A stretch of 64,000 bases of DNA from a virus. Below, in pieces: positions 1 to 64,000 of the stretch. Below the pieces are notes generated by a model that had not been told where the DNA came from, ran no database searches, and worked only from the letters and a program-made list of their open reading frames with translations. Each line of letters begins with the position of its first letter. Within the stretch, counting starts at the first letter, position 1. Location of the stretch: positions 1 through 64,000 of the IMG/VR virus record IMGVR_UViG_3300043429_000255; one strand, written 5' to 3'. A program made the position numbers and the translations under genes.

Positions 1-710
1 TCTATTGATGATCCCTCCGATAGCAAGGTTGCACCCTCTGGAACAAAAGGTGGAGTCACTGTTGGAGTGGGCTCTGGTGTTGGTGTAGGAGTGGGTTCTG
101 GTGTAGGTGTTGGAGCAACTGGTTCTGGCTCTAATACTGGTGGCTGTTCTACCTGAACAATCCCGTACTGCTCTAGAGTTACAATGCTTCCATCTGTAAG
201 GCGAACACCAGTGCGAGTCTGTCCTTCATAAGTTGGTCCAGTCAATGAGTAGGATATTGCAACCGTTCCATCTGTATTAATAGCCGCAACTATGTTAATG
301 TTTGTTGGCTCAGTAGCACCCTGCAGCCAAATAGGTCTAGCAGAGATGTCTACCTGAAATCCTCCATCAGATGCACGAATTATTAGGTGTTCGTCAGATC
401 TATTTTGTGGGTAAACTACCCAGTCCATTGAGTATAGAGATATAGAGGGTGTTGATGGATATGTCCAGTAGGTGCCATCTGGATTACCAAATGTGATTAC
501 AGAGTTGGTCGTTGCATAAACAGAGTCATATACTACTCCGTCAAATGTTACTGTAGTTGTCAGTGGCACCTGGTAAGATGAGTCATCTCCACCAGGAGTA
601 GTAACAACAACTACAACAGGCTCTGTAGTTTCATTTGCCAGGGCTGGGGTAGCAAAAAATAGTGGCACAAAGGCCAAAGCTAGTGCTGCTAAAAGTCTTG
701 GGGTTTTAAT
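1..710 (-). CDS. exported protein with Pro/Thr/Glu linker, ATT start, partial
   Basis: The reading frame is open from the window edge to an in-frame TAG at 738-740 and holds no ATG, GTG or TTG before the signal sequence. The ribosome site AAGGAG at 717-722 lies six bases before an ATT at 708-710, which I take as the start. Translation gives Ile/Met-K-T-P-R, then a hydrophobic stretch ending ATPALA-N, a typical Sec signal peptide. About 170 residues of probable beta-structure follow, then a PTPEPTPTPTPEPTP linker, and the frame leaves the window at its C-terminal side. Such linkers are common in wall-crossing proteins of Gram-positive bacteria. It would act outside the cell membrane; function unknown. 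An extended -10 promoter (749-757) sits just upstream, after the nrd terminator. A sequencing error that removed a normal start is the alternative explanation for the ATT. Confidence 0.75.
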   Translation of the reverse strand, partial: MKTPRLLAALALAFVPLFFATPALANETTEPVVVVVTTPGGDDSSYQVPLTTTVTFDGVVYDSVYATTNSVITFGNPDGTYWTYPSTPSISLYSMDWVVYPQNRSDEHLIIRASDGGFQVDISARPIWLQGATEPTNINIVAAINTDGTVAISYSLTGPTYEGQTRTGVRLTDGSIVTLEQYGIVQVEQPPVLEPEPVAPTPTPEPTPTPTPEPTPTVTPPFVPEGATLLSEGSSI

Positions 711-748
711 TTGTATCTCCTTGTTAGTGGGGTATGTCTAACAAGATA

Positions 749-757
749 ATTATATCA
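749..757 (-). promoter_or_regulatory. extended -10 promoter TGaTATAAT
   Basis: The minus strand reads TGATATAAT. It lies between the terminator at 772-801 and the ATT-start exported gene, giving a leader of about 30 bases that contains AAGGAG. No clear -35 box is visible. Confidence 0.7.
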
Positions 758-771
758 CTGTTTAAATATAG

Positions 772-801
772 AAAAAGGGGGGCTAGACTATGCTGCCCCC
801 C
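772..801 (-). terminator. intrinsic terminator after nrdF
   Basis: On the minus strand a 7-bp GGGGGGC/GCCCCCC stem with an 11-base loop is followed by TTTTTC. It starts 12 bases after the nrdF stop and ends the nrdI-nrdE-nrdF unit. Confidence 0.9.
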
Positions 802-813
802 AAGTCCTATGGA

Positions 814-3873
<3,060 letters not shown>

Positions 3874-3887
<14 letters not shown>

Positions 3888-4275
3888 TTAGTAGACCTAA
3901 CCTTTCCTTTACCTTAATTACATCTTCTTGTGTGCCAAAGATTTCCACTCTAGCTATAACTGGTACCCCAGTCTTTTGAGAAATCATATCTGCAGCTTTG
4001 CAGTAATGCTCTCCAAAGTTTGTGTTTCCAAAACCAACTACACCAAGCAGAAGGTCTCTGTTTTGTTTAATATTTAAAAAACGTCGTACCTGTCTGGGGA
4101 TTGCAGATCCTTCATTCCCTCCACCATAAGTTGGAACAAATAAAACGTAATAATCATCAACCACGGTAGGGCTGTCAACATCATCGCTAATAGGAATACG
4201 GATAGAATGCTCATTTAGTTTCTCCACGAATCGTTTAGTGTTGCCTGAATAATTAGAAAAGTAAACAATATCCAT
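3874..4275 (-). CDS. nrdI: NrdI flavodoxin-like activator of NrdF
   Basis: NrdI is the flavoprotein that supplies the oxidant used to assemble the Mn-tyrosyl cofactor in NrdF. The 133-residue protein opens with [15 protein letters not shown], the FMN phosphate-binding loop. It also has the [17 protein letters not shown] and [15 protein letters not shown] segments characteristic of the family. It is first in the nrd operon and overlaps nrdE. The ribosome site is weak (GAAAGG about 16 bases upstream). The MDIVYF start is chosen because the family begins just before this strand. Confidence 0.95.
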
Positions 4276-4316
4276 TGAATAGATACACTTTACCTTTCTA
4301 AAATGGGGACAGATAA

Positions 4317-4343
4317 GGGGAGAGAACTGTTTGCCCTCTCCCC
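4317..4343 (-). terminator. hairpin terminator before nrdI
   Basis: An 8-bp perfect stem GGGGAGAG/CTCTCCCC with an 11-base loop follows the stop of the exported protein gene. On the minus strand the next bases are TTATCTG, a weak U tract, so termination may be partial. Confidence 0.65.
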
Positions 4344-4361
4344 AAATCTATTATACATCAA

Positions 4362-5264
4362 TTACTTAACAGGCTTAACCTGAAGCTTCTTTCCAACCTT
4401 AGTGTTGTATCGCTTAGCAAGTGAGTTGTACTTAGCCTTTAGAGATGCAATCTCTGCATCCTTTGCAGCAACAGCTGCAGACAAAGCGGTAACCTGTGTT
4501 GCTAGGTCAGCAGCTGATACTGAGAATGCAACCTCAGTTGTAGCCTTTGCCAAACCAGCTACATCAGTAGCAGTGATCTTTGAGATACCTGCAACTGCAC
4601 CTGCAACGGTAGGAGTGGTGATAACACCCTCATAACGCTTGTCAGTTGCATCGTAAGTTAGTGCAGTCTTAACTGTACCACGAAGAACTGAGGTTGTAAT
4701 GGTTGCGTTAGTTACAGCGTTACCAAATACGTCAGTTACGTTAGCAGTGAAGTCAACGTCTACACCTAGTCCAGCAAATGCAGGAACTGATGTTGTTAGA
4801 GTGTATGCAGCACCTGCAGTACCCTTAACTACATAAGTAGTTGAGTCTCCACCAACGGTAACTACAACTGAACCAGCAGTAGTTGAAGTGGTGAATGCAT
4901 AGAAGGTAACTGTGGTTCCTGAACCTGAGTTAGCTGAGAATGTTGCAGAACCTGCTGAAGCTGCTACTGGAGCAGATACAGTTGCAAGAGCTGAAACTAG
5001 CTTAACACCAGTTGCAGTAGCTGAAACAGTAGTGTTTGCAGCAACAGTAACTACAACCTTAAGGGCATCTGCAGCATCTACAGAGTTGTCTGCAGGTACT
5101 GGAAGTAGCACTGGATCAGCAGCAGTTGCGGCTGCGGTAACTGATACGTTGTTTACAGTCAATGCTGCTGAGATAGCTGCATTAGCTGGAGCTGCTACTA
5201 GAGCAGATGTTACAAGTGCTACTGCAGAGGCAATAGCGATTAGTGGCTTCTTTAGTGAAGTCAT
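4362..5264 (-). CDS. exported Ala/Thr/Val-rich surface-type protein
   Basis: This 300-residue protein has a clear Sec signal peptide: basic MTSLKK, a hydrophobic core, and cleavage near APANA-A at residue 29. Residues about 30-245 are Ala/Thr/Ser/Val-rich, with an Ig-like segment near 150-245 (DVDFTANVTDVFGNAVTNA). A coiled coil (residues 250-285, KDAEIASLKAKYNSL) and a basic tail follow. I do not recognise a named family. The layout resembles actinobacterial surface proteins and not a virion protein. It has its own site AAGGAG and a terminator behind it, and it sits between terL and nrdI. A role in altering the infected cell surface, for example excluding other phages, is inference. Confidence 0.75.
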   Translation of the reverse strand: MTSLKKPLIAIASAVALVTSALVAAPANAAISAALTVNNVSVTAAATAADPVLLPVPADNSVDAADALKVVVTVAANTTVSATATGVKLVSALATVSAPVAASAGSATFSANSGSGTTVTFYAFTTSTTAGSVVVTVGGDSTTYVVKGTAGAAYTLTTSVPAFAGLGVDVDFTANVTDVFGNAVTNATITTSVLRGTVKTALTYDATDKRYEGVITTPTVAGAVAGISKITATDVAGLAKATTEVAFSVSAADLATQVTALSAAVAAKDAEIASLKAKYNSLAKRYNTKVGKKLQVKPVK

Positions 5265-5296
5265 TATTCTCCTTATTGTTATTTATATTTTTGATT

Positions 5297-7069
5297 TTAG
5301 ATTAAATCAAATCTTTGTAGATATTCTTGCACCTCTTTGGGCATAGGCTTATATTTTATCACATTATTAGAATCGCTGTCAAGCGTCTGTTTTGGTCTAT
5401 CTCTAAAGGTATGAACCTCTACTTCAAGGTTTGTGTTTTTAGGTGTGTGGCTAATTGCCCCAAAAATAGCCCCACAAACAGCATCTGCAAGGTCTTTAGA
5501 AAGTTTTCTAGGGTGGTCAACACGATTCCTCATAATCTTAAGCTCTGTCAGCTCTTCGAATAGAAGTTCGATTGCAGGCATAGCCAGACGTTCTTCATAC
5601 ACAAGCATAGCCATATCTTCATAATGTTTCTTAGCAACAGAAACAGTCTCAGTTCTCATTCCTACAGACTTTAGCTCATTTTGGATATCAAATGATTGCC
5701 AGCGGTCAAACGATACCATACCAATATTAAAACCTTGTCTACGAAGATTCTGGATCCACTGTTTCACCTCTGAAAGATTTACTGGACCCTCGATCCTTGG
5801 CTCCCAATACACAACAGCGTCTACAATGACCATAGGAACTACCTGCTCGTAATCTTTCATTACCTGAACAGACACCCACTTTTCTACGTGAGCAATTGCT
5901 ACAGCACACTTGTCATGTTTCTGTGCAAGGTCAGCGTGAACAAAGTAAACCTTATCTGGGTCTGGCTTAAACGTTTCATCGAACCTCTTAGAGCTGTCAA
6001 TTGGGTTTCTAATAGTCATGCAGGCACGAACCTTGTCTTGCTGCTTAAAGAATGCGTCAGATGCAAAGGTTGGGACACAGGCAAAACGTTGCATAGCGTC
6101 ACCAATGTCTGTATAGAATGCAAGCTTAAAGTCATCTATTTTACGAGTAGGGTTTACTACCCAAGTTGGTCTTTTAATTGCAAACATTCCTGGATACTTA
6201 TATGAAAGAATTTCATCCTCATCCCATTCAATCTCTAGAGAGTTACCCTCTGCATCTTCTGGCAAATCTGGATTCATAATAAACTTGTGAGTTTTACGAA
6301 TGACATTTTTCTCTGCAATAACTGCGTCATATCTTGTAGAAATAAAGTCTCCTGGGAAACGAGGAAATGATAGTAGGGCTACCTTACCTAAATCTGGGAA
6401 ACGTGAATCTACTGATGCACGGAAAGCCTTGTAGATATTATCTGCAGTCTTACCCTGATCATTACCTGTGCCAATCTCTTGAGCAAAACCAGATATCTCA
6501 TCAAGAACTGCGAGTATAAGGTTAAGACCCTCATGTGATTCTCTCTCAGAGTGGCCTGAGTAGACTGTAATCGAATGATCAAACTCAATACTTTCAGCCT
6601 TGGCGTTAAACTTGCCAGCGAACCACGGAGACCTTTCAATCTTTGATTTAAATCCTTTAAAGAAAACGTTCTTTGCCTGCTGGGCGTTGATAGCCACGTT
6701 AATGATGTCAATAGCGTCACCGCTTGGTTTACCAAAATAGCGAGCAGGGTCTTTAAGGCATAGTAGCTTATAGACAATATAAGAACAAGCAACTGTAGAA
6801 GTAAAGTCCTTCCCAGATCCCTTACCAAGCTGAAGAATGATTTCATTTTTAGTGTATTTCTTGTAATAGCGACGACCCTCCTCTTCTCCCAGAAGATCGA
6901 TAACATCTTCTAGTTTGTATATCTGGCTCATGGCCTCAACGATATCGTACTGAATTTGTGACAGCGGTGGCTGGTTAAGATAGTCTTCGCCCTCAACAAA
7001 TGTCCTAGCGTCTACTGGACGTTCTGCAAAGTTGTCAGATTTGAGGGCTTCTAAGAAATCATTAAACAT
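5297..7069 (-). CDS. terL: terminase large subunit
   Basis: This is the motor ATPase and nuclease that packages DNA through the portal. The 590-residue protein has Walker A GKGSGKD at 82-88 and Walker B ILAVLDE ending in D190-E191. The C-terminal RNase H-like nuclease has acidic residues at D381 (VHADLAQ), D456 (VSFDRW) and D527/D530 (KDLADAVCGA). The start overlaps the small-subunit candidate by eight bases. The gene lies downstream of the replication block and about 35 kb from the portal. I cannot tell a headful packaging type from a cos type here. Confidence 0.93.
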   Translation of the reverse strand: MFNDFLEALKSDNFAERPVDARTFVEGEDYLNQPPLSQIQYDIVEAMSQIYKLEDVIDLLGEEEGRRYYKKYTKNEIILQLGKGSGKDFTSTVACSYIVYKLLCLKDPARYFGKPSGDAIDIINVAINAQQAKNVFFKGFKSKIERSPWFAGKFNAKAESIEFDHSITVYSGHSERESHEGLNLILAVLDEISGFAQEIGTGNDQGKTADNIYKAFRASVDSRFPDLGKVALLSFPRFPGDFISTRYDAVIAEKNVIRKTHKFIMNPDLPEDAEGNSLEIEWDEDEILSYKYPGMFAIKRPTWVVNPTRKIDDFKLAFYTDIGDAMQRFACVPTFASDAFFKQQDKVRACMTIRNPIDSSKRFDETFKPDPDKVYFVHADLAQKHDKCAVAIAHVEKWVSVQVMKDYEQVVPMVIVDAVVYWEPRIEGPVNLSEVKQWIQNLRRQGFNIGMVSFDRWQSFDIQNELKSVGMRTETVSVAKKHYEDMAMLVYEERLAMPAIELLFEELTELKIMRNRVDHPRKLSKDLADAVCGAIFGAISHTPKNTNLEVEVHTFRDRPKQTLDSDSNNVIKYKPMPKEVQEYLQRFDLI

Positions 7070-7601
7070 CGTTATTGACCACCACTGTAATTACTTCTTT
7101 TTCCTTAGCAACATTAGAAAGCCTACGCATAATCTCATCTCTAATCTGAGGATATTCCTGAGCGATATCTTTTAGAATGCCCACAAGAATTTCCTGGTTC
7201 TTTTCAATTTCAACCATTTCTTCGGCAAGTTCTTTGTTCTCAAGCAATCCTGCTTTTTGCAGCATATCGATACGCTTGGATTCTAGGTCCATAACAAGCT
7301 TAATACCTGCAGTCTTTGCCCCAAGATTGGCTGTAGTAGTTGCGTCGTCAATGACTTCGTATGCCTTGCTAATAAGTTTGCTATAGTGAGTGTCTGCACC
7401 AACGAGAGCCTCTTTTGCACGAGCACGGATAGCTGCGTTATCTGCAGCCATTGCCCTCCATTCGTCAATGTATCCTACAACCCTTTGTCTTGGAATAGCA
7501 AGCTCTTTAGAAATCTGGGTAGCGTCAGATCCTGCTAGATACTTTTCAACAACCTTATTTACGTTGTCTAAGTGTTCTACCGTTAGGTCTTCAAAAGACA
7601 T
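7062..7601 (-). CDS. probable terminase small subunit
   Basis: The 179-residue protein has an N-terminal helix-turn-helix (about 20-50, GSDATQISKELAIPRQRVVGYIDEW). A long, charged helical region follows (70-165), the usual plan of a DNA-recognising, oligomerising small terminase. It is directly upstream of terL with an eight-base overlap. Assignment rests on position and domain plan, since small terminases diverge quickly. The site AGGAG is just upstream, inside the end of the preceding 50-codon gene. Confidence 0.7.
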   Translation of the reverse strand: MSFEDLTVEHLDNVNKVVEKYLAGSDATQISKELAIPRQRVVGYIDEWRAMAADNAAIRARAKEALVGADTHYSKLISKAYEVIDDATTTANLGAKTAGIKLVMDLESKRIDMLQKAGLLENKELAEEMVEIEKNQEILVGILKDIAQEYPQIRDEIMRRLSNVAKEKEVITVVVNNDV

Positions 7602-7602
7602 A

Positions 7603-7755
7603 CTATCTCCTCGATCTTCTTAATTTAAACTTAGCAAGATATACATAGATAGTCTCTACGCTTGTCCCACATTCTTTTGCAATCTCTTCTGGACTCTTTT
7701 TATCCATCCAGTAACGTTTCTTTAGCCATGCTTCATTAGTATACAGCTTTGACAT
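7603..7755 (-). CDS. 50-residue homeodomain-like helix-turn-helix protein
   Basis: A short frame missed by length cut-offs fills the gap between the RuvC-like gene and the small terminase. Its ATG shares one base with the TAA of the gene before it (TAATG), and its TAG ends one base before the next ATG, so it sits inside a translationally coupled run. The product has a KKSPEEIAKECGTSVETIYVYLAKF helix-turn-helix (residues 19-43) and a basic RRSRR tail, so it probably binds DNA. It could help recognise the packaging site or act as a regulator; function unknown. Confidence 0.72.
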   Translation of the reverse strand: MSKLYTNEAWLKKRYWMDKKSPEEIAKECGTSVETIYVYLAKFKLRRSRR

Positions 7756-8333
7756 TAGCTAGTCAACCTTTCCCAATTGTTAATCGCATAGTGACCAATA
7801 CCAATAGCATCTGCGACATCATTATCACTAACTAGCTTATCATATTGAATGTTTATGTAATTAATTGTTTTTTCTTTTCTAAGATTTCTTTCATAAGTTT
7901 TTAGCCAAGAATCTGATTTATCTGGGTACTGTTTCTTTATCAGGAACTTCTCTTCTTTGGTAAGCTTCTTATTATTAATAAAGTTTTGCCAAGTAATTGG
8001 TGCCACAGCCTTTATTTGAGATACCCCAGTCATTCCAGCAGCCCCCAGAAGAGCTCCCTGCACTAGAGCAAGATCTGCAGCAGTCTTAGGACTATTCATA
8101 AACACAGTATGCTCAATAACAATTGCATCAGCACCGCCGTATGCTTCTAGAAAAGCCTTGGTCTTTTTACCTGCGTCTAAAACCTTGTCGTACGTTGTTA
8201 TGCCAGAGTATTTAATCTTGCCGAAGGACTGCAATTCTTTTCCAGAAAATAAAGCAAAGGCAAGACTATTCGTACTTGCATCAATAGCCAAAATCTTATT
8301 TGGTTTATTGGTCAGTGAGCTTAGTTTTGCCAT
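7755..8333 (-). CDS. RuvC-like Holliday junction resolvase
   Basis: The 192-residue RNase H-fold nuclease has the acidic residues of the RuvC family: D18 in ILAIDAST, E74 in IVIEH, and D172/D175 in NDVADAIGIGHYA. It would cut branched DNA formed by recombination and replication before packaging. It overlaps the zinc-ribbon gene upstream by 29 bases and the 50-residue helix-turn-helix gene downstream by one base. It sits next to terminase, where many phages keep their resolvase. Confidence 0.82.
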   Translation of the reverse strand: MAKLSSLTNKPNKILAIDASTNSLAFALFSGKELQSFGKIKYSGITTYDKVLDAGKKTKAFLEAYGGADAIVIEHTVFMNSPKTAADLALVQGALLGAAGMTGVSQIKAVAPITWQNFINNKKLTKEEKFLIKKQYPDKSDSWLKTYERNLRKEKTINYINIQYDKLVSDNDVADAIGIGHYAINNWERLTS

Positions 8334-8604
8334 TTGCTATACCTTTTACTTGTCTAAGAATCTTGTCTACCTCTTTTGGATCGATAACACACTTCTCGCA
8401 AGTCTTCTCGTCATTATAGATAGAAAGTGGCTCATTACAGATCTTACATCTGCGATCCTTGTTCTTTCTTCTTTCTCTGCGAGTTTGTTCATATCTTAGA
8501 GAAATCTTTTCTTTAGTTGCAGAGTCTCTGCAAGGTACAGAACAGTAAATCTGATATGAGGTTTTTGGCGAAAAGTTATTATCACACCATTGACAATGTT
8601 TCAT
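8305..8604 (-). CDS. small double zinc-ribbon protein
   Basis: The 99-residue protein has two cysteine clusters. The first is CQWC with a later C-x3-C in IYCSVPC (residues 4-25); the second is CKIC with C-EKC (about 53-72). A basic RRERRKNKDRR stretch joins them. It resembles small zinc-binding proteins that touch nucleic acid. It overlaps both neighbours (Cas4-like nuclease and RuvC-like resolvase), which suggests a role in DNA processing. No named family is recognised. Confidence 0.7.
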   Translation of the reverse strand: MKHCQWCDNNFSPKTSYQIYCSVPCRDSATKEKISLRYEQTRRERRKNKDRRCKICNEPLSIYNDEKTCEKCVIDPKEVDKILRQVKGIANGKTKLTDQ

Positions 8605-9391
8605 CTATAGGCTCCAAGGATTCAATCCTGATAGTTCCCTTGCCAGCTTCTGCACATGCTGCCTGGATAGGACATGTCTTGCAGATCTTTGAGTTAGAAC
8701 GATAGACTTTTTCTGGCAGGGTTTTATCTTCCCAAGCCTTACGAACAGTCTTCATCCAGTCAAATGCCTGGTTTACCCACTTAACTAGGTAACTATCTTT
8801 AGTCACCTCAATAGGCAAAATCAATAGTTCGTGGTTGTTCTTATTCTCATATATAAGCACAGCCCTTGATTTGCCTAAAATTTTCATATAGATAAGCAGC
8901 TGAACAAGATGTCCAGTCTTTGGCTTACCGCTTGCCTTACGATACTCAAATCCTTCGTGTGGCATTGTCTTAATTTCTCCAAGAAGGTCTTCACCATCCC
9001 AATCAAGAATTACGTCACCATAACCAAAAATTGGAGGATCCTCTGCCTTGATCATGAACTCTGAGTCTTTTAGAATTCCTGCATTGGCCATAGCTTCCTG
9101 GATACGCTCATGCGACTTTGTACCAGCAGTCATATTTGCACCGCCGTAAGCGTCTGCATTGTCAGTGAAGTTAGCACCACTAAAAGCAATGTACCAATAA
9201 CGAGCACACTCTCCATGTGAGAATGCAATTGTTGAAGGTGCAAATGTCTTCTTTGTCTGGAACTTGTCTACACGCTTTACGGTATATCCAGTATTAATCT
9301 TTTCAATTAGCTCTGCAGTGTTAAGAAAAGAGGCAACCCTATTGTCTACCTTTTTTAGCATAACCTGACTTAATAAATTTTTAGCCATCAT
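8582..9391 (-). CDS. Cas4/RecB-like PD-(D/E)XK exonuclease with Fe-S cysteines
   Basis: The 269-residue protein has the nuclease core D126 and E139-x-K141 (GYGDVILD ... LLGEIK) and a QLLIYMKIL helix that fits the QxxxY motif. Four cysteines flank the core, C62 and C237-x2-C240-x5-C246, the pattern that holds a 4Fe-4S cluster in Cas4 and AddB-type nucleases. It probably resects DNA ends to feed RecA or a resolvase. No CRISPR array or cas gene lies nearby, so a replication/recombination role is preferred over adaptation. Two adjacent Met codons leave the start uncertain by one residue. Confidence 0.82.
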   Translation of the reverse strand: MMAKNLLSQVMLKKVDNRVASFLNTAELIEKINTGYTVKRVDKFQTKKTFAPSTIAFSHGECARYWYIAFSGANFTDNADAYGGANMTAGTKSHERIQEAMANAGILKDSEFMIKAEDPPIFGYGDVILDWDGEDLLGEIKTMPHEGFEYRKASGKPKTGHLVQLLIYMKILGKSRAVLIYENKNNHELLILPIEVTKDSYLVKWVNQAFDWMKTVRKAWEDKTLPEKVYRSNSKICKTCPIQAACAEAGKGTIRIESLEPIDETLSMV

Positions 9392-9399
9392 TTTGTACC

Positions 9400-9723
9400 C
9401 TAGCGAGTAATGTACTTAAGTGCTGATACTAGTGCATTGATTGATTCTGCAGCAGTATAGTACAAGTTCTTCTTCGCTCTGTCTCCTTTATCTACGTTTG
9501 CCATCCAGGTTGCCTTAAAAGACATCTTAGCTGCAATTGCTTGCAATCTAACAATTTCAATTGTTGCTACCTGTAATGGAATATCTGGTTTAATAATAAT
9601 CTTAGCAATGAATGTAAGTGCATCGGTTAGCTCTTTGTCATCCATGTAGTCTGCGATATCAGCAAGGCCGTTTATCATGTCTAGTGTTGTTGGTGCTGGT
9701 GCTCCCAAATCATTATTCTGCAT
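9400..9723 (-). CDS. hypothetical helical protein
   Basis: This 107-residue protein (MQNNDLGAPAP start) is predicted mostly helical, with no motif I recognise. I chose the ATG at 9723 because AGGA lies seven bases upstream. Starts at 9738 and 9777 are also open but overlap the previous gene further. It lies between an oxygenase and the Cas4-like nuclease, in the recombination block. Confidence 0.6.
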   Translation of the reverse strand: MQNNDLGAPAPTTLDMINGLADIADYMDDKELTDALTFIAKIIIKPDIPLQVATIEIVRLQAIAAKMSFKATWMANVDKGDRAKKNLYYTAAESINALVSALKYITR

Positions 9724-10534
9724 CTGCAAATCCTGCATTCTCTTCGTAACTAATGCCAAGGGCCAATCCTTCAGCATTATATATGTTCCATGCTAACATA
9801 TTTGCTGGGTGCTTGTCAACTTCATTTTGGTATTTTTTACGCTCTTCAGGAAATAACTCTGGATCAATTGGGTTTTTCTGACCAGTCCACCTGTAGTTTG
9901 TTGGTAGGCAATAATCAAAGCTTACAATCTCAACAAATTCTCCTGGCTTCCATTTACGCTTAGATCTCCAGTGAATTTGATTAACAGCACTAAAGATTAT
10001 TGCATCCCCCAGCTTTAGATCATAAGGCTTATCTTCAACCCACAAAGTCCAATCATCAACATTTCCACCAATCATATAATTAAAAGTTACTAAATTTTCA
10101 TCGGCGTCTAAGTGTGGAGGCAATGCTGGTGCCATCTTTCCATCGCCGTACTTCATGTCGTAGTCAATATAGTTATAGTGAGTTAGCCTTAGTGGCTCTT
10201 TGTATATGGGCTTGCAGTAACCATCCATTATTTGTTCTATCTCTGGAGGGCAATCAAACTCAATTAGTAGTCTGGACATGTGAGTAATAAGCTTTGGGTG
10301 AAACCTAGAAGATCCATAGTATTGTTCCTGCTCTCCTGGTAAGGCATAGTATCCAGGATCATTATCCATAAGCTTTCTATTTGTCTCTATTACATCTCTA
10401 AGAAGCTGAACTTGCTCATCTGTAAATGGTTTTTCAACATAGATTGGAAGGTCCACGTTGTATTTTTCAAACCCTGTTAAAAACTTATGCATTGGTGCTG
10501 GGCTAAGCGATCCTTCAGTGTCAGAGTTTATCAT
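9713..10534 (-). CDS. 2OG-Fe(II) oxygenase, prolyl-4-hydroxylase-like
   Basis: The 273-residue protein has the iron-binding facial triad of the 2-oxoglutarate oxygenase superfamily: H141-x-D143 (PPHLDAD) and distal H188 (VNQIHWRSKRKW). A double-stranded beta-helix pattern lies between them (WTLWVEDKPYDLKLGDAIIF). Such enzymes hydroxylate proteins, nucleic acids or small molecules; the substrate here is unknown. It is followed by a related enzyme with the same VEDKPY...L segment (10581-11147), so the two are probably old duplicates. An extended -10 box TGATAAAAT lies 28 bases upstream, with AAAGGA in the leader. Confidence 0.82.
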   Translation of the reverse strand: MINSDTEGSLSPAPMHKFLTGFEKYNVDLPIYVEKPFTDEQVQLLRDVIETNRKLMDNDPGYYALPGEQEQYYGSSRFHPKLITHMSRLLIEFDCPPEIEQIMDGYCKPIYKEPLRLTHYNYIDYDMKYGDGKMAPALPPHLDADENLVTFNYMIGGNVDDWTLWVEDKPYDLKLGDAIIFSAVNQIHWRSKRKWKPGEFVEIVSFDYCLPTNYRWTGQKNPIDPELFPEERKKYQNEVDKHPANMLAWNIYNAEGLALGISYEENAGFADAE

Positions 10535-10561
10535 TCTTGTTTTTTCCTTTATCTTGTACCA

Positions 10562-10570
10562 ATTTTATCA
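10562..10570 (-). promoter_or_regulatory. extended -10 promoter TGaTAAAAT
   Basis: The minus strand reads TGATAAAAT in the 46-base gap between two oxygenase genes, with AAAGGA downstream before the next start. Confidence 0.5.
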
Positions 10571-10580
10571 CAAAAAGGCA

Positions 10581-11147
10581 CTAGGCGTAGTACTGATCTC
10601 TAAACTTTTTGACTTTTTCATCCATAAGAGCGTAATGGCTTTCTGGAGTTGTCTCTGGATCTTCTTCTGAGAAATGACAAAAAATCATGTCCACGAAGTC
10701 TCCATCCTTAAACTCTGCTCTCTCTCTCCAGTGGACCTGGTGGGTACCACTAAAGAATAGTGCCTGATTGTCAGATAGAGTATAGGGCTTATCTTCAACT
10801 ACAATTGCCCAAGGCATAGATGATTTTACCTGAATATCAAATGTTATTCTTTGCTCTTTAAAGGTTTCATCATAGTGTGGGAATAGGAGTGGGTTTAGCC
10901 CTCTACTATTCTCATATCTAGCAAAAGACAGTTCTTTTAAAACCAGCTTTTTGTCGAAGTTATCATTAGCTATCTTAACAATCTTTTCTACAACCTTGTC
11001 TGGAAGCCAAGAAAAATATGCTGTGTGAGCAAAATTCTCCTGATAAGACTTCTTGTTCTCTGGAGTATTTTCTACATGTTCATATATTGCCAAGATATCT
11101 TCTTCGGAAAATACCTGGTCTACAATCTTATTCTCTACTGCCGTCAT
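10581..11147 (-). CDS. 2OG-Fe(II) oxygenase
   Basis: The 188-residue protein has metal ligands H91-x-D93 (FPHYDET) and H139 (THQVHWRERAEF). The middle segment AIVVEDKPYTLSDNQALFF closely matches the neighbour at 9713-10534. The substrate is unknown. Its start overlaps the end of the nuclease-like gene 11128-11433 by 20 bases, tying it to the recombination block. Confidence 0.8.
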   Translation of the reverse strand: MTAVENKIVDQVFSEEDILAIYEHVENTPENKKSYQENFAHTAYFSWLPDKVVEKIVKIANDNFDKKLVLKELSFARYENSRGLNPLLFPHYDETFKEQRITFDIQVKSSMPWAIVVEDKPYTLSDNQALFFSGTHQVHWRERAEFKDGDFVDMIFCHFSEEDPETTPESHYALMDEKVKKFRDQYYA

Positions 11148-11433
11148 CTTGACTCTCCTCTAATAGCTGCTCTAAAATAGCTACCTCTATTATAGCAAGT
11201 CTTACCTTTTTATTACCTTCGCCAAGAACAACAAAAATAGCTGGATCAGCGTGATTCCTCATGGCATCTGTTACTGCTTTGGCCCAGTTGTCCTTATTGA
11301 CCGTGAATCCCTTCGGGTACTCCTTAAAGTCAACAGTAAAATTATGCCATGTAGCATCGCCCTTCTTAGTGTTTCTACCAGAATTCTTATGCTGTTTGGC
11401 ACCAACCTTTTTAGCCTCTCCACGCTCACTCAT
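11128..11433 (-). CDS. PD-(D/E)XK resolvase/nuclease-like protein
   Basis: The 101-residue protein has a GRNTKKGDATWHNFTVDFKEY segment, where GD followed by D-x-K fits a small PD-(D/E)XK nuclease of the phage recombination-endonuclease type. The later ...NWAKAVTDAMRNHADPAIFVVLGEGNKKVRLAIIE also resembles that family. I infer a branched-DNA or single-strand endonuclease. It is coupled to the genes on both sides (eight-base and 20-base overlaps). The alternative is a nuclease-fold protein without activity. Confidence 0.6.
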   Translation of the reverse strand: MSERGEAKKVGAKQHKNSGRNTKKGDATWHNFTVDFKEYPKGFTVNKDNWAKAVTDAMRNHADPAIFVVLGEGNKKVRLAIIEVAILEQLLEESQDDGSRE

Positions 11434-11596
11434 AGTCCTTCTTGCTTCTTTTTGTATTTAGGTCAATTCGTGTCATGTGCTTTTGCTTACACATCCATGT
11501 CAATTCCTTGGTTTCTGGGTATGATCTAAGACTGGTTACTGGCTCCTTGCACGTGTGGCATAAGAACTTGCCACTATAAACTGTATATTTAGACAT
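11426..11596 (-). CDS. 56-residue zinc-finger protein
   Basis: A short frame fills the space between recA and the nuclease-like gene. Its ATG overlaps the end of recA by eight bases and its TGA overlaps the next start by eight. Residues C13-x2-C16 and C36-x3-H40 (CHTC ... CKQKH) make a likely zinc site. It looks like a small nucleic-acid-binding accessory protein; function unknown. Confidence 0.72.
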   Translation of the reverse strand: MSKYTVYSGKFLCHTCKEPVTSLRSYPETKELTWMCKQKHMTRIDLNTKRSKKDYE

Positions 11597-12599
11597 TAAT
11601 CTTAGCCTTAATGGAGTCTTGTAGGTCTAGATCTTCTCTTACACGGTTTACAAACGCTTCTCTACCCTGGACCTTAGATCCGTCTGGAAGGATGTACCAG
11701 GCTCCTGTACGCTCTACAATACCCATCATCTCCGCAGTATCGACTAGGTCTCCAATGGTGTCTATGCCGATCATACCGCCTCTAAAGTAGAAGTCGTATT
11801 CACCAGATTGAAAGGCAGGAGAGGTCTTTGAGAACTGAACTTCCCAACGAACTTTACGACCAACCTTTTCTTCAATTAGCTTGTCTCCCACGTGAATCTT
11901 GCCCTTGATAGCCTGATTGTCTGATTCAGATGAGAATAGCTTGATGACGGTAGATGAGTAGAACTTGATAGACTGACCACCTGTAGGCTGCTGCTGAGTG
12001 TACATGGCATTGATGTTATTTCTAGACTGACTAATAAAGACAAGCAATGTTGGCTTAACTTTGTTGTTAGCATAGTTAAGCATCTTAGTTGCATTGCTAA
12101 AGTCTCTAGACTCTGCACCAATCTGCTTGGTATTCTCTAACTGCTTCAACTCATCCGAATCTTTTTCAAAGTAAATAGCAGGCAATAAAGAGGTAATAGA
12201 ATCTACTACAATCAGATCTACTCCAGCATGCATTAGCTGCACACCTACATCAACCATCTCATTAATGGTACGTGCCTGTGACACAATAAGCCTCGAAGTG
12301 TCTACCCCAAGCTTTTCTGCCCAAGACTTGTCGTATGACATCTCGGCATCAATCCATGCACAGATTTTTCCCTCTTGCTGTGCTTCACCAATCATCTGTA
12401 AGCATAGGGATGACTTTGCACTAGACTTGCTACCCCAGATAAGAATCTGTCGTCCATATGGCAGTCCACCATTTAGTGCACGGTTTAGCCCAAAGCTTGG
12501 TGTTGCCTGAAATTCAGTATCTGGTACTGTATCTCCTGTTGTGATATTCTTACGCAACTTTGGGTTTAGTTGTGCCAATACATCTTCTACTGTCATCAT
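11589..12599 (-). CDS. recA: RecA/UvsX-like recombinase
   Basis: This ATPase forms filaments on single-stranded DNA and drives strand exchange. In 336 residues: Walker A GSKSSAKSS at 56-64, catalytic E86 (WIDAEMSYD), Walker B ending at D133 (LIVVDSITSLLP), and L1/L2-type loops. The residue before the Walker lysine is Ala instead of Gly; T4 UvsX also departs from Gly there. The long C-terminal domain of host RecA is reduced. Replication and nuclease genes surround it. Confidence 0.92.
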   Translation of the reverse strand: MMTVEDVLAQLNPKLRKNITTGDTVPDTEFQATPSFGLNRALNGGLPYGRQILIWGSKSSAKSSLCLQMIGEAQQEGKICAWIDAEMSYDKSWAEKLGVDTSRLIVSQARTINEMVDVGVQLMHAGVDLIVVDSITSLLPAIYFEKDSDELKQLENTKQIGAESRDFSNATKMLNYANNKVKPTLLVFISQSRNNINAMYTQQQPTGGQSIKFYSSTVIKLFSSESDNQAIKGKIHVGDKLIEEKVGRKVRWEVQFSKTSPAFQSGEYDFYFRGGMIGIDTIGDLVDTAEMMGIVERTGAWYILPDGSKVQGREAFVNRVREDLDLQDSIKAKINV

Positions 12600-12600
12600 C

Positions 12601-13155
12601 TTACAATTCCTTTTCTTTTGTTTTTTCTACTGCCATGTCAAAGAATATCATACTTACAAATTCTCCGTCATTAAATATTTTCTCGGGCCTTCCATGCTCG
12701 AGTGATCCTGGATGAAAGGCAATTGCCTCATTATTTTTTAGTGTAAAGCTCTCACCCTCCACATAGATATCCCAGTCTATATTTGAATCTAGCTGGTAGT
12801 CTACCAGCCAAAAGTGGTTCACCCTATCCTTATGAGATCTAAGTTCTGGGGCCCCATATTTAAGACTGTACTCTGTATATGTGGCACTATTTAGGTGTGC
12901 CGAGTAGCCAGAGCTTTTTGCAAAACCAACCAAAGTATTCTTTATGTCTTTTGGAATAAGATAGTTAAGGTTTATACCAATTTTTCCTAGATTAGTATTT
13001 TGAATAATGTGCGTTACTGACTTTGCTGCTGGAAAAACCTTGTCAGTTTTTTCGTCCCAAACAAATAGTTCTCTACTGTTTTTCTCATCATTTACGATTT
13101 TTTTTAGATTTAGGACTTGCTCTTCTGAAAATAAATTTTCTATCTTTTTAAGCAC
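12601..13155 (-). CDS. 2OG-Fe(II) oxygenase
   Basis: The 184-residue protein has H108-x-D110 (RSHKDR) and H154 (SLEHGRPEKIF) as iron ligands, with a beta-helix core WDIYVEGESFTLKNNEAIAFHPG. It lies between dnaE (eight-base overlap) and recA (one-base gap), so it is co-translated with core replication genes. The substrate is unknown; modification of DNA bases or a replication protein is possible but not shown. Confidence 0.78.
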   Translation of the reverse strand: MLKKIENLFSEEQVLNLKKIVNDEKNSRELFVWDEKTDKVFPAAKSVTHIIQNTNLGKIGINLNYLIPKDIKNTLVGFAKSSGYSAHLNSATYTEYSLKYGAPELRSHKDRVNHFWLVDYQLDSNIDWDIYVEGESFTLKNNEAIAFHPGSLEHGRPEKIFNDGEFVSMIFFDMAVEKTKEKEL

Positions 13156-16100
13156 TTACATCCTCCATAATTACCGTACCGTCTTTCGTCTTTCCAAGGT
13201 CAAACTTGTAGGAGTTTCCCTCTTGAATTTTCATATATGCCTTAGCAAATGCTGTTGGAAATACGGTAACTGGGTGCAACTCTCTAGCAGTATCTGCAAG
13301 CGTCAGCGATGCCATTTTCTTGCCTGCCTTAGTTACACGTGGCTTAAAAGATACAACAAACATCTCATCTTCCTTATATGGCAAAGTCTTATAGCCAAGA
13401 TACTTTGTCAAAGAGGATTCTACCTTTCCAATATCTTCTACTGGAATGGACTCTACAATACGGTTGTCGCTTGCAAGGATAAGATATGTTTTACCACTCT
13501 CAATAGCTGTTTGTTCTTCGTCAAAGATGCCCACGCTGCCAGTCTTATCTAGAATCTCTACACGACTCCAGCCTGACCCACGCTTGATACCTTTGACCAT
13601 GCCCATAAGAATAAAAGATCCTTTTTCCTCAAACTCGTCTACATCATTAATAAATGCATAGTAGTGCTGTGGAATAGAAAAATTAAACTCTGGCAGGTTT
13701 AGGTACTCATACAGGTTTTCTTTAATCTCTTCGTCATTACGAGGATTATCTGGGAATGTTGCACCGCCGATCACACGCAAGGCCTGTAGAGCACGAGAGT
13801 TAACTCCGCTACCTTTGGTAAAGGTAAACTCTTCTAACTCTTTATACGAGCTAAATGGACGCTTCTCCATGTACTTTGCAGCAATGTTGTCAGAAATATA
13901 CTTAATAGCAGTTAGGCCAAATCGGATACCTTTGCCCTCAATCTTAAAGTCAATATCTGAATCATTAATGTGTGGCAGCTTTACAGCAATACCCATACGC
14001 TTTGCTTCGATAAGGTATTCTGTACGAGCATCCTTATCCTTCTCATTCTTAAGCAAAGAGTACATAAACTCAAGTGGGTAGTTGTACTTTAGCCATGCTG
14101 TCCAGTAAGACAAGGTTGAGTAAGCAACAGCGTGTGACTTGTTGAATGAGTAGCCAGCGTGTGCCTCAAAGTCTGTCCAAAGCTCTTCTGCAATGTTTGG
14201 AGACAGGAATCTTGATGCACCCTTAACGAACTGATCCTTAAACTGGTCAAACTCTTTGGCATCTTTCTTCTTACCAATAATCTTACGAACCTTGTCAGCC
14301 TCAGCCATTGTCATTCCACCAAGTTCGGTACAGGCCTGCATAACTTGTTCCTGGTATAGGATGCAACCGTAAGTTTCTTCGGTAAATGCCTTCATAACCT
14401 GGTGGTGATATGCAATGTTCTGTCTACCGTGCTTACGAGCAATGTAGTCTTTACCAATAGTATTCATTGCACCTGGTCGAACAAGAGCGTTAGATGCAGC
14501 AAGCTCTGCAAAGTTTTTAACACCCATTTTAATAAGTAGGTTCGTATACGGAGTAGCTTCACATTGGAACACACCCTTGGTATATCCTTCTGACAGCATC
14601 TTGTATACGTTTGCATCATCCATGTTAACGTCAAGTAGATTAATCTTTTTGTCGTGACGCTCTTCAATGATGTCTAGCGTGTCTCTAAGAACAGATAGAG
14701 TCTTAAGACCAAGTGCATCGATCTTGATTAGACCAATTCTTTCTGCTTCTTCCATGTCTACCGCCACAACTGGAATACGGTCCTTTGAGCCTGGAGTAGT
14801 TCTAGTCTCTAGAGGAGCAAACTTAAAGATAGGTTGTTTAGAAGTTACAACACCAGCAGCGTGGATACCAGTTCCACGAATACGGCCACGCAGTAGATCT
14901 CCATACTTTTCAATTTCTGGATACTTTTCACGGAACCATGCTGCTTGCTTAGATGTGCAATAGTCATCCCAATCATCTACAACCTTTAGAACCTTGTTAA
15001 CATCCGATAGAGGAATGCTTAGTGTACGTGCAATGTCACGAACCATTCCCTTGCCACGGAACTGCAAGAATGTTGCAATAGATGCAACGTGCTTGTACTG
15101 ACGAACTAGATAGTCTTTAACCTCTTCACGGCGTGAGTCCTGAATATCTGTATCGATATCTGGGAAGTCGTTACGTTCTGGATTAATGAATCGGAAGAAT
15201 AGTAGTCCATGGACAATTGGGTCAATGTCTGTAATTTCTAGTGCATAGCAAAGCAGTGAGCCAGCAGCAGAACCACGACCTGGTCCAACCATAATGCCCT
15301 CTTTTTTAGCCCAAGAAATCATTGATCGAACAACCAGGAAGTATGGTCCAAAGTTCTTGTCTTCAATTACCTTTAGCTCTTCATCCAATCTATCCAGATA
15401 CTCTTGAGTTTTTACTCCACGCTTTTCAAGACCTGCCAAAGCAAGCTCACGAAGCTCTTGATTTGGATTCTGATATTGAACTGGAAGAAGGTCCTGGTGG
15501 TCCTTAATCTTATAGTCCTCAATCTTATCAACAATTTCTTGAGTAGCCTCATACATATCTTCACGGTCGATGCCCTGAGCCTTCATAGCGTTGTGCATCT
15601 CTTCGTCAGATAGTAGGTGAATCTCAAACTTATTAAATGACATTTGACGATCTGCACCATACAGATAATCTAGGCGGTCCATTAGGTTGTCATACTTAGT
15701 TGACTTCTCGTATGAAACATCCTTTTCGGTCTTGTTTGAATATGAGTTAAGAATAAGCTTTAGTTCCTGAATCTCTTTTTGAGATGGATCTGAGTGGTGA
15801 CAGTCTGGAGTTACAACTGGCTTAATTCCAAATTCATCTGCAAGATCTAGCAAAAGCTTATTTACTTCTGGTGGGTTGTGTGGCATAACCTCGATATAAT
15901 AATCATCGCCAAAAGTTTTCTTAGCCCATTGAATGTGCTCTTTTGCAACAGCAAGATTATCTGCTTCGATTGCCTTTGCTAGAAAACCAGACAAACATCC
16001 AGAAGTAACAATAAGTCCTTCCTTATACTTTTCTAGAATTTCCCAGTCAATACGTGGCTTCTTGTAGAATCCTTCTGTCCAAGCAATCTCATTTAGCTTG

Positions 16101-16420
16101 TTAAGGTTTTCAAGTCCTTTGGCATTCTTTGCCAAAATAATAAGGTGGTTATAGTTTAGATCAAGAAGGTCGTTCTTCTCCTTCTTGTCTGTGTGATCAA
16201 AGCGATCCTTCGTGATGTATCCCTCAATTCCTAGAATTGGTTTAATCCCTGCCTCTTTAGCAGCACGATACATTTCACGGTGACCAGATAGAGATCCATG
16301 GTCAGTAATAGCAATAGCTGGCATTCCCAACTCTACTGCACGATCCACATATTCCTGTGGGGTGGCGATTCCGTCAAACAAACTGTAATGCGTGTGAACG
16401 TGAAGCCCTGTGTAACTCAT
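13148..16420 (-). CDS. dnaE: DNA polymerase III alpha subunit (C-family)
   Basis: This is the replicative DNA polymerase, 1,090 residues and nearly host length. Order: PHP domain with HVHTHYSLFDG at 7-17 and ITDHGS at 38-43; palm/fingers GPGRGSAAGSLL at 379-390; catalytic aspartates D421 and D423 in PDIDTDI; a third Asp in KIDALGL; an HhH region; and a C-terminal OB-like part. No clamp, clamp loader or separate proofreading gene is visible, so the PHP domain or the host may supply proofreading. It is the first gene behind a strong TTGACA promoter. Confidence 0.95.
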   Translation of the reverse strand: MSYTGLHVHTHYSLFDGIATPQEYVDRAVELGMPAIAITDHGSLSGHREMYRAAKEAGIKPILGIEGYITKDRFDHTDKKEKNDLLDLNYNHLIILAKNAKGLENLNKLNEIAWTEGFYKKPRIDWEILEKYKEGLIVTSGCLSGFLAKAIEADNLAVAKEHIQWAKKTFGDDYYIEVMPHNPPEVNKLLLDLADEFGIKPVVTPDCHHSDPSQKEIQELKLILNSYSNKTEKDVSYEKSTKYDNLMDRLDYLYGADRQMSFNKFEIHLLSDEEMHNAMKAQGIDREDMYEATQEIVDKIEDYKIKDHQDLLPVQYQNPNQELRELALAGLEKRGVKTQEYLDRLDEELKVIEDKNFGPYFLVVRSMISWAKKEGIMVGPGRGSAAGSLLCYALEITDIDPIVHGLLFFRFINPERNDFPDIDTDIQDSRREEVKDYLVRQYKHVASIATFLQFRGKGMVRDIARTLSIPLSDVNKVLKVVDDWDDYCTSKQAAWFREKYPEIEKYGDLLRGRIRGTGIHAAGVVTSKQPIFKFAPLETRTTPGSKDRIPVVAVDMEEAERIGLIKIDALGLKTLSVLRDTLDIIEERHDKKINLLDVNMDDANVYKMLSEGYTKGVFQCEATPYTNLLIKMGVKNFAELAASNALVRPGAMNTIGKDYIARKHGRQNIAYHHQVMKAFTEETYGCILYQEQVMQACTELGGMTMAEADKVRKIIGKKKDAKEFDQFKDQFVKGASRFLSPNIAEELWTDFEAHAGYSFNKSHAVAYSTLSYWTAWLKYNYPLEFMYSLLKNEKDKDARTEYLIEAKRMGIAVKLPHINDSDIDFKIEGKGIRFGLTAIKYISDNIAAKYMEKRPFSSYKELEEFTFTKGSGVNSRALQALRVIGGATFPDNPRNDEEIKENLYEYLNLPEFNFSIPQHYYAFINDVDEFEEKGSFILMGMVKGIKRGSGWSRVEILDKTGSVGIFDEEQTAIESGKTYLILASDNRIVESIPVEDIGKVESSLTKYLGYKTLPYKEDEMFVVSFKPRVTKAGKKMASLTLADTARELHPVTVFPTAFAKAYMKIQEGNSYKFDLGKTKDGTVIMEDVSA

Positions 16421-16454
16421 ATTATCCTTAATGTTATTTTAGTAATGTGTAAAA

Positions 16455-16483
16455 ATTATTGCATATTTTTGACATATTGTCAA
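16455..16483 (-). promoter_or_regulatory. sigma-70-type promoter of the dnaE-recA block
   Basis: The minus strand has -35 TTGACA (16478-16483), a 17-base spacer, and -10 AATAAT (16455-16460). It is one of only two promoters here with a good -35 and sits right after the terminator at 16500-16524. Confidence 0.8.
16469..16483. promoter_or_regulatory. inverted repeat TTGACA-N3-TGTCAA, possible operator
   Basis: Six-base arms are separated by three bases, and one arm is the -35 box itself. A dimeric repressor bound here would block RNA polymerase. No repressor is assigned; the helix-turn-helix protein at 19905-20450 is one candidate. Confidence 0.5.
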
Positions 16484-16499
16484 GATGTGTAAAGCAAAT

Positions 16500-16524
16500 G
16501 GGGGTACCCATTATAGATACCCCC
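16500..16524 (-). terminator. hairpin terminator after the SSB gene
   Basis: A 7-bp GGGGGTA/TACCCCC stem with an 11-base loop begins 11 bases after the SSB stop. The minus strand then reads ATTTGCTTT, a modest U tract. Confidence 0.75.
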
Positions 16525-16535
16525 ACAAGCTTATT

Positions 16536-17189
16536 TTACCAATCTGTGTTGGTAGAGGTGATTGATGGAGAATCAAACCCGAAGTAGAATGCTTCCTGCT
16601 CTGGGTAAGGAACTTCACGAACAACCTTCTCAAGGTTAAAGAATTCGTAGTCTCCCCATGTAAATGGCTCTGCATCTGGGCTAGTAGGAATTAGAGTGTA
16701 ATTGGTTTCTGTACCCTGGCCATTACGCTTTAGCTTCCACTGTAGGTTTGAGATGCTACCAGTTTCTAGTGCATACTCACGGATAGTGTTAAAAGCTGAC
16801 TGCTTAGTAACACCCTGAGACCATACTGCAATATATGGTGCCTCTAGGCCATCGTCAACTAGCACGTTGCAGTAGAAGCGAAGCTTTGATCGCCATCCAG
16901 CCTTTGGCTCCTTGCGAGCCATCTCACAAGCAAAGCAGCGACCTTCTGATTCCTGAGTACAGGCAGCCATACGCTTGTAGTCTTTTGGATTAGTGTGCTG
17001 TGCGATAACTACAGATAGACCACGGTCTTCTGCGTAGTGAGCTGAGTCCTGATCTAGCTCTTCAACAAAACGAATCTTTGCTGCCTGACCATCTGCTAGC
17101 TTTACCCAGCGAACCTTTGCTCCTGTTGATTCATACTTTGGCTTATCTAGGATTGCATTGATATCCTTTAGCCCTTTAATTACACTCAT
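16536..17189 (-). CDS. single-stranded DNA-binding protein, gp32-like
   Basis: The 217-residue protein has a zinc site H65, C77, C85-x2-C88, nearly the spacing of T4 gp32 (one His, then three Cys). The OB-like core segment LRFYCNVLVDD follows. It would coat single-stranded DNA at the fork and in recombination. The C-terminus is Ser/Thr-rich and ends in Asp-Trp, not a long acidic tail. It is the last gene of the helicase-primase unit and lies just before a terminator. Confidence 0.78.
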   Translation of the reverse strand: MSVIKGLKDINAILDKPKYESTGAKVRWVKLADGQAAKIRFVEELDQDSAHYAEDRGLSVVIAQHTNPKDYKRMAACTQESEGRCFACEMARKEPKAGWRSKLRFYCNVLVDDGLEAPYIAVWSQGVTKQSAFNTIREYALETGSISNLQWKLKRNGQGTETNYTLIPTSPDAEPFTWGDYEFFNLEKVVREVPYPEQEAFYFGFDSPSITSTNTDW

Positions 17190-17215
17190 TTTTTTTCCTT
17201 TTCTGTTTGGTTTTT

Positions 17216-18163
17216 CTATTTTAGCATATCGTTGATTGTGTTGTCAAATGATACGTTTAGAGTTTTAATCTCTTCGTCTGTCATATCTCCAACATCTTTA
17301 TACTTATTATTTAAATGAATTACAGAAACACGAGACCCCAATTTCTCGATGATCTTCTTTTTCATGTTTCCGCCTGCTTCATCATTATCTGCAATAACAA
17401 CAATATTATTGAAATACTTCTGAAGAAGATTTATCTGAATACTAGAAACGTTAGCTCCTAGTGTGGCTACTGCTGGATATCCACACTGCCAAAGTCGAAT
17501 AGCATCAAAAGACGATTCTACCACAAATACCCTGCCTGCTGTTTTAACACGGTGCAAGTTAAATAGTACTTTGCTCTTTGGTAATCCTGGGGTATTCTTA
17601 AAATCTTTACCCTCAATTGAACGGCCCACAAAGCCAACGGCAATTCCGTCTGGTGAATGAACAGGGATTGTAATCATATCATTCTTTTCTGAATATCCTA
17701 GCTCAAACTTGTCAATTGACTGTTCGTGAATTTTTCTATTACGAAGATATTCTTTAGCACGGTCAGAGCTAGCTGCTTGACGATATAGCTTGTTTATCAT
17801 TGCTGAGTCGAACTCAACGTATTCTGGCTGGTCTACAAGCTGCTTGGATACTTCATAAACAAGATCTATGGCTTGTTCCTTATCCTTTATAAATCTAATA
17901 GACTCAAAGTATGTTCTTGCAGATGTAAACATTACAAACTCAACAAGGTCTGCAACCTTTTGGCAAGAAAAGCAAAAGAATGTTCCTTTAGTCTTATCAA
18001 TTTCGCCTGCAGGACTTCTGGTGTTGTTGTGAAATGGACAGAATATAATGTAGTCAGAGTCTACCTCAGATTCAATCGGTATCCCACAGCCAACCAAGAT
18101 TCTTCTAATCTGATCTGCACTGTATAGATCTCTAACTGGTCTCTTCTTAGTAGTAGCTGACAT
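17216..18163 (-). CDS. DNA primase, DnaG-type
   Basis: It makes RNA primers for the fork. In 315 residues: CHCC zinc ribbon (C42, H45, C64, C67); TOPRIM domain with E216 (FVVESSFDAIRL) and D259-x-D261 (IADNDEAGG). The C-terminal helicase-binding domain of bacterial DnaG is missing. It shares one base with the helicase stop (junction at 18163), so the two are made together. Confidence 0.9.
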   Translation of the reverse strand: MSATTKKRPVRDLYSADQIRRILVGCGIPIESEVDSDYIIFCPFHNNTRSPAGEIDKTKGTFFCFSCQKVADLVEFVMFTSARTYFESIRFIKDKEQAIDLVYEVSKQLVDQPEYVEFDSAMINKLYRQAASSDRAKEYLRNRKIHEQSIDKFELGYSEKNDMITIPVHSPDGIAVGFVGRSIEGKDFKNTPGLPKSKVLFNLHRVKTAGRVFVVESSFDAIRLWQCGYPAVATLGANVSSIQINLLQKYFNNIVVIADNDEAGGNMKKKIIEKLGSRVSVIHLNNKYKDVGDMTDEEIKTLNVSFDNTINDMLK

Positions 18164-19383
18164 TAGTTATCCTCAAAGTCCTTGTACTTGTAGTATCCCT
18201 TGTCAAAGTCAGCTTGCACTAGGAACTCGCCCATAAAACCATTACGGTTCTTTCTAAAGACACACTCAAGAATGTCCGAGTTAGTTCCACGGCCCATAGC
18301 TAATACCCAGTCAGCATCGTAAGCGATCTGGCGTGACCAAGCAGTTTGTCCAAGAGTTGGTACAGTGTCTAGCTTGTTTACGTCATCTGGTGTAGCAGAT
18401 GAGATTGCCATAATTGGAACAGCTTCTGAAATTGCCATCAGTTTTAGCTCACGAGACAGGTTCTTCATGCGAACAGTTTCATTATCTGACTTTTGGTTTG
18501 GACTCATTAGCTGTAGATAGTCTACAACAATGAAGTCTGGCTTGTACTGATCAATTTTACCACGCAAGACTGATGGGGTAACATCTCCACCACCGTCATT
18601 TGAAATAATGTGGAACTCTGGCTTGCCTTCAACATTCTTCTTGTGCCAAGTCTTTAGATCTTCTATCTCAATTTGACCGTTGCTAATCTTTCTGTGAGAC
18701 CAAAGACCTTCGCCCATAATAGTAAATACACGGTTACGAACTTCTGTTTCACTCATTTCAAGTGAAATAATCATTGGTGACTTACCCTGCTTCCAAGCCT
18801 GTACCGCAAAGTATAGAGATAGCCAAGACTTACCAATACCTGGATAGGCAAGAAAAACACCAAGCTGACCAGGCATAATTCCAGATGGAAGATAATTGTC
18901 AAATCCTGGCAATCCAGTCTTAATTCCCATAAGGCCTAGCTCTTGCTGCTTCTTGACATTTTCAAAGTAAGCAACTGCAGAGTCGATGTCTGTCACATCG
19001 ATGTCACGGATTACCGCTGTGTTTTTCTTTAGTTCTGAAGTTTTCGTAATTAGGTCTTCTAGAGCAGTTGGACCATTACCACTCTGGATATCGTTTGCAG
19101 CAGACCTAACAATATCTTTTAGGCTGTCATTTAGATATTCGCCCTGTAGCTCTTCTAGGTGATACTTTGTTGCCCCAACACCTTCTACTGGAGTGAAGTC
19201 ACGAAACTTTTCTACGACAAGACTTAGTGGTGGAACAGCCTGGTTAATCTCAGAGTATGATCTGATGAATTGCCAAATGTCTGTATGAGTTCGAAGAAGA
19301 TTCTCTACGTTTGCCTGTAGCAATACGTGAACTTGTTTGTCCTGCAATACTGCAGAAATTAGTTTTGCCTCTGTATTATTCAT
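18163..19383 (-). CDS. replicative DNA helicase, DnaB-like
   Basis: This hexameric RecA-fold helicase unwinds DNA ahead of the polymerase. In 406 residues: an N-terminal helical domain (1-110), Walker A AYPGIGKS at 179-186, Walker B ending at D288 (FIVVDYLQLMSP), and an arginine-finger region near the C-terminus. It overlaps the 102-residue protein upstream by eight bases and abuts the primase. Confidence 0.93.
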   Translation of the reverse strand: MNNTEAKLISAVLQDKQVHVLLQANVENLLRTHTDIWQFIRSYSEINQAVPPLSLVVEKFRDFTPVEGVGATKYHLEELQGEYLNDSLKDIVRSAANDIQSGNGPTALEDLITKTSELKKNTAVIRDIDVTDIDSAVAYFENVKKQQELGLMGIKTGLPGFDNYLPSGIMPGQLGVFLAYPGIGKSWLSLYFAVQAWKQGKSPMIISLEMSETEVRNRVFTIMGEGLWSHRKISNGQIEIEDLKTWHKKNVEGKPEFHIISNDGGGDVTPSVLRGKIDQYKPDFIVVDYLQLMSPNQKSDNETVRMKNLSRELKLMAISEAVPIMAISSATPDDVNKLDTVPTLGQTAWSRQIAYDADWVLAMGRGTNSDILECVFRKNRNGFMGEFLVQADFDKGYYKYKDFEDN

Positions 19384-19684
19384 TTAACCATTTCTTTGCT
19401 AGTCTTCTACGTTCCAGTCTTTCTCTGGTATCTTTTACGCTTTGCTCTCTAGAAGCAATAATCTCTTCTGCATAATTTGCAAAATATTTCCAATCTGGCT
19501 TAATAGCCACATTAAAATAATATTGTAGCAAATCATAGCATGCGATCATCCCGAAGGATTCTATAAGTGCATCTGCTGCCCATTGCTCAGCATTAAGATT
19601 AAGGATTGGCTTTTCTCCATACTTTTCAGTATGCAGCTTTTGATATCTGCTGAGCAAAGCCATTCGGTCTTTGCGTTCTGCCAT
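19376..19684 (-). CDS. hypothetical protein, helicase-loader candidate by position
   Basis: The 102-residue protein is mostly helical with a basic C-terminal half (DTRERLERRRLAKKW). I recognise no motif. It overlaps the helicase gene by eight bases, and small helical proteins directly before phage helicase genes are often loaders. That role is inference from position only. Confidence 0.6.
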   Translation of the reverse strand: MAERKDRMALLSRYQKLHTEKYGEKPILNLNAEQWAADALIESFGMIACYDLLQYYFNVAIKPDWKYFANYAEEIIASREQSVKDTRERLERRRLAKKWLNE

Positions 19685-19887
19685 TAGTCTACTTCTGACT
19701 TAGCTTCGTTAACTTTTTCTGTTAGCTTTGCCTCTACAAAAGAGTACACACGCTCAAAGGCTTCACTGGTGGTTTCTCCCTCACGCTTGTTATCCTGCAC
19801 TTCTAGATCAATGCGGAGTGATTGAAAATTTCCAAGATTGAGGGTGTAGCCTAGCCCAATCTTTACTTTAGTCTCTTCGTTATTCAT
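19684..19887 (-). CDS. small conserved-type hypothetical protein
   Basis: The 67-residue protein contains a beta-rich segment GLGYTLNLGNFQSLRIDLEV and a helical acidic tail. I chose the ATG at 19887; the frame extends to a TTG at 19923 but that has no ribosome site. It abuts the 102-residue gene (the stop and start share one base). Function unknown. Confidence 0.62.
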   Translation of the reverse strand: MNNEETKVKIGLGYTLNLGNFQSLRIDLEVQDNKREGETTSEAFERVYSFVEAKLTEKVNEAKSEVD

Positions 19888-19904
19888 ACCCGTGTAACTT
19901 TCTT

Positions 19905-20450
19905 CTAAATTGATTCCGACCAAATCGGAATAAAACGTCCATCTTCAGTTCTTGTATAAGTCAGTATACCATCACCAATACGTCTTGTCAACTCCTGTCT
20001 CGTTGGAGTTATGTCATTGGTAACCAGCTTATCAAACCTTGGCCTGCCGATGTGGTAGGATGCAAGTATATCACGAATGGCAAATACTTGCGACTCTGAG
20101 TAGTAGCTTCTAACTTGCCACCCTGTAGCTCCGCCCTTTTGAGATCCAGTAGGTCTTGGAATAACCTCTCGCCTCATGAGTGATGGCATATACTTTTTGT
20201 GTCTATTTACCAAGGCAGCTGTTTCTCCTACAGTAAAGGCACGTTCACGATTTTTCTTAAAATCACTAATAAGACAGCTTTCAATTCTGTCTTGAATAAT
20301 ATTATAAACAGACATTATTCCATTTGACTTATTTAGGTGATGGACTCTTACAAGATCACCATTAAGAAACCAGACTTTTTTATTGCCTGGAATAATCGGG
20401 GAATTGTTATATTCCTCACGGCTCATGGCCCCAAGTCTATGCTGTTTCAT
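19905..20450 (-). CDS. helix-turn-helix (MerR-like) DNA-binding protein
   Basis: The 181-residue protein has a beta-rich N-terminal part (residues 20-60, KVWFLNGDLVRVHHL). A helix-turn-helix follows (about 72-100, FTVGETAALVNRHKKYMPSLM), then a basic region and a second helical part. It stands at the border of the tail and replication genes, where a switch regulator would fit. A structural role in DNA organisation is not excluded. Confidence 0.65.
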   Translation of the reverse strand: MKQHRLGAMSREEYNNSPIIPGNKKVWFLNGDLVRVHHLNKSNGIMSVYNIIQDRIESCLISDFKKNRERAFTVGETAALVNRHKKYMPSLMRREVIPRPTGSQKGGATGWQVRSYYSESQVFAIRDILASYHIGRPRFDKLVTNDITPTRQELTRRIGDGILTYTRTEDGRFIPIWSESI

Positions 20451-20454
20451 TTTT

Positions 20455-20901
20455 TTAGTTTGGAATTCCGATAAGAATTATATTAATACCAACAGTTAGG
20501 TCTCCAGAACCAGCAAAGGTTACTGTGCCACTCACGGTATTCTGGCTGACTGTCTTGATCATAACTGATACAGACTTACCAGATTCAGATCCAGCAACGC
20601 TGATTGGTGTAGCAGTTGCAATTGGTGGGTACTTAAAGTCTGCTGGGAACTCATATGACCAGGTAACAACAGATCCTGCAGAAACGCTGCTGCTTACTAC
20701 TTCTTTATAGCCACCAATGATTCTAGCCTCAGATGTCTTAATAGACTGCTTTCCTGCAGTTGGTGTGTCTACGGTAAGAATTTGTGCAGTAGGAGATGTT
20801 GAAAGCTGGGTAGCAATTTTATTAATTGCGTTAGCTAGCTCAAAAACATATGTTGCATCGATTGGCTGACCTGGATTAGGTATTCTGACTATATTTCCCA
20901 T
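20455..20901 (-). CDS. minor virion protein, fibre-like
   Basis: The 148-residue protein has a short helical N-terminus (YVFELANAINKIATQL) and a beta-rich C-terminal domain (FPADFKYPPIATATPI ... VTFAGSGDLTVGINIILIG). The second part resembles the small beta-sandwich tips seen at fibre ends. It is last in the tail-tip run. A promoter placed six bases before its ATG predicts a leaderless mRNA of its own. Confidence 0.6.
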   Translation of the reverse strand: MGNIVRIPNPGQPIDATYVFELANAINKIATQLSTSPTAQILTVDTPTAGKQSIKTSEARIIGGYKEVVSSSVSAGSVVTWSYEFPADFKYPPIATATPISVAGSESGKSVSVMIKTVSQNTVSGTVTFAGSGDLTVGINIILIGIPN

Positions 20902-20907
20902 TTGTCT

Positions 20908-20916
20908 ATTATACCA
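20908..20916 (-). promoter_or_regulatory. extended -10 promoter TGgTATAAT, leaderless spacing
   Basis: TATAAT on the minus strand ends six bases before the ATG at 20901, so the predicted first base is at or next to the start codon. The expected -35 position reads AAGGAT, not TTGACA-like. No ribosome site is present. Confidence 0.7.
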
Positions 20917-21336
20917 CTATACGTTCTTGGATCCTTCAAATACTTTAAGAACTGAAGATACGACTCTTTGTGCGGACCCAATCTGCACTAAAACATCAAC
21001 AGAGCTTACTCCATCTGGAGCAATCACGCTATAGCTAGTAGTGGTTACACTCTTTTCATAAACATAGCTTCCAGAGTCCCAGCCCAAAAAAACATCATAT
21101 GTTGGGGAATTATTGTCTTTATCCCAAGTTATAGTAATAACCTCTTTGCCAGCAGTAGTAGCTGAACTAATAACGCCAGGAACCTCTATAACTGGTTTGC
21201 CGTTAAGTACTGCTATTTCTGACCAGTCTGAATCTTTAGTTTTATCTAGAACGATCCTGTATCTAAGATAATACTTATTATTTGAATTGACCAACGGCAA
21301 AGACATTTTGTCTATTGTTATTTTCCTGTTAGCCAT
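20917..21336 (-). CDS. FN3-like minor tail protein
   Basis: The 139-residue protein has a beta-strand pattern of one fibronectin-III-like domain (about 30-130, YYLRYRIVLDKTKDSDWSE ... TYDVFLGWDSGSYVYEK). Such domains decorate tail tips and help weak cell-surface binding. Its start overlaps the previous stop by one base, so it is coupled to the 457-residue protein. Confidence 0.62.
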   Translation of the reverse strand: MANRKITIDKMSLPLVNSNNKYYLRYRIVLDKTKDSDWSEIAVLNGKPVIEVPGVISSATTAGKEVITITWDKDNNSPTYDVFLGWDSGSYVYEKSVTTTSYSVIAPDGVSSVDVLVQIGSAQRVVSSVLKVFEGSKNV

Positions 21337-22709
21337 TAAACATCTATCCCAAATCTAAACTCCACGTAGCTTGTGGTGTTTGAAAGTTTTGTAATTGTTG
21401 ACGCCCCAACTGTCTTTGCAACTGAATATCCAGACATTCCATATAGTGGGTTAACTACAGTAGTGTTTTCAAGTCTTAGTGCATCTAGACAAACATAGAA
21501 CTTATCGCTCACTGTGTCTGTATCATCTAGTGTTGAAACATGCACAGTTACATTTGAAACACGTGACCAAGAGAATGATGAGGTAGCATTTAACTCACTG
21601 ATCTTTTTTGAAATAACAAAGTATCTATTAGTTGAAAAGTCTACGTCCGCATCAGTTAAATTGACCTCAAATGAGGCTGACTCTCCCTCAGATACTGCGT
21701 CAATTGAAGAAAATCTAATAAGGATTCTAACTGCTGAAGGATGCTCATCCTCAGCACCTCTTGTATTAATTACAGAAAATGCTAACCTTAGTTCATCTGA
21801 TGGAGAATTCTTATCAAAGTTTAATGAGATTCCATTTAGGTGAATGTGGTCGCCAGAATTATAAACTAAATTACCAGCAGAATATCCTAAATCTGACAAG
21901 TTACCACGAATTGCCACAGCATTATTTAAGAATCTAGGAGTCTCGTATCTTGAAGTTCTTGCAACATTTGAGAAAACTTCGTTGTCAGAGTTTGTATGAA
22001 TAACCTTGCAGTCCTTAGACACTCCGTCCACGAAGTATGTTCCGTCGATCTGGTTTGCTTCATTTCCACCGTCAAGTGCTGTATAGATCACTGGAATCGT
22101 TTCCACATTGGTGCCGTGATATTGCCAGTTTTCATTTTGCGAAAATGAATAAATAGTTCTACTAGCTTTTGATCCAGCATCTGGGTTTGCTTGGGCAGAG
22201 AAAAGACCTAATTCAGTGATTTCATATCTTTCTTCTGTTGGAAGTTCTGCAGTAAGCACAACATTTGTATAAAAAGTTTTTGCCAATCCTCCAGAAGAGT
22301 ATGATCCAGTAATAGGATTTACGATTGTAAAAGTAGTAGAGTTTGCAGCAACAATAATGCCTTCGTGAATATTAAATTGTGACGGAGCAACTCCAGTAAT
22401 AGTTACTGTATCTCCAGGAACAAAGCTATTGTTTGCAGTGTAGACGACTGACGATCCAGATATAGATGCACCAGTAATGGTAGCTGATCCAGAAATCTCT
22501 GTAACATACCCTCTTGAAGTTATAGGAACTCTAAACATCTCAAAGTCTAGATTTTCTTTTAGTCTCTGAGAAGATATATCTGCTGATGATGGAACATAAG
22601 ACTCGTCGTATGGGGTTGGGCCACAGCCTACAGCAATATAAGAGGCATAGGCTGGTGCCTGGCCAATCAGGTATTTTGTAAGTAGGGCTTGCCCTTTATT
22701 AGTAATCAT
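21336..22709 (-). CDS. tail-tip/fibre protein with baseplate-type N-terminus
   Basis: The 457-residue protein begins MITNKGQALLTKYLIGQAPAYAS, a pattern seen at the N-terminus of phage tail proteins that dock to the baseplate. A beta-rich segment rich in Ser/Thr/Val/Gly (70-130) and a C-terminal jelly-roll-like domain follow. The site TTGAGGA lies before the start. It probably forms part of the adhesion device. Confidence 0.65.
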   Translation of the reverse strand: MITNKGQALLTKYLIGQAPAYASYIAVGCGPTPYDESYVPSSADISSQRLKENLDFEMFRVPITSRGYVTEISGSATITGASISGSSVVYTANNSFVPGDTVTITGVAPSQFNIHEGIIVAANSTTFTIVNPITGSYSSGGLAKTFYTNVVLTAELPTEERYEITELGLFSAQANPDAGSKASRTIYSFSQNENWQYHGTNVETIPVIYTALDGGNEANQIDGTYFVDGVSKDCKVIHTNSDNEVFSNVARTSRYETPRFLNNAVAIRGNLSDLGYSAGNLVYNSGDHIHLNGISLNFDKNSPSDELRLAFSVINTRGAEDEHPSAVRILIRFSSIDAVSEGESASFEVNLTDADVDFSTNRYFVISKKISELNATSSFSWSRVSNVTVHVSTLDDTDTVSDKFYVCLDALRLENTTVVNPLYGMSGYSVAKTVGASTITKLSNTTSYVEFRFGIDV

Positions 22710-22716
22710 ATTATCC

Positions 22717-23274
22717 TCAATATATTATATCAGTAGTGTCTGCGGCTTTGAACTCAATTTCTATCTGCATGTTATCTTCTAGATTATGTAGCTCTAAATT
22801 AACATTTCCAGACTCATCTACATAAATGTGATTATCAAGGCCTGATGGGTCATCAGTTGTTGCTGGCACATACTGATATCTTTTTAGTGCAAATCTACCG
22901 AATGTTTGCTCTATTGGATTCTGTACACCAATTAAGTTTGACCCACCAAAGATATTCTCAATTTTTACTAGATTTGATATCTGCTGATACTTAATGTCTA
23001 TTCCATTAATTAAGTCATGTCTTGCGATGTTAAGAATTTCTGTACCACCAATATCTTCAAAAAGAAGGTCAGTGATTGCCTCTATAGGCATTGCCTCTTC
23101 GTTTAGCTGGATCAGGTCTGGGGTTGCTGCCTTAGTCTCTGGCTGAGTTGCCGATGATGATGTAGCTGGCGTAGCAGGCAAAATAGAAACTTGTGGTGTA
23201 GCACTGAGGTTTTTTCTATAATTCTCTACTGCTTTTGCCCAGGGAGTTTCTGGGCCAAACTGTGGATCTCCCAT
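22717..23274 (-). CDS. minor tail protein with FGPxTPWAxAV motif
   Basis: The 185-residue protein starts MGDPQFGPETPWAKAVENY and then has a Pro/Ala/Thr linker (30-50) and a mixed domain (55-185). The QFGPETPWAKAV peptide recurs near the C-terminus of the tape measure (QFGPNTPWARAV), so both may bind the same partner. It shares the TAATG junction with the large tail protein. No known family is recognised. Confidence 0.62.
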   Translation of the reverse strand: MGDPQFGPETPWAKAVENYRKNLSATPQVSILPATPATSSSATQPETKAATPDLIQLNEEAMPIEAITDLLFEDIGGTEILNIARHDLINGIDIKYQQISNLVKIENIFGGSNLIGVQNPIEQTFGRFALKRYQYVPATTDDPSGLDNHIYVDESGNVNLELHNLEDNMQIEIEFKAADTTDIIY

Positions 23275-26200
23275 TATATTACCTCACTCAAATATGCTAT
23301 TGTTTCTGGACCATCGGAGTTTCTATTATAGCTTATGCTATAAACAACAAATCTCTTGTCTTCGCCAACAACCAAGTCAGTTCCAGCATTATCTGACATA
23401 GCTATCTGAACAATGTCTCCGAGCTGAAGGGTTACTCCACCAAAAATGTTTAGGCCAACTGACTTCCTTGGCTTTATCGTTTTATTGATTAGCCACCCCA
23501 TAAGTTCTTTTGCAGCATCCGAATTCTGGATATATTTTGCATCAATAGCGAATGAGTTAGTTCCATACGTAGATCTACTAGAAACTATGTCAAAGTATTG
23601 CTTTTTAGCTCTTATAGGTGACTCTACTGGATTCTTGTCTAGTCTATCGATATCAGACAAATTGCTATTGTCATTAAAGAAGTCTCCAAGAGTTAGTACC
23701 TTGTCAGAGTTCTGTGTGAATGTTACCCCCTGGATTCTTAGATAGTTTCCAGTTGTTTCATCTAGACTGATAACAGTATCTGTATTATTAAAGACTAAAA
23801 ACTCTGCTCCATATGCTCCTGGAATAAAACCAGATACAGTATATCCCTTTAGCTTATTGAAGGTTGGGGATATTTGTGCAGACAGTGCTGGGTATGCCTT
23901 ATCATATTTGATTTTAAAGTAGGCTGCTTCACGCATGATTGTTCCAAATTCTTCAAAGTACATATCATATCCAGCACCTTGCTGAGAACTGATGTCAGAA
24001 AGATATGTCTTTTGAACTGCACCGCTCATAGAATATTTTCTTAGTGATTCTGAGATGTCTACATCGGTATCACCAAATACAGAATTAATTGGCGTTCCAA
24101 GTGTTGTTCTTGAGTCAAGTGAGTACTTCTTTGTAATTGCAAATACATTCTCAAACATCATCTTGGATGTTCCTCTAATAAACAATGCCATATTGTTATA
24201 GACTGGAAGCCTATCTGCATCGTCTACAATAGCTACACATCGATTATTTATGTATAGATAGAATCTTCTTGTGCTTTTTCCAATATCCTCATACTCTATC
24301 GACAGGTCATAAACCGTAGGATTCTCTTCTCCAAAGACTCTAGACTGGCCAACAAAGCTTCCAGAGTCTACTAGGATGTTAGCAAGTCCAGACCATAACT
24401 TAATTGGAACAGCATTTTTTGATGAATTCCCCTTAACCTTATAAAAAATAACATTGCTTAGAGCCTCTGAGCTTGCTTCTGAGGATGTTCCATTTGTTAA
24501 AGCCATGATTTCGAAGTAGTATCCGTTATTATTAGAAGAGTTTAGCAATACGGCTAGTCCGCCAGATGCCCCACCGATCTTACCGTTATCATAGTAGCCC
24601 ATCGATCCTGCTGGTGTTTGGGTCTTTGTTTTTCCATCTTCATATCTTCCAACAATTCTAACCCTTGTCCCAAAATGAGAATATGAGTTGTTTAAGCTCT
24701 TTGGTACATAGCTTATATAATCGCTAGCAGCAAGGTCAGAAGTAAATGTTGGCCCAGTAAAGACAAGTGCTGAAGACTGAACAGTTCCTATTTCAGTGGC
24801 CTTTAGTGCCTTAATATCCTTCTCACTCTTATTTGTTCCACCCAAAGCATTTTTTATAATTCCATTCCTGGATGCTGTTACCACTGTAGAGTTGGCTATT
24901 CCAGCCTCTCCAAGAGTAGCAGCCTTACTATCTGCTGTGGCATTTTCAGGGTTGGCCTTAATTAGATCTGACAGGGGCAGCTTACATCCTAGTGTTGAGT
25001 TAATAGCATTGTTTGACCAGTATTCAGATATTCCAGATTCGTGAGAAACTATTGGGGTCCCAAACTGTCCTCTACCGTGAGATCTTACTTCTCCATCTTT
25101 AAACCTTGTAACGCCATCAACTACTTCGTAGTATGGCTCTGAGTATATCCTAACTCTACCTGTTGGGAATATACTTTTTCCAAATTTAACATTTTGAAAG
25201 TAATCAGAGTATTCCTGAGTATTCTGAATCCATACGTTTCCAACGGTACTTGGTATGCTATATTCTACAGCATCGTAGTGAATGATTTCTCCATTTGCGT
25301 AAAAGTATCCGTCATATCTTGATAAGAAGTATGATCCCTCGCCAAAGTCAATAATATTATCGACTACCACACCGTTAATTACTGATGGTGGGTTAGCCGA
25401 TAGTGGTGAGTTAAGTGGAATTGCTGACAAAGAGTATGCCGATGAAGATGTTAGCTCTCCGTTTTGACTCTTGGTGTTTAGAGTACCAGATGCCTCCCAA
25501 AGAAGTGCTGGCTTATAGATCCATGTTTTATTTCTATCTTGAAGCATAGCCTGCTTAATGGATCCATAAGATCTTTGAATATATCTTTCCTTATAGGTAA
25601 TCTGTCCATCATTAAATACTTTATTATCTCTAGAAGAAATTTCTTCAATGTTTGCAAAGTTAGATTCAGATCTATTTCCAGATAAAACAAGATCAGTTGC
25701 TCGCTGGTCTGCACTCGGCATCATGTAATCTTTGCTCATAATCACTAGGTTGTTTTCTTCGTCAAAGAACATTGCTGACTGAGAGGAAACTGCAAGATCC
25801 TGAAGGACCTGCAGAGTAGACTGTTCTGGAGCTACAAAGAAGTATGGAATAATAAGTTCTTTTTCATCTTCAACTCTTAGGAATTTATAGTTGGTGAATC
25901 CAATGTTATCCAGTAATGTTGATATTGCGACACTTAGAGAAACGTCAACTAGCAATAGTTCTGGTGCAAGGTTTGTCTCAAGCAAGAACATTAGGTCTCT
26001 AAGCTCTATGGATACTTCTCTAGATGATCCAGAAATTTGAGGCTTTTCTGAAGAGTACAAAGTCTTTATTGGAATTAGCTCTGAGTTGCCAGATGCTGTT
26101 GTTACCGTTTCGTATATTGAAAACTTAATAATCTGATCTAGGTATGGTGCAACAACACTTTCTGTATTATTTTCATTAAACACTTGATCGTAGTCGAATA

Positions 26201-27527
26201 TGTTTAATGTTCCAACTGAAGCTAAAAGTTGACCAACTGGCATTCCAGCATTTCCTAGGTCAGATGCACTTTTTGTAACAGATACACCTTCTACTAAGTC
26301 TGTCATGTCTGCAACAAGTCTTGGAGATAGCTCAATTAAATCAAACGTAGTTGCGTTTGTATTCATCTGATCTACCACAATGCGAAGTCCAGAGATATAT
26401 TCAAACTTTGAGTACTGCTTTTTGCCTGTAACACTATTAATAAAGTAGTCTGGACTAGAAATTTTATCTAGAGAGTTTCTGTAGTCAATAACGGAGTTTT
26501 GAGACAAAGACCATCCGTATACAGCCTCAAATGTTTCGTATGAGCTCCCTGTGTAGATATAGAAAGTTCCAGGTGCAGACTCAGAGGGCTTTATCAGAAA
26601 TGCTGATCCAGTTTCTGGACTATCTGGAAGCATGGATTCTGTAATGTACATTCTCTTATAGTTAAATATAGAGCTGTATCTATCTGGAATCTTAATACCA
26701 TAGAATACTTCTACCGTTCCATCTTCTCCAATAATTGGAGTATTATCTGATCTAAGATCTGTTGGCAAGAAACTAATTGCATCTGTCCAGTTAGAACCAT
26801 CTAGATACTGAATTCTCCACTTGGTAGGAGTTTTACTGTTCTCGTATCCATAGAAAGGGTCTGGAAATGCGTTTCCGCTAGTATTATAAAAAGACCCCTT
26901 ATTGTCCGATCCAACATGTGTTTGCATTTTTACTACAATCCTGTTGGCTGGAACTGGGCTGTTATAAACAATAAAAGGTGCTACGTCATCTATTCCGTAT
27001 GCCCCCGATGGAAGAGGATACGATACTCCACGAAGCTTTCCGCCCTCAGATCTGTCCGATGTCCAATACTTAAACTTATCGTTCTTAGAAGCTAGATAAT
27101 ATCTAGGTCTTTTTGCCATATCTTTATTAGCATAGTGAAAATAGCTGTTGGCTGAATATGGGATTCTGGCTTTATTGATTCCAGATCTTGGCCTAAATCT
27201 TCCAAAACAATCTTCTAGAGAAAACAGGATGTTTGTCAATTGTTGTTTAGATGAAAAAGCTAATGCCTGGTTTGAGTCATCGAATCCTCCATCAATAACT
27301 ACATCAGCATCTGTTGCACCAGTATAGTAATTTCCAGAGTCATATCTGTCAAAGGTTTCTGGAACTAGGTTGTAGATTGATGAATTTTCTTGCTGTCTAT
27401 ACCTATAATTTCCAATAGATAGGAAATTGCTAGGAATATTCATATTCCATTCTGCAAACACGCTAGATTTAACGTTTATTGATGACGTATTGCTTAGCTC
27501 TGAAAGAAAGGTGCTGCTTCCAAACAT
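23274..27527 (-). CDS. large tail-tip hub/minor tail protein
   Basis: The 1,417-residue protein starts at the ATG overlapping the preceding TAA, with GAGG before it; a start 11 codons earlier would lie inside the other gene. Residues about 410-620 look like the hub fold of siphophage tail proteins (FDYDQVF ... LLDNIGFTNYKFLRVEDEKELIIPYF ... LVIMSKDYMMPS). A lectin/LamG-like sandwich lies near 1120-1180 (RRFYLYINNRCVAIV). It probably caps the tail tube and carries receptor-binding parts. Confidence 0.72.
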   Translation of the reverse strand: MFGSSTFLSELSNTSSINVKSSVFAEWNMNIPSNFLSIGNYRYRQQENSSIYNLVPETFDRYDSGNYYTGATDADVVIDGGFDDSNQALAFSSKQQLTNILFSLEDCFGRFRPRSGINKARIPYSANSYFHYANKDMAKRPRYYLASKNDKFKYWTSDRSEGGKLRGVSYPLPSGAYGIDDVAPFIVYNSPVPANRIVVKMQTHVGSDNKGSFYNTSGNAFPDPFYGYENSKTPTKWRIQYLDGSNWTDAISFLPTDLRSDNTPIIGEDGTVEVFYGIKIPDRYSSIFNYKRMYITESMLPDSPETGSAFLIKPSESAPGTFYIYTGSSYETFEAVYGWSLSQNSVIDYRNSLDKISSPDYFINSVTGKKQYSKFEYISGLRIVVDQMNTNATTFDLIELSPRLVADMTDLVEGVSVTKSASDLGNAGMPVGQLLASVGTLNIFDYDQVFNENNTESVVAPYLDQIIKFSIYETVTTASGNSELIPIKTLYSSEKPQISGSSREVSIELRDLMFLLETNLAPELLLVDVSLSVAISTLLDNIGFTNYKFLRVEDEKELIIPYFFVAPEQSTLQVLQDLAVSSQSAMFFDEENNLVIMSKDYMMPSADQRATDLVLSGNRSESNFANIEEISSRDNKVFNDGQITYKERYIQRSYGSIKQAMLQDRNKTWIYKPALLWEASGTLNTKSQNGELTSSSAYSLSAIPLNSPLSANPPSVINGVVVDNIIDFGEGSYFLSRYDGYFYANGEIIHYDAVEYSIPSTVGNVWIQNTQEYSDYFQNVKFGKSIFPTGRVRIYSEPYYEVVDGVTRFKDGEVRSHGRGQFGTPIVSHESGISEYWSNNAINSTLGCKLPLSDLIKANPENATADSKAATLGEAGIANSTVVTASRNGIIKNALGGTNKSEKDIKALKATEIGTVQSSALVFTGPTFTSDLAASDYISYVPKSLNNSYSHFGTRVRIVGRYEDGKTKTQTPAGSMGYYDNGKIGGASGGLAVLLNSSNNNGYYFEIMALTNGTSSEASSEALSNVIFYKVKGNSSKNAVPIKLWSGLANILVDSGSFVGQSRVFGEENPTVYDLSIEYEDIGKSTRRFYLYINNRCVAIVDDADRLPVYNNMALFIRGTSKMMFENVFAITKKYSLDSRTTLGTPINSVFGDTDVDISESLRKYSMSGAVQKTYLSDISSQQGAGYDMYFEEFGTIMREAAYFKIKYDKAYPALSAQISPTFNKLKGYTVSGFIPGAYGAEFLVFNNTDTVISLDETTGNYLRIQGVTFTQNSDKVLTLGDFFNDNSNLSDIDRLDKNPVESPIRAKKQYFDIVSSRSTYGTNSFAIDAKYIQNSDAAKELMGWLINKTIKPRKSVGLNIFGGVTLQLGDIVQIAMSDNAGTDLVVGEDKRFVVYSISYNRNSDGPETIAYLSEVI

Positions 27528-28168
27528 TATACCTCTTCCAAAGAGATAGAGATGTTCCAAAGATCGTGATTGTGGCCACCACGCTTAACAACGTCATAGT
27601 CAAATGAGGAAACAAACATTTCAATTGCTTGTGGATATTCTGCCAATCTTAGGTATCTGTTTTCGTCTTTTTCAAACTCAGTATACTTATCGTAAGATAG
27701 GTATACCCAAAATGACCCCTTGTGATTTTCATACCAATTTAGAATGTCTACTCCACCAGCACCTCCATCAGATGTCACTATTTGCTGCTGTGTCAAAGAT
27801 GAGCTTGGCTGGCCAGTAGTCGAATTAAAGTTAGGATATGTAGCAAAACCCCTAGATGGCAGCATTGTCCAAGATGTAGAAATATTAAGCTTATCGGCAA
27901 TATGATATGAACGCATCTGTCCATTTATCATTCTTTTACGAGACTCAATTCTTACATTGTTAAACTTTAGAGAGTCACGGTTGTCGTCAGACAGGATGAG
28001 GAATTGGTCTTTTAGAGAATCGTCAGTGACTGAGTCTACGTTATCATTTACTTCTAATCCATAGGGAACATACTTACCATTAATTACCTGTGGTGGTTGC
28101 ACTGACCACATCATCCCCTGGGGACGAGCGTATGCCTTTCTACCATCCAAGTATTGCTGGGTTGTCAT
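27527..28168 (-). CDS. distal tail-type protein
   Basis: The 213-residue protein is encoded right after the tape measure (one-base overlap), where siphophages place the distal tail (Dit-like) protein that joins tube and tip. It has a beta-rich C-terminal part (FWVYLSYDKYTEFEKDENRYLRLAEYPQAIEMFV). I see no unique motif, so the call rests on gene order and size. Confidence 0.6.
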   Translation of the reverse strand: MTTQQYLDGRKAYARPQGMMWSVQPPQVINGKYVPYGLEVNDNVDSVTDDSLKDQFLILSDDNRDSLKFNNVRIESRKRMINGQMRSYHIADKLNISTSWTMLPSRGFATYPNFNSTTGQPSSSLTQQQIVTSDGGAGGVDILNWYENHKGSFWVYLSYDKYTEFEKDENRYLRLAEYPQAIEMFVSSFDYDVVKRGGHNHDLWNISISLEEV

Positions 28169-31100
28169 TATAGCCTTATTCCTCTAACTCTTTGTGAGTC
28201 TATTTGCTTTATTTGTGATATTACGACTCTTGCAATCTCTGATGGATTAGCGTCTGATCTCACATTAACATTTAGCTCATAATTATTATACACTGACTCG
28301 CCAGAATAAGATCCATTGTTTATAGCCCTTAGTCTGTCTGTTCCAAAATTCTCTACGGCATACTTCTTTACTACGAACTCTCCAGGAGTAAGCATAGCAG
28401 GAACGGTATCTGTCCCACGAGCAAAACCACCAGCTGCAAAGTATTTAGGAACCATTCCACCATTATTCATGCCCATAGCAGCAACCGCTCTGGCCCAAGG
28501 AGTATTAGGTCCGAACTGGCTGTTGGATCCAGAAACGCCAGGCAATGAAGTACTAAGAGCAAATCCTGAAGCACTTGCTCCCACACCAGAACTATCTACT
28601 CTGCCTGTTGTTCTAGCTGCCAACACAGCGTTTAGATTTCTAGCTGCTTCTTCTGCAGCCTTCAAAGCAGTAACAAATTCATCTGTTTGTGTTTTTGCAA
28701 TTCTAATATTGCTGGCTATCAGGTTCCACTCTTCCTTAGTTTTGCCAGAAACAGTCAGTGCTGAAATATCCTTTTGCAGTCTTTCTTCTGCAAGCCTAAC
28801 TCTTTCTTGTGCTGGTTCTAATGTCTCTTCTTCTATCTTCTTGATTTGCTTTTGAAGACTTAGAGATTCCGCCTCGATCTGAGCTTTTGTCTTGCCATTT
28901 ACTGTAAGACCAGCAATCTCAGAAGCCCTTGCATTTTCAAGAAGTTTCTTTTGATTCTCAAAACTTGATGCTGCTTGCTCGGCACGTGCATCTTCAATTG
29001 CTTTAGCAGCTGCTGAGATATCTCCCTGAGAAAGTGCGTCAGCGATAGTGAGCTGTGACTTTTGCTGTCTAGAAATATCCTCATTGACAGACTGAATCTT
29101 TTCAAGTGCGTCTATTCGATTGTCGTACTTCTTATTAATGGCATCTTCTTGTAGCTGAATGTCATCCAAAGAAGCGTTTAAGTCATCTAGAGTATATTGC
29201 AATCCAGCAATCTGTGACTGAGCCCCAGAAATTAGATCGTTATCTGCCTTATTGGCTTTACTAAATGCTAGTTGTAGTTGTTCTTCTAGTGCAGAGAATC
29301 TCTCTCCTACCTTAGAGTATGCGTCATCAAATTCTTGAGTTGCCCCCTCTAGCGTCTGCTTTTGGATATTTTTAAAATCTTTAGCAGCTTTCTCTGATTC
29401 TTTTATGGCTTTTGCAAGTGCCTTCCATTCTTTGCTACCAACCTTTGTGCTAGCAAGAGCAGCAGCAAGAATTGGATCCTTTGCAAGCTTAAATGCTTCT
29501 TCAGTTCCATAACCAGCAGCTTTTAGCTTATTAAAAGCTTTTATCTGATTAGCTATTTCAGCGGTCTGCTGTTTCATCTGGTTCATGGCCTTGGCAAACA
29601 CTGACTCACCAGTTCCGTCATTTCCATAATCACCAGTTGCAGCGTTTACCTCTTCTTGCTTTTTTCTTAAATCTTCTGCGGTCTTTGATATTAGGGACAT
29701 TCTTTCTTGAGCCCTGACATATGCCTGAACATCCTTGTTCACCCCAGACTCATAGTCACTGATCGTCTTAAAATCTGCAATAGCCTGAGACAATGCTGCA
29801 ACTGAAGGAATGGCTCCTAGCATAAGGCTTTGCATGATAAATACCTCTTTGCCAGTTCCAGCAATTTGAGGAAGTAGTTCGGCAAATGGCGACTTGGCTG
29901 CCTTCATTTGTTCTGTAAACTTAGCAAAAACACCTTTTGTTAATTCTACTGCACCCTTACCAGTTTTTAGTGCATTTGCCAAGACGCCCCACTGCTCTTG
30001 GTATTCCTTATTGCTAATAGCACCATCTTTAAATAGCTGTTGTACTGCCATCAACCTATTTGCAAAGTTTGTAGACTGGGTCTCAAAGGCTGCGTCATAC
30101 TCTTTTGTTTGAGTAATCTGCTCTTTAGTCCCAAACGACATATTTCCAGAAAGAACCTGAACTTGAGAAACCTTTCTGCCCTTTTCAAATGCCTTATTAA
30201 ATTCTGCTGCCATACTTTCTGCAGACTTTTTAAAGTTAGCTTTTCCAGCTTTAGTCTTTAAATCAAAGCTCTTTACCTCAAAGACGACGTCTGTTCTTCC
30301 AGCCTCGATCTTAAGTGCATCAATAATCTGCTGAACTTCTTTCTCAGTATATTCCTTAGAGAACAACGAAAGGGCTAGAGTCTCAAATGTCTTTACAGCT
30401 TCTTTCTTAGTTGCAGTGCCTAGAACCTTGATGTCTGCAGCAAACTGCTCTTTGAATGCTGGATCTTCCCTTAAGCTCTTTATCTTGGTTTGAGCATCTG
30501 CTGACATTGGCCCAGTACCAGCACCAACTGTGCCAATTGATTCTATGACGCTAGGTGTGGATGGCTTCCCAAAGAATGATCCCAAAGCTTCTAGCTTTTT
30601 CTTTGTCAGGGTTGCTGCATCGCCAAGACCCTCGATCTTTAATCTTTCCTTTTCTCTTTGCTCATTAATCCAGTTATTAAGCATAATAAATCCAGAAATA
30701 ACTGTAAATGCAATTCCTAATACACCAACAAACTTTCCAAGACTCATTACGGCTTTGCCACCAACGGTTACCATCCTACTAAAGAATCCACTAATCCCCT
30801 TGGCTCCAGTAGACTTTGCATTAAGACCTAAGAATCTACCTTCTGCATTTAGTTCTGCTGCTGTTGTCAATGCTGAAAGGGCAACGGAAGCTCCGAATAC
30901 AACATTTCCAAATTCTCCAAGAGACTGTCCAGACATCAAAGCTATTCCAGATAGCCCAGATAGAACATATGAAAGGTTTCTTATGTTAGCACCAAATGAC
31001 CTTGTCTTGCTTGCTGTATCTTCTACCGCAGTGGTCAAAGATTTTTGAGATGCCTCAGCTTTTTGACGTACCTCTAGATCTCCTTCTCTAATAAATCTTC

Positions 31101-34100
31101 TAGGAGTTTTTGCTTCTTTGGTTGCTGCGAATGCTGTTGCCTGGGTTGGTGGTGTTTGAATAACCATACCGCCGTTGCCGTCAGGGACTGCTGTTACACG
31201 TCTATTTTTTCTACCAACTTTTTTAGCCTCATCAATTTGTGATTCAATGCCTTGAATTGCCCCGATACCAATATTTTCTCCAGCCTCATAGGCTTCTTTA
31301 GATGGTGAACTCTGGTCTGTAACATCTTTTACTGCAGATACCATTTCATATTTAACGTCATCTACCACGGCAAGAGCTACTGGCTTAAAGTCTTCTTGAA
31401 GGGCTCCCTGCAAAATTCCAGATTTTGTCTTGCCCTTTGATCCTCCACCAAGTTTTAGTAGCTTACTTGGATCTGCTGATTTTCCATCTGGACCAATCAT
31501 GTATCCTGGCCTATTAGGGTCCATAGTGTATCCAGCAGCAAGCATCTGTGCCTGAGTTGCTGTTCCACGAGCTTCCGTAGTGTTATTGGCAGCTACAAAG
31601 AAAGCATCTGATAGTTTTCCTCCATTATTTTTTAATTGTGTCAGGGTGTTCTTTGCAAACTCTGCAATAGCCTTGTCTGTAACTACAAAATTATCATCTA
31701 GTTGTGATGCAGCTCTGATTTGATCTGCAATGCTTTTATCAAATATGACCAACTCATCTGCCACGTCTTCTAGCTTTACTCCAGCTGCAGCAAGTGACTT
31801 ACTCCACTTAGCAACACCACGAGAGTCGTAGTCTTCTAAGAAATCTTTTGGCACAACTCCTGATCTACCAGGCTTCATGGCTTCATTAAATGATTGCCTT
31901 GTATCAAAACCAAATCCGCCGTATGTCCTCATAGCTGCTCCGCCGAGGCCCTGATCTATTTTTCTCTGAACATCTTTTGGAACTTTTCTTCCAGTTGAAG
32001 TTAGCACATCTGCAAAATCTTGCAAAGACATTTTTAGTGGCTCAAATATATGTGCAAATACTGTCATATATTGGCTTGGAGTATCTAGTGTTGCTGGAGC
32101 TTTTTTACTAGGGACTATTCCACTATTATTTTTTGCATATCCAGGAATGTTTATCTTTTTACCAGCAAATAGTGCACCAATAATTCTTGGATTCTTCTTA
32201 ACAGTGGCAGCGTCAATTACTGCTTCGCCATTTGATAAGTCTACTGGGACAAGGTCGTCCTTTGGTCCTCCTGGACCACGAACCATTCCGCCATTTGCCA
32301 TTTTTGCAGCAGGTCTAGTACGACCAACAGCAGGAACATTAAATGCTGCTGCTGCAGTATTAGCTCTTTGAAGTGCTGAGACATAGGCTCCGATTGCATT
32401 TGCCTCAGATGTGAATGTCTGAGTAAGTTTTCCGTGTACCTGATCAAGTGAGGCTGCTACTGATGCCGCTTTAATTTGCTCAGTAGTCATGTATGATATC
32501 TGCGAGCCAAGGTCATTTGAGGAAACTGAGGCTCTGTTAAAAACATTCTTTACAAAGGTAAATCCCTTAATGATATTTGCAACACCGTTAGCAAGCAAAC
32601 CAAAGGTCATTAGCAGAATCGGACCAATGCCACCAACAACAGCTACTAGACCAGTAACAAAACTTTTGGTTTTCTCATCTAGATTATTAAATGCAGTAAG
32701 CAACTTAGTTCCAAACTCAATTACTGGGGTCGCAAGCTTTAAAAATATTTCTCCAACAGGAGCCAATGCCAGCTTAATGTCTTCAATTGACTTCTTAAAC
32801 TTAAACATTGATGACTCAGATACCTTGCTCAATTCTCGTTCTGATAGCTGTGCTAGTTCTGCAGATGTCTTACCAGCCATTTCTAGAACCTTAGACGCCT
32901 GAGTTCCCTCGCCAATTACGTTTTGAAATAGAGTTGATAGTCTTGAAAACTGGAACTTTCCAAACAGCTGCTCAATTGCTCTGGCTCTGGCTAGTGGATC
33001 TAGCTTATCCAAGGCGGTGGCAAAGTCAATAACTACACCCTTGACATCGCCCTTATTGCTCTCTACAATCTTTTTAATATTGATTCCATAACCAGCAAGC
33101 ATGTTTGATGCTTTTTCTGTTGGGTTAATCAAAGATGCAAGACCAGACTTTAGTGCGTTAGCACCTTCTGACGCATTAATTCCACCTTCCTTCATAGCTG
33201 TTAGGAAGAATGCGAGATCTTCTACTCCACCACCAAGCTGTTTTACAACTGGACCAGCTTTTGGAATAGCAATTGTTAGATCTTCAATAGAGGTAACTGT
33301 CTGGTTTTCTACTGAGTTAAGGAAGTCGATCTTTGATGCTAGATCTTCTGCTGCAACACCAAACGCATTTGTAACAGAGATTGTTGTCTCTAATGCCTGC
33401 TGTTGCTCTACTTGACCAAGAACGGATAGCCTTGTTGCTTCTGAAACCTGTGCAGTTAGGTCAGCACCAGTCTTACCCTGGGCTGCTGCAGATGCAGCCA
33501 ATCCCATTGTCTTATCTACAGCAACACCATATTTAGTAAACTCAGAAGCTAGTGTTTTGATTGACTCTAGCATAGCGTCTGTTTGGCCCTGGTCAGTCAT
33601 CAGGTCGCCGTACACACGCTTGAATTTAATTGCCTGATCTTCTATTGCCATAAATGATTTAGCAGCTGTAGCACCAAATATAGATAGAGGAATTGTAAAA
33701 CCAACCATAAGCTGACGACCAGCCCACTGTGTGTTCTTACCAAAATTTAGAAGGTTAGTTGAACCCTGCTTAAGTAGCTGATTCAAAAGTTGCTGACGCT
33801 GTGCAGCAATAGCAGTCTTTGTTGCTAGGTTATCCATGTCAAGAACTAGCGGTCTTACCGCAATAGCCCTCACCGCACCGTTGGCGTCACGACCCATTCT
33901 TATGTACTGAGTTTGTAGATCCTTGACACGTTCACGTGCTACCTTATTTATTGTGTCAAACTCTGTACGAAAGAATCTTCCGAAAGACCTTGATGCTCCA
34001 CCAGCATATCTAAAATACTCTCCAAGAGAGAGCTTATTCTTTTCTAGCGAATTTGTAAAAGTTTCAGTTGTTGTCCGTACAGTCTGTACGCTAGCAGAAA

Positions 34101-34293
34101 ACTTTTTAGTAGCATTAATATTATCTATTAATGTCTTTTGAAAATTAGAGGCTGCTGCTGCATTAGCTGCAGAGCCATTTGCCATTGAGGTATGGAAGGC
34201 TGAGATCTGTCGTTGCAGATTTTTGATACTGGCCAGTGCATCACTGGTATCAATATCTATCCGTATATTGGCCTGAACGTTATCTTCAGCCAT
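28168..34293 (-). CDS. tail tape measure protein
   Basis: The 2,041-residue protein sets tail length and is ejected ahead of DNA. Features: an N-terminal coiled coil (residues 1-60); the TP901-type core (about 200-500, AAKSFMAIEDQAIKFKRVYG, KEGGINASEGANALKSGLASL); hydrophobic segments near 530-560 (FVTGLVAVVGGIGPILLMTF) and near 1165-1185; and long C-terminal coiled coils. Two Gly-rich GGMV...VP...GE.V modules lie near residue 660 and in the last 100 residues, the second behind a QFGPNTPWARAV peptide. No muralytic domain was seen. Confidence 0.93.
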   Translation of the reverse strand: MAEDNVQANIRIDIDTSDALASIKNLQRQISAFHTSMANGSAANAAAASNFQKTLIDNINATKKFSASVQTVRTTTETFTNSLEKNKLSLGEYFRYAGGASRSFGRFFRTEFDTINKVARERVKDLQTQYIRMGRDANGAVRAIAVRPLVLDMDNLATKTAIAAQRQQLLNQLLKQGSTNLLNFGKNTQWAGRQLMVGFTIPLSIFGATAAKSFMAIEDQAIKFKRVYGDLMTDQGQTDAMLESIKTLASEFTKYGVAVDKTMGLAASAAAQGKTGADLTAQVSEATRLSVLGQVEQQQALETTISVTNAFGVAAEDLASKIDFLNSVENQTVTSIEDLTIAIPKAGPVVKQLGGGVEDLAFFLTAMKEGGINASEGANALKSGLASLINPTEKASNMLAGYGINIKKIVESNKGDVKGVVIDFATALDKLDPLARARAIEQLFGKFQFSRLSTLFQNVIGEGTQASKVLEMAGKTSAELAQLSERELSKVSESSMFKFKKSIEDIKLALAPVGEIFLKLATPVIEFGTKLLTAFNNLDEKTKSFVTGLVAVVGGIGPILLMTFGLLANGVANIIKGFTFVKNVFNRASVSSNDLGSQISYMTTEQIKAASVAASLDQVHGKLTQTFTSEANAIGAYVSALQRANTAAAAFNVPAVGRTRPAAKMANGGMVRGPGGPKDDLVPVDLSNGEAVIDAATVKKNPRIIGALFAGKKINIPGYAKNNSGIVPSKKAPATLDTPSQYMTVFAHIFEPLKMSLQDFADVLTSTGRKVPKDVQRKIDQGLGGAAMRTYGGFGFDTRQSFNEAMKPGRSGVVPKDFLEDYDSRGVAKWSKSLAAAGVKLEDVADELVIFDKSIADQIRAASQLDDNFVVTDKAIAEFAKNTLTQLKNNGGKLSDAFFVAANNTTEARGTATQAQMLAAGYTMDPNRPGYMIGPDGKSADPSKLLKLGGGSKGKTKSGILQGALQEDFKPVALAVVDDVKYEMVSAVKDVTDQSSPSKEAYEAGENIGIGAIQGIESQIDEAKKVGRKNRRVTAVPDGNGGMVIQTPPTQATAFAATKEAKTPRRFIREGDLEVRQKAEASQKSLTTAVEDTASKTRSFGANIRNLSYVLSGLSGIALMSGQSLGEFGNVVFGASVALSALTTAAELNAEGRFLGLNAKSTGAKGISGFFSRMVTVGGKAVMSLGKFVGVLGIAFTVISGFIMLNNWINEQREKERLKIEGLGDAATLTKKKLEALGSFFGKPSTPSVIESIGTVGAGTGPMSADAQTKIKSLREDPAFKEQFAADIKVLGTATKKEAVKTFETLALSLFSKEYTEKEVQQIIDALKIEAGRTDVVFEVKSFDLKTKAGKANFKKSAESMAAEFNKAFEKGRKVSQVQVLSGNMSFGTKEQITQTKEYDAAFETQSTNFANRLMAVQQLFKDGAISNKEYQEQWGVLANALKTGKGAVELTKGVFAKFTEQMKAAKSPFAELLPQIAGTGKEVFIMQSLMLGAIPSVAALSQAIADFKTISDYESGVNKDVQAYVRAQERMSLISKTAEDLRKKQEEVNAATGDYGNDGTGESVFAKAMNQMKQQTAEIANQIKAFNKLKAAGYGTEEAFKLAKDPILAAALASTKVGSKEWKALAKAIKESEKAAKDFKNIQKQTLEGATQEFDDAYSKVGERFSALEEQLQLAFSKANKADNDLISGAQSQIAGLQYTLDDLNASLDDIQLQEDAINKKYDNRIDALEKIQSVNEDISRQQKSQLTIADALSQGDISAAAKAIEDARAEQAASSFENQKKLLENARASEIAGLTVNGKTKAQIEAESLSLQKQIKKIEEETLEPAQERVRLAEERLQKDISALTVSGKTKEEWNLIASNIRIAKTQTDEFVTALKAAEEAARNLNAVLAARTTGRVDSSGVGASASGFALSTSLPGVSGSNSQFGPNTPWARAVAAMGMNNGGMVPKYFAAGGFARGTDTVPAMLTPGEFVVKKYAVENFGTDRLRAINNGSYSGESVYNNYELNVNVRSDANPSEIARVVISQIKQIDSQRVRGIRL

Positions 34294-34311
34294 CCACTAA
34301 CACCTCTTTAT

Positions 34312-34632
34312 TTATTTAAGAGTATTGATGACATCTGCTTCAGATAGATTAATTCCTGATGCTTCTTCAATAATCTTGTACACTGTTGGCAAGTCTAGGA
34401 CTTCCTCTAGTGCTGAGAGATCTTCGGAGATCTCTGGCTTGTACTGCTTCATTGCGATCTGAACACACTGCAATAGAACGTCCATTGATTTGTCGTTATC
34501 TTCTGCTACCTGTGCTACTTCGTCAAACTTTTTCAAAAACTGTCTAAGAAGAGAGATCTTTAGTGGTCTAACGGTAATCTTTGTACCGTCAATTAGCACT
34601 ACCTCTTTTTCTTCATTAATAGTTGTTGCCAT
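34312..34632 (-). CDS. tail assembly chaperone, short (G-type) form
   Basis: The 106-residue protein shares its fold-defining segment with the protein encoded just upstream (here LIDGTKITVRPLKISLLRQFLKKF, there LVDGTIIPITPLKIIYLRDFMDKF) and the ending DLPTVYKIIEEASGI. It lies directly before the tape measure, as the lambda G chaperone does. It has no T-type extension and no need for a frameshift. An extended -10 promoter lies 30 bases upstream, with GAGGAAAC as ribosome site. Confidence 0.75.
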   Translation of the reverse strand: MATTINEEKEVVLIDGTKITVRPLKISLLRQFLKKFDEVAQVAEDNDKSMDVLLQCVQIAMKQYKPEISEDLSALEEVLDLPTVYKIIEEASGINLSEADVINTLK

Positions 34633-34664
34633 ATTATTTGTTTCCTCTCATATAGGTATTATCA

Positions 34665-34673
34665 ATTATAGCA
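34665..34673 (-). promoter_or_regulatory. extended -10 promoter TGcTATAAT
   Basis: On the minus strand between the two chaperone genes; the leader carries GAGGAAAC. It would let the short chaperone and tape measure be made apart from the long chaperone. Confidence 0.65.
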
Positions 34674-34688
34674 TACGGGTCTAGTGAA

Positions 34689-35375
34689 TTAGTCTATTCT
34701 TTCATAGCTTAGACCCATGCCAATTCCAAATCCAGCCTTCTGAGCATTTACTCCTTGATATGCAGTAATGTCATTTGGATCGCCTGTTTTTCCACCACTG
34801 AATACTCTTGCCTTCATCGCTTCCCAGGCATTTGCTTCTGGTTTTCCAGTTTGCTTATCTAGGTCAACGCCCTGAATAGCTGCAAAGAACTTCTTTTCCT
34901 GATAGTCAAGCTCTCTTTTAGATTCAAGGGTCGCAATTAGTTCTGGCATTGATAGGGACTGTTCTAGATCTAGATAGTCTTTCCAAATGCCCAGCAAAAA
35001 TGCCTCTGACTCTAGCTTTGCTAGATCAAGATTTTCCCAGGATGCACCACTAGAGTCTTCTTTACTATTAGACTGCTCAGAATCTTTAGATTTTGTGCTT
35101 ATTCCTGCAGCAACATCAACGATCTTATATATTGTTGGTAAGTCAACGCTGTCTTCTAGATCCTCTATTGTCTTGATTGATGGATAATACTGTCTCATTG
35201 CTACCAGGGCACAGTCTATAAGTCTTTCTACAGATTCTGTTTCACCAACAGCATCTTGTATTTTTGCAAACTTATCCATAAAGTCTCTAAGATAGATAAT
35301 CTTAAGCGGTGTTATGGGAATAATCGTCCCATCTACCAAAGATATGTTTTCCATGTCGTATATTTTTGTTGCCAT
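34689..35375 (-). CDS. tail assembly chaperone, long (GT-like) form
   Basis: The 228-residue protein has an N-terminal domain (1-95) paralogous to the short chaperone. An acidic Ser-rich linker (95-115) and a C-terminal extension follow, with FLLGIWKDYLDLEQSLSMPELIATLESKRELDYQEKKFFAAIQGVDLD, typical of the T-type part made by frameshift in other siphophages. Here the extension is in frame in a separate gene. Its -10 box (TGGTATACT) ends six bases before the ATG, predicting a leaderless mRNA. Confidence 0.75.
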   Translation of the reverse strand: MATKIYDMENISLVDGTIIPITPLKIIYLRDFMDKFAKIQDAVGETESVERLIDCALVAMRQYYPSIKTIEDLEDSVDLPTIYKIVDVAAGISTKSKDSEQSNSKEDSSGASWENLDLAKLESEAFLLGIWKDYLDLEQSLSMPELIATLESKRELDYQEKKFFAAIQGVDLDKQTGKPEANAWEAMKARVFSGGKTGDPNDITAYQGVNAQKAGFGIGMGLSYERID

Positions 35376-35381
35376 CCTACA

Positions 35382-35390
35382 AGTATACCA
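35382..35390 (-). promoter_or_regulatory. extended -10 promoter TGgTATACT, leaderless spacing
   Basis: On the minus strand it ends six bases before the ATG at 35375 and lies six bases after the tail-tube terminator. Confidence 0.65.
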
Positions 35391-35395
35391 AATAC

Positions 35396-35423
35396 AAAAC
35401 CCCCCAGCTATTAAACTGGAGGG
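35396..35423 (-). terminator. terminator after the major tail protein
   Basis: On the minus strand an 8-bp stem CCCTCCAG/CTGGGGGG (one G-U pair) with an 8-base loop is followed by TTTTG. It should cut transcription between the abundant tube protein and the chaperones. Confidence 0.85.
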
Positions 35424-35448
35424 CTTGCTATTAAATTATTATTTAGTT

Positions 35449-36072
35449 TTATGATGCTGGGATAGTGCGATCAACGATCTTACCGTATGACGCTGAGTCA
35501 TTTGGTAGAAGGCGGAAAGATACCTCAAACATGGTTGCTTCGTCACGCTTAGCTGATACTGTAACATTTTCAATTGAAAGTGCACGGTATGCAACGTAGA
35601 CACGCTCTAGTGAGCTACCAACTTCACAGTCACCTGTGCCTGGACCAACTGCAACTAGACCACGCTCTACTGGACATTCACCGATGTCACCAGCAGATAG
35701 GTTTAGTGTTGGGTTTCCAGCAACAGTGCTTAGGTCAGCATCCTTGCCTGCTAGAGAGAACAATAGGTTCTCTAGAGTAGACTCAGCAAATGTAGTATTC
35801 AGGTTAACCTGCATACCCTGCTTGTAAAGCTTAGCAACGTCAAGAACCTGGTCAACCTGGACTTCACCGAAGTCTGGCTGGAACTGTAGCTCGAGACCGT
35901 TCATTGTGTAACCAACGTTGCGGAAGTCAGCGTCATCTGACAGCGTATCCTTAAAGGATGTAGCTGTTGCGTACGCTGGTAGATCTGCATCGGTTAGAAC
36001 ACCTGCTTCGTATGTAAAAAGTGCTGCTGCACCAACAATGATGTTAGCACTTGTACCACGTGTATATGCCAT
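35449..36072 (-). CDS. major tail (tube) protein
   Basis: The 207-residue protein has the size, position and beta-rich composition of siphophage tube proteins (MAYTRGTSANIIVGAAALFTY, ...GLELQFQPDFGEVQVDQVLDVAKLYKQG). It lies between the tail completion genes and the chaperones. It has its own promoter (36128-36136), a leader of about 50 bases with GAGGTG, and a terminator directly behind, all fitting high expression. Confidence 0.85.
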   Translation of the reverse strand: MAYTRGTSANIIVGAAALFTYEAGVLTDADLPAYATATSFKDTLSDDADFRNVGYTMNGLELQFQPDFGEVQVDQVLDVAKLYKQGMQVNLNTTFAESTLENLLFSLAGKDADLSTVAGNPTLNLSAGDIGECPVERGLVAVGPGTGDCEVGSSLERVYVAYRALSIENVTVSAKRDEATMFEVSFRLLPNDSASYGKIVDRTIPAS

Positions 36073-36127
36073 AATATTTCACCTCTTTTTCTGTATGGAA
36101 TAAGAAGGCGATGTTTCCTCAAGATTA

Positions 36128-36136
36128 AGTATACCA
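36128..36136 (-). promoter_or_regulatory. extended -10 promoter TGgTATACT for the tail tube gene
   Basis: On the minus strand, 55 bases before the ATG at 36072. The leader ends with the strong site GAGGTG. Confidence 0.65.
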
Positions 36137-36140
36137 GTAT

Positions 36141-36773
36141 TTATGAAATAGGCAGGTACTTGTTTGGATCGTATGGGAATTCCTCTGGATCGAGGGTCGG
36201 ATCTGGCTGATAGTTAGGGTTTAACTCTGGTACCAGGTGGTATTCATACTCAATGATGATCTTATTACCACCATAGGTTCTGGCAGTACCAAAATCAATG
36301 ATGTCTGCCACCTCTTCTAGCTGATATACCCTAAATTTGTGAAAATAGAACTTTGGAGACAAACCGCCAAAAGTCTTGCCTTTTGACCAGTTATTGATCT
36401 CTTCTGCAGTCTCATCCTCACGGTCCATTAGTCTAAGGGTTAGCTCTGTGACAGAAACCATCTTTTCGGTTACTCCATCTGAGGTTGCAAAGAAGTAGTA
36501 CAACAGCTGCTCACCTTTTATGTGTGGAAATGGTGATCTACGAAGTCTTGTAAGTCTATCATATGTGCAGCGAATGCCACCATATCCATAGTTCTGCCCA
36601 CCAATATTTACAAATGTCTCAGTAAGGTCGTCAATGGTATTTGGTGATGGTGGGAAAAATGGAACACCAATCTCTAGCTCCCCAGCTAGCTTTTCTTTTA
36701 GATACTCGTTAATCCAAAGCATTGGGGTATTAATTATTCCAGAGGTAACCTCTTCTGCTGATCTTAAACTCAT
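36141..36773 (-). CDS. tail completion/terminator-type protein
   Basis: The 210-residue protein starts at the ATG that overlaps the upstream TGA (ATGA). The longer frame to 36800 would overlap that gene needlessly. It lies directly before the tube protein gene, where tail terminator proteins are found. No diagnostic motif; a Pro-rich C-terminus (PELNPNYQPDPTLDPEEFPYD) is notable. The call is by order. Confidence 0.55.
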   Translation of the reverse strand: MSLRSAEEVTSGIINTPMLWINEYLKEKLAGELEIGVPFFPPSPNTIDDLTETFVNIGGQNYGYGGIRCTYDRLTRLRRSPFPHIKGEQLLYYFFATSDGVTEKMVSVTELTLRLMDREDETAEEINNWSKGKTFGGLSPKFYFHKFRVYQLEEVADIIDFGTARTYGGNKIIIEYEYHLVPELNPNYQPDPTLDPEEFPYDPNKYLPIS

Positions 36774-37444
36774 CTTCCAACTCCTGCATTTGCTATCCAA
36801 CGATAGCCAGTTTGAATACCCTTTGCTTTTCCACCCTTTTTACCTGCAGCCATGTCCTTCTTGAATACTTCTGGATTGCTCAGATATTTTCCAATTCCGC
36901 TGGCTTTCAGAAATGCTTGGGTAAAGTATCTATTAAAAAATAGATCCATTGTTTTCTCAAAACCCTTTTCTGCAGCTGTTCCTCCAGGGTTCTCAACGGT
37001 AATTGGCCCCTTAGAAAAAACATCTTCTCCGTTCTGGCTAAAAGCCAAAGCCTTAGCTTTCTTAGGTCTAATAACTACTGGAATACCATTCTCAATAATG
37101 GTTGCCTTATCGTAGAATGGCACTCTCGACCCAGCCTTAACCGTAGTAGATTGTCTAAATGATGATTTTATCGATAGCCCCAAACCACTAACGGTATAGC
37201 CAAGGTCATATAGTCTAGCTGATGGACTTCCTACCATATTCCATTCATATACGTGGTGCAACATCTCTGGGTTTACCCTTGCATTGGCATCAACAAACTC
37301 TTTTAAAAGTTCTATAGTTTCTACTCCAACAGAGTGCATAAACTGAGTCTTTCCTCTTTGAACACCTTCTAGAAAGCCTATAGAGTAATTCATGATATTG
37401 TTCATATCCTTGGCAAATGCCCTAGAATTAAATACTGTTCTCAA
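36770..37444 (-). CDS. head-tail joining/tail completion protein
   Basis: The 224-residue protein starts with TTG that overlaps the previous stop (TTGA). It is basic, with a GKKGGKAKG segment near the C-terminus. It lies in the connector cluster between capsid and tail genes, fitting an HK97 gp10-like role, but I see no proof beyond order and size. Confidence 0.55.
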   Translation of the reverse strand: MRTVFNSRAFAKDMNNIMNYSIGFLEGVQRGKTQFMHSVGVETIELLKEFVDANARVNPEMLHHVYEWNMVGSPSARLYDLGYTVSGLGLSIKSSFRQSTTVKAGSRVPFYDKATIIENGIPVVIRPKKAKALAFSQNGEDVFSKGPITVENPGGTAAEKGFEKTMDLFFNRYFTQAFLKASGIGKYLSNPEVFKKDMAAGKKGGKAKGIQTGYRWIANAGVGR

Positions 37445-37890
37445 ATGTCTACCGCCTGATTTTCTGATCTACGTAAGACAATTTTAAAATATTCTACAGA
37501 CCCAAATGGGCCTACGAATGGCTCCATGGTAGCAACCTCAAAAATTGTTGCCTTTCCAGATCTTGGGCCAGAGGTTTCGCTATAAACGATATTTCCATGC
37601 TTATCCTTGACATTGCTAACAATGATATTTGTAATAGAATTATTAGCACTATTACTTGAAACTCTAATATCTGTTTTTAGTCTTCCGACTATGACAAGTT
37701 CTTGTGTAATCTGAATGTTTGGGGTAACATCTTCTTTTAATGCTGAGCCAGATGTTGAAAGTGAACAGACTACAGTTCGGTCATGAATCCACTGCTTCTT
37801 AACATTTCCATATACTGCTTGTTCTACTATTGGATAGAAAATATCCATGCACATTGGAAAAGTAAAATCTGGAGTCTCGCAAATAGCCAC
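37441..37890 (-). CDS. head completion (stopper-type) protein
   Basis: The 149-residue beta-rich protein starts with GTG that overlaps the preceding TAG (TAGTG). Size and place in the connector cluster fit a head-closure protein that seals the portal before tail joining. No specific motif was seen. Confidence 0.55.
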   Translation of the reverse strand: MAICETPDFTFPMCMDIFYPIVEQAVYGNVKKQWIHDRTVVCSLSTSGSALKEDVTPNIQITQELVIVGRLKTDIRVSSNSANNSITNIIVSNVKDKHGNIVYSETSGPRSGKATIFEVATMEPFVGPFGSVEYFKIVLRRSENQAVDI

Positions 37891-38798
37891 TATAGAACTC
37901 CGACTTTAGTAATAGACTTCATGTACTTGTCAAGTATCTTGTCTACTATTACGTTACCTGTTCCGCTCAATATTGCCTTGTCAAACTGAATTCTGAATTG
38001 ATCAGTATTGTATGATGTTACATAACGCTGGTAGTAATCAAGCTTTCCGCACTTTAGATCATCAATCAGCATCTCTGTAGCATACTGAATGTCTGGCGGA
38101 ATCGCTCTAAATCCTTCGTCAAGGACAAATAGGTAGTCTGCACCTTTTGCAAAAGTTCCATAGTTTCTATCGTCATAGGCATAGTCTCCTCTAGCGATTG
38201 GTAACGTTGGAGACGGAGTGGTGATTAGGTTTGTCTGTCCTGTAAACTCCTTAACAATTGCAGAGTTATCAAGCGTTACTCTATAATTAAAAACATTTGT
38301 ATCTGGAGTGTCAATGTCATAAATCAGCACATTGTTTTCGTATACCTTGAGAACACGATTAGCATCTCTCCAGACTGGCATATAGTCTAGACCATTACCT
38401 TCTACCTGTAAAATTGACTTGTGGTTATAAAATCCAATTCCAGTATATGTGTCGATAAGTGATCTAGCAATAAGCTCCCACTTTTTAAATTCTGCAATCT
38501 CTGACGCAGTTGTCCCCAGATCGTTTGGGTTTGTATATGGACGAATTATATCTAAGTTAGACTCAGAGATAATGTGCTCGTGTTCAGTATCATAAAAACG
38601 AATTAGGAACTGACGATCAAACTGTACCTTTGCGACTGGAATAGTATAGGTAACAACTCCGTTGGCATCTGAGGTAATCTCTGTCTCTTCAATTGAGTGG
38701 TCCACCAAATCCTCAACATAGACTATATAGTCATAGTTCGCATCTGGCAAATTCCATGTTGTTGTAATAGGATATGGTGGAACCCTCAAAATTTCCAT
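37890..38798 (-). CDS. head-tail adaptor-type protein
   Basis: The 302-residue protein has an N-terminal Ig/beta domain (1-90, YDYIVYVEDLVDHSIEETEIT). A mostly helical C-terminal half follows (100-130 and 230-300, FKKWELIARSLIDTYTGIGF, PPDIQYATEMLIDDLKCGKLDYYQRYV), like the helical bundle of gp6/gp15 adaptors. It shares one base with the preceding stop. It probably binds under the portal. Confidence 0.6.
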   Translation of the reverse strand: MEILRVPPYPITTTWNLPDANYDYIVYVEDLVDHSIEETEITSDANGVVTYTIPVAKVQFDRQFLIRFYDTEHEHIISESNLDIIRPYTNPNDLGTTASEIAEFKKWELIARSLIDTYTGIGFYNHKSILQVEGNGLDYMPVWRDANRVLKVYENNVLIYDIDTPDTNVFNYRVTLDNSAIVKEFTGQTNLITTPSPTLPIARGDYAYDDRNYGTFAKGADYLFVLDEGFRAIPPDIQYATEMLIDDLKCGKLDYYQRYVTSYNTDQFRIQFDKAILSGTGNVIVDKILDKYMKSITKVGVL

Positions 38799-39259
38799 TA
38801 GTTGTTGAACTCCTTAGCAACTTCTTCTGGAGTTGCAAGTCTGATGTGATCACGAGTCAGCCACCTGTCTGCCTGCTCTTTAGTTACAATGTTGTAACCA
38901 CGGTAAACCTTACCTACCTCGCTCCAAGTAACATTCTTGGTTGAGTGAATAGCTACCTTCTCTACCTCTTTGGCAGCAGGCTTAGCTGTTTTCTTTGGAT
39001 TATTCTTAGGAACAACGGTTGATCCCATAGCTCCATTACCAACAAACCCTAGTCCTGGCTTAGTTGCTGGACCTGGCTTTGGAGCAGAAATTACGTCTGA
39101 TGCTACTGGTGCAGCTTCTGTAATCTTTGGCTTTTCTACTTCTTCTTCTACAACTGCCTCTTCGACAACTGGGGCAGACTCTTCAACCTTGGTTTCTTCG
39201 ACAACTGCTTCTTCAACAGGATCTGCTTCTTTTATTTTGTTATTTAGCTCTTCTGACAT
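38798..39259 (-). CDS. head protein with disordered acidic N-terminus
   Basis: Of 153 residues, the first about 60 are Glu/Val/Pro-rich repeats (EEAVVEETKVEE, EEAVVEEEVEKPK). A Pro/Lys linker and a compact C-terminal domain (105-153, WSEVGKVYRGYNIVTKEQADRWLTRDHIRLATPEEV) follow. It is the first gene after the capsid terminator and has its own promoter and AGGAGG site. A capsid accessory or connector role is inferred from place. Confidence 0.6.
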   Translation of the reverse strand: MSEELNNKIKEADPVEEAVVEETKVEESAPVVEEAVVEEEVEKPKITEAAPVASDVISAPKPGPATKPGLGFVGNGAMGSTVVPKNNPKKTAKPAAKEVEKVAIHSTKNVTWSEVGKVYRGYNIVTKEQADRWLTRDHIRLATPEEVAKEFNN

Positions 39260-39278
39260 AATAACCTCCTAAATATTA

Positions 39279-39287
39279 ATTATAACA
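39279..39287 (-). promoter_or_regulatory. extended -10 promoter TGtTATAAT
   Basis: On the minus strand, nine bases beyond the capsid terminator and 19 before the next ATG, with AGGAGG in the short leader. Confidence 0.7.
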
Positions 39288-39295
39288 GACTAATT

Positions 39296-39329
39296 AAAAA
39301 GGAGGCAGGAGCCGAAACTCCTGCCCCCC
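39296..39329 (-). terminator. terminator after the major capsid gene
   Basis: On the minus strand GGGGGCAGGAG pairs with CTCCTGCCTCC (one G-U), loop TTTCGG, then TTTTTAATT. It is the strongest hairpin in the structural region. Confidence 0.92.
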
Positions 39330-39349
39330 TTAAAGGTATCAGTTACAGA

Positions 39350-40486
39350 CTAGCTGTCTGCTCCTGCATCAGCGAACGCTACTGCGTCCTCCTCTTCCCA
39401 CTGAATACCGAAACGTACGAATACGGTGTACTCAATGGTGTCCTTCTTTGGCTTGTACTCACGGTTAACAGTGATGTCTCTCTGGAAACCCCATACACGG
39501 TTCTGAGGGAATGTAAGGTCTACATAACCTGCAGGGTAGTAAGGAACTTCCTGAACATCAATGCCTAGAACACGAGTAGTACGTGCTCCACCGAAAGTCT
39601 GTCCAGCACCATCTAGGTAAGCCTGGCGGTTAGCTGGAGTACCTGCAGGAGTTCCTGCAAATGCCTCAGCAATAGCGTCAGCTAGGGTACCGTTGTTCTT
39701 GATGATTCCCTGGAATGCATCAGTACCAGCGTAGAACTTAAGGTTTGACTTAAGTGCACGGTACTTACGAGGCATTGCAAGAATAATCTTCTGCATTGCA
39801 TCGGTAGTCCAGTTGTCATCAGCAACAGTTACAACAGCTTCGTGTGCGTCACCGTTTGTGGTTACCTTGTTGTGGAAACCTTGCATGATTCCAAGGAATG
39901 CACCGTCGCCTGAATCTCCAGTACCATTGATAGCTAGATCTTCGATGTCATTAGCAAAAGCGTTTGTCATCAAACGAACTAGGTGATCTTCAAGGGCACC
40001 TCCTTCAATTCCGTCTTCTAGTGCTTCAGCAGATACTTCCCAGTCCAAACGAATCTTCTTGGTTGTAAGCTCTACCTTAGAGAATGTTGCTCCAGTGTTG
40101 GTGTAGTCACCGTTAGCCTGTGCAGCTGCACGGATAACACGCTCTCCAACATTAACCTTCTCAAGTTCCATGGTGTTAGCTCGCATAGTTACTCTGCGAC
40201 CATCCTTGGCGAGAATCGTAGCATCCCACACGTAGTCAATAAAACGACGTGCCTGCTCTGGGCGTAGGATACCTGAACCTGCCTCACCTGAAGGGTTAAT
40301 AGCATTTGGACCAGAGGTTGTACCTAGGTTCGCTGTTGGAATGTTTCCAAGGGCACCTGCTGTAGCATAGTTACCTGGAATGTTTGCACCAGCTTCTGAA
40401 CCAGATGCGAACGCACCTTCTCCATTAAATAGACCAGAATCATTTCCTGATGAATCTGGATTGTTTTTCTTAATTTCTTCCGACAT
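39350..40486 (-). CDS. major capsid protein, HK97-type
   Basis: The 378-residue shell protein follows the protease and has typical HK97 segments (VTMRANTMELEKVNVGERVIRAA, RLDWEVSAEALEDGIEGGALEDHLVRLMTNAFANDIEDLAINGTG, QRDITVNREY). I start at the ATG at 40486, six bases after AGGAGGTGACA; an upstream GTG lies inside that ribosome site. The N-terminal 80 residues are Gly/Ser/Asn-rich and lack the coiled coil of an HK97 delta domain, so scaffolding may come from the protease extension. Confidence 0.9.
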   Translation of the reverse strand: MSEEIKKNNPDSSGNDSGLFNGEGAFASGSEAGANIPGNYATAGALGNIPTANLGTTSGPNAINPSGEAGSGILRPEQARRFIDYVWDATILAKDGRRVTMRANTMELEKVNVGERVIRAAAQANGDYTNTGATFSKVELTTKKIRLDWEVSAEALEDGIEGGALEDHLVRLMTNAFANDIEDLAINGTGDSGDGAFLGIMQGFHNKVTTNGDAHEAVVTVADDNWTTDAMQKIILAMPRKYRALKSNLKFYAGTDAFQGIIKNNGTLADAIAEAFAGTPAGTPANRQAYLDGAGQTFGGARTTRVLGIDVQEVPYYPAGYVDLTFPQNRVWGFQRDITVNREYKPKKDTIEYTVFVRFGIQWEEEDAVAFADAGADS

Positions 40487-40513
40487 AATTGTCACCTCCT
40501 AAGTGATTTTTAT

Positions 40514-41845
40514 TTATTTGAATAAATCGGCAGTTTTGAGGAAACGACCGCCCCATAGGGATTTCTCAACCTTTTCTGGTTGAGATTCCTGAATGATCTC
40601 GCCTAGATCACCAGATTTGCGGAAAGCAGTGTCAGCCTCTACAGCGTCTACTCTCTTTCCAAACTCGTTAAACACATCCTTGCTTGAAGTTACCTCATTC
40701 TTTACTTCAGTAAGTGATTTGTGTAGTTCTGCAATTTGTTCAGCCTGAGCTTGAACAACAGCAGTTAGATCGCTAAAGGCTTTTGTAACAACATCTTTTA
40801 CATCTGCAATAGATGCTTCAAGAGCGTCGTCTGACTTAGATACTTCCTCAGCTACTTCAACGGTTGCATCAGTATCGTCTGACTTCATGGTCTCTTCCTT
40901 GTCGTCCTCTTTACCAGACGCATCGTCTGACTCTTCAGGTACGGTAGAACCAGGCTTGTCATCCTCATCAGCATCTGCTGACTTCTCTACTGTTGCATCT
41001 GCTGCTTCAACTGCTGCATCTGCCTCTGGAGCGACCTGTGATTCTTCAACTACATCATCAGACTTTTCTGTGATGTCATTTGTTGTTTCAGTCATAGGAC
41101 TTTCCTCCTTGTTAATCTCAGTCTTAATGCCTTTAGCACTGTCAACTAAGAACTTTATCATATCTGTTTTTTCGTCATCATTCTTTTCAACGAAACCTAT
41201 GTTTTGCATTGGCTCACCAGAAGTTGGAGACTTTTCAATCTCATTCTGTGAGAGGATTACAACGCCAGAATCTTTGTCCCAAAAAACATTTTCAATCTCA
41301 GTGTCTACACCCTTAACCATATCTTTTCCATCTACCTTTTCAACAGACAAGATATTCGCAAACTGGTTTGCTGGTGTATCTACTAGAGAAAGTTCTACTA
41401 GATCATACTCTTTAATAATGCGGATAGAAGAGTCCATCTTCTCGTCATAAGCGTCATCCCACTTATTCATTCTACCGCCAATAGAAAAACCTGAAAGGGT
41501 ACCATCAAGTACCTTCTCCCAGGTGTCCTGTGCACCCTTTGAAACATATGCAGATACATATACTCCACTATAAAACTTCTTTGTTTCAGGGTCAAAATAC
41601 TTATCTTCTTTGAATGCTACCATCTTACCAACAGCTAGTGGCTGGTGCATTTCACGGATGTTGCCACGGAACTTAGAGAATGCCTTTACTGATGCCTCTG
41701 CAGTAACGATGTCCTTTTGGCGGTCAACGTTGTCGAGGGTGGCAAATCCAGAAACGATACGACGTTCCTTGTCTACTTTAGAGAATGGCATTGATAGGCG
41801 AACATTTTCACCTTCAGAATCCCAATGTGCTTTTGCGATAGTCAT
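40514..41845 (-). CDS. prohead protease with fused scaffold-like extension
   Basis: The 443-residue protein: residues 1-170 are the S78-type prohead protease with H67 (REMHQPLAVG) and S121 (LSGFSIGGRM) as likely catalytic residues. Residues 225-345 are highly acidic and repeat-like (EESQVAPEADAAVEAADATVEKS). Residues 345-400 form a coiled coil (VTKAFSDLTAVVQAQAEQI). This is the build of a protease-scaffold fusion that cuts itself out as the head matures. A TATAAT lies nine bases before the ATG, after a pair of DnaA boxes. Confidence 0.88.
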   Translation of the reverse strand: MTIAKAHWDSEGENVRLSMPFSKVDKERRIVSGFATLDNVDRQKDIVTAEASVKAFSKFRGNIREMHQPLAVGKMVAFKEDKYFDPETKKFYSGVYVSAYVSKGAQDTWEKVLDGTLSGFSIGGRMNKWDDAYDEKMDSSIRIIKEYDLVELSLVDTPANQFANILSVEKVDGKDMVKGVDTEIENVFWDKDSGVVILSQNEIEKSPTSGEPMQNIGFVEKNDDEKTDMIKFLVDSAKGIKTEINKEESPMTETTNDITEKSDDVVEESQVAPEADAAVEAADATVEKSADADEDDKPGSTVPEESDDASGKEDDKEETMKSDDTDATVEVAEEVSKSDDALEASIADVKDVVTKAFSDLTAVVQAQAEQIAELHKSLTEVKNEVTSSKDVFNEFGKRVDAVEADTAFRKSGDLGEIIQESQPEKVEKSLWGGRFLKTADLFK

Positions 41846-41854
41846 GGTAGTTTA

Positions 41855-41860
41855 ATTATA
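41855..41860 (-). promoter_or_regulatory. -10 box TATAAT before the protease gene
   Basis: On the minus strand it ends nine bases before the ATG at 41845. No ribosome site is visible, so a very short leader is likely. Confidence 0.5.
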
Positions 41861-41888
41861 AGCCCTTTTTATAAAAATGTTATGAAAA

Positions 41889-41909
41889 TGTGAATAACAT
41901 TGTGGATAA
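41889..41909 (-). promoter_or_regulatory. two tandem DnaA boxes
   Basis: On the minus strand TTATCCACA (41901-41909) and TTATTCACA (41889-41897) lie in the same orientation, 12 bp start to start. Both fit the TTATNCACA consensus. They fill the 68-base gap between portal and protease genes. Confidence 0.65.
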
Positions 41910-41913
41910 CTTT

Positions 41914-43557
41914 TTATTGAGAAGCTCGTCCCTCTCCCTGGGCATTTCTTCCAGAAATTGTTGCTGTGCTATCAGATGCATTATTTGCTCTTTCTGCGTC
42001 ACGTGCTCTGTTGCCTGCTAGGTTTGCTCTAGCATCTGTAGCCTGTCTTGGAGACAGATCTAGGAATTCGTCACCCTCTGGGTGCTGGGGCAAACCAAGC
42101 TGAATACGTGCCTCATTCTTGGTAATAACCTGATTCTTAACATATCTTTCAAGAATTTGAGACTGTGCAATCTCATCTGTAAGAGTAAGTTCGTTTAGCT
42201 TAAATTCAAGAAGGTCTGTCTTTTCCTTAATGATTTTATTGATAGCCTTCTCAAGGTTACGCTGAGCTGGTCTAGCTACCTGCTCCTTAAAGGTACGGTC
42301 CTGTGCAAGAGCTGCGGCAATCGCTGCTGAATCTCCACCACCAATCTTTGATAGCGGTACCTGATGAGCAACGAGGATATCGTCACGGTTTCTAATGCGA
42401 TATTCATTGAAAGATGCTTCCTGGGTTCCAGTCTCTACAGCTTCCATCTTAAACTCAACCTTATTGGTATCTGAGTCTCCTGGTAGTGGAATGTATAGAG
42501 TTCTGTGATTTGAGCCCTTAAGGCTTGTCTGTAGGAATCGGAACATCTTGTCCTCGGCCTCCTCAGAAAGCTTAGCCCCCTTTAAAGTAACGATATAGCG
42601 AGGAACACCCTTATTTGTAAAGTAATCAATGTTGTACTGTGATGCAAGTGCGTCACCCTGTAGTGAAGAGATGGCAGACATAATGTCTGGTACTCCATAA
42701 AAAGTATTTAGTGGAGAATATTCTTTATAGTGGATAATCTCATTAGGACGAGGATCATTGGTAATTGGGTTAGCATTCTTTGCACCAAAGTTACGGAAGT
42801 ATACTACCTTATTCCCAATAATCTGAATATATCCATCTCTTAGTCTGCGTACACGCATTGTGGTAGCAGGGATGTGTCCAATATATCCAATCTCACCAGT
42901 TACAGTTCTACCGATCTCTAGGTAGCCATTTCCAGTTGCCTGAACATCTGTGTAAAACTTCATCATTGTGTTTGTAAATGAGTCATCATCATTTAGAGAC
43001 TCTAGCCAATCGTGTAGCTCGAACTTAGCACGTTCAATTCTCTTACGTGCTTTCTCTGTTGCTGTTGGATTAGTTGATGCTTCAATAGCCATCTCTGTAC
43101 GCTTTGTCTGAACAAAGTCATATCCAAGTCCAACAATATTCTCTACTTTAGCATCAATGGCTGCGTGGTTTGCAAATGATGTGTCATAGAAGTTTGCCAG
43201 CTCATATAGATTCCATGGTGGTGTTATAACATCGAAAATTCCATAACCATTACGGTAAACTCGACCTGGGTTAATTTCTTTTGATGTTGCACCATTAATA
43301 CCACGGTTAATTGCTAGTGCACTGTCTTGGTATGAAAGACTGTTAACGTCTACGTTGTTGTAGCCTACGCTTGTATCAATAGCATAGTCTGCTTTTTCAA
43401 TTCTTTCTGAACGACGCTTAAAGTTCTTTTCTAATCCTGCAAGCCCCTTAAGATCGTCCCAAGTCTTTGAGAACGGATCTTGCTCTTTAAAAGGATTTAC
43501 TTCTTGCTCAAAATCGGGCATGCCCAAATCTCTAATGTAGTATTCATTATCTGACAT
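41914..43557 (-). CDS. portal protein
   Basis: The 547-residue ring protein forms the DNA gate of the capsid. Recognisable segments: PPWNLYELANFYDTSFANHAAI near the start of the core, the stem-entry IIHYKEYSPLNTFYGVPDIMSAI, and the clip/wing region RNRDDILVAHQVPLSKIGG. A disordered Ala/Asn/Arg-rich C-terminus follows. It shares one base with the stop of the 124-residue gene before it and is followed by the DnaA-box gap and the protease. Confidence 0.9.
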   Translation of the reverse strand: MSDNEYYIRDLGMPDFEQEVNPFKEQDPFSKTWDDLKGLAGLEKNFKRRSERIEKADYAIDTSVGYNNVDVNSLSYQDSALAINRGINGATSKEINPGRVYRNGYGIFDVITPPWNLYELANFYDTSFANHAAIDAKVENIVGLGYDFVQTKRTEMAIEASTNPTATEKARKRIERAKFELHDWLESLNDDDSFTNTMMKFYTDVQATGNGYLEIGRTVTGEIGYIGHIPATTMRVRRLRDGYIQIIGNKVVYFRNFGAKNANPITNDPRPNEIIHYKEYSPLNTFYGVPDIMSAISSLQGDALASQYNIDYFTNKGVPRYIVTLKGAKLSEEAEDKMFRFLQTSLKGSNHRTLYIPLPGDSDTNKVEFKMEAVETGTQEASFNEYRIRNRDDILVAHQVPLSKIGGGDSAAIAAALAQDRTFKEQVARPAQRNLEKAINKIIKEKTDLLEFKLNELTLTDEIAQSQILERYVKNQVITKNEARIQLGLPQHPEGDEFLDLSPRQATDARANLAGNRARDAERANNASDSTATISGRNAQGEGRASQ

Positions 43558-43931
43558 TACTCATCACCATACATTGCCAAAGTTTGCTTTGCAGCCATAA
43601 CTGCTCCAAGGTCATTTAGGTTTGGAATAAGCCCTTGAGCCATTCTATCCTTCTGTTCTGAGTATTCTTCTTCAGATACTCTGGCAACACCAGGCATAAA
43701 CTCGTATGATCCATCGCCCTGACCAAGTGCTGTTGCTTCTCGAACTAATTTCTGAATCTGAATGGCGTCTCCCCTATGGGACGGTATGTTTAAAACACTA
43801 CCGTTTCCGTCTGTAAAAGGCTTGCCGTTTGCCTTCTTCCAGAAATAAATACCCCAGTCATATTGCTTATCCAAGACTGTAATCTTTGATTCGCCAACCT
43901 GACCAGGAACTTTAAATTTTTCAGGATTCAT
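43557..43931 (-). CDS. hypothetical protein before portal
   Basis: The 124-residue protein (MNPEKFKVPGQVGESK) is mixed, with WGIYFWKKANGKPFTDGNGSVLNIPSH. I use the ATG at 43931 and not the GTG two codons earlier, because TGGTATACT ends seven bases before that ATG and should give a leaderless mRNA. It is first in the portal operon and coupled to it; no known fold is recognised. Confidence 0.65.
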   Translation of the reverse strand: MNPEKFKVPGQVGESKITVLDKQYDWGIYFWKKANGKPFTDGNGSVLNIPSHRGDAIQIQKLVREATALGQGDGSYEFMPGVARVSEEEYSEQKDRMAQGLIPNLNDLGAVMAAKQTLAMYGDE

Positions 43932-43938
43932 AACCACT

Positions 43939-43947
43939 AGTATACCA
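43939..43947 (-). promoter_or_regulatory. extended -10 promoter TGgTATACT of the portal operon
   Basis: On the minus strand it ends seven bases before the ATG at 43931. A second TATAAT lies ten bases upstream (43949-43954). Confidence 0.65.
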
Positions 43948-43955
43948 TATTATAC

Positions 43956-46900
43956 TTAATTGATTGTAAATAAGTCTGTCTTAACTCCAGAAAGAACATT
44001 ATATTTGTATCTACCAGCACGTAGAATAGTTTTATCGTCAATGCCTACTCTTGATGTTCCCATGTATGTTTTGTATATTCCAGATGGATCTACACCATAG
44101 AAACTTGACGATGCAAGGACTAGAACCTCAAACCACTTAAACTGTCCTTCCCAGTATTCCCAGTCAAGGGTGAGGAATCCATCTTCTTTAACCTTTTGCC
44201 ACTGTCTTGCTGAGGTAGTTTGTACCTGCTGTAGGTTTACAGAGTTATAGTGTGATAGATTTGTTACTGTTAGAGGACCAGTAATTCTAATTGCCCCTCC
44301 AACCACCGAAAAGTCAATAAAATTAGCAAGACCAATGCCAATTGAAGACCACTGCTTAATTGTCATAATTCCGTCTTTTACCAACTTGCCATTTATATAG
44401 AATCCAATTCCATTTTCAACCTGTCCAGTTTTAACATTTACTGCATAAATCTTTGCTCTTTTGCCTTCTGGGTGAGCAGCCTCCATATATAGCTTAATAT
44501 GTCCAGAAGCTGACTCTATCTCTAAAATCTCTGTTGGAGAATATGGGAAAAAGTCATCCTCAAACTTAGCAAAGAACTGTACGGCAATCATCTTATACTT
44601 AGGAGATTTTTCAAGATTAATAGGAATTTCGATACCTCGGCTTCCATAAGTTGAAAAGTCTCCTCTTACACGAATACCGCTGTTTTTATTTAAGTATAGA
44701 TATGGACTGCTGCCCTTATAAATACTAAATGGATTTTTTGCCTTAAAGTCATAGTAATATCCATTCTTGGTAAATGGATAAACATCCGTACCAAACTTAG
44801 TTCCGATAGGTGTTCCATATGAATTATTCAATGATATTGATGCTAGCTGTAGCTTATCTATTGCTATTGGCTTGTCTGATATGCCATCTACTGTTGCAAA
44901 AATTTCAACAAACATCACTGTCTGAGAAAAATCAATTCCTGTTGGTGGGTAGATGATCATGTCATCTACAACCTCATATTTGGTATTTACCCATTCATCT
45001 CCTGGGGAAACTATTCCATCTTTTGGCGGAGAGATTGTTTCTGAATAGTAATTTTCTGAGTTACCCATTCCAGAAGAGATATCTTTAAAATATACATAGG
45101 TTTTAACTAGGGCATTAGATGTATCGTATCTATAGCTTTGCCTAGCATTATATTGCAGATCTGTATAGTCTACGTACCCTGTGTAAAGACCATTATCTAG
45201 ATCACTATACCTTTTTTGGGTAGGGCTTGAGAACTTTAGATTAAGTTCTTGATATGTCCAAGACTCATCTCTTTCTGTTACCCTAACAAAACTTCCTGGA
45301 GAAGGATATCCAACATTTAGCTGTATAAAGTCCAGGTCATAGTAGCTGTCACCTCTATCATTCTTTACGTACTTTCCAAAATAAGACATTGGGACAGATG
45401 TCGTCCATGACGAATAGGCATAAACATCGAGGGCTAGTGTGTTTGGCTTTTCAACAATTTTTAGAGAATAGCTAGTGTATATGTTTTCTATAATGCCAGA
45501 GTTTCCATATTGCAATGCCAGACCACCGTCAAATGATGACTCCCAAGAAGTTATGTCTGCATCCCCTCCATCAACAATTCCATTTGCAACCAATTCTTCG
45601 TAGGTCCAAGAAGCATCTACATATTCTAGTTTTGTTAGCTTTGCTGGTAGGATGTATCCAGCTGCTTCTGATTGGTTTACAGGTGTTGATCCATAGAGAA
45701 GTCCGTTATCGGCAAAGTACTTTGTGACTTTGCTAAATGCAAAGGTATTTAAGAAAGATATGTCATAGATGTTTCCACTGAAAGTTTCTTTATCTGGACC
45801 ACCAGCTACAAAAAATTCTAGGGAATCTTTATTCGATAAAAAGTTTGACAAAGTATTGCCAAAATACATAGACATCTTATCAAAAGCAAATCCCACAGAA
45901 AAGCTTTCTCCTGTTCCTGGATATGTACCAGCTGCCAACGTTATGACTTGTCCATAATTATTAATTGAGTACCAAATGATTCCTGGAGTAATGAATACTT
46001 CTAGATAGTTTCCAGATACGCTATCTTTTATTAGAAATAGGGTTTGGTTCTCAAAGTTGTTATCCGTTACTTTAAAAACTCCATAGATAGCCTCTAGCTT
46101 ACTGTTAAGCGGATTTAGGCTTTCAAAATAGATGCTTGAGTCTGATGGTAAAGACAAGAAATTCCTATCTTCATTTTGCAAAGAAAGATTATCTGACAAG
46201 ATCTCTTCTTGAGTGCTTGTCTCGGATATGATGGTTGGAGTAGCGTATTTTGGAATAGCTAGTCTATTCCCAGAAATCTCCATGTTATTATTTGAGCCAT
46301 CCTCCCAGCTACCAGTTTTTGGATAGCTATACCCATTTCCATATTTTGAAAATTCGTAGTCAAAGTATATACTCTTTCCACCAAAAGCTGTATTTAGTGC
46401 CTCTGGATTATCGACTGCCTGCCCGTACACCCATCTACGTTTAGCTATAATGTTTGATATTAAGTATGAATATATTGAAACAGAATTAATCTCAAATGGG
46501 CTAGTTTCATCATATGAATAGAAACCTAGCCAGTCTGCTTCCTCCCCATCTATTATTCTTTCTGGAAAAGATAGGGTGGATCGATCTACAGAAATGTTTG
46601 CTACAGACTCTCCGTTTACCAAAAGAGATATTTCTTGTTCCGATATTACGATATGAATAGCCATTGGTCTAGACCACTCCCCAACAAAATGAGAGGCAGA
46701 ATGTTCTCCAACTTTTAGTCTAAGAAATGGCCCGTCTATGTATAAACCATCCTCTGATGCAACTGGCCCAAAGATTCTTTTTTCAGAAGTAGTTGATGAG
46801 TTAATCCTCATCCAGAACTCTAGGCTATAGTTTTTGTTTTGGCCAGACTTGTTTAAGAACCCAAGTCCAGGAATAAGTATTGACGGGAGATCTGTATTTG

Positions 46901-47693
46901 GATATATTGTGGTTGACGAGTCTGACCCATACACTAGAGGCATTCCAAAATTTCTTGCAAAAAGTCTAGAATCGTTTGCCAAGATGTATCCATCTTCTGT
47001 GGACTCGACGGATCCCAGTATTCTTATTGCTTTGGTATTAGATGGGATTCCATAAATTATATCTGATAGTGGTTCTGGTATTACCCCCATTGACGTTGAA
47101 GAAAATTCTTCAGACCACTGTCCAAGAGAATATCCAGATACAAAAATGGTAAATGGGTCTAAGGCTTGATTAGACAGATACTCTATCTCAATAAAAAGAT
47201 TGTAGTCTTCGTCTAAGCCTGGAGGAATATCGAAAGTCTCCGATAGCATCATCCACTTATTGTTTAAAACTCTTGAAAACTTTTTAATTATGTCATATGA
47301 TCCATATGTTTGATCTGTATAAGACATTCCAAGTGATACAGACATCAAGGATCCGCTAGAAACGTTTACAAAGGACGAGATAGAGAATGTTGCAAGTGTG
47401 TCATCTAGATCTATTAAAGAGCCTATTACTTCTCCAGATAATCTAAACTTTACTATTGTGTCTGGATCAGATGGTGTGTCAGTTACACTAAAAACTTTTT
47501 CACCAGAAATTGGACTGGTTAGTTCTGAGCTTTCTTCAATGACTATAGTTTCTAGATCTGATGACCAAAGAGAAATGTCTCTTCCTTCTGCCCCAAGAAT
47601 AGAAACGTAGTCAGCTTGGTCATCTAAAGCCCAAACAGCCAGTGGATGTTCGCTAAGAATCTTTGTTGTATATAAACTAAGAGGAGTAGACAT
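43956..47693 (-). CDS. large LamG-type appendage protein
   Basis: The 1,245-residue protein is rich in beta-strands and aromatic residues. LamG/concanavalin-like segments are visible near 290-380 (YSLEFWMRINSSTTSEKRIFG ... HIVISEQEISLLVNGESVANISV) and again near 1060-1150 (PKYKMIAVQFFAKFEDDFF). Such domains bind glycans or surface proteins, fitting receptor binding or capsid/tail decoration. It is coded just upstream of the portal operon, apart from the tail tip genes. Confidence 0.68.
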   Translation of the reverse strand: MSTPLSLYTTKILSEHPLAVWALDDQADYVSILGAEGRDISLWSSDLETIVIEESSELTSPISGEKVFSVTDTPSDPDTIVKFRLSGEVIGSLIDLDDTLATFSISSFVNVSSGSLMSVSLGMSYTDQTYGSYDIIKKFSRVLNNKWMMLSETFDIPPGLDEDYNLFIEIEYLSNQALDPFTIFVSGYSLGQWSEEFSSTSMGVIPEPLSDIIYGIPSNTKAIRILGSVESTEDGYILANDSRLFARNFGMPLVYGSDSSTTIYPNTDLPSILIPGLGFLNKSGQNKNYSLEFWMRINSSTTSEKRIFGPVASEDGLYIDGPFLRLKVGEHSASHFVGEWSRPMAIHIVISEQEISLLVNGESVANISVDRSTLSFPERIIDGEEADWLGFYSYDETSPFEINSVSIYSYLISNIIAKRRWVYGQAVDNPEALNTAFGGKSIYFDYEFSKYGNGYSYPKTGSWEDGSNNNMEISGNRLAIPKYATPTIISETSTQEEILSDNLSLQNEDRNFLSLPSDSSIYFESLNPLNSKLEAIYGVFKVTDNNFENQTLFLIKDSVSGNYLEVFITPGIIWYSINNYGQVITLAAGTYPGTGESFSVGFAFDKMSMYFGNTLSNFLSNKDSLEFFVAGGPDKETFSGNIYDISFLNTFAFSKVTKYFADNGLLYGSTPVNQSEAAGYILPAKLTKLEYVDASWTYEELVANGIVDGGDADITSWESSFDGGLALQYGNSGIIENIYTSYSLKIVEKPNTLALDVYAYSSWTTSVPMSYFGKYVKNDRGDSYYDLDFIQLNVGYPSPGSFVRVTERDESWTYQELNLKFSSPTQKRYSDLDNGLYTGYVDYTDLQYNARQSYRYDTSNALVKTYVYFKDISSGMGNSENYYSETISPPKDGIVSPGDEWVNTKYEVVDDMIIYPPTGIDFSQTVMFVEIFATVDGISDKPIAIDKLQLASISLNNSYGTPIGTKFGTDVYPFTKNGYYYDFKAKNPFSIYKGSSPYLYLNKNSGIRVRGDFSTYGSRGIEIPINLEKSPKYKMIAVQFFAKFEDDFFPYSPTEILEIESASGHIKLYMEAAHPEGKRAKIYAVNVKTGQVENGIGFYINGKLVKDGIMTIKQWSSIGIGLANFIDFSVVGGAIRITGPLTVTNLSHYNSVNLQQVQTTSARQWQKVKEDGFLTLDWEYWEGQFKWFEVLVLASSSFYGVDPSGIYKTYMGTSRVGIDDKTILRAGRYKYNVLSGVKTDLFTIN

Positions 47694-47702
47694 TATATGT
47701 CT

Positions 47703-47711
47703 ATTTTATCA
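47703..47711 (-). promoter_or_regulatory. extended -10 promoter TGaTAAAAT
   Basis: On the minus strand it ends nine bases before the ATG at 47693. No ribosome site is seen in the short leader. Confidence 0.5.
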
Positions 47712-48230
47712 TACTATACGGGTAAACCAGCGAGGGGTTGTATATCTTATCCCAGAAATAATAGGCCTTACCCCATGCACAAAATTTGGGTTATCTGGAA
47801 ACGTAAGAAGGTCTCCAGGCTCAGGCTTTATAGAGATGTCGTATTCTGGGAAGTAAATTTCTCCGCCTTCATAGTCATCATTTAGATAAATCAGTGTTGC
47901 TATATCGTTTGGTCTACTTGAGTCAAAGTGCTCGTGCATGCCCTGGCCACTAGAGAATCTAGCTATATGTGTAGTATTTTCTTCAAATGGTTCGAATGGT
48001 CCAGGATAAGCCTGTATTACAAAATCATAAACTTTTTTGGAATAGTCATTTATTATACCTACTATTTCTGAATCATTTTTCCTTATCTCACTGTGTGTGT
48101 GTACAGTAAATTCTTTTTCGTTATTACCAAAATCAGTGAATATAAAGTCGTGCTGTTTTGCATATTCTGCTACTCTATTAGCTGTATCTTTGTCAATAAA
48201 TGATTTTTTGTAATTAATTAGATCTCTCAC
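47709..48230 (-). CDS. 2OG-Fe(II) oxygenase with complete motif
   Basis: The 173-residue protein has H101-x-D103 (HEHFDSSR), H152 (VHGVRPI) and the 2-oxoglutarate-binding R162 (RYTTPRW). The stretch YLNDDYEGGEIYFPEYDISIKPEPGDLLTF is the classic prolyl-4-hydroxylase-like core. It should be an active hydroxylase; the substrate is unknown. It is last of a four-gene oxygenase run between fibre genes. Confidence 0.87.
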   Translation of the reverse strand: MRDLINYKKSFIDKDTANRVAEYAKQHDFIFTDFGNNEKEFTVHTHSEIRKNDSEIVGIINDYSKKVYDFVIQAYPGPFEPFEENTTHIARFSSGQGMHEHFDSSRPNDIATLIYLNDDYEGGEIYFPEYDISIKPEPGDLLTFPDNPNFVHGVRPIISGIRYTTPRWFTRIV

Positions 48231-48832
48231 TAGAACCCCTTAATCTCCCAGTCTTCCCAGTTAATGTCTTCATAGGCAGTTTTGCTTGGCATAAAAAGTT
48301 GACCTTTTATTCCCATCCATGCTTCAGAAATCACAAGATTTCCGCTATCAACTTTTGTTATTCCATGAGAATTCTCTTCATTTTCTATAAAGTAAATTAA
48401 GTCTCCTGGTGACATAACAACTTCTTGAGATATATTTGGAAATACAAGTTTTCCACCAGTATAATCTTTTGTCCAACATATATAAGACTTATATGTTTTT
48501 TCTGGCTTGCTGTTGTCCCAATGAATTGCCGAATGACTACCTGCTTTATATCTAGCTAAATAATGTTTGGAAAACATTGGTGGGTGATAGTCCTCTGGCT
48601 CAATTTGACTAACCAAGTCAAAAAGTCCTTTAGAGTATTTAGAAAATATGTCTAAGATATGCCTTGGCATTTCTCCACGTGTATGGATATCAAACTCTGT
48701 TGATCCATGGCTAAACAGGTCATCATGTAGTGGCACATGGTCATCCTTGGTATTAAATTTAATTGAGTCTATGTACTCAGACACGATCTTAACATCGTTA
48801 TCGTTTATAAAACTTTTAAAAACATGTATCAT
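48230..48832 (-). CDS. 2OG-Fe(II) oxygenase-like, altered co-substrate arginine
   Basis: The 200-residue paralog of the next gene has H104-x-D106 (AIHWDNSK) and H156 (NSHGITKV). The usual arginine is not where expected (NLVISEAWMG), so co-substrate binding may differ. The core CWTKDYTGGKLVFPNISQEVVMSPGDLIYF is clear. It shares one base with the following start (48230). Confidence 0.8.
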   Translation of the reverse strand: MIHVFKSFINDNDVKIVSEYIDSIKFNTKDDHVPLHDDLFSHGSTEFDIHTRGEMPRHILDIFSKYSKGLFDLVSQIEPEDYHPPMFSKHYLARYKAGSHSAIHWDNSKPEKTYKSYICWTKDYTGGKLVFPNISQEVVMSPGDLIYFIENEENSHGITKVDSGNLVISEAWMGIKGQLFMPSKTAYEDINWEDWEIKGF

Positions 48833-48999
48833 TACTGAAACCTGCTATCGTTAGGATTGTGTTTTGGCAAATTTGATGCACCACACTTAACGCAGGTAAG
48901 CTCTACTATCCCAGTAACTGGGCACTTATTTCCACGCAAGACCTCATGTCCAAGAAAACTGCATGTTTTTGCTTTTACCCATCGTTTAAAGTTTGACAA
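48832..48999 (-). CDS. 55-residue zinc-ribbon protein, TTG start
   Basis: I start at TTG 48999, which follows AGGAG by six bases; the longer frame to 49038 lies inside the previous gene. Cysteines C-SFLGH-, CPVTG and CVKC-G form a zinc ribbon like those of small phage proteins that start KxCxxxGH. It lies within the oxygenase run, overlapping the previous gene by 14 bases and the next by one. Function unknown. Confidence 0.65.
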   Translation of the reverse strand: MSNFKRWVKAKTCSFLGHEVLRGNKCPVTGIVELTCVKCGASNLPKHNPNDSRFQ

Positions 49000-49636
49000 A
49001 ATTATCTCCTCTATTTGGATCAAATGGAAGAATATCATATGCTATTGTAATTCTTGGCCTTTCTGAATCCCAGTCTCCTCGTGAGTGAGGGTGTCCAGTT
49101 TCAGAAACTATCGCTCTATTGTTTTTATTGACATTTTCAAACATGCTGCTTGGGTCTTTGTAAAGCTGATAATGTGTCACTGAAGGTTCTGCGTCTATAC
49201 AGTAGTACCCATGAAAATCTGGAATACCTTCCCCATTATTGTGATCATGAAGATTTTTCACGCTATACTTGTGAAAACCATAGTCATAATTAAACCACGC
49301 CATAACCTGGTAGTTTTGAGTATTGAAATCTATGCCATAGTATTCACAGGCTTCAATAGTCATTTCTCTTAATGCTTTCTGCAATTTTTTAAATGGCTCG
49401 TAGTTATCTTTTAGAAGGTTATACTTGCTAAGTAGCTGAGTCGAGGCACCATTATATCTGGTCCATGGCTCTATGTTAGAGTTATTCCAGCCAGGACTTC
49501 CAACTGCAGGTGCAGTTTTATCTATCTCAAACACTTTGCCGTCAAGAATGTCGTCTAGCTTTTTATCTAGATATAACTTTATATCTTCAAGATCATTGTC
49601 CAACATCCTGTCAAAAAATTTGTGTGGTTTTGTCAT
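48986..49636 (-). CDS. probable Fe(II)/2OG oxygenase-like protein, paralog A
   Basis: The 216-residue protein has likely metal ligands H130 and H132 (NLHDHNNGEGIPDFHGYY) and H182/H184 (ETGHPHSRGDWD), plus R195 in RPRITIAYD. The distance and beta-core fit the oxygenase or cupin superfamily. The same layout is found in the tandem neighbour at 49643-50314, so the two come from a duplication. Which residues bind the metal is unproven. Confidence 0.6.
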   Translation of the reverse strand: MTKPHKFFDRMLDNDLEDIKLYLDKKLDDILDGKVFEIDKTAPAVGSPGWNNSNIEPWTRYNGASTQLLSKYNLLKDNYEPFKKLQKALREMTIEACEYYGIDFNTQNYQVMAWFNYDYGFHKYSVKNLHDHNNGEGIPDFHGYYCIDAEPSVTHYQLYKDPSSMFENVNKNNRAIVSETGHPHSRGDWDSERPRITIAYDILPFDPNRGDNFVKL

Positions 49637-49642
49637 CTTATC

Positions 49643-50314
49643 CTATGCTAGTGGTATCCAGTGCTGCTCTGCAACAATGCCTGCCTCTTGCAATCTCTTT
49701 AATGGACTAACGTCATAGGCTACAGTAATTCTTGGTCCGTCCCAATCCCAGTCTCCCATTGCGTGTGGGTGCCCCATTTCTGAAAGAATTGCACGATTAT
49801 TTTTATTAATGTTTTCTACATCTTTATCAAATACGATGTAGTGAGTTGAAGATGGCTCTGCAGAAACACAATAGTATCCATGGAAATCTGGAGCACCTGG
49901 ACCACCGTGTTCATGCCAATTCAATTTTCCATTCCCAGAATGATTGATATTAAACCATCCCTGGATCATAAACTTTTGCTCTTCAAAATCTATCTCGTAG
50001 TGTTCGCAGGCTTCTCTAACCATACTACCAATGGCCTTATAAAGTTCATAGATACCGTCGATGTGAAACTGAAAGACGTTGTACTGTCTCCACTTCATAG
50101 TAGAAACGCTATTTGAATCTTTCCAAAGCTCTAGTGGGCTTACTGGAGTTACTCCAGCTATTTTTGCTTGCTCGATTAGTGAATATCTCTCTTGCAGCTC
50201 TTGTGACAGTTTTATAAGGTCGTTGTCAAGGTATCTTTCAAAGAATTTGTGTCCTTGTGTTGACTTGCTAATGCTTCTTAGTACAGTTTGATCTCTATAC
50301 ACGTCATACTCCAT
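49643..50314 (-). CDS. probable Fe(II)/2OG oxygenase-like protein, paralog B
   Basis: The 223-residue protein shares with paralog A the segments HKFFxRxLDNDL, PDFHGYYCxxAEPSxTHY, NKNNRAIxSExGHPH and RITxAYD. Its first metal segment is NWHEHGGPG. It opens the oxygenase run. A TATAAT lies 18 bases before its ATG. The substrate is unknown. Confidence 0.6.
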   Translation of the reverse strand: MEYDVYRDQTVLRSISKSTQGHKFFERYLDNDLIKLSQELQERYSLIEQAKIAGVTPVSPLELWKDSNSVSTMKWRQYNVFQFHIDGIYELYKAIGSMVREACEHYEIDFEEQKFMIQGWFNINHSGNGKLNWHEHGGPGAPDFHGYYCVSAEPSSTHYIVFDKDVENINKNNRAILSEMGHPHAMGDWDWDGPRITVAYDVSPLKRLQEAGIVAEQHWIPLA

Positions 50315-50357
50315 TCTATCTGTATAAAATCATTATACACGAAAAATGGATTTTAGC

Positions 50358-51041
50358 CTACTGATTTCTAAAGAATCCAAATGGAGAGAAGCCAAATACA
50401 CCAAATGGTGAGAAGCCAAATACGCTGAATGGAACAAACGAAAATGTAGTAATGCTTCCAGAAGCTGCCGAAGCAGCAGATCTACCATTAGAGTTATCTG
50501 CATAAACCACATATGTCTGAGCACTTCCCTGCTCTTGAGTAATATTAATATTTAGAGACGAGGTGTTTCCAGTCTTACCATCTGAAGATACAACATAGTA
50601 GTTCGTAATTGCTTTTCCACCATTAGCAGGTGCAGTCCAAGACACAGTGTCGTAGTTTGCTCCATATGGAGATGATGCAATAACAGATGTTGGGGCACCT
50701 GGAACTGTTGTTGCAGTAATTGCAGATGTTGCAGAAGACGCTGGAGAGGTTCCATACGTATTAGTTGCAGTAACAGTAAAAGTATAGTTGGTAGCTGATT
50801 GCAACCCCTGCACGGTAAGTGGTGAAGATGCTCCAGTTGCTGTATATCCTCCAGGAGAAGATGTTACAGTGTAAGAAGTAGCTGCATTTGGACCCTGGTG
50901 GGTAAATGTAACTGTTGCTGCACCATCATTGTACGCCCTATTAGTTCCAACGTCAGTAGCTGTTCCGATTAGTGGAGCTGCTGGTGCTAGATAGTCATTT
51001 TGTGCAAGAGACTTCTTTCCAACTCTTTTATTTGCTGCCAT
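50358..51041 (-). CDS. two-FN3 appendage protein with FGFSPFG tail
   Basis: The 227-residue protein: residues 25-115 and 115-200 are fibronectin-III domains (GPNAATSYTVTSSPGGYTA; TVPGAPTSVIASSP). The C-terminal 30 residues are a Phe/Pro/Gly repeat (FVPFSVFGFSPFGVFGFSPFGFF). The same tail occurs in the PASTA protein at 57798-58118. FN3 domains help phages stick to cell walls; the aromatic tail may anchor the protein to the virion or enter a membrane. Confidence 0.72.
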   Translation of the reverse strand: MAANKRVGKKSLAQNDYLAPAAPLIGTATDVGTNRAYNDGAATVTFTHQGPNAATSYTVTSSPGGYTATGASSPLTVQGLQSATNYTFTVTATNTYGTSPASSATSAITATTVPGAPTSVIASSPYGANYDTVSWTAPANGGKAITNYYVVSSDGKTGNTSSLNINITQEQGSAQTYVVYADNSNGRSAASAASGSITTFSFVPFSVFGFSPFGVFGFSPFGFFRNQ

Positions 51042-51063
51042 TTAATTATTTCCCCTTCTAGGA

Positions 51064-52500
51064 TTAAGCTGATAGATCTCCGAAAACAACCCAAGTATCT
51101 GTTGCTCTCTTAAATAGTGTAGCAGATGACCACTGGGTACGTAGCTTTAGACCAGGGGTAGCGTTAACTGTAACTCCCCCTGCACCTGCAATAGTAACCT
51201 GACCAGCACCTGTCTGTAGGATATCAATAGATGTTCCTACTGGGTATGCAACTGAAGAGTTAGCTGGGATAGTAACTGTTACACCAGAGGATGATGATAC
51301 CTCTACCAGCTTGTCACGGTCTGTAAGGACTGTTGTGTAGCTAGATGTCTGCTGATTGATTGCTGTTAGAGATGGAACTCCCTGCTTAACCTGTACTCCG
51401 TCAGAGTACTCGATTCCGCCTACCTTTAGGGTATCGTAAACAGCCTGTGAGAAGTTAATTGTAGTTGTTGGCTCGTCCTCAACACTTGAGAATAGCTTCC
51501 AAACGCCATCGGTAGCATCACGAACAATACCTGCATGCTGGTATGAGCCATTGTTAAATGATGAGACAATACCAAGGTCTACAACGTTTGCATCATTTCC
51601 TTCACCAATGTAGATCAGTGGGTCAGTTACAACTAGGTCTGTTGCATTGACTGTGGTAGTTGTTCCACCAACAGTTAGATCTCCAGTAATGGAGATATCT
51701 GCGGCTGCTAGAGTACCAGTAAATGTTGGGTTGGCTGTAGGTGCCTTTGCATCTAGCTGAGTCTGAATATTTGAGGTTACTCCGTCAACATAGTTTAGCT
51801 CTGTTACAGAAAGTGTTGCTCCGTCAAGAATGTTTACTTCTGATGCTGATGCAGTTACATCGATAACGTCTGCTAGATTAATTGTTACAGTGTTATCTGC
51901 TGCAGAAATAGTCTTGTTAGTTAGAGTTTCTACTCCAGCCTTGGTTGCTAGTGCTGATGTGTCTGGGATACCGTGAACATTTGTGGTTTCTGAGTTGTGA
52001 TCAGATACTGCTGTAGTAACCTCTGTATCTGTAGCCAATGTTGAATCTGCAGAAATTGTAACCTCTCCAGTTTCTGAATCATATGATTTTGTTAGGCTGG
52101 TTCCTGCGATTACTTTGGTGCTGAGTGCAGTATTTATTTTGCCCTGAACAACACCATCAACATCTGTAATTGCGGATGCTAGCTCATTAAGAGTGTTTAA
52201 AGAATCTGGTGCACCAACAATAATATTAGAAAGCTGTGAAATTGGAATTTGAGAATCTCCATCTAGGGTAGCAACACCATTTGCAGCACCCTTTTGCGTA
52301 AGAGGCACATAGTCATCAAATGATCCAGCTAGATCTCCAAGGTCCTTAAAGTAAGACAGGTCTGACCAGTTGTTGGTTCCATCACCAATCTTAAAGAAGC
52401 CAGTGTCGGTTTCAAAACCGATTTCACCTGCTGCTAGAATTGGATCCGCTGAGGTCCATTGATCCGCAGTTCCTCTGCGTTGCTGCATTCTTGTTGCCAT
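51064..52500 (-). CDS. fibre protein with tropism-determinant-type N-terminus
   Basis: The 478-residue protein starts MATRMQQRRGTADQWTSADP ... GEIGFETDTGFFKIGDGTNNWSDL, a short repeat found at the N-terminus of many phage fibres and used for assembly. The middle is beta-rich and repetitive (VTELNYVDGVTSNIQTQLDAK; TNKTISAADNTV). The last 80 residues (PANSSVAYPVGTSIDILQTG ... VVFGDLSA) match the end of the protein at 58125-58772. The site TAGGAG lies before the ATG. Confidence 0.72.
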   Translation of the reverse strand: MATRMQQRRGTADQWTSADPILAAGEIGFETDTGFFKIGDGTNNWSDLSYFKDLGDLAGSFDDYVPLTQKGAANGVATLDGDSQIPISQLSNIIVGAPDSLNTLNELASAITDVDGVVQGKINTALSTKVIAGTSLTKSYDSETGEVTISADSTLATDTEVTTAVSDHNSETTNVHGIPDTSALATKAGVETLTNKTISAADNTVTINLADVIDVTASASEVNILDGATLSVTELNYVDGVTSNIQTQLDAKAPTANPTFTGTLAAADISITGDLTVGGTTTTVNATDLVVTDPLIYIGEGNDANVVDLGIVSSFNNGSYQHAGIVRDATDGVWKLFSSVEDEPTTTINFSQAVYDTLKVGGIEYSDGVQVKQGVPSLTAINQQTSSYTTVLTDRDKLVEVSSSSGVTVTIPANSSVAYPVGTSIDILQTGAGQVTIAGAGGVTVNATPGLKLRTQWSSATLFKRATDTWVVFGDLSA

Positions 52501-52543
52501 TTATTTACTCCTAAGTAGTGGGGTTACCCGTAAATCTATACTA

Positions 52544-52552
52544 ATTATAACA
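52544..52552 (-). promoter_or_regulatory. extended -10 promoter TGtTATAAT
   Basis: On the minus strand, 43 bases before the ATG at 52500; AGGAG is in the leader. Confidence 0.65.
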
Positions 52553-52558
52553 TTAGTT

Positions 52559-53017
52559 TTAGTTAAAATTGTCTATTGCAATTCCACCATCAAAGGTGTT
52601 TGCAAAGACTTCTGTGTCTGCTTGCCCTGCGTCCACAAAATTACCAGCACTGTCAAAATAACCTGCGTCGACAAACTGACTCACAATTAGTCCGTTGCCT
52701 CCAATAGATGTATCATGAATGTGCTGTTGCAGAGTTTCTGCGTCAGCAAGTGTTGCTATCGATATCCAGGCACCATCTGAATAAATTGCTAGCCTTTGTG
52801 TCGATGAGTCAAAATATAGCTGGCCATCTGTTGCAGAAATAGGGGCAGATGATTCAAACGGTACAATTGGTGATCCAGTTACCTGATCTACATACTCTTT
52901 AGTGGTAGCGTGGTTATTTTCTGTAGGAGTTCCTACAATAACTGCTCCACCGAAGCTACCTCCGTTTGCGACCAGTAGGCCATTTTTAACCTTGAAGTCT
53001 TTTTCAACTGTTGCCAT
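52559..53017 (-). CDS. small fibre protein with shared docking N-terminus
   Basis: The 152-residue protein begins MATVEKDFKVKNGLLVANGGSF, nearly the same as the start of the 563-residue fibre next to it. A segment VPFESSAPISATDGQLYFDSSTQRLAIYSDGAWISIATL, common in phage fibres, follows. The shared N-terminus probably docks both to the same virion site. Confidence 0.65.
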   Translation of the reverse strand: MATVEKDFKVKNGLLVANGGSFGGAVIVGTPTENNHATTKEYVDQVTGSPIVPFESSAPISATDGQLYFDSSTQRLAIYSDGAWISIATLADAETLQQHIHDTSIGGNGLIVSQFVDAGYFDSAGNFVDAGQADTEVFANTFDGGIAIDNFN

Positions 53018-53045
53018 CTGCTTCTCCTGTTTAAGTCTTTAGCGT

Positions 53046-53068
53046 GGGGGGTTTTTAAGGAACCCCCC
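53046..53068. other. 8-bp hairpin between fibre genes, no U tract
   Basis: GGGGGGTT/AACCCCCC with a 7-base loop. Neither strand has a following T run, so it may slow RNA decay or polymerase rather than terminate. Confidence 0.45.
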
Positions 53069-53084
53069 AAAACCTTTAATTCAA

Positions 53085-54776
53085 TTAAATAAGTAGTGTT
53101 CCAATAACAGTAACTGTGGAGTTATTGTTAGCAGTTGTTACTAATAGTCTTACATCTGTTCCCGAAATATCTGCAGAAATTGTTGATGCTGAACCATTGG
53201 TTCCAACAATTCCATACTCAGTTATTGCGATGTTGTCAGAAGTATCTAGGGTCAAAAGAACCTTAGAGATTTCTGTGTGAGTTCCGTAAGCAACCTTTAC
53301 CAAGAATTCTGCTGAACGGTAATCTGCCTTAGCAAATGCGTGTCCAACCTGAATTCCTGCTGTTGCTGCAGTGATCTGAGATGCTACCTGCTTAGCTACG
53401 TTATCGATAATAACTGCATTTGGGTAGATATCTGCGTTAGACACTGCATCAATTGCACGTTCATCTGTGAAGTAAAGGTTTTCTTCACCCTCAGTTAGGT
53501 CATCAGTTGTAGAATCTGCTACGCCGTTTTCTGCAGTAATGGTTAGGCCAGACTCATCTCCAGTAATTGTGATGTTTGCCAGGCTTGCTCCAGTTAGAAG
53601 TGAAGCTGCTGATGCCTTGGCACGAGTATCTGTGAAGTACTGTGCTGTGCCTTCTGCAACATCATCTGTATCTAGTGTTACTGTGTCACCAAGTGATGTT
53701 GAGTATCCATTAACTGTAATTGATGAGTTTGAAAGTGATGAGTTAGCAATGTTTGAAATGGTATTGCTTGAAGCATCAATTGTCTTGTTGGTTAGAGTCT
53801 GAGAATCAGAGGTTCCTACGATATCACCAGACACACCGTGAGCTGATGAAGCGTTTGTGTGGGTATCAAGGTTATCCTGAACATCGCTTGCAGAACCAGC
53901 TGCATCATAAGCTGATGAGGTTGCTGAAAGTGCTGCAGTATTGAAGTCTGAGATATCTGTTGAAGCAAGTCCAGTTACAGAGATTGTGTCAGCTGTAATG
54001 TCAATGTTTGATCCAGCAGTTAGAGTACCCTGCTTACCAGCCAACGCAGTTGTCATGGTAGTTGCATAGTTCTCGTCATCATTAATTGCTGCTGCAAGCT
54101 CATTCAGAGTATCTAGAAGACCTGGGGCACCGTCAACAAGGTTGTCCACTGCAGTGTTTACGTATGACTCTGTTGCATAGCCAGATAGGTCTGCTGACTT
54201 TAGGTAACCATAGCCGCCAACTGCTGAATCAAGTCCAGATGTTGGAGTATAGTCTTCTAATGCTGTGTCTGTGTAGCTATTTGCATTGTTTTCTGCTGTA
54301 GTTGCGTAACCCTGTGCAGTTGTTAGTGCAGTTGTAATTTCACCATCTGTATAGGTTGCAGCTGACGCAACTGCATCGGTTTCAGCAGTGTCTGCATAAG
54401 TTTGGTAAGCAGATGTGATAGCTGTTTCACGACCATCTGTGTAAGAATTAGCAGAAGTTTCTGCTGCATCCGCATATCCCTGTGCAGTTGTTAGTGCTGT
54501 GGTGATTTCACCGTCTGTGTAAAGATTTGCGGCAGCTTCGGCTGCGGCTGCAGCACCATCTGCATCAAAAACACCAGACTTAATGTTTAGCTCACCAGAA
54601 ACAACCTCCATCTGAGTTGATTCAACTGAGGTGATTAGTGTTTCTCCACCGATCAAGTCGAGGATGTAAGCATCACCAGCTCCTTCTGTAAGGATCGCCT
54701 GGTTATTAATAGTACCTGTGGTACCTTCTACGACTAGACCACTTTTGATCTTAAAGTCTTTATTTACTGTTGCCAT
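53085..54776 (-). CDS. repeat-containing long fibre protein
   Basis: The 563-residue protein starts MATVNKDFKIKSGLVVEG, the docking segment shared with 52559-53017. Residues 75-200 hold repeats of the type TDGEITTALTTAQGYA separated by SANSYTDG units, likely a trimeric coiled coil. Further beta-repeats (SLTNKTIDASSNTISNI) and a C-terminal head (about 480-563) related to the 148-residue protein downstream follow. The site AGGAG precedes the ATG. Confidence 0.7.
   Translation of the reverse strand: MATVNKDFKIKSGLVVEGTTGTINNQAILTEGAGDAYILDLIGGETLITSVESTQMEVVSGELNIKSGVFDADGAAAAAEAAANLYTDGEITTALTTAQGYADAAETSANSYTDGRETAITSAYQTYADTAETDAVASAATYTDGEITTALTTAQGYATTAENNANSYTDTALEDYTPTSGLDSAVGGYGYLKSADLSGYATESYVNTAVDNLVDGAPGLLDTLNELAAAINDDENYATTMTTALAGKQGTLTAGSNIDITADTISVTGLASTDISDFNTAALSATSSAYDAAGSASDVQDNLDTHTNASSAHGVSGDIVGTSDSQTLTNKTIDASSNTISNIANSSLSNSSITVNGYSTSLGDTVTLDTDDVAEGTAQYFTDTRAKASAASLLTGASLANITITGDESGLTITAENGVADSTTDDLTEGEENLYFTDERAIDAVSNADIYPNAVIIDNVAKQVASQITAATAGIQVGHAFAKADYRSAEFLVKVAYGTHTEISKVLLTLDTSDNIAITEYGIVGTNGSASTISADISGTDVRLLVTTANNNSTVTVIGTLLI
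54311..54525. repeat. direct repeat, about 47 bp, 168 bp apart
   Basis: The stretch from 54311 recurs from 54479 with few changes and codes for TDGEITTALTTAQGYA. The 168-bp period equals 56 codons, so it is an in-frame module duplication. Confidence 0.7.
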
Positions 54777-54795
54777 TGTTATCTCCTAGGGGTAA

Positions 54796-55242
54796 TTAGG
54801 CCTTGAGACCAATGCGAGCAAATCGCACGGTAACAGGTCTGATGTTTGAATCTGGGGTAACTGTTAAAGCCACAGTATTTCCAGATCTAGAGACGCTAAC
54901 GGTGCCAATATTCCCATCATTGTCTATTGTTCCATACTCAGAAACATTTACATCTGTTCCATCTACAAGTATGGTAAGTTCGGTTGCGTAGAACAGGTTA
55001 TCTCCATTAGATGTCTTTGAAATAGACACTAGGTACTTAACCATACGCCATACAGTTGCGTCGAATGAATCAACTACTGTCGGGTTCTCAATTCCAGAAA
55101 TAGTATTTTCGTTATTGCCGAAAGTTCCTAAGTCAGTTGACTGAGCGGAGGTAGTATCGATTAGATCTACATAATCCTGTTCTTCAGGACGGTCACCAGT
55201 TTGAAATCTGGTTTTTACATAGGGGATGGTTGTTCTAGACAT
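54796..55242 (-). CDS. small appendage protein
   Basis: The 148-residue protein has a C-terminal domain (60-148, ...VDGTDVNVSEYGTIDNDGNIGTVSVSRSGNTVALTV) that resembles the end of the neighbouring 563-residue fibre (LDTSDNIAITEYGIVGTNG). It probably belongs to the same head or fibre structure. A TATAAT ends six bases before the ATG, so leaderless translation is likely. Confidence 0.62.
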   Translation of the reverse strand: MSRTTIPYVKTRFQTGDRPEEQDYVDLIDTTSAQSTDLGTFGNNENTISGIENPTVVDSFDATVWRMVKYLVSISKTSNGDNLFYATELTILVDGTDVNVSEYGTIDNDGNIGTVSVSRSGNTVALTVTPDSNIRPVTVRFARIGLKA

Positions 55243-55248
55243 ACCTCA

Positions 55249-55254
55249 ATTATA
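55249..55254 (-). promoter_or_regulatory. -10 box TATAAT, leaderless spacing
   Basis: On the minus strand it ends six bases before the ATG at 55242; the spacer TGAGGT lies too close to the ATG to work as a ribosome site. Confidence 0.55.
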
Positions 55255-55276
55255 ATGCCATTTATGAATACTAAGA

Positions 55277-55501
55277 TTACATCACATAGTTGCTAATGCC
55301 AATGACAGCAATGCCGATTGGAGCTGCACTACCCTGGCCATATCCAGATATGCCAATATTTGTGAACTTAATTTTAAAAGGAAGTGTTTGGTTTATCTTT
55401 ACATGGCCAGAACTATATTTAACTTTAGATGTAAAAAAGTTAGAGTTTTTAATATATCTAACAGAACGCTTTGTTTTATCTACGATTACTGACTTTGCCA
55501 T
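55277..55501 (-). CDS. small basic hypothetical virion protein
   Basis: The 74-residue protein is Lys/Ser/Ile-rich and beta-like (HVKINQTLPFKIKFTNIGISGYG). Its start shares a base with the preceding stop at 55501. Function unknown; probably a small structural part, by place. Confidence 0.55.
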   Translation of the reverse strand: MAKSVIVDKTKRSVRYIKNSNFFTSKVKYSSGHVKINQTLPFKIKFTNIGISGYGQGSAAPIGIAVIGISNYVM

Positions 55502-55893
55502 TAGTCTGTTACGTCTTCCAGGATAACCATTTTACCCTGGGCTACTGTCCAAACAGTTCCAACCTGAGAAACCTGAATGTCAAAAATATCTCCAGTTTCT
55601 AGAATCTCGGACTCTTCGGCTGTTAAAGAAACTGTGAATTCTCCATTTGCATCATCTGCATCTGGGCCTGGGGTAAGTGTTAGGATCAAGGTTGCGTCGT
55701 CAGTAATAACTCCAAGATTTTTTGCAAGATTTGGACGCTTAATCTTCATTGCAATATCCCAATCTGCAATGGTAAGAGCTGTCTTTGTGTCATCTGTAAG
55801 GTAAACCCTAAATGCAGCAGTATCTCCACGCACAACTGTCCAAACAACTTGTGGTGGAATGTTTCCAACTGAATAACTATTTCCTCTTGCCAT
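55501..55893 (-). CDS. BppU-like N-terminal-domain protein A
   Basis: The 130-residue protein has the VVWTVVRGDTAAFRVYLTDDTKTALTIADW pattern of the baseplate upper protein N-terminal domain (strand, GDT turn, strand). The C-terminal half is beta-rich. Two relatives are present at 59826-60197 and 61775-62167. It probably clips fibres to the virion. Its promoter is spaced for a leaderless mRNA. Confidence 0.65.
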   Translation of the reverse strand: MARGNSYSVGNIPPQVVWTVVRGDTAAFRVYLTDDTKTALTIADWDIAMKIKRPNLAKNLGVITDDATLILTLTPGPDADDANGEFTVSLTAEESEILETGDIFDIQVSQVGTVWTVAQGKMVILEDVTD

Positions 55894-55899
55894 CTTATT

Positions 55900-55908
55900 A
55901 TTATACCA
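55900..55908 (-). promoter_or_regulatory. extended -10 promoter TGgTATAAT, leaderless spacing
   Basis: On the minus strand it ends six bases before the ATG at 55893; the expected -35 position reads AAGCTG. Confidence 0.7.
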
Positions 55909-55911
55909 CCC

Positions 55912-56421
55912 TTAAGCTAGACCAGCTTTGAGTGCCCCCCAGGTTCCATCGCCTCTTGTTCCAACCATAATGGAGCCGTCAACTGCAGAGTGGATAACTG
56001 TTGCGACTGCAACACCTGTGGTAGAAGACGATGCATTTACAAGCCCACCAGACTCTCCAATGAACAAAGTATCTCCGTTACTAAAGGATGATGTATTAAT
56101 TGAATTAATTATCCCTGCAACAACAACTACACCAACAGCGTTATTATTTGTAGATGCCCTGATTAGTCCAAGAGTAGGGTTTGTTGTATTTCCAGTTGAT
56201 GGAGAAACAGTGACATTTGTTCCATCGTGCCCAGTTACATAAACTGCAGATCCTGCAGGAATTGTTGATCCAGATGTATTTTTTGCTGGAAGGTCTACAT
56301 ATGAAGCTTGTGGAAGAACCACATCAAGCCTGTCTGCAAGTTTTTTTATATCTCCATGAACGTTAACAACGTCTCCAGATAGTGGAAACGGTATTTGATA
56401 GATATTGGTTGCATCAGCCAT
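55912..56421 (-). CDS. beta-rich virion protein
   Basis: The 169-residue protein starts MADATNIYQIPFPLSGDVVNVHGDIKKLADRL, then a beta-rich Gly/Thr/Val domain (STIPAGSAVYVTGHDGTNVTV ... NGDTLFIGESGGLV), a pattern often seen in phage capsid decorations and fibre bases. It has a leaderless-type promoter shared back to back with the lysis promoter. Confidence 0.6.
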   Translation of the reverse strand: MADATNIYQIPFPLSGDVVNVHGDIKKLADRLDVVLPQASYVDLPAKNTSGSTIPAGSAVYVTGHDGTNVTVSPSTGNTTNPTLGLIRASTNNNAVGVVVVAGIINSINTSSFSNGDTLFIGESGGLVNASSSTTGVAVATVIHSAVDGSIMVGTRGDGTWGALKAGLA

Positions 56422-56428
56422 ATATTAA

Positions 56429-56437
56429 ATTATATCA
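56429..56437 (-). promoter_or_regulatory. extended -10 promoter TGaTATAAT, leaderless spacing
   Basis: On the minus strand it ends seven bases before the ATG at 56421, divergent from the plus-strand lysis promoter 28 bases away. Confidence 0.7.
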
Positions 56438-56464
56438 GACTGTTTCCCTAAATTGGCTAAAAAG

Positions 56465-56473
56465 TGGTATAAT
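56465..56473 (+). promoter_or_regulatory. extended -10 promoter TGgTATAAT for the lysis cassette
   Basis: On the plus strand; predicted first base near 56480, directly at the hairpin 56482-56501. Confidence 0.7.
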
Positions 56474-56481
56474 TGATGTCT

Positions 56482-56504
56482 AACTTCTGTAAAAGGAAGT
56501 TTTT
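56482..56504 (+). promoter_or_regulatory. 5-prime stem-loop/attenuator-like hairpin
   Basis: AACTTC/GAAGTT stem with an 8-base loop, then TTTT, at the very start of the predicted lysis mRNA. It may stabilise the RNA end or end some transcripts early. Confidence 0.45.
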
Positions 56505-56520
56505 GTTCTAAGGAGGACAA

Positions 56521-56598
56521 ATGATTAAACAAAGTGACAACAATGTTGAAATCGTAACTAACTCTCAACAACAGACATTTTTATTGCTATCGCACTAA
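56521..56598 (+). CDS. 25-residue leader ORF before the lysin
   Basis: The frame MIKQSDNNVEIVTNS... ends in LLLSH, with a near-perfect ribosome site AAGGAGG five bases upstream. It lies between the lysis promoter and the lysin gene (67 bases to its ATG). It could be a real microprotein or a leader whose translation controls the lysin; no known motif. Confidence 0.5.
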   Translation: MIKQSDNNVEIVTNSQQQTFLLLSH

Positions 56599-56665
56599 TA
56601 AAAATATTGTCGCCAAGACCGTGACAGGGTCGTAACAACGAAAAGAATAAAAAGGAGGTAGCAAA

Positions 56666-57421
56666 ATGAATAAAAAATTTGCTGCAATTGGTACCATACT
56701 GCTATTTACAACTAGTTCTGGGGCTGCATTTGCTAAAATGTCAGATCCGTATATTACAAAATCTGAGCAGTCTAAAATAACAGAAGTAAGAAAACCAGAA
56801 CAAATAATAAACCCCACTGTGACAATAAAATACTCTCCAATGGTTGGACCAGTGAAAGCTTCTAATCTTTCCAGCGGTCCTGTGCTAAAAAATGCAGATC
56901 CAGAGCCTGGGTCTATGGAGTGGATGGCTCAAGAAAAGGCTGAAAAAGATAGATTACAGTCTGACGCTGCTACTAAGCAAGAGCAGCTTGAGGCTGAAAT
57001 TGCTAGGCTAGAGCGTGTTGCTAAAGACACCAAAGAGCTTAATCGAGCAGTATCTCTAGTAAAAAAGCAAGTTGGTAAAACTTGGTATGCCTTTAGTGGA
57101 TCTACCCCAGATGGTTGGGACTGCTCTGGCCTCGTCCTTTGGATGTATGGACAAATAGGATATACGCTAGAGCACCGTGCTTCTATTCAGAAGAACTCTG
57201 GTGAACTAGTCAAAGAACCAAAAATTGGAGACATCGTAGCTTTTACCTACAGGGGCTCTAAGTCTGCATACCACGTAGGAATATATCTGGGACCTAATGA
57301 GATGATTCATGCTGGTGGCAGACGTGGAGAAAAAACAGAGATAGTTCCAATAAGCTCTTGGGCAAAGGGCAATGGAAATACAATAGTTACCTATACTCGT
57401 GTTATTGAAACTAACAACTAG
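56666..57421 (+). CDS. NlpC/P60 cell-wall hydrolase with signal peptide (lysin)
   Basis: The 251-residue protein: residues 1-23 are a signal peptide (MNKKFAAIGTILLF...AAFA); 90-130 a coiled coil; 135-250 an NlpC/P60 domain with C153 (GWDCSGLVLW), H203 (AYHVGIYLG) and H215 (MIHAGG). It cuts peptidoglycan peptide bonds. The Sec signal means export without a hole-forming holin, like secreted or signal-arrest endolysins. The plan also matches actinobacterial RipA-type enzymes, so host origin is possible. GGAGG precedes the ATG. Confidence 0.88.
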   Translation: MNKKFAAIGTILLFTTSSGAAFAKMSDPYITKSEQSKITEVRKPEQIINPTVTIKYSPMVGPVKASNLSSGPVLKNADPEPGSMEWMAQEKAEKDRLQSDAATKQEQLEAEIARLERVAKDTKELNRAVSLVKKQVGKTWYAFSGSTPDGWDCSGLVLWMYGQIGYTLEHRASIQKNSGELVKEPKIGDIVAFTYRGSKSAYHVGIYLGPNEMIHAGGRRGEKTEIVPISSWAKGNGNTIVTYTRVIETNN

Positions 57422-57427
57422 CCTATA

Positions 57428-57456
57428 TTGATTTTGATAGTAAAACAGAGTATAAT
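57428..57456 (+). promoter_or_regulatory. promoter TTGATT-N17-TATAAT for the holin candidate
   Basis: On the plus strand -35 TTGATT (57428-57433) and -10 TATAAT (57451-57456) with 17 bases between, seven bases after the lysin stop. The leader holds AAGGGA. Confidence 0.65.
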
Positions 57457-57482
57457 TTTATATAAACAAAGCAAGGGAAAAA

Positions 57483-57725
57483 ATGAAAAACATATACAAG
57501 AGCATTCTACTTTCCATTATTTTTGGAAATATAGTTTCTTTTACAGTAGTTGCATGGACTTTTCCATGGAATACTTACCTTATCGATCCAACCCCATATT
57601 ACATTGTTCAGGCAGAGGGGCTTGGGCTTCTGATTGCAGCCTGTATCTTTGCTTCTGAATGGATCAAATTTGCAGAAAAGCCAAAACTTTTTAAAATAAG
57701 ATCTAAGTTTAAAGTTAAAAAATAA
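57483..57725 (+). CDS. small membrane protein, holin candidate
   Basis: The 80-residue protein has two predicted membrane helices (about 7-26, ILLSIIFGNIVSFTVVAWTF, and 44-62, EGLGLLIAACIFASEWI) and a basic tail (KLFKIRSKFKVKK), the form of a class II holin. It follows the lysin on the same strand and ends at a strong terminator. Holin function is inferred from form and place. Confidence 0.68.
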   Translation: MKNIYKSILLSIIFGNIVSFTVVAWTFPWNTYLIDPTPYYIVQAEGLGLLIAACIFASEWIKFAEKPKLFKIRSKFKVKK

Positions 57726-57742
57726 CACCAAGATAAAAAGAT

Positions 57743-57773
57743 ACCCCCAGTTAAATCTGGGGGTTTTCTTTTA
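57743..57773. terminator. bidirectional terminator between convergent genes
   Basis: ACCCCCAG/CTGGGGGT stem with loop TTAAAT. On the plus strand TTTTCTTTT follows; on the minus strand ATCTTTTTATC follows. It ends both the lysis cassette and the PASTA-gene transcript. Confidence 0.92.
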
Positions 57774-57797
57774 TAAAAATGTTAAAGACAGTATTTT

Positions 57798-58118
57798 CTA
57801 ACCATTAAAGAAACCAAATGGCGAGAACCCAAATACTGTAAATGGAGAAAATCCAAATGGTGCGAAGGCAAAAACAGTATACTCTATGCTAACTGGAAGC
57901 TCATACGTGAACAAAGTACCAGAAGCTGGATCCTGAGATCTTACCTTATTATTATTTGAAGCTTCATTGTAGTCTGAGGTATTAAATGCTGTTTCGGTAC
58001 CAACAACAAACCCGTCAGTAACTATTTGCGTTTTTGCTACATCTCTATCTAGACCAACCAGATTAGAGACAGTTTTCATTCCTTTAGAGGATGACCAAAG
58101 ACCAAATGAACCAATCAT
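57798..58118 (-). CDS. PASTA-domain appendage protein with FGFSPFG tail
   Basis: The 106-residue protein: residues 18-85 fit one PASTA domain (VSNLVGLDRDVAKTQIVTDGF ... VRSQDPASGT), a fold that binds uncross-linked peptidoglycan. The last 25 residues are the Phe-rich tail (FAFAPFGFSPFTVFGFSPFGFF) shared with the FN3 protein at 50358-51041. It may grip the host wall at the tail tip. It is last in a fibre operon and convergent with the lysis genes. Confidence 0.74.
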   Translation of the reverse strand: MIGSFGLWSSSKGMKTVSNLVGLDRDVAKTQIVTDGFVVGTETAFNTSDYNEASNNNKVRSQDPASGTLFTYELPVSIEYTVFAFAPFGFSPFTVFGFSPFGFFNG

Positions 58119-58124
58119 TTTATC

Positions 58125-58772
58125 CTACGCAGTCAGGTCGCCTATAAGTAGCCACTCGTTAGTGCCAATCTTTGTTAGCACTGCTCCAGAATATCGAGCT
58201 GCAATCTTTCTATTTGAATTTTTGCTGTTAAGTGTTACGTTGCTATTGATTGGTGCAACAGAGACTGCCCCAGTGCCATATCTCAAAATTTCAATTTTCT
58301 GTCCAATCTTAAATGCTACAGAAGAATTTTCTGGGATATAAATAATAGAGTCAGTAGAGTCAGAGACTCTTAGACTATTTCCTGCATCACCGATCAGAAG
58401 TGTGTATGACCCTGCTGAAACAGTGGGTGACTTAAGAATTGCAGAGTCATTTGATGATCTCCATCTGGTGCCATCATAGAACTGAATATCATTAATGGTT
58501 GAGCCATCGGCATCTTGCCCAACAAAACAAACCAAACCTGTTACTGGAGATGTAATTGCAGCGTCACGGGCGGATGGTGTGGCAAAGTTATTTATACCAG
58601 CCTTATTTTTTACAACTGTTTCAAATGTTACTGATGAATCAGAGCTGAATGTGTGATCTCCAGACCAAGTATAATCTGCACTAGGGCTAGCTACTCCAGA
58701 GATTGGTCTCCAGTTTGTACCGTCAAAAATATATGCAACCTTAGATTGCGAGCTTACTGGGTATGTTGTCAT
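58125..58772 (-). CDS. fibre protein with shared C-terminal domain
   Basis: The 215-residue protein starts at the ATG overlapping the preceding TAA (TAATG). The last 80 residues (PENSSVAFKIGQKIEILRYG ... WLLIGDLTA) match the end of the 478-residue fibre at 51064-52500. The N-terminal part has VAYIFDGTNWRPISG and DGTRWRSSNDSA, short fibre repeats. Confidence 0.66.
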   Translation of the reverse strand: MTTYPVSSQSKVAYIFDGTNWRPISGVASPSADYTWSGDHTFSSDSSVTFETVVKNKAGINNFATPSARDAAITSPVTGLVCFVGQDADGSTINDIQFYDGTRWRSSNDSAILKSPTVSAGSYTLLIGDAGNSLRVSDSTDSIIYIPENSSVAFKIGQKIEILRYGTGAVSVAPINSNVTLNSKNSNRKIAARYSGAVLTKIGTNEWLLIGDLTA

Positions 58773-59230
58773 TATGCACCAATTTCTTTCCAAGTAGTTG
58801 TATCTAAATCATAGACATACATCTTTAGTGGTGATGAATTTTTATCTACCCACAATAGGCCGTCAACTAGATCGGTTACTGGAGCAGAGTTTTGATAAAT
58901 TGTTGCCTGAACCAATGGTACAGTAGCAGTTGCATCACTTGGCATCCAGATATATCCATCTGCTGGATCCTCTGGCTCTGTGCCATAAGATGACCCAATT
59001 CCCAAAGACTCTAGTAAGTTAATCTCGTCTTGCATAACCTTTAGATATCTAGCAAGAGACGGGTTTGGTAAGTTATTAATAGCACCAGATGCTGCTGGGT
59101 CAAATGAGGTCGATCCATATAGGAATAGCTTTAGAGCAGCCTGAATATCGGCTGCATCGTCATAGCCAGGAACTTTTGTATTGTATACACCAGTACCATT
59201 TAGGGTACCGTCAATATTCTGTGCAGTCAT
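58772..59230 (-). CDS. small fibre-associated protein
   Basis: The 152-residue protein has a helical part (ADIQAALKLFLYG, ARYLKVMQDEINLLESLGI) and a C-terminal VDGLLWVDKNSSPLKMYVYDLDTTTWKEIGA segment common in fibre bases. It has its own promoter (59247-59255) and AAGGTG ribosome site. Confidence 0.6.
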   Translation of the reverse strand: MTAQNIDGTLNGTGVYNTKVPGYDDAADIQAALKLFLYGSTSFDPAASGAINNLPNPSLARYLKVMQDEINLLESLGIGSSYGTEPEDPADGYIWMPSDATATVPLVQATIYQNSAPVTDLVDGLLWVDKNSSPLKMYVYDLDTTTWKEIGA

Positions 59231-59246
59231 CTTATCACCTTTCTAA

Positions 59247-59255
59247 ATTATACCA
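59247..59255 (-). promoter_or_regulatory. extended -10 promoter TGgTATAAT
   Basis: On the minus strand, 16 bases before the ATG at 59230, with AAGGTG in the leader; a leadered member of the family. Confidence 0.68.
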
Positions 59256-59826
59256 CAGTCACAAATAGGTGAACTGATTTCTGCCCTGACAGGCTGGTCC
59301 AAGCATCTGACTCAAACTCTACCGCATTTATTGTTATTGGTAGAGACAAAATGTCTGTTGGGGATGTTGTTACATCACCAATTGTTATAGAAGAAGCTAT
59401 TGGATTTTGAGAAATTATAGAATACTGTACGTTAAAATTTGAAGCAGTCAGAGTTGACAGCGGATTGTCGTCACCAGTTACTGACGAAACTGGAATCCAG
59501 ACCTCTACGCTACCGTCTACAAAAGATAAATCTTCATTAGTACTATAGGTATTTGGTTGTAGCTTAAATAAAGATTTCCATGATAGGCCAGTAGGGGTAT
59601 TGATGTATTGATAAACCCATTGATATTCATCATCTGATGGCAAAAGATTAACATACATATCATATAGCAATGGTGATTCTGGCAACGTAACCAGGTATGG
59701 TTTTCCTTGTCCGTACAGAATTAGACTTCCACGATCTCCACGTTGGCCATAGTCAACAGAGACGTCGATCTTAGAAGGTCCACCAAGTATATTTAAGTTA
59801 GCAGATGCTATTGTAGTTTCTACCAT
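59248..59826 (-). CDS. appendage protein
   Basis: The 192-residue beta-rich protein has a collagen-like scrap GQRGDRGS near residue 27 followed by a probable receptor or docking domain (LYDMYVNLLPSDDEYQWVYQYINTPTGLSW). The same phrase type is found in fibres that carry fibre-docking repeats. Its start overlaps the preceding stop by one base. Confidence 0.58.
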   Translation of the reverse strand: MVETTIASANLNILGGPSKIDVSVDYGQRGDRGSLILYGQGKPYLVTLPESPLLYDMYVNLLPSDDEYQWVYQYINTPTGLSWKSLFKLQPNTYSTNEDLSFVDGSVEVWIPVSSVTGDDNPLSTLTASNFNVQYSIISQNPIASSITIGDVTTSPTDILSLPITINAVEFESDAWTSLSGQKSVHLFVTVV

Positions 59827-60197
59827 TATGCTGCACCAGAAACCTGATCAGTAATTGAAACAGTTCCAGTTAGCAGAGTGTAGACATATGGGTAGCTTCC
59901 AGAAACAGTTCTTGAAATCTCTACGTCATAAACGTATTGAATTGCTGGATCCAGGTTTGCTCCCTGTGATGGAGTAATTACACATGCAACATGAGAAAGA
60001 TCACTGGCAATGGATGCGGTTGCAAGAATCTGAGTTGCCTCTGATCCTCTAGCAGTGGCAATAGTAAACTTAGCTGTACCATTAGCAAGAAAGTCTGTTA
60101 GGTCAAATGCCGCACCTGACGCATCTTTCGGGTAAATTTTAAATTCAAGGGTGTCGCCCTTATAGTAAGAAATGTTGTATGTGCCTGGAAATGCCAT
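59826..60197 (-). CDS. BppU-like N-terminal-domain protein B
   Basis: The 123-residue protein has the NISYYKGDTLEFKIYPKDASGAAFDLTDF pattern, related to the proteins at 55501-55893 and 61775-62167. It likely forms a fibre-base clip. The -10 box ends seven bases before its ATG. Confidence 0.62.
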   Translation of the reverse strand: MAFPGTYNISYYKGDTLEFKIYPKDASGAAFDLTDFLANGTAKFTIATARGSEATQILATASIASDLSHVACVITPSQGANLDPAIQYVYDVEISRTVSGSYPYVYTLLTGTVSITDQVSGAA

Positions 60198-60204
60198 AAC
60201 TTAT

Positions 60205-60210
60205 ATTATA
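60205..60210 (-). promoter_or_regulatory. -10 box TATAAT, leaderless spacing
   Basis: On the minus strand it ends seven bases before the ATG at 60197; it is preceded by GTG, not the TGn of extended boxes. Confidence 0.55.
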
Positions 60211-60212
60211 CA

Positions 60213-60941
60213 CTAATATACTGATATATATATAGATTTTAGGGATGCCAACGCATCCAGGTCAGACATAAGTTGTGGAATAATCCCAGCACTCTTATCT
60301 AGCTCGGTCTCAATAGTAAGCTGATGAATTATTGACACTTCGTAAGTATGTTGATATTTAAAAGAGCCTACAAAAGTGGTAAAATGCTTTTCTGTTCCTT
60401 GAAACAGTGACCTTGCTAAAACCTCTGTGTTTGAGCTAAAAGTTGATATCTCAAAACTATACACAATCTGTATTTGAGAGCCAACGGCTAGTCCTTTAAG
60501 ATTTATCTTTCTAATTTCTGGATTATAAAGACTTACGGATCCTTCTGGAAGATACTTTTCTTCTTTTGCTGAACTATCTATCCAAAAAGAAACCCAACCA
60601 TCTATTCCACGGGTGGCACCAATCGGTAGCTGTTTGCTTTCAAAATCATAATATTTTGCCCAGCCAGAATTTTGATTATATGATGGAAAATAAGATTTTC
60701 CGTCTTTTCCGTCTTTTCCGTCTTTTCCGTCTTTTCCGTTTTTTCCTGCTGGCCCTGTATCGCCCTTGTCACCCTTTATAGACTCTCCTTGCAATCCTCG
60801 GTCGCCCTTTGGTCCTGGAGGCCCTGGTGGACCCTGTGGCCCTGGTACGGCAAAGAATTGAGGATCTTCTGCCTGCTGAGAAGCTTTAACTTTTGAGGCA
60901 TACCCAGATGAGGGGAAATTTATATTCTGAGAAACAGCCAT
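60213..60941 (-). CDS. collagen-like fibre protein
   Basis: The 242-residue protein: residues 32-83 are Gly-X-Y repeats (GPQGPPGPPGPKGDRG, then GKDGKDGKDGKDG), which fold as a triple helix. After them comes a beta-sandwich-like head (85-242). Such stalks carry receptor-binding heads in siphophages. The GKD part comes from a 9-bp tandem repeat. Its promoter has leaderless spacing. Confidence 0.78.
   Translation of the reverse strand: MAVSQNINFPSSGYASKVKASQQAEDPQFFAVPGPQGPPGPPGPKGDRGLQGESIKGDKGDTGPAGKNGKDGKDGKDGKDGKSYFPSYNQNSGWAKYYDFESKQLPIGATRGIDGWVSFWIDSSAKEEKYLPEGSVSLYNPEIRKINLKGLAVGSQIQIVYSFEISTFSSNTEVLARSLFQGTEKHFTTFVGSFKYQHTYEVSIIHQLTIETELDKSAGIIPQLMSDLDALASLKSIYISVY
60700..60735. repeat. 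9-bp tandem repeat CCGTCTTTT x4
   Basis: Four perfect units and one changed unit code for Gly-Lys-Asp in the collagen-like stalk. The unit number could change by slippage and alter stalk length. Confidence 0.9.
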
Positions 60942-60947
60942 AACACT

Positions 60948-60956
60948 ATTATCTCA
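60948..60956 (-). promoter_or_regulatory. extended -10 promoter TGaGATAAT, leaderless spacing
   Basis: On the minus strand it ends six bases before the ATG at 60941. Confidence 0.6.
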
Positions 60957-60958
60957 TC

Positions 60959-61405
60959 TTATTCAATGATATATGTACCAGAAATATGAAAATTATCTTG
61001 TGTTGATAGGTTTACTGGTACGCTTTTTGTAAAAGGATTTTGCTTACCATTAGATGTAGTGGTAAGAAGAGATAAGATGTCTGACTCTTTTAGAACGTGT
61101 CCCAATAACGCATATTCGTCACCAGTAGAGATATCGTGTAAGCAACCGTCAGACATTAGATAGTTAGATTTTGAAGGAAATGGAAGTTTTATGTAATACT
61201 GTCCAGAACCAAAATTAGTAATATTATCCATATCCACATCTATTGTAAAGTGACAGATTTTTCCAATAAGATACCACTCACCAGAAAACATTGGTGCTCC
61301 GTTGAATGTTGGTTGAGAACCGTTTAGTGTGCCACCCTCAATTATCCAAGTTCCAGCCGATGAGCTTCCAGACTGAGATATTGCTGGGTGTGTAAACCTA
61401 GCCAT
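60959..61405 (-). CDS. beta-sandwich appendage protein
   Basis: The 148-residue protein has a beta-strand pattern of a small fibre head (GEWYLIGKICHFTIDVDMDN ... YYIKLPFPSKS ... FHISGTYIIE), similar in plan to virus fibre knobs. It is coupled to the next gene (start overlaps stop). Likely a receptor-binding part. Confidence 0.6.
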   Translation of the reverse strand: MARFTHPAISQSGSSSAGTWIIEGGTLNGSQPTFNGAPMFSGEWYLIGKICHFTIDVDMDNITNFGSGQYYIKLPFPSKSNYLMSDGCLHDISTGDEYALLGHVLKESDILSLLTTTSNGKQNPFTKSVPVNLSTQDNFHISGTYIIE

Positions 61406-61689
61406 TAATAGCCAGTCTCCAAATTTGTGGCAATTGTAGCTATCTTCAATCCATTATGCTCTGAAATAGCATAAAGAGAATCTGTGCCAGGAAGCTCCCA
61501 AGAAATTGCATGGTTTGGGCTAAGTCTGTACCCATAGCTCAAAGCAGAGACATCTTCTGCACCAATATATACATAGCCATCTGAGTTAACATTTTGAATT
61601 GTAATATCCATTCCAGAGTGAAGCCCGTTTGGGGTAAGTCTAGTGGCAGATGAGTTGCTTAGAGTATGGAGTACATGTCTTGTAGCCAT
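61405..61689 (-). CDS. small virion protein
   Basis: The 94-residue beta-rich protein (DITIQNVNSDGYVYIGAEDVSALSYGYRLSPN) resembles small sandwich proteins of fibre bases. It overlaps both neighbours by one base (TAATG junctions). Confidence 0.6.
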   Translation of the reverse strand: MATRHVLHTLSNSSATRLTPNGLHSGMDITIQNVNSDGYVYIGAEDVSALSYGYRLSPNHAISWELPGTDSLYAISEHNGLKIATIATNLETGY

Positions 61690-61775
61690 TATTTATTCAC
61701 CTTAAATACTTTATTTCCAATTTTGATAATTGGTGGTAGGTTGAAGTTGTTAGTGACTACCTTTATCACTGGCAT
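61689..61775 (-). CDS. 28-residue microprotein in the fibre operon
   Basis: A short frame fills the gap between two structural genes exactly, sharing one base with the stop before (61775) and the start after (61689). It reads MPVIKVVTNNFNLPP... and ends in KVNK. The coupling on both sides suggests it is translated. Hydrophobic and basic; function unknown. Confidence 0.6.
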   Translation of the reverse strand: MPVIKVVTNNFNLPPIIKIGNKVFKVNK

Positions 61776-62167
61776 TATAGTCCACCGCCAGTTACATCGC
61801 CCATAACAAGTATTGTTCCTAAGATTGGTGTCCAGACCTGATCTTCAATAATTATTTCTAAATCGAAAGGAAGCTCTGCAACAACAGAACCTGCCCCAGT
61901 TCCCCAATTCTTTGTAATATCAGCTTCGGCTACAATATCTATATAACCATCACCAACAACTACTTCTAGCTCGTCTACAACGTCCCCTCTGCTGTCATAA
62001 GCAGAAGCTGCATATTCCCATCCATCGGTATCGAATACTGTTACCTCATCGTTATCAAAGAATTGAACACGAAGTTTTGCTGTATCGCCACGGACAACAT
62101 TCCACTTGACAATCATTGGATTAGATCCAAAATATTCATCAGGGCAGCAGGTAGAATTATTAGTCAT
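61775..62167 (-). CDS. BppU-like N-terminal-domain protein C
   Basis: The 130-residue protein (MTNNSTCCPDEYFG) has MIVKWNVVRGDTAKLRVQFFDNDE, related to the protein at 55501-55893 (VVWTVVRGDTAAFRVYLTDD). I choose the ATG at 62167 over 62188 because TATAAT (62177-62182) lies between them, giving a nearly leaderless mRNA. It is the first gene of the fibre operon, just behind a long stem-loop. Confidence 0.65.
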   Translation of the reverse strand: MTNNSTCCPDEYFGSNPMIVKWNVVRGDTAKLRVQFFDNDEVTVFDTDGWEYAASAYDSRGDVVDELEVVVGDGYIDIVAEADITKNWGTGAGSVVAELPFDLEIIIEDQVWTPILGTILVMGDVTGGGL

Positions 62168-62176
62168 AATATCTAT

Positions 62177-62182
62177 ATTATA
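62177..62182 (-). promoter_or_regulatory. -10 box TATAAT of the fibre operon
   Basis: On the minus strand it ends nine bases before the ATG at 62167 and starts 14 bases after the T run of the stem-loop. Confidence 0.5.
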
Positions 62183-62195
62183 CCTCATAAAAATT

Positions 62196-62251
62196 AAAAA
62201 AGACTAGTACCTAGGAGTGGTGGGTATGAGAGACAGTCCTAAGTACTAGTC
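62196..62251 (-). terminator. long stem-loop with T6 tail
   Basis: GACTAGTAC pairs with GTACTAGTC; after one mismatch TAGGA pairs with TCCTA; the loop is 20 bases. The minus strand then has TTTTTT. It is either a terminator for the membrane-protein gene upstream or a structured leader of the fibre operon. Confidence 0.75.
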
Positions 62252-62432
62252 AAAGAAAATTATATCACAAAAAGATAACAAAAGCTTAGTTATTAAAGAG
62301 TTGCAATATCGTTATAAAAAAGTTATCACAAAATGCATCAAAGAGTGTCGAAACGTGCTACAATCTATTATTATTATTTAATATATAAAACTATCTCTAA
62401 GCTTTATATTAAGATATCTTATATTATATATA
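62252..62432. other. AT-rich noncoding stretch
   Basis: About 180 bases with no gene, including runs of alternating A/T (62370-62440). A TGcTACAAT plus-strand -10-like box lies near 62360. It is a candidate DNA-unwinding or origin-related region; nothing else is recognised. Confidence 0.5.
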
Positions 62433-62711
62433 TTACTTACTATTTTTACTAATATATTCTAAAAGAACTTCGTACATGTGATCAATCTTTTTATTCATTT
62501 CTACACGAAGTTTATCTGCCTCGACCTGCTGAGCTTCTAGTCTATTTACTTGATCCTTTAATGATGAACCGCCATTTGGCTTCAATTCATGCTTGATGTC
62601 ATCAAAATAGTGTTTGACTAGCCAACGGACTCCAAGTCCAGTCATTGATAGTATTGTTCCGATTGAAACTATGATTCCAGCGATCATTCCAGTAAGTTCT
62701 AGAGGGGTCAT
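62433..62711 (-). CDS. membrane and coiled-coil protein, holin-like candidate
   Basis: The 92-residue protein: one N-terminal membrane helix (about 7-31, GMIAGIIVSIGTILSMTGLGVRWLV), then HYFDDIKHELKPNGGSSLKDQVNRLEAQ and a coiled coil to the end. The PNGG-SL-D-RLE pattern is known in actinophage membrane proteins found near lysis genes. It could be a second holin or other lysis factor. The TATAAT ends seven bases before the ATG and its -35 position coincides with a DnaA box. Confidence 0.66.
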   Translation of the reverse strand: MTPLELTGMIAGIIVSIGTILSMTGLGVRWLVKHYFDDIKHELKPNGGSSLKDQVNRLEAQQVEADKLRVEMNKKIDHMYEVLLEYISKNSK

Positions 62712-62718
62712 ATGTTTA

Positions 62719-62724
62719 ATTATA
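62719..62724 (-). promoter_or_regulatory. -10 box TATAAT, leaderless spacing
   Basis: On the minus strand it ends seven bases before the ATG at 62711. The -35 position (62742-62747) falls inside the first DnaA box. Confidence 0.6.
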
Positions 62725-62740
62725 ATAGATTATTTAAAGA

Positions 62741-62761
62741 TGTGGATAACTATGTGCATAA
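62741..62761 (-). promoter_or_regulatory. two tandem DnaA boxes
   Basis: On the minus strand TTATGCACA (62753-62761) and TTATCCACA (62741-62749), same orientation, 12 bp start to start, the same layout as at 41889-41909. Confidence 0.68.
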
Positions 62762-62840
62762 GAGTAAAGCGGAAAAAATTGGTTTTAAGTCCAGCGGACT
62801 AAGCTCGGCGTGATATAGAGATACCCAAATCCACATATGC

Positions 62841-62867
62841 AAAAAGCCCACTAGTTTCCTAGTGAGC
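62841..62867 (-). terminator. terminator after the methyltransferase gene
   Basis: On the minus strand a 9-bp stem GCTCACTAG/CTAGTGGGC (one G-U) with a GAAA tetraloop is followed by TTTTTG. Confidence 0.92.
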
Positions 62868-62884
62868 AATTGCGTTAAGGATTA

Positions 62885-63568
62885 TTAATTCTTGTATGCT
62901 ACTGTATAAACAGCATCTACAATGTTGAACTCTTCTCCATTGTCTACAACTAGTGTAGTTGCGTCTGATAGACCAGCTGCAGTAAGCAACTCGTAAACAG
63001 CATCCTTTTGAGTAGGTGCGTGAACTGCGACAATAAATCCACCCTGGTTTAGAACTGCTGATGCCTTATTGATAAATACTGACTGTAGGTCCAATCCATC
63101 TTTTCCAGCATATACTGCAGATTCTGGATCATTTGCGTGAACCCCACCATAGTTAAGCTTCTTTAGAATCTCTGGGTAGAACGGTGGTGTAGAAATTACA
63201 ACATCGAACTTGTCTGAGTTAGAAATACTTGCAACATCTACAATGTGAGCTGTAACATCTACGTTGTGTAGCTCTGCGTTTGCAGTAATGTACTTTTCTG
63301 TTGCTGGATCATTGTCATAAGCGTGAACTTCTAGTTCTGGGAAAACAGTCTTAGCAATAATACCAAGCTGTCCAGTACCAGCTCCGAAATCTGCTAGCTT
63401 AAGTCCAGCTAGAGAATCTTTCTTATCTAATTCTGTTCTAAGTGCAAGGATTGCAGGAGTTGTTTCTGCAAGAGGCTGATATACATCAGTACCAGTGATG
63501 ATAGAGAGAGTTTCTCCATTGTCTTTTGTAAAGGTACGTGTAGTTGATCCTGGGATTGAAATAGTCAT
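62885..63568 (-). CDS. SAM-dependent methyltransferase, PrmC/RlmG-like
   Basis: The 227-residue class I methyltransferase has motif I LADFGAGTGQLGI at about 57-69, acidic EVHAYDNDP, and motif IV VVISTPPFYPE. TPPF stands where N6-adenine and glutamine methyltransferases have NPPY, which suggests an amide or base amine target. It could methylate phage DNA, rRNA or a protein; no restriction partner is visible. It has a leaderless-spaced promoter and its own terminator, so it is a single-gene unit. Confidence 0.8.
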   Translation of the reverse strand: MTISIPGSTTRTFTKDNGETLSIITGTDVYQPLAETTPAILALRTELDKKDSLAGLKLADFGAGTGQLGIIAKTVFPELEVHAYDNDPATEKYITANAELHNVDVTAHIVDVASISNSDKFDVVISTPPFYPEILKKLNYGGVHANDPESAVYAGKDGLDLQSVFINKASAVLNQGGFIVAVHAPTQKDAVYELLTAAGLSDATTLVVDNGEEFNIVDAVYTVAYKN

Positions 63569-63574
63569 ATAAGA

Positions 63575-63583
63575 ATTATAGCA
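63575..63583 (-). promoter_or_regulatory. extended -10 promoter TGcTATAAT, leaderless spacing
   Basis: On the minus strand it ends six bases before the ATG at 63568; divergent from the promoter at 63591-63599. Confidence 0.7.
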
Positions 63584-63590
63584 CTTTTTA

Positions 63591-63599
63591 TGGTAAACT
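63591..63599 (+). promoter_or_regulatory. extended -10 promoter TGgTAAACT, leaderless spacing
   Basis: On the plus strand it ends seven bases before the ATG at 63607; the same spacing rule holds on the other strand. Confidence 0.55.
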
Positions 63600-63606
63600 A
63601 GCTATT

Positions 63607-63816
63607 ATGTCAGAAAATTCGGGGGATGTCAAGTTTTTTGATCTATTTGATCCAAATCAACCTAGGTCAGATAAAGAACTAATAGAGTCAAGATTAGATA
63701 TATGTAGACAATGTCCTTGGCTCGATAAGAGATTGGTTAAATGTCGTAAATGTGGATGTTTTATGAAGCTTAAGAGTACGCTCAAACAAGCTTCTTGTCC
63801 TATAGGTAAATGGTAG
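63607..63816 (+). CDS. small zinc-ribbon phage protein
   Basis: The 69-residue protein has C-x2-C (ICRQC), C-x2-C-x-C (CRKCGC) and a final ASCPIGKW, the pattern of a small conserved protein common in large tailed phages, including T4-like cyanophages. The cysteines likely hold zinc. Function is not known. It is a single plus-strand gene with a promoter before and a terminator after. Confidence 0.75.
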   Translation: MSENSGDVKFFDLFDPNQPRSDKELIESRLDICRQCPWLDKRLVKCRKCGCFMKLKSTLKQASCPIGKW

Positions 63817-63830
63817 ATTGCTCTTCGAGC

Positions 63831-63850
63831 AAAGCCTACGGCTTTTATAT
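63831..63850 (+). terminator. terminator after the zinc-ribbon gene
   Basis: AAAGCC/GGCTTT stem with loop TAC, followed by TTATAT; a second small hairpin GCTC/GAGC lies just before. The tail is modest. Confidence 0.6.
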
Positions 63851-63872
63851 ACCGTCCGAACTTTAGAAAACA

Positions 63873-63881
63873 TGATATTAT
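63873..63881 (+). promoter_or_regulatory. extended -10 promoter TGaTATTAT
   Basis: On the plus strand, 28 bases before the ATG at 63909; AAGGAG lies in the leader. Confidence 0.55.
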
Positions 63882-63908
63882 ATATAAATCACTACAAAAG
63901 GAGACAGA

Positions 63909-64000
63909 ATGCGTGATGAAGTTATAGAATTAATGACTAATGTTATTAATAAAATGAATCGTGAGATGGCTATGCAGCATAATCTACCAGAAGATGTTCT
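63909..64000 (+). CDS. partial hypothetical protein, cut by the window edge
   Basis: The frame MRDEVIELMTNVINKMNREM... starts five bases after AAGGAG and stays open to the end of the window (30 codons). It looks helical, with many Met. No family can be named from this piece. Confidence 0.65.
   Translation, partial: MRDEVIELMTNVINKMNREMAMQHNLPEDV

Follow-up and report, generated by a model that had tools for sequence, protein, structure and literature searches.

The Phe-Pro-Gly tail that closes two proteins of an uncultured, actinobacteriophage-like virus is a real and widespread C-terminal module that is restricted to viruses and carries no name, and it forms part of a conserved two-gene tail-fiber cassette. 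The window, that is, the whole stretch of DNA that was analyzed, spans 64,000 nt of the IMG/VR record IMGVR_UViG_3300043429_000255, most of its 65,979 bases, and encodes a tape-measure protein, a capsid protein, and a prohead protease. Its portal shows 46–47% identity to portals of Streptomyces phages, among them Daubenski and Yaboi, and the C-terminal domain of its tail fiber shows 56% identity to the domain of Gordonia phages, so that an actinobacterial host is likely. Searches of the phage collection by tblastn with the two window proteins and several relatives found no named phage bearing the tail, one query set giving weak partial matches only, and the collections searched yielded neither a cultured tract-bearing phage nor adsorption or virion-proteomic data.

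Two proteins with a common aromatic tail

Both proteins are encoded on the minus strand. The first (positions 50358–51041, 227 residues) is composed of an N-terminal dock-like segment, two FN3 domains, and a C-terminal aromatic tract, and its chain ends in TTFSFVPFSVFGFSPFGVFGFSPFGFFRNQ. The second, a PASTA-like protein (57798–58118, 106 residues), also has a C-terminal aromatic tract and ends in YTVFAFAPFGFSPFTVFGFSPFGFFNG. The tract of the FN3 protein lies at 50361–50444 of the minus strand (FSFVPFSVFGFSPFGVFGFSPFGFFRNQ), with a conserved T-F-x-F-x-P-F at its start, and that of the PASTA-like protein, as read from the sequence, at 57801–57872 of the same strand (FAFAPFGFSPFTVFGFSPFGFFNG).

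The last 28 residues contain 11 Phe in the FN3 protein and 10 in the PASTA-like protein, the next highest count among the 60 proteins of the window being 4. Alignment of the two tails gives a score of 97, whereas 2000 composition-preserving shuffles average 36 and reach 62 at most, which bears out the common repeat proposed in the preliminary description. The core VFGFSPFGFF is present in both genes, where three of its ten codons differ, all three synonymously. The tails had also been described as finishing in GFF; this motif is indeed present, and it is followed by RNQ or NG.

The heads are unrelated, as had been claimed, with two FN3 domains in one protein and one PASTA-like domain in the other. 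The FN3 assignment is firm, since PF00041 scores 40.5 bits against a Pfam cut-off of 25, and tandem FN3 structures are the best Foldseek matches of the predicted model. The PASTA-like head (57915–58073, minus strand) matches PF03793 with an E-value of 9.9e-5 and 22.7 bits, just below the cut-off of 23.2; in a relative with the same PASTA–tract architecture (L069), the domain passes the Pfam threshold with 31.1 bits. Both types of head are plausible candidates for wall binding.

The N-terminal segment of the FN3 protein (MAANKRVGKKSLAQNDYLAPAAP, 50973–51041, minus strand) is conserved and is a candidate docking part. In 13 aligned sequences of this type, Lys5, Gly8, Ser11, Asn15, Asp16, Leu18, Pro20, and Pro23 are near-invariant. 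The AlphaFold2 model of the FN3 protein has pLDDT values mostly above 90 in the two FN3 domains and below 50 in residues 206–227; the aromatic tract is accordingly predicted to be unfolded, low confidence over a low-complexity tract being weak evidence for disorder.

A viral module downstream of one tail-fiber domain

A pattern scan of IMG/VR viral contigs yielded at least 120 matches, so the tails are far from absent in relatives, and about 100 distinct genes among the matches listed contain two or more FxFxP[FYW] units. The same pattern gave 37 matches in 84,980 bacterial and archaeal genomes, most of which were rejected as single chance matches. The one genuine tract is found on a 3.2-kb MAG contig (L158) that has the same fiber domain upstream of it and looks viral. 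Across 104 tracts among the matches listed, Phe accounts for 40%, Pro for 17%, and Gly for 15% of the residues, and only 4 of 4285 residues are charged. The spacing is strict, with successive Phe residues two or three positions apart in 1575 of 1613 cases in the tracts among the matches listed.

Among the matches listed, the tract is joined to FN3 pairs, PASTA domains, LamG-like domains, and unclassified heads, the diversity in related phages that the preliminary description had named as support for its view. Its remark that the repeat corresponds to no named domain also holds: no Pfam or PHROG model covers the tract, PDB sequence matches to coronavirus spike fragments were judged spurious and compositional, and literature searches on the repeat, on Hint domains of tail fibers, and on Phe-rich phage repeats returned nothing on this module. 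Within the tract, no signature of carbohydrate binding was found, which counts against the adhesin reading discussed below.

Each of the two window genes directly follows a tail-fiber gene on the minus strand. Upstream of the FN3 gene, with a gap of 22 nt, lies a fiber protein (51064–52500) that has an Mtd_N-like N-terminus (PF18454, 3.5e-13) and matches tail PHROGs; alignment and phrog_8780 define its C-terminal domain (51067–51378). The fiber protein upstream of the PASTA-tail gene (58125–58793; gap of 6 nt; phrog_8780 and phrog_21510) carries a second copy of this domain (58128–58418) with about 39% identity to the first. The window thus holds two copies of a cassette in which a tail-fiber gene is followed by the gene of a small, tract-bearing accessory protein.

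The arrangement recurs in the relatives. A homologous fiber domain is encoded directly upstream of 107 of the 120 tract genes among the matches listed, both window genes included, and the tract gene is the next one after the fiber-domain ORF in 108 of the 114 testable cases among them. The loci in these counts had been chosen for their tract, and the search was therefore repeated from the fiber domain, which returned at least 583 relatives, of which the best 80 loci were examined. The next gene carries an FxFxP tract in 60 of these; 12 others have an FFPP-type and two an FYN-type dialect, and further aromatic tracts are of the FSVFGF, GAF, and YFPP types. The exceptions among the best 80 are two loci whose downstream ORF is cut off by the end of the contig ahead of any tract (L205 and L210) and one for which the script apparently took the wrong frame (L253). 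In this search, essentially every intact gene downstream of the fiber domain carries an aromatic tract, and the median peak aromatic content is 0.52 in the downstream ORFs compared with 0.24 in other ORFs.

The dialect varies while the fiber domain barely changes, and aromatic density is the property common to all. In L185 and L193, the fiber domain is 88% and 83% identical to that of the window, yet the tract is written in a Tyr/Asn dialect. In two other relatives (L129 and L115), the fiber domain and the tract are fused within one ORF. The N-terminus of the FN3 type can also be recognized by eye in proteins with the FFPP dialect.

Hint domains behind the tract in relatives

Many relatives have a Hint domain behind the tract. 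Of 93 complete genes among the matches listed, 66 continue beyond the tract with another domain or region longer than 45 residues. One class of these, named VHN here, has an invariant Cys and an intein-like F/G block that ends in LVHN, with almost nothing beyond; the terminal Asn is mostly followed by a Lys and the stop codon, and no +1 nucleophile is present. A profile search of the relatives' Hint domain against the PDB retrieved a bacterial intein-like (BIL) domain (2lwy, 3.7e-6) as well as inteins. Foldseek with the predicted model of one member (L085) gave BIL2 (6y75, 8.2e-9) as the best match, together with 2lwy and the hedgehog structure 1at0. The domain of the VHN class thus looks like a type A BIL domain, for which thioester formation at the N-terminus and dominant cleavage are expected (PMC4031507, PMC7664689). 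It shares with type A BILs the HINT fold, Cys1, the terminal His-Asn pair, and the missing +1 nucleophile (PMC4031507, PMC7664689), and differs from them in its setting, since it comes after an aromatic tract and closes the chain of phage fiber-associated proteins.

The last aromatic residue lies 0–6 residues ahead of Cys1 in all 17 Hint-bearing relatives compared. In the class with Cys1 and the terminal His-Asn, putative autocleavage at Cys1 would leave the tract as the new C-terminus. No Hint domain was found in the window proteins, whose tract is C-terminal from the start and would correspond to the post-cleavage state of these relatives. In some Hint members, Gln replaces the His that is usual in block B, and in a larger class Ser stands for Cys1 and His-Asp for the terminal His-Asn; activity of the Hint domain therefore cannot be assumed.

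Possible roles of the tail and known systems

The reading that we prefer, with about even confidence, is that the accessory protein is a fiber-tip adhesin that docks by its N-terminal part and displays a multivalent aromatic tail. It would cap the tip of the fiber encoded just upstream, with the unstructured tract pointing outwards, and the regularly spaced Phe residues could touch the host envelope weakly at many points, either by stacking on wall sugars or by hydrophobic interactions. If function rests on aromatic density and spacing and not on one fold, the dialect could change quickly. The cassette, the switching of dialects, the ORF fusions, and the near-invariant FN3 N-terminus all argue for docking by the N-terminal part and for a tail that is the fast-changing, exposed end. 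Location at the tip, docking, and envelope contact are nevertheless inferred from sequence, and adjacency of the fiber and tract genes is no proof of physical contact. Wizard, a Gordonia phage, has no aromatic tract in the gene that follows this fiber domain, so the tract is not obligatory for this fiber type. A bolder proposal, which we regard as rather improbable, is that these proteins represent a new class of phage fiber-tip module, in which a fast-switching aromatic "sticker" tail binds by density and spacing instead of fold and, in many lineages, is matured by a terminal BIL domain that exposes the tail as the new C-terminus and perhaps hands its thioester over to a virion or host-surface acceptor for covalent attachment.

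The main rival to the fiber-tip adhesin is self-association, which we consider a tentative possibility. The aromatic tails would bind each other, as stickers, in small condensates, or in cross-beta zippers, and thereby oligomerize the cap or cluster the two accessory proteins, FN3 and PASTA, within a single virion. Their uniform aromatic spacing and near lack of charge are in keeping with this, as is the likeness of tails within a genome. Two tract genes occur in 12 non-redundant contigs among the matches listed, and there the mean 5-mer cosine is 0.62 between tails of one contig and 0.32 across contigs, a difference that none of 20,000 permutations reaches. Both tails end in SPFSVFGFR in L019 and in GVFGFR in L014, and a Hint domain is present or absent alike in both members in 11 of the 12 contigs, the sole mismatch being a contig cut by its end (L123). 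Within a genome, the two cassettes have fiber domains that share only 35–42% identity, compared with 71–91% for the same cassette between genomes, which indicates that the tails are matched inside the genome. Such matching would be explicable by a common target, by mutual binding, or by gene conversion, and shared ancestry inside the genome would likewise produce it. Among the four genomes nearest to the window, moreover, the final residues show the match, but the cosine does not show it cleanly, since its value within a genome does not clearly exceed that of the same cassette between genomes.

The remaining explanations had all been raised in the preliminary description. A shared virion anchor would agree with a cassette whose constants are the fiber domain and the aromatic tract while the heads vary; we hold it to be unlikely, because the dialect switches completely, from FxFxP to FYN, above a fiber domain that stays 83–88% identical. 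The tract also persists when fused to the fiber domain in one chain, and Wizard has the fiber domain without it. A membrane-active or membrane-inserting segment is less credible still: the tails are uncharged and the FSVFGF dialect is very hydrophobic (peak Kyte–Doolittle value of 2.02), but the median peak is 0.95, that of the FYN dialect is −0.67, and in only 4 of 94 tracts does the peak come to 1.6 or more. If a transmembrane anchor is taken to require a hydropathy of at least about 1.6 over 19 residues, with few prolines, the window tails, at 1.48 and 1.25, fall short. Low hydropathy in 90 of 94 tracts, the frequency of Pro (the next one lying no more than 8 residues away in 634 of 654 gaps), and the replacement of Phe-rich by Tyr/Asn dialects leave membrane insertion unsupported as a general explanation. 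Low-complexity drift, that is, functionless repeat expansion by slippage, would account for repeat numbers that vary freely among relatives. It is in the main refuted, and we give it almost no credence, since intragenic repeats differ mainly at third codon positions (0.115, 0.073, and 0.433 differences per site at positions 1, 2, and 3), as expected for a protein pattern under selection and not for fresh DNA expansion. The strict spacing across diverse phages and the placement after one type of fiber also speak against it.

In 28 of 33 contigs, compared with 17.8 expected, a 2OG-Fe(II) oxygenase gene lies no more than 10 kb from a tract gene. No excess is seen within 5 kb (p 0.18), so that the proximity can be put down to a tail region arranged alike in these contigs; prolyl hydroxylation of the tract by such an enzyme was set aside as a lead only.

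The proteins at the fiber tip determine which cells are open to a phage, and to our knowledge the tip protein is not recognized for most uncultured phages. One fiber domain and the gene next to it provide a marker that points to tip candidates in hundreds of uncultured phage contigs. A binding surface of low-complexity aromatic repeats, whose dialects swap while the fiber stays, would be an unusual way of diversifying attachment, and the terminal Hint domain raises the question of autoprocessing of a virion protein.

Among known systems, FG-nucleoporins and elastin-like repeats combine regular Phe or Pro-Gly spacing with disorder and weak multivalent contacts. The likeness of the tract to them is one of behavior only, in its regular spacing, its predicted disorder, and its potential for weak multivalent contacts. 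It is, however, far denser in Phe, shows no VPGXG consensus, and occurs in a phage context; with a Phe every two or three residues and no polar spacers, it was not classed with FG-nucleoporin-like repeats. In Gordonia phages such as Wizard, the minor tail protein gp35 ends in the same fiber domain (56% identical), and a second minor tail protein, gp36, is encoded directly after it; gp36 differs in having no aromatic tract and, by eye, neither an FN3 nor a PASTA head.

In T-even-type phages, the fiber gene is followed by that of the gp38 adhesin, and the tract gene likewise lies directly downstream of a fiber gene, a likeness known here from the genes. The gp38 of phage S16 is a small protein that caps the tail fiber gp37 and sets the host range; its low-complexity region, with 10 glycine-rich motifs, is more than 50% Gly, and it attaches by a helical domain with three Trp residues (PMC6851490). 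The tract proteins are also small and fiber-associated, with a low-complexity repeat region. Their tract, at 40% Phe and 15% Gly and unfolded in the model, is unlike a polyglycine II sandwich, their heads are FN3 or PASTA, and the fiber domain is a different one. Their conserved N-terminus has one short helix (residues 11–16) and no Trp, in contrast to a Trp-bearing helical bundle. Membership in the gp38 family was rejected for want of the glycine-rich motifs and the Trp attachment helices; by analogy, the module most likely works like a tip adhesin of the gp38 type.

2OG-Fe(II) oxygenase genes beside the FN3-tail gene

A run of four consecutive genes (47709-50314, minus strand) lies directly downstream of the gene for the FN3 protein with the Phe-Pro-Gly tail. 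The Pfam score of the first for 2OG-Fe(II) oxygenase exceeds the cut-off, and that of the second falls just short of it; the third and fourth resemble these two as judged by eye only. PF13640 genes are found in 33 of the 39 contigs that encode an aromatic tract. Speculatively, the Pro-rich tails might be a hydroxylation substrate of the neighboring oxygenases.

Other genes in the window

A putatively secreted NlpC/P60 hydrolase is encoded within the tail-fibre region (56666-57421, plus strand), where the surrounding genes are on the other strand. The 1245-residue protein encoded at 43956-47693 (minus strand) has only weak Pfam matches, to carbohydrate-binding and LamG-like domains, and comparison with PHROG gave no match.

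Tail dialects and the fibre domain in relatives

In two related loci (L185 and L193), Tyr/Asn/Phe tails (FYNFYNYSN) replace the FxFxP tract, and the C-terminal domain of the tail-fibre protein encoded directly upstream is nearly unchanged. Three others (L094, L107, and L122) carry long GAF repeats (~16 units), flanked by a Pro-Val-rich linker on one side and a Hint-like domain on the other. The same fibre domain is present in a cultured phage, Gordonia phage Wizard (gp35-gp36), directly followed there by a different minor tail protein; Wizard may offer an experimental system for the cassette of fibre and accessory gene.
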